Assembly: GCF_040054535.1 (NCBI RefSeq)
Contig: NC_090796.1
Coordinates: 8,306,501 to 8,370,500 of the forward strand
Length of the DNA: 64,000 nt
Direction of reading: 5' to 3'
Origin: Antennarius striatus
Lineage: Eukaryota; Chordata; Actinopteri; Lophiiformes; Antennariidae
The number at the start of each line of letters is the position of its first letter. Position 1 is the stretch's first letter. Below the pieces are notes generated by a model, which saw only the letters and a program-made list of their open reading frames with translations, was not told the DNA's origin and did not search any database. The position numbers and the translations under genes were made by a program. Of the stretch, positions 1 through 64,000 are shown piece after piece.

Positions 1-17359
<17,359 letters not shown>

Positions 17360-17581
17360 ATACTGGCCAGGGAGGTAAGAGGACCCGCCAAGGACAAGGG
17401 CATAGGGAGGAGCAAGAGAGGAGAGGTGCTGATGTTGGGATAGTGTGGAGAGGGATGTGGTTGAGGTAGCAGCTGGTGCCTGAATGGTAGCGTCAGGCCG
17501 CCGTCGTAGCTGCTACGTCCCCCCCCCCCTTGATGATGGAGAAAGCCCGGCGAGCTGGAGCACTCGTCTTCCTCGCTGCTG

Positions 17582-17586
<5 letters not shown>

Positions 17587-17639
<53 letters not shown>
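17587..17639. repeat. (GT)n microsatellite upstream of rhbdl1 exon 1
   Basis: Pure GT array about 230 bp upstream of the rhbdl1 start codon, in the likely 5' UTR or promoter region. Confidence 0.96.
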
Positions 17640-17640
<1 letters not shown>

Positions 17641-18058
17641 CTCCCTGTCGGTGCTGAGAGTGTGGATGGTGGTGCAAACGGGAAGTGGTTCTGCTCAGTG
17701 ACAGTGCAGCGTTGGTGCGGCAGGAAACCCAGCTCCAGCAGACGAAGGGCAGGCAACACAGGCAAGGCAGATCCTCTCATTCACTCTCCTCCTCCTCCTC
17801 CTCACTCTCCTCTATCCCATTGCACTGACTGCTACCTCTCTCTCTCTTTTCCCTCTCCTCACACATTCACTGTGCCGCCTGCATACCAATGAAGGAGGGG
17901 AGGGAGTTCGTCTTTCTCTTCCAATTGGACAAGAGGAAGGAGTGGTCGTGGGTTGCAGCTCCTCTCCTCACTACAAGTAAGGCATCTCAGGGAGGGAGCA
18001 GGGGATGGGCTCCACTGCAGCTTTGCACTTACTATTACCACCCCCCCACCCCATCAAG

Positions 18059-18069
18059 ACACACACATA

Positions 18070-18146
<77 letters not shown>
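18059..18146. repeat. (CA)n microsatellite
   Basis: CA array with one early ATAG interruption, 700 bp upstream of rhbdl1 exon 1. Confidence 0.97.
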
Positions 18147-18148
<2 letters not shown>

Positions 18149-19599
18149 TAAACAAGACAAATGCTGGTGAGGAACAAAACATATTGTGAAAATCCCATTC
18201 CTTCGATGGTTGTGTTCATTTCACAGATGTACGGGCAGATGTAGGCTGAAAAATATCAACAGCACTGAGGGAAGCAAACTGCTCCGCAACCCTTTATGAA
18301 TCTGCGCTAATTATAAGCACAAGGCACATTAGCACATTGTATGCACCACTGCACAATCACACACCCTCCCTCCCACCAACTGGCATACATACACACAAAA
18401 ATAAAATTTAATTCTACTGTTAGGTTGGAACCCTGATCCTCAAATGAACGCAAATGAATACCTCCACAGCATTAATGCAAATTCAGAACCCTCCGTGCAA
18501 CAGTTCATTCCACGTAATCCCACAACAAAGGTTCTTTTTATGCAGGACTGAGTATTAACAAGATCAACAAAAGGGGTCGGGTGGAGGGGGGGGGGGGCAG
18601 AGGTTCAGAGGTTCATGAATGGTAAAAATTAACTTGTTTCTGCCCATGCACGCGACAGACAGCAGCTGAGTTCAATGACATCCTTAAAAGGTGTTGTCTT
18701 TTTGCACAAATGTGCCGCTACCCCGTCCTCCTCAGGGCAGGAGAGTGGAAGGGCTGGAAGTGGCAGGGGGGGAGTTGAATCTGAAATTCCCCAGGGGTGA
18801 TAGCTGAATCCCTCAGGGGATTGTGATGACTTCATTGTACACTAGGTTGAAGCAGACAGGGTTTTTTTGGTCTTCTGAACGTTTTACAACCAGTAGAGTA
18901 ACTCCGCTTCTTTACAGCACCTCTACCTGTTGAAATGTCATAATAACGCCAGATGTCTCCACATGGTTACAGGTGGGGAAGATTTTAAATTCTTCTCAAT
19001 GTGTGAGAAAAATTCTACAAGACATCTTGATGTCCTCTTTAAAGCGTATCTCTTTTACTGGCTCAAACTGAGGATCTTCAGTTCACTGACTGTATGAAGA
19101 CAGAGGGAACTGCTGGATTTGTCCTGCTGAATCGGACAAAGGTCCCTGACGTTCTCTTGGTCACCTCCCTTTATGCACATCTGACATGCTGAACAAAACC
19201 ATAATGACTCAAGACCAGAAGTAGTAAAGACTGGGTTCCCTTCTGTTTGAGGAAGGACTTAAGACCCTCCACAGACTTCTTCATTCAAATACTAATCAAT
19301 GATTGGAACGATTGTGTCTCCAATAGTCGGTGGCTGTGATCATGAATAAGATGAATCGAACTGAGTCACTGTCGGGGGGGATTTGTAAATTGCTATCAGT
19401 GAGATGCATTGAAAAAGAAGCCAAAATTAAACTGAATTCAGCTGTCGCCTTGGTAACCTCATGCTCTCATATCCAGTATAATGACTTGGAGAAAAAAAGA
19501 AATGTAGATTTAAAAAAAACAACAGCAAAGTCTCTTTAGCAATGTTATAATGCCATTGTAAATCAAGAAATAGCCACATTATATCCACAGCCTTGAGTG

Positions 19600-20165
19600 T
19601 CAGTGACGTCTGGCACCGCAGAATCTCCAAGTGCTGTAAGTAGTAAACTGGAACCTCCGTGGATCAGATCATGGATGCTCATTCAGGCTGAGGTCTTGGG
19701 AATTTCCAGGCCAGGTCAGCACCTTGAACTCATTGCATTGGACCTCATTTCATTCCATTGTCTAGTTCTGATGCCCACAAGCCCATGGTAGATGGCTATA
19801 GTAGCTCTCCTGTGGGACAGGACAACATGGGCTGGCCTTCGCTCACCACACAAATCGGTGAGGTTATGGTGCACATGGCTCTGTCACCATTGTCTTTTGT
19901 TTTTGGTTTGCACCAACCGCTGCAGACTGGGAACACCCAAAGAAACCTGCAGTTTTGTAAGACATCAGAATTCGGTCCTTGTTAAAGTTTCTCAGATCCT
20001 TACATTTATCCATTTTTCCTGCTTCCAACACATCAACTTTGAGGATGAAGTATTCATTTGCTCTCTATAAATCTCACATACTGACTGGTCCCATTGTAGC
20101 TAGACAATCAATGTCATTCACTTTACCCATCAGTGGTTCTAATGTGATTGGCCAGTTGGTATTCG
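19600..20165 (-). mobile_element. Internally deleted Tc1-like DNA transposon relic
   Basis: Read on the minus strand, 20160-19945 matches the 5' end of the common fish Tc1 family with the transposase N terminus: a region like AAGTTGATGTGTT, GAAGCAGGAAAAATGG, then KCKDL..FNKD in place of KRRDLSEFDKGQ. The part 19600-19940 matches scattered later pieces of the same transposase gene (the GCAGTTTT, AGGCTGGCC and GTTCTGATGCC-type blocks on the plus strand) with large gaps. The recognition is from memory of the family. The element is non-functional. Confidence 0.75.
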
Positions 20166-20683
20166 CTGTATGAATAGCATCAACACAACACGGTACAGGC
20201 TCTGTTCTAAAGGAAGCCAAAATAAACACAACGATATTCAATCTCATACGTTGCATGCATAACAATATTCCCAGATATTGTCACAACCCCACCATGAGTC
20301 CAGCCACTCTCGTATTTTCCATTACACTGCCCCATGAGTGACAAAATAACTCTCCTGTGAAATATGATCTCCAGTGTTTGAGGTGTCCCCAACTGGACAA
20401 TCTCTCATATACCAACCTAAACCCATTGTGTCATATTTCCTATTGGTGGCTGGAGGCAGCAGGTAGCTGCAAATCCTGGTCTGGGTAGCAGAGAGAAAAA
20501 CACGGCCTTTCAGGAAGGCAGAACGATGTGTTAATTAGACCGTCTGCTCTCTTCCTCAGCAGCTTAATGACCTCAAAGTCCATGAAGCAGGTGTTTATTT
20601 TCGGTGTGAGGATAGTTGTGTGGAACACATTGCAGGAAGGACTTATAAATACATGCCTTAAAGGTCTGATTCAGGCACTTTTG

Positions 20684-20685
<2 letters not shown>

Positions 20686-20715
<30 letters not shown>
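20686..20715. repeat. (CA)n microsatellite
   Basis: Short pure CA array in the spacer between rhbdl1 and h1-0. Confidence 0.95.
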
Positions 20716-20718
<3 letters not shown>

Positions 20719-22339
20719 AGTGGTGCATGTATACTGAATGTAAAGCATTTAATCCCTTCCTGCAGGCTGTGTTAGATAGACTTATAGTTTTCAATAAAAA
20801 AGCTCTGTGGTGAGTTGAATTTACTGTCACGTCAATAATGCTTCAATATTATAACAACTAGGATATGTACTGTAAAATGTCAGCTGCGAAATTTTGGCAT
20901 CATAGCAAATCTCATACCTAATAACAGTCTGGACTCTGGACCAGATTTGCAGCAACATTCAGTATTTCATTTATCATTGTCAAATGCAGTTAGAGCATTA
21001 TAAAATTCTTAATATAGAGAAGGTAGAGACAAATATTTACCGTTCCTCAGTACATAAACGTTTTATACTACTCAGAGGGTAAGCCTCCATATGTTGTGGC
21101 CTGCAGACCCTGAGACCTGAAGATGGAATATAAAAGTTAAACTTTTTTTTTTCCTAATTTTGTGGAGAATAAATCTAAAAAATGTACTCTGAGAATAAAC
21201 AAGTATAAAGAGATAGTCAAAAATTCTAAACAATTAAAATAAAAGAGAGAAAACATGTTCACCAGATCATGACACTGAGAATTCACATGCAAGACCAGCG
21301 CGAAATTGTAAATTACAATTAAAAATTACACAAATCCTTAATTATGTCAAGTTGTTCTGGGGTATTCCTGGTACCTGCTAGCTTCACCTAATAATGTGAA
21401 TTAAAAACTGATGCTTCTCCACACTTAAGTCCCAAGTAGCGCTTCTGCAATAGAGGGAATCACCAGCCTGATGAAAAATGGCAGGAAAATGAATCAGGTC
21501 ACTGAATGACACAGTTTCAGTCCAAACAGCTCCTCTAAAAGGATCTCTTGGGGGGATGAAACGGAAGAAGTGAGGAACGAAAAGAAGATTTGGGAGATGG
21601 GGGCTGACTTAAAAAGGAGGGAGGAAGAATGAGTAGAATGTGTTAGAGTTTTTGCAGAAAACAAGAAAAGCCACGCTTTAGATTCAGATGGGAGCTATGC
21701 GTTCAATCCTGTCTCTGCAATATTCACATTCCACACAGGGGGAAGGTCTGTCTCCAGAACATCAAGCTCTATTTCTGACATCACTGTGTCACAGTGCTAT
21801 CCCTCCATTGAGCTGATTTTTTGTTTTTTTGTTCTGAGCAGCTTCTAGAGGTCTCATAGCAGTAAAGTGCGGAGAGACCTCTTGTGTTAAAACGTGCAGC
21901 TGCAGCCAGAACTAAGGACAACCCGGTTGGCTGACATCCATAAATACAAAGTAGAGCAACCAAGTAATGCTGGCAAACCGGTCCAGCCTGGACTAACCTG
22001 AAATAATCAGAGCGCTTCATTTCTGATCCATGTGAGGACACAGCATAGTGACATCATAAATATCCCTCCATGCTGCCAACATTTACTATAGTGTTTCTAT
22101 TTTTATTACTGGCTAATAAGGTGTAAAAATAACTATCATTTATTTCTGAATCCTCAGACTGTATGCCTTAGACACATGAGAGTCTAAAACCATCTAAGAA
22201 TAACTACCAGTTAGTTAAACTGCTGCTGCCCTCTGTTGGTAAAAGCAGCTCCACCCAAACGAATACAGCAGCAGGGCTTCAGGACATGAAGGATAAAAAA
22301 CTGTTATATTCTTCATTCCTTCATTCATTGGCTACCGTT

Positions 22340-22655
22340 TCATCGGCCGTAGCGGGTCACGGTGAGCTGGAGCCTAACTCAGCTGACATAGGGCGTGAGG
22401 CAGGGGACACTCCGGGCACGACGCCAGTGCACCGCGGAGCCACACACAAAGATGGACAACCATGCACACACACACACACACTCACTCCTATTTGGGACCG
22501 GCCAATCAACCTGAAGCGCATGTTTTTGGAGGTGGGAGGAAGCCGGAGAACCCGGAGAGAACCCACGCAGACACGGGGAGAGCATGCAAACTCCGCACAG
22601 AGCGTGACTCGAACCCGGACCCGCCGTGTTGTGAGGCGGCAGCACTAACCACTGT
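22340..22655 (-). mobile_element. tRNA-headed SINE-like repeat, copy 1 (minus orientation)
   Basis: On the minus strand it begins with a tRNA-like head containing a B box (GGGTTCGAGTC), followed by the conserved body with CTCCCCGTGTCTGCGTGGGT and GGTTCTCCGGCTTCC. It is clearly the same family as the copies at 39669-39945 and 61270-61540. An internal CA run (22463-22482) marks the same site as in copy 3. The open frames across it are by-products of the repeat. Confidence 0.88.
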
Positions 22656-24397
22656 TGATATTATTTATATGAAGTTTTCTAACAGTCGAACACAAAATAA
22701 AAAGAAGAAACACTCTGATACTCAAAATATTTCACTGAGGTTCAATCTTCTGGGGTTTTGTAATCTAATTTTATTTAGTAACACAAAGGTATAGAATTTT
22801 ACATGAAACCAATGGTACATGTTGGTGGCAGTCCACTGCAGCAGCTTGTATTGCTCATGCACTCCACCTAAGTCTTTACGCATTAAGGGGTCAAAGGTGA
22901 AAGTCAGGATTAGGGCTAAATGTGGCGGCCTCGTATGAGAACGTTTCAGACGTGTTGGATTGTGGTCCACATGCAACAGTTGTAATTGTTACTGAAAGGT
23001 CGTCTTCAAACTCTGCTTTACTTGTGTTGTTTCTGTGAACCTGAATTTGGATCAGAATACTGTGCCAGTTGGTTGCATGAGGGACAACGGCTTCTGTCGG
23101 TCGTCTGGGCTGGTTTGACTGACAGCCCACAGGTGCTCCTGCACACCGCCTCTGATGAAGCACCTCATGCCAGAGTTTGTTTGACAGCTGACATTGTAGA
23201 AATAGTTACCTGAGAGAGGAGGATTCAGAGTAGCTCGTGGTTAGCCATCCACAGAGAGTGAATATCTGGCTGGGGGTGCTGAACTGATGGGTCTCTGTTG
23301 GATGAGTTGTGCAGCACTCGGCCACAGACACCTGCTTTCACGTCCAAATGTTGTCACAACTGTCTGAACCCTGAACGCCTGCACACTACCCCCTCTGTAG
23401 AGTGTGTGAACACCCCAGTACAGTTAAACTGTGAGTGTGTCAATGTCTGGTTGCTTTCTGTTGTCTCTGTGTGACATGTTGCTGGTTTAGTTCAGGTCGA
23501 GTCATCGAGACGTTTTATATGTGGAAGCTCAAGGACGGCAGAATCTAATTATGTCATTTAAAGCGCACAATGGGGATTTAAATTGTGAGTTTTCTGTCTT
23601 CAGCAGGTTTTGAGAAAACACGTTCACGCAAAAAATGTACCTGGAAAGTACGAAGGTCAAACTCTGAGCCATCAATACACGTAATACACGTAATAGAAAA
23701 AATACACGTAAAGCAGGATTTTAAATGATCACAGTAAAGCTTTCCACAAAATTCCTATAGCTTTGTCTTTAACAGTTTTTGAGGAAAAAAAAGGAGGAAT
23801 AAAAATGTTCTTTTTATTCATTGCAGGAGGTTCTGCAGTCATTTGTTTTCATAAATCAACACTGAAGTCCTGAAACTGTATGAAACTCTGCCACGGAACA
23901 AGCCAACAACAAATAATCAGGTTATTTTATGTAATTTAATATTAGGCTACCTTATGATAAATGAGAAGGAAATTCCCCTAACACAATTCTGCATGTAGGA
24001 CGTAGCATAGCTGAAGCAACTCACCTTCATTCTGTGGTTACCTTATATCTTACTCTTATATTTAAAGCAGCATGCTCTGTCTATAGGAGATAGTAGGTTG
24101 TCAAATTATTATCGCTGAAACAGCAACACGGTTCACAACCTCCAACTTTGACACAGTGATGAAACCAAATTGTTTATTTGCAGTCACCTTGTTGTTCTCA
24201 TTGCCTTTACTTTGTTTCCATACGAACCCAATTTATCATAAAGCCACTTTCATAAAACTGAGAAATGCTGAGAAAATGAGAAATGCAATAAAACATACAA
24301 CAAAATATACACAACAAGTATGACGCTAGGTGTATGTGTGTGTGTGTATATGGTATATATATACATATATAAACGTATATATGTATATATGAACGTT

Positions 24398-24650
24398 GAA
24401 CGTTGGCTGACTGTATGAATGAGGCCCTCAGGCGCTTTGACACACGTGACTTGCTGATTCTGTGGCGGGTCGAGCTCCTCAGTGAGGAACTGTCCATGAT
24501 GGCGTTCAGCTTTCCTCTTGTTCTCTTGTCCGTCTTTGACACGCTGTACGGTTCCATCCCCACCACAGAGCAGGCCTTCCTCATCATCTTATTCACTTTC
24601 TTACCCACAGAAAGAAAAGCCTGATCTATCCGTTTGACAAAGGCATCCAC
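24398..24650 (-). other. Unassigned open frame, possible exon or relic
   Basis: The minus strand has an open frame from a GTG at 24650, with an in-frame stop just upstream, containing VDAFVKRIDQAFLSVGKKV, MRKACSVVGMEPYSVSKTD and RTRGKLNAIMDSSSLRSS. It runs into a low-complexity TATA-rich tract at about 24400. The composition looks protein-like and basic, but I do not recognise a family. A donor-like GGGTAAGAAA interrupts it near 24603. An 18-20 base A run on the plus strand at about 24728-24746 might be the tail of a retrocopy. Coding status is doubtful. Confidence 0.25.
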
Positions 24651-26493
24651 GTTTGTAATTTATCTCAATCTAATCTCCTGGGATTTAATTTTGTTGATGT
24701 GAAGAACTAATAGTCATAAGATATGTAAAAAAAAAAAAAAAAAAAAGCTTAGTTTGTATGATGTAAATACAAAAGAAGCTGATAAATTGTGCCAATAAAG
24801 AAAAAGAGACGATCTAAACCGTGTGTCTGGATATGATTCAACCTTATTTGACATTTAAGTTTAAATTACTGTACAGTCTTAAAATGAACTCCAAATAACT
24901 AAGAGCATAGCGTCACACGGTGCTGGATGGATTTGGACCCTCACACAGCTGATTCACAGTCCCATTATGGAACACGGTGAGGCCTTCCCTGGTAAAATGG
25001 TGGGTGACGTTACCCATAATGCTTTGGGCCACAGGCAGGATGAGACTTGAGAGGGTTTTAACCAGCTAAAATTACAAGCTGGCATCAGATAAATTTAGAG
25101 ACCCACCACTAAAATACTCCTGACAGGGTGGTGTAGATGTTCTTCTGCAAATTAATACCACGCACAAACCTCTGGTTTCACTGCCACAGAACCTATGAAA
25201 AATACACCATAACCAAATAAACATGAGGTCATTTGATTATATGAATAATGTGTGACTAAATTCCCCACGAAGACACGTTGTTCTGTATAAACACTGCTAG
25301 AAGTATGACTTTTGTCAGTAATTCAGGCAGATCCACCAGAACTAGAACCGTTCTTCAGTCTTTGTATGATGTAAATGACAAAACAGTAAAAACAGCCACA
25401 GGTGAAAACAGGATGTCCTTGGTGGAGTTTAATGATAAAATCCTCACAGGGACGCATCAAAAGTGTGTCAAATTATGAATAACCTATAAAATAAGAAGGA
25501 AGGTTGCATCTCATTAGTGTAACTCCACCAAGGTGCTTCTTTTTTCACCTGCGTTCATTTATTCGTTGGTTTTTCAGCAGATTTAGAAACAAAAGTAGAA
25601 ATTGGAAGCCTTTGTTGTCATTATATGAAGATATGAATGCAAATTATGAAATAAACAGGTGGAAAAAAAAGTGATGTAAATAAAAGTTCATGTTTTTGTG
25701 TTACACAAAAATTGGTGAACAAAGTCCCATTGAACTTGATAAGTCTTGGACCCATTAAATTAAAATTTTCCGCTTGTGAGGCAGGTTGAGTTTATTTTAT
25801 ATGATGTTTAATTTATAAGGGAATAATGGATCCTGCTTTTCGTCATCTATGAAAATCCGGATTTTAATATTGTTATAGGGGTGGTTGGGGGTAGTTTAGC
25901 CCATAAAGTCTCTTTACAGGACTAGGGACGCATGTTCGGAGGAGACAGAACCAAAGCCGGCTGTTGGGTCTCGGTGGAGACGCGATGCGGGTCGTTCCAG
26001 TTGGTGCTGGGTGGTCCACTCCGCGTGGAGGACGTCCCTCTGTCGGCAGAAGAAGGGAGTGGTCTAACCGAGGAACAAGTCTGTGTTTGGACGCTTTTTT
26101 TTTTTTCAGCACAGCTTTTCCAGGAGGGAAGCAGACAATAACAAATCGCTCGGGACAATGAGAGAGAGAGAAAAAAAACGCGCGTAAAAGAGCACAAACA
26201 AACCCATTCCTGATCCACGCGGAGCGCGCAAGACTGTTACACAATAGACGCGGTGTGGATTTGACCGTACAGTATTTACAGTGTTCATATGAAGCGCAGT
26301 CACCCCCCCCCCTATTTTATTCACTCGTTCATTCCTTCACCTCGTCCCTCCAGCTCTCCTCTACCTGCTCCATTCACGCGTTCATCCGTCCACTCCCCTC
26401 CCTCTTTCCGTGCACTTGTTCCAGAACTCATCCGTCCATCCACCCCCTCCCTCCTCAGCTCCACTGTGCAACGTGAAAAATATCCCTCACTCC

Positions 26494-26495
<2 letters not shown>

Positions 26496-26589
<94 letters not shown>

Positions 26590-26611
26590 CTCTCTCTCTC
26601 TCTCTCTCTCC
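26496..26611. repeat. Compound (CA)n(CT)n microsatellite
   Basis: About 90 bp of pure CA is followed by about 25 bp of CT, within a longer pyrimidine-rich stretch (26380-26640). Confidence 0.97.
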
Positions 26612-26719
26612 CCCCTCCCTCCACGGTTCCACTCACTCAATCCCTCCTTGTTCACGAACCCACTAACTCACCCACACACTCACCCACAAAAAAATAAATT
26701 AAAAAAACACACACACCCA

Positions 26720-26753
26720 ACAACAACAACAACAACAAGAACAACAACAACAG
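26720..26753. repeat. (AAC)n trinucleotide repeat
   Basis: AAC units with one AAG interruption, close to the CA/CT array at 26.5 kb. Confidence 0.85.
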
Positions 26754-28054
26754 AGCAGTCGTCAACTCACTGTGAGGACACAGGTGGAGGGGGGGGGGGG
26801 ATCGCACACAATAGATATTTTCTCCTTAAACTTCATTTTTATTATTTCCATCAGAAATCGGCTGCAGGAATAAAAACACAGACGATATTTAGATTTAATT
26901 TACTGGCCTTTGTGTTTGTGAACACCAGTGGGTCAGGATCCCAGTGTGGTCAGCTCCACAGGGCGTATTACCCTCTGACAGACTCTTTATATTTTGTGTG
27001 AGGTGGATGAGGACAGAAATTTAAGTTATCACCCCAAAATAGTGTCAAGTAAGTCCGACAAGCCTGACACAAAAGTCGGAGGAAAGCACTGCTTCTCTTG
27101 GCTGTGACTTTCATCTAGGAATCAAAATGGCGTTGCTGGGGAGAGACAGTGGAATTGGTGTAAAAATAAGAAATACTAGAAAATTGTAGTAAAATTTGAC
27201 ATTTGGGAGGTTTTTCTAACTTATAAGTATCAACACACATCCTCCTAAAAATGAGGAGAGCCAAATGTCAGAGCTGGTGTTGACAGGTCTGATGCGCCAG
27301 CTCCCTGAACAATAGAAAGCCATCACTGCGCCCCGGATTGAAGGACTTTGGTGTCGGATGCGTCCCCCCCCCGCAGCTCGACCCATACCTGGTCACACAG
27401 CAGCCACTTCCACCCCTGTCCGAAACACGATTGTCGATGATCTGATGAGATTTGTGAATCGTTGATCTTTGGAGGTGTTGGCAACTTTCCTGACAATGGA
27501 GCTGGAGAGGCGACGACCGTAGTGTCAGATATAAGCAATTCTGTCCAAAAAGCAGCCCCCACAGCCGATCCAGCCCCCGATTCCCCCCTCACAGACACCC
27601 ACGTTATCGTTCCGAATGTCACCTGTGACTTGGGTATTGTAGAATTTAATTTATAGGCGGTTTAACACTAAATAATCTAGACCACGTCACTCAAAGTCAA
27701 TGGCCGGACTGTGTTAGTTGGGAAAATGTATCGATGTATTAAAAGCAAAAACCGAATCTCACACCGAGCGAATGTCGCGCATCCGTTTGAGCATAGATTC
27801 AATTTCTAAATGCATTGGATGGTTTTCTCCCAGGTTTTGTCTCTTTGGGTCAATTTAAGTGGAATTGTGCAAAATTGTTCACAGCACGCGTGACTTCCAG
27901 CGGGTTTTCCTGGAATAAAAGTTGTTCACCGGCGTCCACGGAGGTAAAAAAGTGCGTGGACGTGGAGCCCAATGTCTTTGCTGCCGGCTCGTCATGTCGT
28001 GCGGATCAATTCTCCGCCGCAGCGTTCGTATTTGACGCGAGTTGGACGGTGAAG

Positions 28055-28061
28055 AAACACA
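28055..28061 (+). promoter_or_regulatory. H1 box (AAACACA) of the h1-0 promoter
   Basis: AAACACA lies 358 bp before the start codon and 55 bp before the H4-type element. This heptamer is the known H1 box of linker-histone promoters. A 7-mer alone is weak evidence, but its pairing with the next element supports it. Confidence 0.6.
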
Positions 28062-28116
28062 AACGGGACGGCGCCAGTTCCATGGAGTCCGCTAGATCAG
28101 CTGCTGGCAGTTGGTG

Positions 28117-28132
28117 TTCTCAATCAGGTCCG
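28117..28132 (+). promoter_or_regulatory. H4-type element (TTCTCAATCAGGTCCG) of the h1-0 promoter
   Basis: A 16-base match to the histone H4 subtype-specific element (GGTTCTCAATC.GGTCCG), which H1.0 and H5 promoters carry in place of a CCAAT box. It sits 286 bp before the h1-0 ATG. In H4 genes this site is bound by HiNF-P/H4TF-2. The identity of the factor here is inference. Confidence 0.75.
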
Positions 28133-28418
28133 CAGAAAGCCTTCATAGGCTGGCTGAGGAGCCCGTGGAACAAGACAATTAATGGTCCGTTAGGCTGCGA
28201 GCAGACACCCCGCGACCACCGCGTTAGTCCTCCGTTAACAAAAGCGAGTGCGTGATTTTAGGGATTTAAGGGTGGAAACCTTTGATTCGGTGCGTTTGTG
28301 TTTGTTGTTAGGGACCCCCCCCCCTGAAGCAGCTCCAACCCGGTGAAATCACACATCCAGGACTTTTTTTTGTTTTTTTGTTTTTTTTTTGCTCAACTAA
28401 CTTCAAAGAAAAGTCACC

Positions 28419-29012
28419 ATGACTGAAACGTCGGCAGCTCCTGCAAAAACCAAGAAGACGGTGAATAAACCCAAGAAACCCGCTTCTCATCCGAAATACT
28501 CGGACATGATTAAAGCGGCGATCGTCAACGACGACAGCCGGAGCGGCGCGTCCCGCCAGTCCATCCAGAAGTACGTGAAGAAGAACTACAAGGTGGGCGA
28601 CAACGTTGACGTGCAGGTGAAACTGGCCCTGAAGCGGCTGGTGGAGAGCGGGATGCTGCGCCACACCAAAGGCGTCGGTGCGTCCGGATCCTTCAAGCTG
28701 ACCAAACCGGAGGAGTCCAAAAAGGCACCGAAGGCAGCGGCGACCAGCAAACCAAAGAAGGCGGCAAAGCCCGCCAGAGCCAAGAAGGTGGTCAAGCCCA
28801 AGACGCCGTCAAAGGTGGCCGAGAAGCCCAAGAAGTCAGCTGTGAAGAAGGGGGCGAAGAAGGTCGCCAAAAAGGCGCCACCGGCCAAAGCCAAGAAAGC
28901 GCCAGCAAAGAAGTCCAAACCAGTCAAGGCTAAGGCGAAAGCGACCAAGAAGATTACCAAGCCAAAGCCCAAGCCAACGAAGAGGGCAGCCAAAGCCGCC
29001 AAGAAGAAGTAA
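28419..29012 (+). CDS. h1-0: Linker histone H1.0 (replacement-type), intronless
   Basis: This single open frame of 197 codons encodes a linker histone. The N-terminal tail (residues 1-23) is followed by the winged-helix globular domain (24-95) with [28 protein letters not shown] and [12 protein letters not shown], then a Lys/Ala/Pro-rich C-terminal tail of about 100 residues. The MTE start, SRQSIQKY and [10 protein letters not shown] mark H1.0 rather than replication-dependent H1. A polyadenylation signal follows about 500 bp downstream and I noticed no histone stem-loop, as expected for a replacement variant. H1.0 binds nucleosomes at the dyad and linker DNA and accumulates in differentiated cells. 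It is transcribed opposite to its neighbours rhbdl1 and rhot2. Confidence 0.96.
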
Positions 29013-29513
29013 AGGGACAATACTTGATGGACAGTCACTGTAAATATTTTTTTGGAAATCTCTGCGTATATGTATTATTTTTGTAAGGTCTCATTCAAAT
29101 TTGATGCTGTTTTTACCATTAGTTCTCTCTCCATTGCACTACCACCGATAGGTTATGTAGAAGAAAAAAAAATTTTTGTGAACCCTTTTTTCGTTTTTTG
29201 GCTGTTAAAAATAATTTCTCTTTGATCCATGAGGTTAGTTTGGGGTAAAAAAGAAATGTACATACAGTTGAACTATTGGACTTATTGTTACTGCACGGGG
29301 TCATACTGAAAATGCAAGTGTGTCACCGATGGGCATTGTTGAGCCTTCACAATGTAAAGACCATTGGCAGTGGACGTCAGCAAGATTTTCCCGAAGGCTC
29401 CATAATTGTCATTCATGCTTAATTCTGCATATATCTTCATGTTCTGATGACTCACAACAAACGAACCTCTCACTGTGTTCAGTCACTTTTAATGACTGTT
29501 TATTATAGAATTC

Positions 29514-29519
29514 AATAAA
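29514..29519 (+). other. Polyadenylation signal AATAAA of h1-0
   Basis: AATAAA lies 502 bases after the h1-0 stop codon, followed by a GT/T-rich stretch from about 29540. It implies a 3' UTR of roughly 0.5 kb. Confidence 0.7.
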
Positions 29520-29627
29520 CCCTTGTCATCTTCTACAAAATGATTTTGGTCTTTTGTTATGAGCATTTTATGCGTGCGTTAAATGAAGTAGGCGAAAATA
29601 TTCTGTAAGATTAGTCGGCACAATGGA

Positions 29628-29653
29628 ACACACACACACACACACACACACAC
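29628..29653. repeat. Short (CA)n microsatellite
   Basis: Pure CA run just downstream of h1-0, the last dinucleotide array of this length before the right end of the window. Confidence 0.95.
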
Positions 29654-31786
29654 TAATATACGTATATTATAGTTGTTTTGGCATCAGAAATATTGCAAAG
29701 TTCACGTATGGAAGGTCCGATGAGAGGTAAGTTGTACCCCATGAAGACAGTGATTACAATGAGAACATGAAAAAAAAACTTTCTGGTTGTTTCTAATGTT
29801 ATGTTAAACTGCAAAAGGTACTACAGGAATATAACATCTAAAAAATTACTGAATGTTAAATATCTGAACTAGTACCCAAACTAAACCACTAATTTATTCT
29901 AAATCACTTAAACAAAATTGAAGGGACCTTGTAGGTCACCAGCAATACAGATTACAACCTTACAGACCGTGGAGGTCCTACAGAGAAAGAAAGACAAGTT
30001 TAAAAAATTTTAGGTAGTTGGTGATGAACACTCAAGATTAAAATAATAAATAATATTGATAATAAAAAGAGAGATCGTGCTCCTGCACACAGTTGCGTGC
30101 ATTCTGACTGCAGACGTGAAGGTTCATTCACAGCGCTTCAAACTACACTCGAAATACAACACCCGCTTTTCCACGAGTGGTCACAATGGATGGTAAACAC
30201 ACGTAGCGCTGACGCGTCCTGCCGTTCAGCAGAAACACAACACTGACCCCTTGTGGCCACAAGCAGGAAAAGCAGGATCGTGCCCGCTGCAACCAGGACG
30301 TCATCAGCAGTCATTTATATCAGTTATGGATTTATTACCCTAACAGCTTTCTGAAGAGTTTAAGACCATCAAATTATTTATTTTAAAAAGTTACTGAAGG
30401 CTTAACAATTAAAGTGGAGCATCCAGTTTCACAGTGGCATTCTGTTCAGGTATTCTTAGAGAAGTGTGAAAGCTATTACAATTACAGCAAGTGTTTTGTC
30501 ATTCCATTGATATGGCATTTATATTCTATTTTTTTACCTTAGTATTTCAGTTGCGTCACGCCATGCTTAAGTGGGTGGTCGTTTATGAATTTTGATACCT
30601 GAAGGTGGAAAACGAGCACCAAGTGTCCAACAATTTAAAATAAATCAACTTGAATTGTTTTAGATTAGCAAAATATACAATCTGTCAGTTGTTCTCAATA
30701 ACAGCAACTAAGAGTTTAAACACAGTTCAACGGATAGTATTTTCACAAAAATGCTTTTCCTGAATGCAGTCGTGTCAAAATGATGCAGCGTAATTCAAGT
30801 GTCCAAAGTTGTTTGTTGATCCCTCCTGTTCCAAACATGACACAAACCAGACACCAGGCGCTGGCAGCATTCCTCAGGTCCGTAATATTCCTGTGTTTGT
30901 GTTTTGCAACCATTTTATTCAAATCCCAGCAGATCTTTTTTTGGGGGGGCCTGAAGTCAGGCTATGTGGGCTGCCCCTTCAGATAGATCCACAACTTTTT
31001 CTGGTAGATCTTTGTGGATCGTCACGGGGTTGACTTTATGCTCATGGAGCCCTGATGTAGACTTTGGATCTTATCAGAAATAAACAACACTTGGGTGCTT
31101 GGTTGGCAAATTTTTTTAACAGCAACTAAATTGCAAATATGAGGTATGGTATGAGGGGGATGAGTAATTTTCTGACAGCAGATGTCAGTAATATCAGAGT
31201 TTTGGTAGAACAAAGTGTTATAATACTTTGTGGAAGTGGAAAAATATTTGAAATGGAATCTTTAATTTTGTTATTGTGAACAGCTGACATACAGCAGAGG
31301 ATTTTTCCACTAAACCCTAATATACCTTCTGACCACATCATATTGTTATATCATACCTTTCATGCTCTCCGCCACAAGCACCACAGTTCGCTCCTTTATT
31401 AGGCATTTAAAACGATTTTAAGTAAGAAAACAGCCACGATAAAAATTCAGACGTGTTTTCTGCAGCAGCAGGTCCCCAGCTATGTCAGTCACATATGAGC
31501 CACGGACACGACTGACTCATGTTCTAATTATAATAACATCCCAGTGGCAGATTACGTAACAAAGGTAAGATGTGTGCACAATGTCAGGTGCATGTGAACC
31601 AATGGACAGATTATTAACTTATTTCAGTCTGTAAATTCAATCCATTTTCATGTGAGCAAAAGAAACTGAGTGGAAGGAGAAAGAATATTCTCTTTCAAAC
31701 TTTGCAATTTTGATATTTTCCCATTTTCTTTTTCTGTGCAGGTGCATTAAAAAATTGCCAATTTTCTTTTGTGCACATTCACCATT

Positions 31787-32068
31787 TCAGAGCAGATCAC
31801 TCAAGGCCTTACCGCTAAAAACACTGCATTTTAAATTCTCTTCGTAAATAATATGCTTAGGAGGCAAACAACATGCTATGAATATTCGCAGCTGCTTGAC
31901 TTTTTCACGGACCTCCGGTCTCTGTGGTTGCTCGGTCAAAACGACCAGATCACTGCCGAGTTCCGGTTGCAGTCGATCCATGCAGTCAAAAAATGTTTCA
32001 TTTTGCTTTGGTTCTTCAGTCGAGCCAATGTGGCATGTTTCTGCATGATGCATAAGAGAACACTGCAT
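31787..32068 (-). other. Unassigned 93-codon open frame
   Basis: The frame reads MHHAETCHIG, TFFDCMDRLQPELGSDLV and QPQRPEVREKVKQLRIFIACC. It has a normal amino-acid composition, unlike the low-complexity frames elsewhere, but no family I recognise. It lies beyond the rhot2 stop codon on the same strand, so it could be untranslated 3' UTR, an old retroelement piece or chance. Confidence 0.2.
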
Positions 32069-32517
32069 GTATATAAAACCTGGCCAATCTCATCATTCAT
32101 ACCAAACAGTAACAGAGGAGAAAGAGGTAAGACACAAACGTTTTCCTGCCTCTCGTCTCCTCTAATAAAGCACCTCTTTGGACATGAACAGCCCTTCATG
32201 TACCAATGCACCGGGAGCCCAGTTGGAGTAAATAAGGCAGAGAAAGCAGGGGACAACAGCATGGGGAATAATGTGATCAACGTCTTCCAGCAGCGCTGGG
32301 ACTTTTGCAATCAACTGACTGAGAGGCTAAGAGATGAAGGCAGACACTGAGAAAAAAAAACCCAAAGCGGTATGGAGAGTTCCCTGGGAGCCTGTGGGCC
32401 AAAAAATAAATTGATGCAGGCTCAGGGCAGTTCTGACTGCTGTGGTTCTGGATCTGGTCTCATAAATCTTGATGGATGGGTATCAGCGTGGGGAAAATAA
32501 GCTCAGCTGGCTGTTGA

Positions 32518-39105
<6,588 letters not shown>

Positions 39106-39668
39106 GTTTTCTTTCTGCTTGAACAACAGTCAGTCTCACAGCAATACTACGGTGACATGTAGCTTTCATTTGAGTCTCAAAATGTTAGTTTAAATAAAAT
39201 GTGGTCCCCTCCACAAAGATAAACACCCAAGGTGAAACCATATTATTCCGGTTCACGTAGGGGGGAAAGCGCCCCCTACTGGTGGAACAGAGCGCCTGCT
39301 GCCTGCGCTGAGTAAAGTTCATCCAGTCAACGAAAGAACAAATGTACAGTAATGATAATAAATATGATATACGGTAACACAGTAACATACAGTGACATGT
39401 AGTTACAATTAGGCAGAACACATGCTTTACAGGAAATCATTAATACAACATTAATGCAACCAATACATTGGAAAGGGCAAACATGACTTCATATTAATTA
39501 TTATTAATATTAATTAATAAGCCCATTTTACTTTAAACTGAAGTGATTATCCTCGCAGAATCATTTCTTTGTGTGTGGTTAATATGTTCCTTGATGATAA
39601 AATGTTGCACTGAAGATTTTTTTTTAACTCTATATGCTGCTTGTTTTTCTCATTTATATGTAATTCAT

Positions 39669-39945
39669 AACGGTGGCGCAGTGGGTAGCGCTGTCGCCGC
39701 ACAGCAAGGTAGTAGCGGGTTCGAGTCCCGGTCTGTGCGGAGTTTGCACGTTCTCCCCGTGTCTGCGTGGGTTCCTCTCCGAGTTCTCCGGCTTTCCCCA
39801 CCTCCAAAAACGTGCGCTTCAGGTTGGACGTTCAAACTTGCCCGTAGTGTGTGAGTGTGAGCGTGATTGTGAGGTTGTCTGTCTTTGTGTGGCTCCGCAG
39901 CTCACTGGCCTCATGCCCTATGACATCTGGAATAGGTAGTCCAGC
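39669..39945 (+). mobile_element. tRNA-headed SINE-like repeat, copy 2 (plus orientation)
   Basis: It begins with a tRNA-like head: A-box-like GTGGCGCAGTGGGTAGCGC (about 39672-39690) and B box GGGTTCGAGTCCC (39718-39730). The family body follows (GGAGTTTGCACGTTCTCCCC, GTGTCTGCGTGGGTTC, TTCTCCGGCTTTCCC) and then the ATGCCCTATGACATCTGG end. It is the best preserved copy for seeing the RNA polymerase III promoter. Confidence 0.9.
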
Positions 39946-40489
39946 TGCCCATAAATCAATTTATGAATGGAGGATACATTTAACACGATATAAAGGACAA
40001 CTACAGAAAAAAGGTTCGAAATGATGGGTACTTTTCTCAACCGGTCAATTTTCTTCACCATTAATTAAAGTATTATCTACATCTACTTAATCTGAAAGGA
40101 TGTGTATTTTAAGAAAGTAGAAAATTCTTTCATTTGTTATTTAGTAATTTAGTCCCTCAATGGGGAAATTATTTTTTCCACCCAACACACTTTCACATAT
40201 ATGCTAACTGAAGCTCATGCATGCGCACATTTATTTGCATGGAAAAGATGCAAGTAAGGGATAGAGACGGCAGAATGAAGAGCGGGCATTTAGCAGCACC
40301 CGGTTCGTGCAGCTTAGTGAATTAAAACCTCTCCAGCTACCATTTCACACTCCATAATTTGGTTGGGGCTGGTCTTGAAAATTTTTTAATTGAATAAGTG
40401 TCAAAATGTGTCTATCGAACAATTTCTGTTATCAGTGTGCATTATGCAGCATAAATAAAAGGAAGGGAAAGAACAGCAAAAAGAACCCC

Positions 40490-41515
40490 TGTTCCCAGTG
40501 CATATTGGACTCCAGCAGGGCTGCCCTCTATCACCGGTTCTGTTCATAATCTTTATGGACAGAATTTCTAGGCGCAGCCAGGATCTGGAGGGAGTCCAGT
40601 TTGGGGACCAAAGGATTTCATCTCTGCTTTTTGTGGGCGATGTTGTCCTGTCGGCCTCACCAAACCTGGACCTTCAGTGTGCACTGGGACGGTTTGCAGC
40701 TGAGTGTGGGATGAGGATCAGCATCTCTAAATCCGAGGCCATTTTTCTTGACCGGAAACGATTGGTGTGCCCGCTTTAGGTCGGTGGAGAGTCTTTGCCT
40801 CAAGTGGAGGAGTTTAAGTATCTTGGGGTCTTGTTCATGAGTGAACTGAAGAAGTCTCTTGGATGAGAAATGAAACGTCTTCAAGAACTTTCTTAACGTC
40901 CAGTGGATTGACTTAAACAGCTTTTGGATAACAATGACCTGGATGACTGAGAACCTACACAGACTTCACGAGTAAGGGAAGGATGGAACGTGAGCTTGAC
41001 AGACGGATCGGTGCAGCTTCCGCAGTGATGCGGTCGCTGTGTAGGTCTGTCGGGATGAAGAAGAGAGTCGCAAGACTAAGCTCTCGATTAAGTCAATCTA
41101 CGTTCTTACTCTCACCTATGGTCATGATCTTGGGTCATGACCAAAAGGACAAGATCCCAGATACAAGTGGCTGAAATGAGTTTTCCCCATAGAGTGGCTG
41201 GGCGTACCCTTAGAGATAGGGTGAGGAGCTCAGTCACCAGGGAGGAGCTCGGAGTAGAGCCACTGCTCCTCCGCCTCGAGCAGGGCCAGTTGGGGTGGCT
41301 CGGGAATCTGTTCTGGATGCCTCCTGGACGCCTCCCTGGGGAGGTGTTCCGACCTAGGACACGCTGGAGGGGCTGTCTCTCAGCTGGCCTGGGAACGCCT
41401 CAGATTACCCCCAGAGGAGGTGTCTGGGGAGAGGGAAGTATGGGCATCCCTCCTGATACTGTTGCCCCCGCGACCCGACACCGGATAAGCGGTTGAAAAT
41501 GGATGGATGGAAGAA
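40490..41515 (+). mobile_element. Truncated, frameshifted non-LTR retrotransposon (Rex1/L2-like) relic
   Basis: The 5'-truncated ORF2 starts in the reverse-transcriptase palm: GLQQGCPLSPVLFIIFMDRI, then LLFVGDVVLSASPNLDL, where fish relatives have FADDVVLLAS, so the catalytic Asp pair is broken (VGD). It continues in other frames with DRRIGAASAVMRSLCRSVG (about 41000) and VAEMSFPHRVAGRTLRDRVR to LLLRLEQGQLGWLGNLFWMPPGRLP (41160-41340). The 3' end is GGATAAGCGGTTGAAAATGG with a GGATGGATGG tail, typical of fish LINEs. At least two frameshifts make it inactive. Confidence 0.88.
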
Positions 41516-41919
41516 CAGCGAGTACTCAACATATTTTGCTTTTTCCTTTCCTAATGCTTGTTTGTTCATTATTCAGAATCAAAATTTAAGATAATTAAGA
41601 CAGAAAAGAACCACTCTGCTTAAACCTTAAGGATCTGAAATCAAACAACCAGGTGTCATTCTGGCCACAGAAAGGTGTAAATGTTGGTGGCTACAGTGTG
41701 TGCAAGACTTATTACTGAAGGGAAAAGCTGATGAAAATACAAGACCTGAACTGAAACCCCTGAGAAAAACAAAATTTTGCAGGAATGTCAGTTAAATTCG
41801 TGGAAAGTCAATGAGATCCGTCCAAAATTTGTCCAAATTGTTAAACAGTCCATCATCATTTTAATTTCTTAGCAGCAGTAAGCAGTATGCGGACACACGT
41901 GACAAGAGTAATTTTGTTC

Positions 41920-41925
41920 TTTATT
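41920..41925 (-). other. Polyadenylation signal AATAAA of wdr90
   Basis: On the minus strand AATAAA occurs 314 bases after the wdr90 stop codon. This would give a 3' UTR of about 0.33 kb. It is the first canonical signal I noticed downstream of the stop. Confidence 0.6.
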
Positions 41926-42238
41926 CAAAACATATCACAGCATAGCCCAGGAAAAAAATGTATCTACTGTTTTCAAGTAGCAGAAATTAGAGGCACACAT
42001 TCTGATTTAAGGTAACACCTAAAATAAATAATTAACACAATTAAAGTTAACATTAAAAAAAAGGTATAAACAAAACTTACATGTTAAAATGTCTGTTGCT
42101 AGCATACATATAGAACATAATCAATTAACAAGTTTTATATAAAAATCTTCTTTAAACAATTATTTCTACTTTTGGGTGAAATTAATGAACAAGGCACTTG
42201 TGTAATCTGAAAGATATTTAAAAAAAGATGTGCTTCCT

Positions 42239-45200
42239 TCAGAAGTCCTGAACCTGCCAAAGCAGGATCTCATTTTGGGATAGAGTGAACAGGAACCTCC
42301 CAGAGGAGGAGAAGTGGCACTTCTGCAGGGAGTCACTGTGCAGCATAAAGTCCTGGAACCTTCCGCTGGATGACTTGATCAACTTCAACACTCGCTCTGA
42401 TCAGAAATTAGGAACATAATGAAATACTGGTTAGAACCATAAACTACTGAGATCTAATTACCTTCCTGGAACAATATAGACACACAGGAATCTACCTTTC
42501 GATCCCACAGCTATAAGTTGTCTCACAGAAGAGAGGCTGAAACATGTGGCCCAGTGGGGCAGAGCAATTTTTTTAGTTATCTGTAGTTAAAAACAAAACA
42601 AAACACACAGACACACAAAGATCAGTATATACACAAACATTTATGGACATTCTATTGGCAGCCAAGTGGTAGAGGGAAGAAACAGGGGCGTTATAGTACT
42701 TGTTTTTTGGCCAGGCTGTAGAACAAGAGCTCTTTTTCTTCCCCGTAACCGGTGTAGACCACCAGACTGGGGTCTGCTGGACAGATAGCAGCCAGGCTGG
42801 GAGGAGGGCTGCCGTCCTACAACAAAAACATTAAAGGTGTTACCATCAAATGTGGACTAGCTTTAATACGCAAACATGTGCCTTGACCTGAGGTAAAATT
42901 CAAATAATAAGTAAATCCAAAAACTGAAATGAAACAGACAGTACCTCACAATAGACTGGAGCAGGAAATGTCAGCCAGTCAAGCAGGCCACACTTATCTC
43001 TGGACCAATCAGCAGCCCACACACTGACACGTCTGTCAGCGCTGGCAGCCAACCACATCTCGTTTCCTTCCAGGCCAAACTTCTTACACTGACAATTAGA
43101 TGACGAAAGAAGCAAAAGGACAATTTCAGAAATCCTTTTTTTTTTTTTTTAGAGTTTCACATAAGATGACCTTAAGAAACAAACTCATTTTATATTACAG
43201 CTTTTTGATAATTGTACAGGATATAAATGCAGTTAATTAAAGTGTCTGAGTACTCAGTAAGTCTGATAAGCGACTGCTGTTCCAGAAATGCCTGAGGAGC
43301 ACATTCTCATATTGTGTGGTTGATGACTGTAAAACTGTTAAAACTTCCTTTTGTTCTGCTTCAGTGAGCTGACCTGTTCCTTCACACACTGGATGGTGGT
43401 AACGGACGCTCCTTTGTGGTCTTTGATGACCCGGATGGTTGTTCCATTCACTGGGTCGCTGACAGCTATCAGACCATTCTTCCCCGCCGACAGGATCATG
43501 TGACCTGCAGAAAACCAACAACAGTACAATGAGTTTTATTACCAGCACATCATGAGTGAAGTGAAAGGGTCTTCTCATAACTACCTAACCCAACTTTGAC
43601 CCATCCTTTCAAAATTTCTAATAAAAAAGAAAACATTTGTTGTTAAACAGCGTAAAGTCCTGCTATCGTCTATCACCATCAGTCGAGTACAGGACAGAAG
43701 TGACGGCCACGCGATGAGGATGCAGCTTCATCTCCATCTCTGAGGAGGCAAGTCGGAAGATCCTAAGGCTACCATCGCTGTATCCTGCAGCCAAACATGC
43801 TTTATCTGAACTGGATGAAGGGCTCCAGCATACACAGCCACAGGCCTGACAGGATGATCAAGAGGGTGGTATTATTTATGTCCAAGTGCACTGTGGATGT
43901 CTCAAAGCTGCGGTGTAATGCCTCACCTGGTTGAGCACCTGGAACTGCACCACCAGCTCGTTGCTCGGGACCAACCACACCCTCACACTGCCGTCCTCAC
44001 TGCAGGTGGCAAAATGTCTTTCGTCTGAGCTGAATACGATGTCGTTCACCTGGACAAAAGAGAGGAGAGCACACTGCAGATGTTTGATTGTGGATAAGAG
44101 GTTTTTTAAAAACTTTTAATACAAAAAAAAAAAAAAAACACACAAGAACTTAAAATGAAGGAGAGGATACCAGAAGGGAGGGAGTTTTCTTCAACATCCT
44201 TCCTGCAATCATCTACATTTATTAAGACTTAGGAAAGGAGGTGGGTTTTAAGAAAATAGAAATAAAAAATGTCTTTTAACTGTCCATGTGGGAAATTTCT
44301 TTCCTATCTGATATAATTTGCACACATACAGGCCACAGCATGCACATACACATGCACTCGCACACACACATGTGAACCACATAAAAGCAAGTACAGTATA
44401 AACCAAAAATGAGCTTGACATTAAAAAACCTTTTATTCAAAAGAAGGTGATTAATATGAGAAAGGCTTTCAAAGAGTATAAAATACACCATTTTTATCTG
44501 AAACAAGTGCTGAAAGCTTGTTTTTCTTCTTAAGCTAAACTACCTGTCAGTGAGGTAACACCAGCAGCTCCGTGAAACCTGTTTTCTATTACAGATTGTG
44601 TAGCCAAAGGCCGATACACAGACATGTTCCCAGTATAGTAACTTGTTGTAATTAAGAAAACAAAAATACGTGAAAAGAGCCTCTGTGATAAACAGCTGTT
44701 CTACTGCATTTCGTGTTCATCACCAGATGCTTTGGACTGTGCTTATAGCCTTGATTCACTGGTACCTTAGTCTTGTGTCCGCTGACCAGCCGGACGCTGC
44801 TGTTGTCTGACCAGTTGATGTACCAGAGGGTTCCTGCAGTGGTGCCAACGATGCCCATGTCCACTGTGCTGTCAAACGCTGCACTGACCGTCGTCCCATC
44901 CAGCATTATCTCCTGTGCCAACACAACCATGCCTGTCCCACTACAGGACACAAACAGGGAACCACAATGAACCACTTAAATAAAACAATGTGGTACTAAT
45001 ACTATGGAGCGCTTGCAGTCCGTTAAAGATGATTAAATTAAATTTATGGAACTGCCTGGATAAGACTCAGGTCGCAATACAGAGGAGAACGAGATACAAA
45101 CCTGCCTTCCACTCTTTCGACCTTTTCCTCAGGCTTCATACGAAGCACAGCTCCTACGTCCCACAGCTGCAACCAGCGGGTGTTGCTACCTGTCAACAGC

Positions 45201-46994
45201 CGGTTCTCCCGACACAGCAGCACTCCTGCATCGCAACAACCAGAAAATTTTAAATTGCAAAAATGAGAACTGTATGAAATCAAACAACATAAGAACTTCG
45301 AACCAAAAATATTTCATAAGAAGACGGGTAGAACATGCAAAGGGTTCGCATGTACCGATCTCGCCCTTGTTCGCTTCCCAGGTCATGAAGCAATGGTGTG
45401 TGCTGACATCCCAAGAGCAAATGTGTCCTCGATTGGTGGCGGTGAACAGAATGGAATCCATGTGGTAGCACAGTGCCGTCATCTCCACATTGCCCACCTC
45501 TACTGGTGCTGTCACCCGGTGAACCTGTAAGGGTGACAGCATGGCTGATCCTCATGTACCAAAGCCAAATACAAGAAAGGTGATAGTTTTGAGGAGAACC
45601 CAGCCCCCTTTTTAAGTCAATAAAATAAGATAGATAATAAGATAGATAGATAAGTGGACCCCATTTGGTCAAATATGTTCTTACAGTCGTGTTGTGTCCA
45701 TTACTTTAAAGATTAGAAAATCAAAACTCTCATTTTGCTATCCAATCATGGAGCTTTCCTGATCACTCCTGACCCAAAAGGTGAAAGACATCTATAAAAT
45801 TACCGTTTTAATTTGTGTGCCCAGAATATTTAATCATTTTTGAGTCACTAGAATTACCAGTAATCTCAGTCTTTTGTCCTTGAATTCAACACACAATGTG
45901 TAGATGAATGGTTGCTCGACATTAGGATTTAAAGGCACCTGCAAACTTTGTTTTGTTTTTTTCGCCTGTGTGTTACCTGCTTTTCTCCTACATTCAACAG
46001 GAACTCATACCTCGAGTTTTAAAAAAAAAACATTCGTGTTTTTCTGTGGTTATTCACCTTGAGGTCAACAATAGAGCCATGTGACTGGATGAGGCAGAAG
46101 TTAACCCTTTGGCTTCCCACAAAGCCCAGCTCGCTGGCTGATGAGGGGCTGAAGGCCAAATCATGGATCGGTCCAGAAACACTAATGCTGGACAGGAGCT
46201 GGAAGGCCCTCGTGCTCCACAGAGCCACTACTGGTTCAGAAAAATCTCCTACAGGTTGTTAAGAGGAATCAATGCTCAGCAAAGGGACAGTCTCATTACT
46301 TTAATCCATTGTGTCAAGCTATGCAAAAGGTTAAATTTAGATTCAAATGTTACTGACCAGCAGAGAGAAAGAAGCGATCATCCCTGGAGAAAGCAAGACT
46401 TTGCACCTCACCCTTATGGTAGGAGATGGTATTCTGACATGTGCCACTTTGAACGTGCCAAATACAGATGAGGCTTCTGCTATTACTGCTGCCAGATGCT
46501 GATGCCAGTATCTGGACAGGGGACAAAAAATCAAAACAAACAGAGTGACTTCATTTTATATTCTAATTCCATAAAACATAGGAATATAAATGTGAAATCA
46601 AGAGGAATGAAGTACTTGTGCGTCGTTTGTGACTGCAAGACAAGAGATCTCCTCGCTGTGGCCCTGTAAATGTCTTGGACGTCCCGTGTGGAAGTACTCC
46701 ACCACCACCACACAGCCACAAGAGTATGCAAACAAACCTGAGACAGAAATCAATCACTGGAATTTTTGCACATTAGTTACTTTCCATTCATTCTATATGA
46801 ATGCATGTATACTTTACTGTTCACAACAACTGAACACTTGGATATAGCATTCCTAACATTCTAGACAACATTCCAGTATAGTCCTAACAACCTTGCTCAG
46901 GTCTCCACACCATATTGCCACGCCCATTTCCATTGTAGCCAATCACTGCTTTCAGCTTTACACACTCTTCTCCTGGTTGGGGAGCGACAGGAGC
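42239..46994 (-). CDS. wdr90: wdr90 coding exons 30-43: second WD40 block and C terminus
   Basis: Exons: 46892-46994, 46616-46737, 46358-46511, 46058-46248, 45356-45524, 45102-45225, 44766-44940, 43927-44049, 43677-43845, 43374-43504, 42945-43088, 42700-42816, 42496-42580, 42239-42396. The block opens with LKAVIGYNGNGRGNMVWRP, parallel to the start of the first block. Repeat ends include LICIWHV, HICSWDV, WLQLWDV, SVRVWLV, RVSVWAADW and EILLWQV near the C terminus. DGTTVSAAFDSTVDMGIVGT and ATCSEDGSVRVW are strongly conserved in the family. The protein ends QNEILLWQVQDF. Confidence 0.95.
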
Positions 46995-49900
46995 CTGCAT
47001 CACAGAAAACATGAAGACAGGAATATAAAAAGACTAATTCAATTAGTGAGGACAATCCGTCATTACACAAAGCCCTAGTTACCTGATGAGCAGTGGAAAT
47101 CTTGAAACGTGGGATAAAGTGTCGATAACAATTAGGACGTACTGATTTCTTCCCACTAAACTCACCTAAAGTGAAAAATTATTTTCATTAAAAATACAAA
47201 AAGTTCAACAGTGACATAAAGAAAAAAAAGCAACAAAATTGGGTCACTGTTAATACAGAACAAATCAGCGAGACTCTTACCAGTGTCTATGTGACAAGTG
47301 TCATTGGCGGATGTGCTGTTAAGCTCTGTGACTTTGAGGAAAGAGGCAGCAGGTCTAGCGTTGGTGGTGGGGGCTGGAACAGTCAGGGCGGATGGAATGT
47401 CATCAGAAAAAGATGAGTCCAAAGCTGCAGAGTTAAACTACAAATTAGTGTCCATACAGAACCCACTGCTACTGGAATAACTGCTTACAAGTGTAGAAGA
47501 AGCTTCACAGTACTGTAAATGCATCTTTTTAGCATGCATACAGCAAAAGACACGCTACTTGCTGCTAAAAGCAAACAGCAAGTCAGATTCATGTAAATGT
47601 ATTTACATTAGTTACAGTATTACAGGCATAATTTGATAGTTAATCATACACACAGAGAACAGATGGTCCTGCTGGGTTCATGTAAAACTGGAAGACAGAA
47701 CGTACCACTCTGGTCGACCTGGTCGAGAGTACTGACATCCATCCTGGGCAACGGCGCGGACGGAAGAGGTGCCGACTGTCGAGGCATCCCTTTGGACAAC
47801 CAAACCTCACTCGTTTCATCTGCTGGTTTTTCTTTTCACACGAACACACAAGATCACGGGTTCATTTAAAATTTTCACAGATATCTAAATCAAGTAACAC
47901 ACTCTAAATTAATGTAGCATGACAATCAATCAATCAATACCTGGCTGAAGAGCAGAAAGGTGGCTTACTTTAGGAGGGGAGCTGTGAGTGAAAACAGTGT
48001 TTATTGGAAATTTACCCTCAAAACCATGTTAAAAAAATGCAAAACCTACATAAATAACAAGATTCAAAAGAAGTGGAAGAACCATTACCAGCTGGTAGGC
48101 AGAGAATTAACAGGATATGCCAGGAAATCCCAGATGAATATTGCATCGCCCACTGACACAACGCTCAGCTGGTCGGGGGTGAAGCTCACCTGACGGATTG
48201 GCTGACTGTGGCCGATGAACATCTGAGAAATAAATGATTCCATTATTGAATCTGGTACATCCTAAACTATGAACACCCCAAATGATAAAACATTCAAACA
48301 TACATTCTACAATAGAAAATTTTTACCAAATAATTATTACTTGTCCAGTCAGACAGGATGGCGAAAACTGATTTATTCTGGATCAATTTATACACTTATA
48401 GATGTACATGTTTAACAGTAAAAGAACTTCTTTGTTTAGAATACGTTCTTTTATCAGTGAACCAAAAGTTCAGAAAACAGCTTCAGTTAATTCTGTTAAC
48501 AAATTAATGTATCTTGAAACTAACTTGCATCCATTTCTATACCTGAGCATTTTTTGTAAATAAAAACAACCTGATTTCGTTTCTAAAATCTAAAATTTAT
48601 GAGGTTTGGCATTTAATCCATGAGTTAACTAAACATTTGAACAGGGTTTTGACTTTAAAACAAAGACTTTCAATGGTAAACAGTGTGTGATGTTCACTCA
48701 CATATTTTTATATAATTATATATATATATATTTATAAATATTATGATCTCGCACGGATTCTGCCTTATTAAAATCAACCAAACGGCAACATGATGTCTGC
48801 TCATTTTACACGCCGCAGCGAGAACGAGGAGTTAGTTAGACCCTCCAGAGCTTTCTTGCATATAAAACTACCAAAAGTTAATGGAAAAAAAGAGACTGGC
48901 AGATATTACTGAAATTTGAGTGGAGAAGGCTCTTTCAGCTTGGTGCAGTGTCCACAGGAAAATACAGAATATAATTAAAGGCAAAGAAAACTACTGAGTG
49001 AAAAGCAAAAGTGAAAAAAACCAAAAACTATTACGTCTTTATTTCTAAAACTTTTTTAAATGACTACCAGGTTTTATCATTTAAAAAATAATTTTGCTGA
49101 TTTTTCTTTTAAATTGATGTTATTAATAAAAATATTAAAACATTAATTTTAAAAAAAAGTATTTATACTGTACCACTGGCAAAACTCAATCCTTGCCTAA
49201 GCTTCTACTGTATATTCTGCCATGACTTTTGGGATGCATAAACGTCATGTTGGGATGCACAATTTTTTCTTGAAGTGCATTCCTGGGATGCACTACTTTC
49301 TTGAGGTAAAATGAACTCTGTATATATATTATATGTATATATTATGAGTCAAACTATCAACCTAGAGAAGAATGTTTGGTCTAGTTGTTAATGAAAATGT
49401 TCATGCCTTTAGTTGTGAGGTTGAAAACTGTTTAAAGCATTGAAACAAAAACTAGATGTTTATTCATTGGCTTATACTTGAAAAGTAAATAAAACAGCAG
49501 CTGGGATCTTCTCAAGTTTACATTGCAAGCAACACTACTCTTTATTAAACATTAAAACCTGTAAGTACCTGTGAGTTCACACCAAGGTGCATGTTATAAT
49601 CCCACACTTTCAGCACATTGTGTCCAGCTGTCAGTAAGAATCGACAGTCGTCACTCACAGCCAGTGACGAGCACTGGTGTTTATGCACCTTAGAGACCTG
49701 ACAACAGGACAGAAACTCATTCAGTCCATCACATATTTGAAAACAAAACAAACAATTTATGACGTAGAGACAACATATGTGCAGTTGAGCAGTTTTTATA
49801 TTTCTATTTATAGACAAGGTCCAATCTTTCCCAGGTTTTAAGATGATGACAGTAACACGGCGGTTCGATTCCCTCTCCCGCCCAAAACACCCGGAGGTGA

Positions 49901-52900
49901 GCTGACAGTGGGAGGTGTCAGCTCACCTCTGGAGCACTGCCGAGGCGCCCTTGAGCGAGGCGCCCTTGAGCAAGGCGCTGTCCCCCTTACAAGTTGCTCA
50001 TTTGGGGCGCACCAAGCAGGAGCTGCCGACCACTCTACCTCCTTTGCATGAGTACAGGCCCCCTGTGTGTGTGTTCAGGGCCTATACACACTAACTAACA
50101 TGCATGTGATTTGATCTGGACTAACTAGAGTGTGCCACTAATTTCCCTTCGGGGATTACTCGTGTATATAAAATTAAAAAAAAAATTAAAAAAACAACAG
50201 ACAAGGAAGGGACTCAGTGAGCATGTAATATGCTGATTTGCACAGCACAGTGTTACCTCTCGAAGCAGACGTCCCGTCTTGGTGCTCAGCCAGAGGATTT
50301 TGTTAGCAGACGTGGCAACCAACAGGTGTTCCGTTGCAGCCACTGAGAAGCAGACCTTCAGTGCAGAATCAAGACGAGGGCTCTCTACATCCAAAATACT
50401 CACATCTACATGGAGCAACTAGAGAGAGATTGAATTATTAATGTGGGAAAATTTACAGAGAATTTCAAATTAATTTTGAATTCATGAGAATAGAATATTA
50501 ACAACTATATATTTAAGTATTAGAAGGACATTCTGTGTCTTAAAGTTTTGGAAACGGTAGAAAAAGAGAATTCCACAACATGAAAGCTTCTTTTTCTACC
50601 TAACTATTTCTTCATAACACCAAATAAAAACCTGATTATATGTACTTGCACAAACCGACAAAGGACATAATGCCTGAAGTTCATGGCGTGTCATTTACCT
50701 CATCTAGTGAACGAGAGTCAGCGATGGTGACAATGTACTCCGAGGGGCCGATGAATGCCAAACAGCGGTTGTTCCTGCTCACTGCGAGGGCATCAGGAGC
50801 ACGCTCAGTGCCCCGGGCCACAACATTACCTAGCAATCACGCAAAGGATCAAACACAATTGCTAGTTGAACATGACAGCATGGTATGCTATTAAGTGATT
50901 CACTCAATCGCTAAAGCATAATACGTAGTAATTTCAAACAATCTTCTCTATACTATATTGAAATAGCTAAAAAAAAAGACAGACATTGTGCCTGTATGAA
51001 TGCTGAATAAATTATACATAAAATGTGCTGGTATTTACATGAGTTGTGTCTGCTTAGTGGGTGTGGATACATACACACAACTTTGATAACACTGTGATCT
51101 TCCACGGATGCGTTGTAAAGTGCCAGAGAGCCCTGGGAGTCAGCGCTATACATGAATTCCCCATCTGGGGAGAAGGCAAGGCCCACCACCTTCCCTCTGT
51201 GTTGGCTACAGATGTACACATAAATACAAGTAAACATTCAGATAACCAAAAACAGACAAGAATGTAATGGTCAGTCACATACCTCAGCACATGTTCAGCC
51301 AACAGCTTGGCACTGGAGATGTCAAAGACTCTGACGACACCGGAGTCGAAACCACAAGAGAAGACCTGCTCGCTGGGATGAAAGACCACGGAGCAGGGGC
51401 TGTCCTCTGACACAAAATCATACAACTGAACATGGGAGACAACAGACATTTCATTAAAAAATACACCATAAATATCTATGGAGTCAAAGTAAAGACTAGG
51501 CTTTGATAATTTATGAAGGTAAATTTTTATTATCAGACATTTTTTTAAACAGGCATTGAGAAAAGTTTCTTCATTCTAATGCTGTTAGAATAAGTGGTAT
51601 AGTATACACAGTTTCAACTTGCAGAGGCTTTAAATGATGTCAAACAATGACCACAAATGCTCCAGTCTGGAAGGGAAAACAGGATTTAATGCTCGGCTCC
51701 ACCAACTAATGCAGACAACCTTCACATGACAGCATTCCATCTTTTCAATTTAAGGCAGTCTGACAGAACAGAGTTTTTATCAACAAAGAAAGCTCAAGAG
51801 ACTACAGGCTAATAAATAGTTTCTCTTAAGTGAATGGCCTTGTTTTCATCGTCTAAATATTTCTCTTCTACAAAATAAAAACAAGATTCAAAGTATTCCC
51901 CTGATAGCTTGCTGAGCCATTATGATTGTGTATTAATATGTAATAGTATATGAGTACCGGTATATTAAAAACATAAATATAAGGTGTTAAAAATGTCTAA
52001 CTGACCTGTTGCAAAGTATCCATGTTCCAAATGCGCACTGTGCCGTCAGCAGAAGCTGTCGTGAGATGGTGATGGATCCCGTCCATGCTGAAGCCGAGCA
52101 CAGCGTCTGTGTGTGACCTCATTAGCGTGTTGTAAACACGGTTGTGAACATCGAGGAAACCCATGGCACCATTAGACGTGCCTGCCAGGACCCAAAGGCT
52201 GTCCGATGTCACCGACACCAGGCTCACCGGTCCCTTGTGCTCTGGAAATAACAACATGCCTCAAAATTAGTTTTGCACACAGCATTTGGACTGTGAGATG
52301 ATACAGTTTGCATTCATGCTTTGAATGCATTAATATCTAGCTGTAAAACTTAAGAAATTTGCTTTACGATATCACAAATCTTAAACTTAAGTGACATATT
52401 TCCTTAGCACTGTGTCATTAGAGTTCAGTATGTGACCATGACACTATTCACACAGTTTGCCACCTGAAGCAGCTGCAGTCATGTTGAGATGGAAAATTAT
52501 CTTTTAGGGAATCCGTTTAATCCATTTAAATTTTTGTTTTCGCCAGAAATTCACCCAACTGTCTCACAGATGGTTGGCAACAGCCAAGTGGTCACTTAAT
52601 TGCTCATCTCTCCTTCCTGCTAACTGTACAACAATGATGAAATTCTAGTCTACTCCAAAATGAGTCACGTATCATGTAAAAACACCAGCTGAAATCGGAG
52701 TGTGTGTCCAGTTTTAAATAAGAAGATTTTCTTTCTCTGCAAATTTGCAACTTTTCATTTTTAGAGACTGGTAGCGTTGCTGACAGCCAGTTTAAAGTAT
52801 ATCAAAATTTATTAACAGATTATGGTTATTTCATTATGACACGTGTTGAATAAGATGTACAACTCTTAACTTTATTTTCACGGGTTATTTTTAAACTTTG

Positions 52901-55900
52901 TATTAGTTGTAAACCTGAAAATCTCTCCAGCAAACCAGGAAATCACTATAAACGTAAGCAATGATGAATTAAAGATTTTGTTGCTCCCTGTCCAATGGGA
53001 GCTTCAGCTACTGTTACTTTGCTGCGGGTAAATGCTATGCCCTTTGCGCCCACCAGCCTCAAGGAAGACAGTAGAAAAATCAAGGGGCCAAAGCCGCAGG
53101 AAGCCATCTTCAGAACCCGTGCAACAGAATGACGAGGAAACACTGATGCAATTGATTGAAATTCCTGGACCTGCAAAACACACACATCTAAAATTACCAT
53201 AAAGGCTTTCTCCTCTACAGTCACCCTCTTTCTGATTCACTTGAAATGTACCTGTATTAAACGCCATTTTCTCCCTGCAGTCCACATTCTGCTGCTGTGC
53301 AGGTAACAGCTTTCTGACGTTTGTAATTACAGCTCTGCTGTAATCAATCTCGAAGATAAACCCGTTCCGACTGCTGGCAAACCTATTGTAGGACAATCGT
53401 ACAGGAATAACAACATAATTTTAGCACTTAGTCCAGTGCAATTTAATATAATGATTTGATGGCAGCACTTGGTGTAGTGAGTCAGGCTTTTGTCGCACAG
53501 AAAGAAAGGTTTGGGTTCAAATCCACCTGAGGGCCTGGGAAACTTCTGTGTGGAGTTCATTTTCCCTCTGTTTACTGTGTGTCTGTATGAGTTCCCTCCA
53601 GGTTCTCAAGTATACTCTCTTCACCAGTAAGGTGAGTTGCTAACTTTTAATTACTGTAACCATAAGTGTGAGTCTAAAAAGTTTGTCTTTCTATGAATCC
53701 CGTAATAATTCTGCAATTTGTAAAGAGCATACTTCGCCTGGGATAGGCTCCACTTCTCAGTGACCCCAAAAAGGACAGACAGAAATCAAATGAATGACTC
53801 ACAATGTTCGATCATCTAGACACTGGTTGAAGGAGGGTCCCTCCTGAAAGGCCACATCAGTAAAGTTCACAGAGTGGAATTCACCCAGGTTGACTGGACA
53901 AGACAGCAGCTTTCCATTCCTCATACGCCACAGCCGAATATTATCCTGACCACATGACACCATCCTGAAGTTGAGATTACACAGATTACTTTATGGCCAA
54001 GGCTGTGATTCAGTGAAAAGCTGGTCTCATCTGTTTTCAAAATAATGTATAATAAATGAACTTAATGACTCAAAAAGTAAAAACAAAAGAACAAATACTG
54101 AACTGTCAAGCATGTTTGTCAACATGGAGCGGTTATCTGTCGGAAAATAGTCAAACTTTGTCTGTGGTCAATGCAGCAGCACTTTGGTTACAACAAGATG
54201 GCTAAGAACAACTGGAGAATTGTTGCCACCAACACGGTTTTAACAACACCCACTCTGTTTGTAATGTACATGTAGACATGGGTCACACACACACATGATG
54301 TCACAGTGGTTTTCGTCACAGGTAGGATGTATCAAGATGAAAACTCCGGTTACAGCCATCCACACACAAAAGCATACTCGGAGTTTACGTGTGGACGATA
54401 AGCCTAACCGTAGGAAAATATATTTGCTTTTAAAAATACCTGGCTACGTGTGGACAAGACCTAAGATTGACTAATACATCAAATGAGTGTGAATATTGGT
54501 GAGAATCCGTTTACACACTTCTGCAGGGCTAACAGAAGAGGTGGTACAGACGTGTCACATCAGATCTGTGTGAAAATAAGATTTTATATTTCTAAAACCT
54601 AAAATGGCATGAGTATGTGTCCTGTGGGTCAGTGGTTGTCTACATTATTTAATAGAGCACACCAGATATAGTAGCACCTTTAACAGTTATTCTCAAGTGC
54701 ACAAATAGAGGAAAATGTTTCTGAAGAAACACAGGCTGCTGGCTGGGACGATAAGATAAGGACAGAGAAAGAAGTACCGTACCTCGTGTCATCAAAAAAA
54801 GCGACCTTCATGGTGAGGATGTCAACATCTGTGTGTGCTTTGGCAAGGATGGTAACCTCTCCACCTTTACTAACTTTCCGAGTATTCCAAACTACCACCA
54901 TCTGTCAAAAAACAGATTAGCGACATTAGACAGAAAGATTGGCTCTGCATTATTTAGAAAACCAATTTACATAAATTAAGGTAATAATGTGAATATTGTT
55001 TGAATATTTTAATCTAGATGTAACGGTACTCAAGGCTCGCTAAAAATTTTGAGCACAGCTCAAGTTTTTAGAAAATTGCCTTTTAACGAAAATTAAAAAG
55101 TGTCATTTGAGAAATTGTTAACTTGTGGTGCTTACTGTTTTATCATGCTTGTCTTTACCCACTCCACAGAGAAGCCCGCCACTGTATGAGAAGCTATAGA
55201 ATGGAAAGAGAACAAAAAAGGTTTGTATTCAGTATGAACGAGCAGTAAAATAACTGTGTAAATCCAAATATATCAAATCAATTACCTAAGAGATGACAAT
55301 GAATGAGCATGAGTCCTAAACATAGCCAGGCAGTTTCTCTGGTGGTAATCCCACACCCGAACTACACTGTGGCTACCAGTTTGTGCTGAGGCCAGCAGTG
55401 TTGTGTTACCATTAAAAGCCAGAGCAGACACCTGCACAGAAAATTCAATGGTGGATGTTGCAAAAGTAAATTTTTATAATGAACATAATGACAACTTTTT
55501 CTCTGAAAACAAATGTAACTATATCAGAAGCCCAGGAATTAGTGGAATCATCATAGAGCTTTATTTAGAAGGAAGAGAAGAACCCTAACACACACAGCTC
55601 TTACCTTATCAGTGTGGCCGGTGAAGAAACTCTGCTGCTTAGAACATATCTTCAGAGAGACAATTATTGCGTGACACGGATAGACTACTGCATCACCGGA
55701 TTTAGTCCACAGGGCCTAGTGTAAAAAGAAGTACATCTATTAGACGATTAGTAAATTTCAAATATGTTATTTACTTACATGTGAGAAGACAGCTTGAGAG
55801 GGTCTGAAGTTCACATGCGCATACATATTTTGTTGTGGCTCCTCCAAAGCCGATGATTCGGCTGAGTCTGAGAATTGGATCTGGAATCAGCTTCTAACAA

Positions 55901-58900
55901 GTACATTAAAGTTAAGGAAAATATTTGCTATGAGCTCTTCATCAAATAACGTCAATGATCATCGTGGTATTATTTGTCTTTACTATCTTCATCTCTTACC
56001 TTTTCTCCTTTGCCATTGGATGATGTTAGATGGACAGGTTGTGGAATATGAGCACAAACGAACTGAGGATAACATAAAATGAACAGTGATTCCAAGGCTG
56101 ACATTAAAACTACATGGAAGGCAAAATAGATGCAGAAAGGCAGATTGTGGGATGTAATGGGATGTAATGTAATGTGAGCTTTAAATTTCAATTGAATATA
56201 CAATTTTTTGAAAATGAAAGTTCACCTCTTCTTTACTTTCTTCCTCATTTTTGCTGAACCTGTCCTCAGGATGTAGGTACACATGTGCGCCCCGATCATC
56301 TGCACCACAGGGAGGCCTGAATGTCAGCTGGCCTAGGCCACAGCATGATGACTGTTGCTGGTGATTGCCATAATTATGGCATCCATTCTTCTGGTAATTG
56401 GTAGCTACTCCAAGCTGAGGCATGTTTGTAACTAATGGAATTTGATTTCTCAGATGCTGAGAATACAGGAAGAAAAATCAGCACTCTGGACTATTTTTGC
56501 AGATGGACTTCTAGGGAATTGGAATCATAGAGGTAGTGCATGTTATTTGTCTTACTGATTTTGGAGTGGTGATCTGCTGGATGAGGGACAAGCGGTCCTG
56601 AACGGTTTTGCTTATGTTGACAGAACGAGGTTCCTCTCTAACGGGCATTTTTTGGCTGCCAATAACTTCTGGTAAAGAAATACATATGAAAGTCAGCCGT
56701 CTACAATCCATTTCTATTAAGATTATATAAACATTTGAAGACTAAAAGAAAGTTTCATGATCAGAACAGTGCTGGTAGAGACAATATACAGTACCTGATC
56801 TATCTTAATAAATAATGAACAAACAGACACAACCAAATAAGAATAAACAGTGGAAAATTACACAGGAGTAGTTTGTTTCAGGTGCAAGTTAAGGTTAATA
56901 TTAGAATTGCTTCATTATTACTTGAAAAAGTCTAAAAAGAAAACTCAAAAGGAGTTCAGCAGTAAATTTGTGAATGAGGAGCAGCGGTATTTTTCCTGAC
57001 TTACCAGCCTCTGGCTGGGAATTGCCTTTTTGAATTGAGTCCAAGGATAATTTGGTTCCCTCTGAAGGAAACCTGTTAGAATGTGACAAAATGAGGGATT
57101 AAATAGCTGTGCAAACACAACCTGGACACTATAAAATTCCGAAATCATTTAATTATCTCTAATGAAAGTACAGTATGTAACAAGAAAGTTTGTGTTGAAG
57201 GACAAACATGTTCCGCTACTGGAGAGAACTAAATGTGTAGATATGGATGGATCGCAACTTCTATCAAATGAACATGAAAGTTCATTTGACAGAAATTAGT
57301 CTTGTGATTAGTAATTAGTAATAGACCACAGACAAGTGGTTGACTTTACCTGATATAATCATAAAAGTCATGCCAGGAGTTTCCCTTGGGCAAAGGAAAT
57401 GACATCTCTCTGGGCATAGGACCTGTTCCTTGAGAAGAGGCAAGACCCATCAGTTTGGCCTCACTGAAGGAAATTCCTGTTGAAGTAAAAACAGCAAATG
57501 CATTAGCTAAAAAGCATTAGAGAAAAGTAAAAAAAATACATGGATGTATTAAGAGCGGGACAGAACTATTATTCATAACCAATAATCAAAACCCAAGCTC
57601 AAAGAGGTGTTCACAGCACACTGTTAGAAATAAAACAAGAAAGATTCTTCTTCTGATAATCAGAAAAAGAATCCTTTTAATGGTTAAGAGGACATACCTT
57701 TACATCTAGAAGTAATCTTTAATTATTTTCATGTAATAAAATATATATTACATAAAATAACATATGATCATAAATGTGTTAAGTCATATAATTTTGTACT
57801 TGTATAATTCTCCACATGACACCATCTAAACTAGCAGAAACCAACATGTGGTGAGTATCACCTGGATCTAGCAGAAGGTCACTAGTGAACATGTTTTTCA
57901 CAGTCATGTTGGCACAGAGCTTGATGCTTTTCAGGTAACTATAGCCGTGGTTGAGGTAAATAGAAAGTATGTATTGCAAATCCATCATCAAACAGGTCCA
58001 ACGTACTGAAGAAGGAGCAGGACCCATTAAACCTGGATCATAAAAACATCAATACTGTTAGTTTTATACCACATCATGCATCATCATTTTCATCATGTGC
58101 AAATGTGCAAAGGCAATGATGGAAATCGATTCATATGTAGAATGGGTCATGTCCGCACAAGACTGGTTGTACATGTCTCCATGTATTTTACCTTGTCGTG
58201 TAGATTTTGCTGTGTTCTCATAGACTGAATCCTTTGCAGCTCCACACAGGAAAGGAAACTGAAGCGACGTAGGCGTACACTTGAACTCTTTGAACATGTT
58301 GGAAAAAGAGATACGGACCACCTGGTTCTCCTTCACATCACAATAACAAAGAGTGGACAAGTTGATGCATTACTTAAAAACAAGAACAAAACAAAAAATA
58401 CATCTCAAATCAATAAAATTGTGATACAAAGAACCACTGTTCAAATTAAATTCCAGTAATATCTATAAATATTAATCCTCTTACTGTCATCACACAAATA
58501 CAGTCTCAGAATCACTTCATAAAATCAGATTTGATACCTTGGTAGAAACATCTAAGTGAACAACAAAATATTTGCCAGGGGTAGGTCTGAAGAGAAGGTA
58601 GAAGTAGCGCCCTATCAGCCCCAGAGAGTGGTTGCTATTTTGGGGTACCAGGATGTAGCTGTTGGCAGGAACAGGACCCCTGATGCTGAACACTGAACAC
58701 TTCAGTGTCTTGTTCTGGAGGGATTCCACGAAAAACAGAAATGAAGTAAGTCAACAGAATAACTATGGTTAAAAGTATCTTCAATTTCAATCCATGGATT
58801 CGTTATAAATTGAGGATACAGGACAGGACACTAGATCAGACATTTGTTTGGTTTTGTTGATGTTTTTGACATTATGCTTACAGATGTTGAGCATATTTTA

Positions 58901-60031
58901 CACAAACACACACAGGTTGTCCCAAAAACTGTATACACCATTTAGCAGCTGATAACGAAATTATCTGTGTTTATTTTGCAGATTAAATATGTTAAAGTCA
59001 ATGATGGCAGCAAGACTACACCTTCAAGAAAGGAAATGCATTCTAAAATCCTACTGGAAGTATGAAAATACAGTTGAAGTGCAAAGACAATTTAGGAGGT
59101 GGTGTCTTCCTCACGACAAACTTGCCGCACAGACTTTCCTGGAATTTGCTGAAATATTCCCAGAACTCTTTCTTTTGAGTGGATTCTCAGTGTCCGTGGT
59201 CTTCCAGAACACTTCTTGTGGACATTCTGAACAGTTCCTTCAGCTTTAAGCTCATCTCTAATTCAATTGATGGTAACTCGTGTCGGTGGTTCTTTTTGAA
59301 ACTCCCTCCTAAATTGTCTTTGGAGTTTTCAACTGTATTTTCATACTTCCAGTAAGATTTTAGAATGAAATTCCTTTCTTTGAAGTTTAGCCTGGCTGCC
59401 ATCATTGACTTCAATGTATTTATACTGCAAAAAAACACATGACAGAATTTTGTTATCAGCTGCTAAAGGGGGTGTACTTGTACAGCATATATTTTGGGAC
59501 ACCCTGTGTGTGGTTATTTGAAATTCATGCACAGCTGCATCGACATTTCAATTGTGCAGTGATGTTTGAATTTAGACAAAAAATTCAAGTTTGGAGTGTG
59601 GACTGGTAGCTTGTGCTTTCATTCTTAGACACTGCCGAGGTGACTTTGAGCAAGGCACTGACCCACCCCTAACTTCTTCCGGATGGCTCCCCATCCCTCT
59701 ATCTCATGTGTATGTCTATGCAAAAGAATTCTCCCCAGTGAGCGATTAATAAAGTATGGTAGATCTTACAAATGTAGTTACCATGTATGAAGAAACGTCT
59801 CCCTCTTTTGTCGACCTTTTCCAGTCTTCTAGTCTGACATGTTTGAATATGTTGACGTAAGGATGCTGCCAACCTGCGAAGCCAAACAGATTTCACCAAA
59901 GTTGGAGAGAACAGCATTAGCTGTTGTTTCAGTTTGCGGCTTTTATCTCGGTCTCTGTTGATGGAAGCTACATTCTGACGTACTAACGACGTAAAAAGTT
60001 AAACTAGGTTCATTTTACCTTTAGAGGCCAT
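42239..60031 (-). CDS. wdr90: wdr90 (POC16), WD-repeat centriole/cilium protein, complete
   Basis: Forty-three coding exons with GT-AG borders join in frame to 1843 codons plus stop. Human WDR90 is, as I recall, about 1750 residues. Start ATG is at 60031-60029 (MASKGWQHPYVNIFKHV) and the stop is at 42241-42239. The order is an N-terminal CFAP20/DUF667-type domain (about residues 5-200), a low-complexity linker, a first WD40 block (about 399-1057), a second linker (about 1058-1189) and a second WD40 block (about 1190-1843). The family is known as POC16/WDR90, a microtubule-associated protein of the centriole inner scaffold needed for centriole architecture and cilia. No frame-disrupting change was seen. 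Exon positions are given in the four block entries. It is followed on the same strand by rhot2 and preceded by a class B receptor gene. Confidence 0.96.
47083..47981 (-). CDS. wdr90: wdr90 coding exons 26-29: inter-propeller linker
   Basis: Exons: 47941-47981, 47706-47831, 47281-47424, 47083-47165. They encode a Pro/Ser-rich, probably unstructured linker (SPPKVSHLSALQPG, SKGMPRQSAPLPSAPLP, SFSDDIPSALTVPAPTTN). The 41-base exon 26 and the start of exon 27 (after AAAAG) were set by frame, because exon 25 ends in phase 2 and the only open frame in exon 27 needs two leading bases. Borders here are less certain than elsewhere in the gene. Confidence 0.78.
48089..55893 (-). CDS. wdr90: wdr90 coding exons 11-25: first WD40 block
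   Basis: Exons: 55825-55893, 55605-55715, 55286-55431, 55136-55193, 54783-54901, 53803-53964, 53252-53382, 53054-53170, 52006-52241, 51283-51425, 51075-51205, 50699-50829, 50257-50418, 49569-49697, 48089-48222 (residues about 399-1057). The block opens with LIPDPILRLSRIIGFGG and ALWTKSGDAVVYPCHAIIV. WD-type repeat ends include VVRVWDY, NIRLWRM, GFLRLWPLDF, GTVRIWNM, VVRVFDI, VLKVWDY and AIFIWDF. Such blades usually form beta-propellers that dock other proteins. Exon 21 uses a GTATGT donor, chosen because only it keeps the frame into exon 22. Confidence 0.94.
49858..50180 (+). mobile_element. SINE/LINE-tail type repeat in wdr90 intron 23
   Basis: It starts with a B-box-like GGTTCGATTCCC, then has GAGCACTGCCGAGGCGCCC, a duplicated CCTTGAGC.AGGCG unit, and the end CCCTTCGGGGATTACTCG with an A-rich tail. 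This matches a widespread fish retroposon end whose usual form is ...CAAATTTCCC.TCGGGGATTAATAAAGTA. The family name is not certain. Confidence 0.7.
53455..53805 (+). mobile_element. Old, diverged copy of the tRNA-headed SINE in wdr90 intron 16
   Basis: The order of landmarks matches the other copies: an A-box-like TTGGTGTAGTGAGTCAGGC, B-box-like GGGTTCAAATCC, GTGTGGAGTTCATTTTCCCT, GAGTTCCCTCCAGGTTCTC, and the end TGGGATAGGCTCCA. Many substitutions show it is much older than the copies at 22.3, 39.7 and 61.3 kb. Confidence 0.7.
56000..60031 (-). CDS. wdr90: wdr90 coding exons 1-10: CFAP20-like domain and linker
   Basis: Exons: 60019-60031, 59782-59873, 58538-58714, 58192-58330, 57862-58032, 57350-57476, 57005-57072, 56556-56668, 56226-56456, 56000-56062 (398 codons). 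Key stretches are WQHPYVNIFKHVRLEDWKRS, LGLIGRYFYLLFRPTPGKYF, VVHLDVSTKENQVVRISFSN, MFKEFKCTPTSLQFPFLC and SVRWTCLMMDLQYIL, which track the DUF667/CFAP20 fold. PMPREMSFPLPKG.SWHDFY closes the conserved part. Exons 7-10 are Ser/Gln/Asn-rich and poorly conserved. Exon 1 codes only 13 bases, so the start depends on the fit of its donor with exon 2. Confidence 0.93.
58911..59508. mobile_element. Mariner-like fold-back (inverted-duplicated) transposon relic in wdr90 intron 2
   Basis: Both ends carry CACAGG.TGTCCCAAAA terminal repeats facing inward. The left arm (58911-59100) and the inverted right arm (59302-59508) are near-copies of each other over about 190 bp. Both encode the same transposase N terminus: MMAARLHLQERKCILKSYW on the plus strand and MMAARLNFKERNFILKSYW on the minus strand, each followed by KYENTVE. 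The centre continues the minus-strand copy in another frame (KEPPTRVTI, EGTVQNVHKKCSGRPRTLR, GKSVRQVCREED). So this is the 5' half of a mariner/IS630-type transposase gene flanked by a second, inverted 5' end. Confidence 0.87.
59628..59765 (+). mobile_element. Second copy of the CACTGCCGAGG-type repeat (3' part) in wdr90 intron 2
   Basis: It shares CACTGCCGAGGTG, CTTTGAGCAAGGCACTGACC and the end CCCCAGTGAGCGATTAATAA with AGTATGG, the same 3' tail type as the repeat at 49858-50180. It lies next to wdr90 coding exon 2. Confidence 0.65.
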
Positions 60032-60609
60032 TGATCGGGATTGTCGCAGGTGTAAAATCCACCTGTTGATGTCTCGGCTTTCTTTTTGTTATATCTCGAC
60101 CGCAGGTATTAGCTGGAAAACAGTCCGCTAAAGGCCTTCAGAGCTCCTTCTCCGGTTTTTCCTGAAGTCAAAAGTCTAAACTGATTAAAATTCGTGTCGT
60201 TGCGACATGACAGACAGTTTTAAAGTTCTGCAAATCCACGTAAACGATTCCAAGTGAACATAACGCGTTTTCTTCCACAGTTGTATCCTTCCCGCTTCAG
60301 TCCCCGCTATAGCGACGACGGCATGACGTTTATGACGTCAGTACATTCAAGTCTCTAGTGATTGTGGGTAATGAAGTTCTTAAAGCAACCACTTCAACAG
60401 TGGAAGTTTGCAAAACAAGAGCAGGAACACTGTAGGATATCAAGAGAAATATGAGACGTACAGACTGTTTATTCTACACATCTACATAGAATATTTATTA
60501 ATAATAATTAATATTAGCAATCCAATAATATGAATTTATCAAAGTCAAAGTCAGCTTTATTGTCAAATGTACCATATACAGTATGCATGACATACAGCAC
60601 AGATGAAAT

Positions 60610-60945
60610 TGCAGTCCTCTCTGACCCACGGTAGACAGTACAACAGGCAGTACAACACAGACAGTGCAACAGGCAGAACAATACAGGTAGCACAACACGG
60701 GACAACACAGGCACTATAACAAAGGCAGGACACACAGCAGGACAACATAGGCAGTACAACACAGGCAGGACAACACAGGCTGTACAACACAGGTAGTGCA
60801 ACAAGCAGTACAACACATGCAGTACAACACAGGTAGTGCAACAAGCAGTACAACATATGCAGTGCAAGACAGGCAGGACAACACAGGCAGTGCAACAAGC
60901 AGTACAACACAGACAGTACATCAGACAGTACAGCACGAAGTATAA
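60610..60945. repeat. Imperfect minisatellite, units of the GCAGTACAACACAG type
   Basis: Some 330 bp are made of variants of GGCAGTACAACACAG and GGACAACACAGGCAGT, with larger blocks repeated (for example TAGTGCAACAAGCAGTACAA occurs twice). Long Cys/Leu/Val-rich open frames on the minus strand arise only from this periodicity. Confidence 0.93.
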
Positions 60946-61269
60946 GACAAAACACAAAGGATGGTTAACATCTCTATGGTTACACTCTAATCTCATAGGG
61001 GAAGTGACCTGTGCGCAGTCCCTGAGTTGACGGGAGGAGGGAGAGATAGGTAGTCAGGTGCTGGGGGGAGGGCAATCAATGATTATAACCGTTAATAATC
61101 AATAGTTAATTATTTGCCTCTTGAGGCCCGTGATCCCTCAAACATTCTGTCCCCAGACACCAACTTTTGCAGTGCAGGACTTGTGTAAACGATATTAATA
61201 AAATTCAGATCAATCATATGACTCAAACGTCCTTTTAATAATCATCTTCAGTCAGTCATCTTCAGAGTA

Positions 61270-61540
61270 CCACCGCAGCGGGTCACGGGGAGCAGGAGCC
61301 TATCTCGGCGACATAGGGCGTGAGGCGGGGGACACTCCGGGCACGACGCCAGTGGACCGCGGAGCCACACACAAAGACACACAACCATGCACACACACAC
61401 TCACTCCTACGGGCGATTTGGAACCGCCAATCAACCTGAAGTGCATGCTTTTGGAGGTGGGAGAGCGTGCGAACTCCGCACAGAGCAGGACTCGAACCCG
61501 GGTCTGCCGTGTTGTGAGGTGGCCACCGTGCCGCCCCCTT
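61270..61540 (-). mobile_element. tRNA-headed SINE-like repeat, copy 3 (minus orientation)
   Basis: Same family and orientation as the copy at 22340-22655, sharing blocks such as GACATAGGGCGTGAGGC, GACACTCCGGGCACGACGCC and CGCGGAGCCACACACAAAGA. B-box complement GGACTCGAACCC lies near the right end, and GGTGGCCACCGTGCCGCC closes the head. Confidence 0.9.
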
Positions 61541-61697
61541 AAGTTTAAATAATCATGTTTTGTAGAATTTACACAAAGTCAAGTCTTATATACAGTAATC
61601 ACAATCATTCATTCAGATATTTACAGTTTTACAACTTAAACTTATTCACAATAAACTATATACAATCTCAAAATTTTCAGCAAATAAGAAAATGTAT

Positions 61698-62099
61698 TCA
61701 GTCTGAATCTACATTCACAACATTTGGGAGTAACTCCACAGGGTCTTGAAGGTGGATTACGAAAGACACCTGCATTGCGGCAGATTGCTCAATGTCACTC
61801 TGACTCCCATGCTGCAGCGTGTTGACTCTATTTACTACTGATGGAAAGTTTAACAAAGAATCATCACATTGTGGATAATTTTGTTGAACTTGATGAGTAA
61901 AGATCTGTGAAATATCAGGATTGGGTGAACGCCCAGCCATGTCTCTTGTCACTGTGCCTGCGGACCTGTTGCGCCCCGGAACTGTGGCAATGGAGAAGGT
62001 TTCAACCCGAGATTCAAGGGCGGCTAGCCATTGTCCAAAGCAAGAAGAATCAGCATCTGTCCTCCAGCTTTGTAGCTTTCTTCTTAACTCTTCTCTCAC
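61698..62099 (-). CDS. Class B receptor last coding exon: cytoplasmic tail
   Basis: Acceptor TTGGGTGCAG precedes VREELRRKLQSWRTDADSS, equivalent to the EVQSELRRRW helix 8 region of GCGR. The remaining 115 or so residues (for example FGQWLAALESRVETFSI and SPNPDISQIFTHQVQQN) are not recognisable. Several Ser/Thr residues could serve for receptor desensitisation, which is inference. Confidence 0.88.
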   Translation of the reverse strand: MREELRRKLQSWRTDADSSCFGQWLAALESRVETFSIATVPGRNRSAGTVTRDMAGRSPNPDISQIFTHQVQQNYPQCDDSLLNFPSVVNRVNTLQHGSQSDIEQSAAMQVSFVIHLQDPVELLPNVVNVDSD

Positions 62100-64000
62100 C
62101 TGCACCCAAGGTTAGAGGTTGGATTATTTGTTTTGTGTGTGCTTTGACCAAAACTACATTTCCCACAATGCAGTAATTAAGCACATTTTAACGCTGACAA
62201 AAACGTTTCGAACAAAGTCAATGTTTTGACTTGTGTTTGAGGTTATTTTTCTTTATTCTCCTGTGTAGTTTGATCCTTGATTGATACAGTTCTGTCAATT
62301 TGTCAGGTTTCATAACCTGATAAATTAAAAGGATTTACTGCATGTTATAACAGAGCAACAAACAATTTTTTTCTGTGCAACTGTAGAGTTTGTAACTTAC
62401 ATAAGTTATAAATTTAGAGTTATTTAATATTAAGGATATATTCATTGAGTTACATTTAGTTACATTTACATGTGTTACATGTGGCCCTCTGAGGACAGCC
62501 ATTATGCTGATGTGGCCCTCAGTGAAAATGAGTTTGACATCCCCGACTTCAACCGTAATGCTGCATTGCATCAACTGGCTTGGCAGGATAAAAAGCCATA
62601 AAGTGAAGAGGAGTTTGATGAAAAATACCACAATGACATTGTTGAAATCTTCTTACCTAAAAACAAACTAAATGAATGGTATCAGACACCCAACTGTCCA
62701 GGCATTCTGTTGAATACAGAATATCAGACATAAATGGGGCTACTGAATCACAGTGGAACTCTGTGAAGCATGTGAAATATTTTAGTGTTACATTGGATGA
62801 GTATTGTGTGATACATGAAAGCTATTTTTAAGCTATTTTTTAGTAAAATCATACTTTCTGCCATTTCGCATATATTCGCCTTGTCTTGTGAGGTTCTTGT
62901 TCTCTGACTGGTTGGCCACTCCTGTACTAATGGTTCTTCTGGCCCATCCTGAGGAGGTGTGGATTTGGTCTCCAAGTGCCCTCCACTTCAGAATTATTTA
63001 ACATGTCTAAGGCAAATGTGACACTTTTACACAACTACAGACTGATGCATGTCGTTGTTCAGATATTGTGGTTGCATCTAATAAATAAATGCACCGGGAA
63101 CATGAAACGAAACAACAAACCTCTTTATTGGCATAGCAGTACAGCACAGCCACAAGTAATCCCTGTAGGGGGACGAAACAACAGAAAAGTTCTTGTTTAG
63201 TTCATTCATGTGTAAATGATATGCTTTACAACCTAGACTGCACATATGGATTCATTTAATTTATATTCATCAATTTCATTTAATTAATGTTATCTTAAAA
63301 CACTTTCCAGCAGGACAGACCTGCAGGGAAACATAGAACCCAACTTGACCCACATAAGCAAGTATTTTGGTGACAGAGGCAACGTAAAAATTCTTTATAA
63401 AAGGCAGAAACCTTGAGAAAAACTCAAGACTCGTAGTGGGTGGCCATTTGCCTTCACCGGTTGAGTGGACAAAGAAAGACAGAGGTAGGACGAGAGCGTG
63501 TTACATATGAATAAAACAGAATGTGATCATTTTTAATTCTTTTTGACAGACTATCAAATGAAAACATTGAAATTATGTGTTTTGAATTCATTTTCTGAAT
63601 TCAGTACCAAAATGTGCTTCATTAAAATTGAAAAAGAAGCAACAAAAGACTGACAAAGTTGTAGTAAAAGGTGGTAGTATCAAGACTGGGTCACCTTCAA
63701 AAAGGTCAATTGTTCATTACTTTGGAAACTTTTTTTTTTTTAAACTTTGTGAGACTTTTTAATAAATTTTGTATGCAAATGACTGCAGTCTGTTTTTATC
63801 TGTCAGACATGTGAGCAACACCAAGCAAGTAGTCTCTGATCTTATCACACTTACCTGAAAAGAACTGATAAAAATGCCGAGGAACACTTTAACATAAAGC
63901 AAAACATCTGTCATCTGCTCATCTGCAGCAAAGATGAAGATGATCTCATGAAGACCAAACAGAGGGATGAGGGTAAGTGTTGCCTTGGCAAGACTAAGGA
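61698..64000 (-). CDS. Glucagon-receptor-subfamily class B GPCR (3' three coding exons; gene continues off right edge)
   Basis: Three exons join in frame: 63855-64000 (open at the edge), 63121-63162 and 61698-62099. Exon A encodes TM6 and the start of TM7: LAKATLTLIPLFGLHEIIF and KVFLGIFISSFQ. Exon B is the 42-base exon typical of class B receptors (GLLVAVLYCYANKE). Exon C encodes VREELRRKLQSW and a long tail ending VNVDSD. HE after LIPLFG marks the GCGR/GLP1R/GLP2R/GIPR group: VIP, secretin and PTH receptors have HY. GLLVAVLYC and NKEV resemble GCGR most. Such receptors bind glucagon-like peptides at the cell surface and couple mainly to Gs. The 133-residue tail is longer than I recall for mammalian relatives. 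Which paralogue this is cannot be decided from three exons. Confidence 0.9.
63121..63162 (-). CDS. Class B receptor 42-base exon: TM7
   Basis: Acceptor CCCCCTACAG and donor GTTTGTTG bracket exactly 42 bases encoding GLLVAVLYCYANKE. A 42-base exon at this place is a conserved feature of class B receptor genes. It joins exon A (SSFQ) and exon C (VREELRR) in phase 0. Confidence 0.93.
63855..64000 (-). CDS. Class B receptor exon: TM6 to TM7 start
   Basis: The reading frame is fixed by LSLAKATLTLIPLFGLHEII followed by FIFAADEQMTDVL and KVFLGIFISSFQ. It ends CAG before donor GTAAGTGTG. The other two frames break or lack family similarity. The right border of the exon is outside the window. Confidence 0.92.

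Follow-up and report, generated by a model that had tools for sequence, protein, structure and literature searches.

The window, ie the 64,000-nucleotide stretch C21:8306501-8370500 of a 548 Mb genome in 42 contigs that was searched as a whole and is, to judge from its genes, that of a teleost, ends on the right within a gene for a glucagon-type receptor that lies next to wdr90. The gene is probably a working GRLR gene (also called GCRPR or GCGLR) of a teleost fish, and not a diverged GCGR. This reading is favoured because another gene, on C16, is more GCGR-like, because the receptor shares none of seven residues private to that gene and human GCGR, because it has no NTT glycosylation site, and because a gene for a GCRP-type ligand is present in the same genome.

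Three exons had been quoted in the original prediction, together with the proposal that the sequence be extended to the right and all exons assembled. All three were found on the minus strand, and ten further exons continue in phase to the right. The coding exons are as follows (positions in the window, unless given for C21).

61698 to 62099, minus strand: exon 13, the last coding exon, with the C-terminal tail and the stop codon, VREELRRKLQSW...; AG acceptor, in phase
63121 to 63162, minus strand: exon 12, GLLVAVLYCYANKE; AG acceptor and GT donor
63855 to 63993, minus strand: exon 11, LAKATLTLIPLFGLHE..., containing LIPLFGLHE; read in phase
C21:8370646-8377821 (64146 to 71321 in window numbering, right of the window), minus strand: exons 1 to 10, joined in phase to exon 11

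The span first given for the gene, 61698 to 64000, was exact at its start, but its end was a mere window edge, the last exon base being 63993. Joined in phase, the 13 coding exons give a protein of 544 amino acids with no internal stops, its start codon lying at C21:8377821 in sequence fetched from the right of the window. GT-AG ends are seen in 11 of the 12 introns; the exception, which follows exon 10, is GC-AG, and the donor of that exon at C21:8370646 reads CTTCG/GCAAGT, with GC in place of GT. The least certain of the 13 exons is exon 1, which is short and signal-peptide-like. The extracellular part carries six cysteines, at positions 47, 62, 71, 85, 104 and 125. We take the activation-network residues of class B1 receptors to be the H in KLHCTRNYIH, the E in FFGEA, the T in LAKATLTLIP and the Y in VLYCY; all four are present, and so there is no sign of a dead receptor. 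The gene is complete, ordinary-looking and intact.

The Pfam domains found in the protein were 7tm_2 (9.5e-70) and HRM (8e-18). In a phmmer search of the PDB (best 60 of 98 matches) it scored 434.5 bits against GCGR, 411.6 against GLP1R, 366.3 against GIPR and 364.3 against GLP2R, and the next match was the secretin receptor at 253.2 bits. In a tree with the secretin and VIP receptors as outgroup, it fell within the GCGR/GLP1R/GLP2R/GIPR group with support of 100/100. Judged by its sequence, the protein is a class B1 GPCR of the glucagon receptor subfamily, with a match far beyond chance, as had been claimed from three exons. No chain named GCRPR or GRLR occurred among the best 60 of 87 and the best 60 of 98 PDB matches.

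Four protein queries (the exons of the receptor, the C16 gene, human GIPR and human GLP1R) were searched against the genome at E <= 0.01 and the best candidates were considered. An extracellular exon of the glucagon-subfamily type was matched at the receptor itself, at C16:14.629 Mb and at C21:2.818 Mb. The gene at C16:14.62 Mb scored 373.7 bits against GCGR in the PDB, 353.7 against chain 5vai, which we take to be rabbit GLP1R, and 347.5 against the best chain named GLP1R; it appears to be the closest relative of GCGR found in the genome, and is named GCGR here on its PDB score. The gene at C21:2.82 Mb matched GLP2R at 331.2 bits, with the next chain at 276.1, and paired with human GLP2R with support of 97/91, which identifies it as GLP2R. 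A locus at C14:6.40 Mb gave weaker extracellular matches and was rejected as a family member; its exons read C.R.WDGWLCW.DTP, presumably of the calcitonin-receptor type. Another, at C18:12.07 Mb (12.075), was rejected as a hidden GIPR, its extracellular exon reading CSPEWDGIVCWPEGPPGKLV...CPEYIYDF, which we assume to be of the PTH-receptor type. The best candidates from these four queries included nothing recognisable as GIPR, GLP1R or another GCGR. Several class B genes were matched by their transmembrane exons only (C20:6.64, C18:0.55, C18:2.25, C18:13.0, C7:24.77 and C7:24.78 Mb and others), and some of them match the C16 gene better than the wdr90-linked receptor does.

The 20-kb flanks of the C16 receptor gene, left and right, contained no other recognisable gene. 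The Rho GDI family, used as a marker of 17q25.3, gave matches at 8.3 and 9.6 Mb on C16 and on C8, and none near C16:14.6 Mb. GLP2R and the receptor are on one chromosome, at C21:2.82 Mb and C21:8.37 Mb, and the GCGR found is on C16; PMC3679108 describes GCRPR, GCGR and GLP2R as lying on one chromosome in many vertebrates. There are two proglucagon genes in this genome (C24:920143-921411 and C12:12705905-12706427) against one canonical GCGR recognised, at C16:14.62 Mb. Two GCGRs are described for tilapia in PMC7890253.

Two trees were built, of 7 and 9 rows with 1000 bootstraps each, and alternative placements were compared by AU tests. The fish paralogues in them are partial: the C16 gene enters from exon 3 on, with one exon end unverified, and the fish GLP2R row has 311 amino acids with pieces missing. 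The commonest arrangement placed the receptor outside a group of the C16 gene, human GCGR and human GIPR, in 652/1000 bootstraps with 7 rows and 537/1000 with 9. Given in the same order, the receptor was joined to the C16 gene in 73/1000 and 104/1000 (AU p 0.176 and 0.262), to the C16 gene plus human GCGR in 28/1000 and 15/1000 (0.063 and 0.13), to human GLP1R in 145/1000 and 44/1000 (0.151 and 0.13), and to human GIPR in 14/1000 and 33/1000 (0.181 and 0.232). Over all placements tried the AU p ran from 0.063 to 0.274 and none was rejected at 0.05, the lowest value being that for the receptor with the C16 gene and human GCGR in the 7-row tree. The same trees united the C16 gene with human GCGR in just 94/1000 (7 rows) and 52/1000 (9 rows) bootstraps; their power is therefore low, which is a limit of the data, and they are too thin to say which member of the subfamily the receptor is. 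A position inside GCGR, GIPR or GLP1R, the outcome that was to speak against the original prediction, was not seen, but those placements were left unrejected over the same range of p.

At seven sites the C16 gene has the same residue as human GCGR and the other four receptors differ; the wdr90-linked receptor shares none of these residues (0/7). It shares two of the 25 private to the two GLP2Rs and 3 of the 14 private to the C16 gene and human GLP1R. Pairs that are not orthologous have as many private residues or more (14 for the C16 gene and human GLP1R, 14 for the C16 gene and fish GLP2R, 12 for human GCGR and GIPR), and the seven GCGR sites are therefore no clean markers; the counts seem to point away from GCGR, weakly. 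The N-glycosylation motifs NRT and NTT in the N-terminal domain are reported for all known GCGRs (PMC7890253). The C16 gene has both; the receptor has NRT at 63 and NIT at 82, and no NTT. Its identity to the C16 gene is 52.1% and to human GCGR 47.2%, the C16 gene and human GCGR being 57.1% identical. For comparison, PMC7890253 gives 59.2% for tilapia GCGRa and GCGRb, a value measured differently from the 52.1% here. Over 34 residues, the extracellular exon of the receptor shows 74% identity with human GLP1R.

A search of the genome with medaka GCRP, taken from PMC3679108, gave six matches, five of which are proglucagon exons (glucagon, GLP-1 and GLP-2 on C24; glucagon and GLP-1 on C12). The sixth, at C2:19848504-19848590, reads LKR-HSEGTFASEFTLYLDKIKAKKFLEWLASTNLD-stop, so that the peptide after KR begins HSEGTFASEFTLYLDKIKAKKFLEWLAST.... 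This peptide is 69% identical to chicken GCRP, 69% to Xenopus GCRP and 61% to medaka GCRP; for medaka glucagon the figure is 50%, and for GIP of human or chicken 42%. Glucagons of this fish are themselves 55 to 68% identical to the chicken and Xenopus GCRPs, and the ligand call therefore rests mainly on the residues K-I-K at 16-18 and not on identity, K-M/I-K at these positions being a GCRP-specific motif according to PMC3679108. The same paper has HOXC13 among the neighbours of GCRP. In this genome hoxc13, identified with a zebrafish sequence, lies on C2 at 21.03 Mb, 1.2 Mb from the peptide gene. Motif and match together show a gene of predicted GCRP type on C2. Species with GCRP also have GCRPR, as PMC3679108 has it.

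The gene was predicted to lie directly upstream of wdr90, and it does: the two are on the same strand, and a gap of some 1.8 kb separates the receptor stop from the closest recognised wdr90-like exon (near 59880, by eye). The neighbours recognised within the window are the following.

1235 to 1792, minus strand: rhomboid gene, named rhbdl1 from its position; Rhomboid 5.1e-15 in a search with two pieces
28419 to 29012, plus strand: linker histone gene of one exon, assigned to the H1.0 type from its position; Linker_histone 9.5e-28
32773 to 37299, minus strand: gene for a mitochondrial Rho GTPase, named rhot2 from its position; search made with two pieces
42900 to 59885, minus strand: wdr90, directly downstream of the receptor; approximate span of the recognised pieces, all but two of them by eye, exons unassembled

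From left to right on C21, and with further reading frames in between, the order of the genes named is an ankyrin-repeat gene and a WD40 gene (which we take to be anks3 and wdr24, respectively), the rhomboid, the linker histone, the mitochondrial Rho GTPase, wdr90 and the receptor. To the right of the receptor follow a gene with NACHT, NOD2_WH and NLRC4_HD2 domains (nlrc3-like), a short-chain dehydrogenase and an EF-hand gene (presumably decr2 and rab11fip3), and TELO2 (PDB 7.3e-35). Two wdr90 pieces, 51997-52260 and 58517-58750, matched the CFA20 domain at 1.1e-9 and the WDR90/POC16 second propeller at 9.9e-8, the latter below the curated cut-off of the model. The Rho GTPase pieces matched Mitochondrial Rho GTPase 1 in the PDB at 9.9e-31 and Rho GTPase 2 at 5.7e-14, the choice between rhot 1 and 2 being made from the neighbourhood only. 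Other features were also seen in the region. A minisatellite of about 21 copies of the 14-base unit ACAGGCAGTACAAC occupies window positions 60634-60942, between wdr90 and the receptor; an inverted pair of similar sequences at 58956-59462 encodes KSMMAARL...ILKSYWKYENTVE and is likely to be a DNA-transposon remnant in the wdr90 region; and unnamed frames at C21:8410275-8418175 have repeated stretches of the FVELYG / TEFVELYHTSG type, lamin-tail-like by eye.

Most of these neighbours carry the names of human 16p13.3 genes, the region to which the original prediction had matched the block. No 17q25.3 gene was recognised among the frames listed within 241 kb (C21:8266501-8507500), in an exon-level and incomplete reading. 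The human locus is not known to have a glucagon-type receptor gene beside WDR90. PMC3679108 and PMC8312260 describe GCRPR/Grlr as absent from mammals.

The company of receptor and wdr90 is already in print for fish, since a BAC of the Senegalese sole carries a gcgr with wdr90 and its neighbours. According to PMC6579814, BAC 30J4 holds nlrc3, gcgr, wdr90, rhot2, h1f0, rhbdl1, wdr24 and anks3, plus c8orf33, h3 and others, and was localised on two chromosomes; PMC7915175 names ten genes (nlrc3, wdr90, rhot2, H1.0B, rhbdl1, wdr24, anks3, c8orf33, H3.3 and gcgr), which show translocation in all the species compared. The position of gcgr differs, beside nlrc3 in the one and last in the other, and the order in such lists may not be physical order. 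For eight of the ten sole genes a gene of the same type was recognised here, the two outside the search being c8orf33 and H3.3. In this genome the Rho GTPase and the rhomboid flank the linker histone gene, which is on the plus strand; in the list for the sole BAC, rhot2 and rhbdl1 stand on either side of h1f0. The placement near wdr90 is not new, and is published for Solea senegalensis under the label gcgr. Among open-licence PubMed Central main texts, no paper was found that gives the wdr90-GRLR linkage under that name; the GCRPR synteny figure sits in a supplement.

The reading as GRLR has to be weighed against one in which the receptor is a second teleost GCGR, ie one of the two copies, gcgra and gcgrb, that arose in the fish genome duplication; its sister would be the C16 gene, and GRLR would be lost here. 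GCGR proper had been allowed for in the original prediction, and the AU test does leave the receptor with the C16 gene unrejected; the best PDB match is GCGR, one canonical GCGR is otherwise recognised here where tilapia has two (PMC7890253), and the sole gene at the matching place is called gcgr in PMC6579814 and PMC7915175. Set against this are the missing private residues, a weak count, and the missing NTT site; an identity to the C16 gene below that of the tilapia pair, by a different measure; neighbours that are, as far as recognised within the 241 kb, of 16p13.3 and not 17q25.3 type; and the 20-kb flanks of the C16 gene, which show no recognised gene. Were the receptor not GCRPR, moreover, the GCRP ligand would be left without any recognised receptor in this genome. 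On balance a second GCGR seems unlikely. A diverged GIPR or GLP1R orthologue is less likely again, and by some way: the AU tests reject neither, and the extracellular exon resembles GLP1R, but the bootstraps for both are few, the PDB score for GIPR is 68 bits below that for GCGR, and PMC8312260 and PMC3679108 report a loss of Glp1r from bony fish and of GIPR from those fish in which GCRPR is retained. A pseudogene or a fault of the assembly is scarcely credible; nothing was found in favour of either beyond the one GC donor, and against them stand 13 exons in phase, no stops, splice signals at 12 of 12 introns, the six extracellular cysteines and ordinary neighbours in a published combination.

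GRLR itself has to be reconciled with a best PDB match to GCGR, with AU tests that reject no placement and with a GCGR on C16, not C21. In its favour, beyond the points given at the outset, are the position outside the C16 gene, human GCGR and GIPR in the best trees and the fact that no other GCRPR candidate was recognised. The suggestion that the GRLR lineage would fit this place has thus held in that GRLR/GCRPR is the most likely member, but the tree does not place the gene.

As a GRLR, the receptor would work in the manner of its family. The HRM-type cysteine-rich extracellular domain of a seven-helix class B1 receptor would bind a peptide hormone, here presumably GCRP from the C2 gene, by its C-terminal half, and the N-terminus of GCRP would enter the helix bundle. 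The receptor would be expected to raise cAMP via Gs, as the family does; such signalling was measured for the GCRPRs of medaka, chicken and Xenopus in PMC3679108.

The gene is a clear and complete instance of a type of receptor missing from mammals, its likely ligand being encoded elsewhere in the genome, and the wdr90 site could be used as a synteny landmark when GRLR and GCGR have to be told apart in annotating fish genomes. Should the orthology hold up, the sole papers may have to be corrected where they label the gene gcgr. A wider picture is conceivable, though with rather less than an even chance: the wdr90-linked "gcgr" of fish would be GRLR, the 16p13.3 interval would be the site of the mammalian loss, and the second gcgr would also be gone here, so that a single GCGR, a single GRLR and a single GLP2R would have to serve two proglucagon genes and GCRP. 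The finding is known biology, and knowledge of the family is unchanged by it.

Compared with GCGR, as represented by the human protein and the C16 gene, the receptor has the same domain plan, its best PDB match and 47-52% identity; unlike them it has no NTT site and none of the seven residues common to those two alone. The gcgr of Solea senegalensis BAC 30J4 has the same company, genes of the nlrc3, wdr90, rhot2, h1f0/H1.0B, rhbdl1, wdr24 and anks3 types standing in a row here; it is named gcgr in those papers, not grlr, and its likeness lies in the gene neighbours. GCRPR is known from medaka, fugu, stickleback, tetraodon, chicken, Xenopus and anole, as listed in PMC3679108. In contrast to the setting described there, the GCGR found here is on another chromosome; orthology with GCRPR is inferred. 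The wdr90-linked gene is like GCRPR/GRLR/GCGLR in being a non-mammalian receptor of the GCGR subfamily, in a genome with a GCRP-type gene bearing K-M/I-K, and with GLP2R on the same chromosome.
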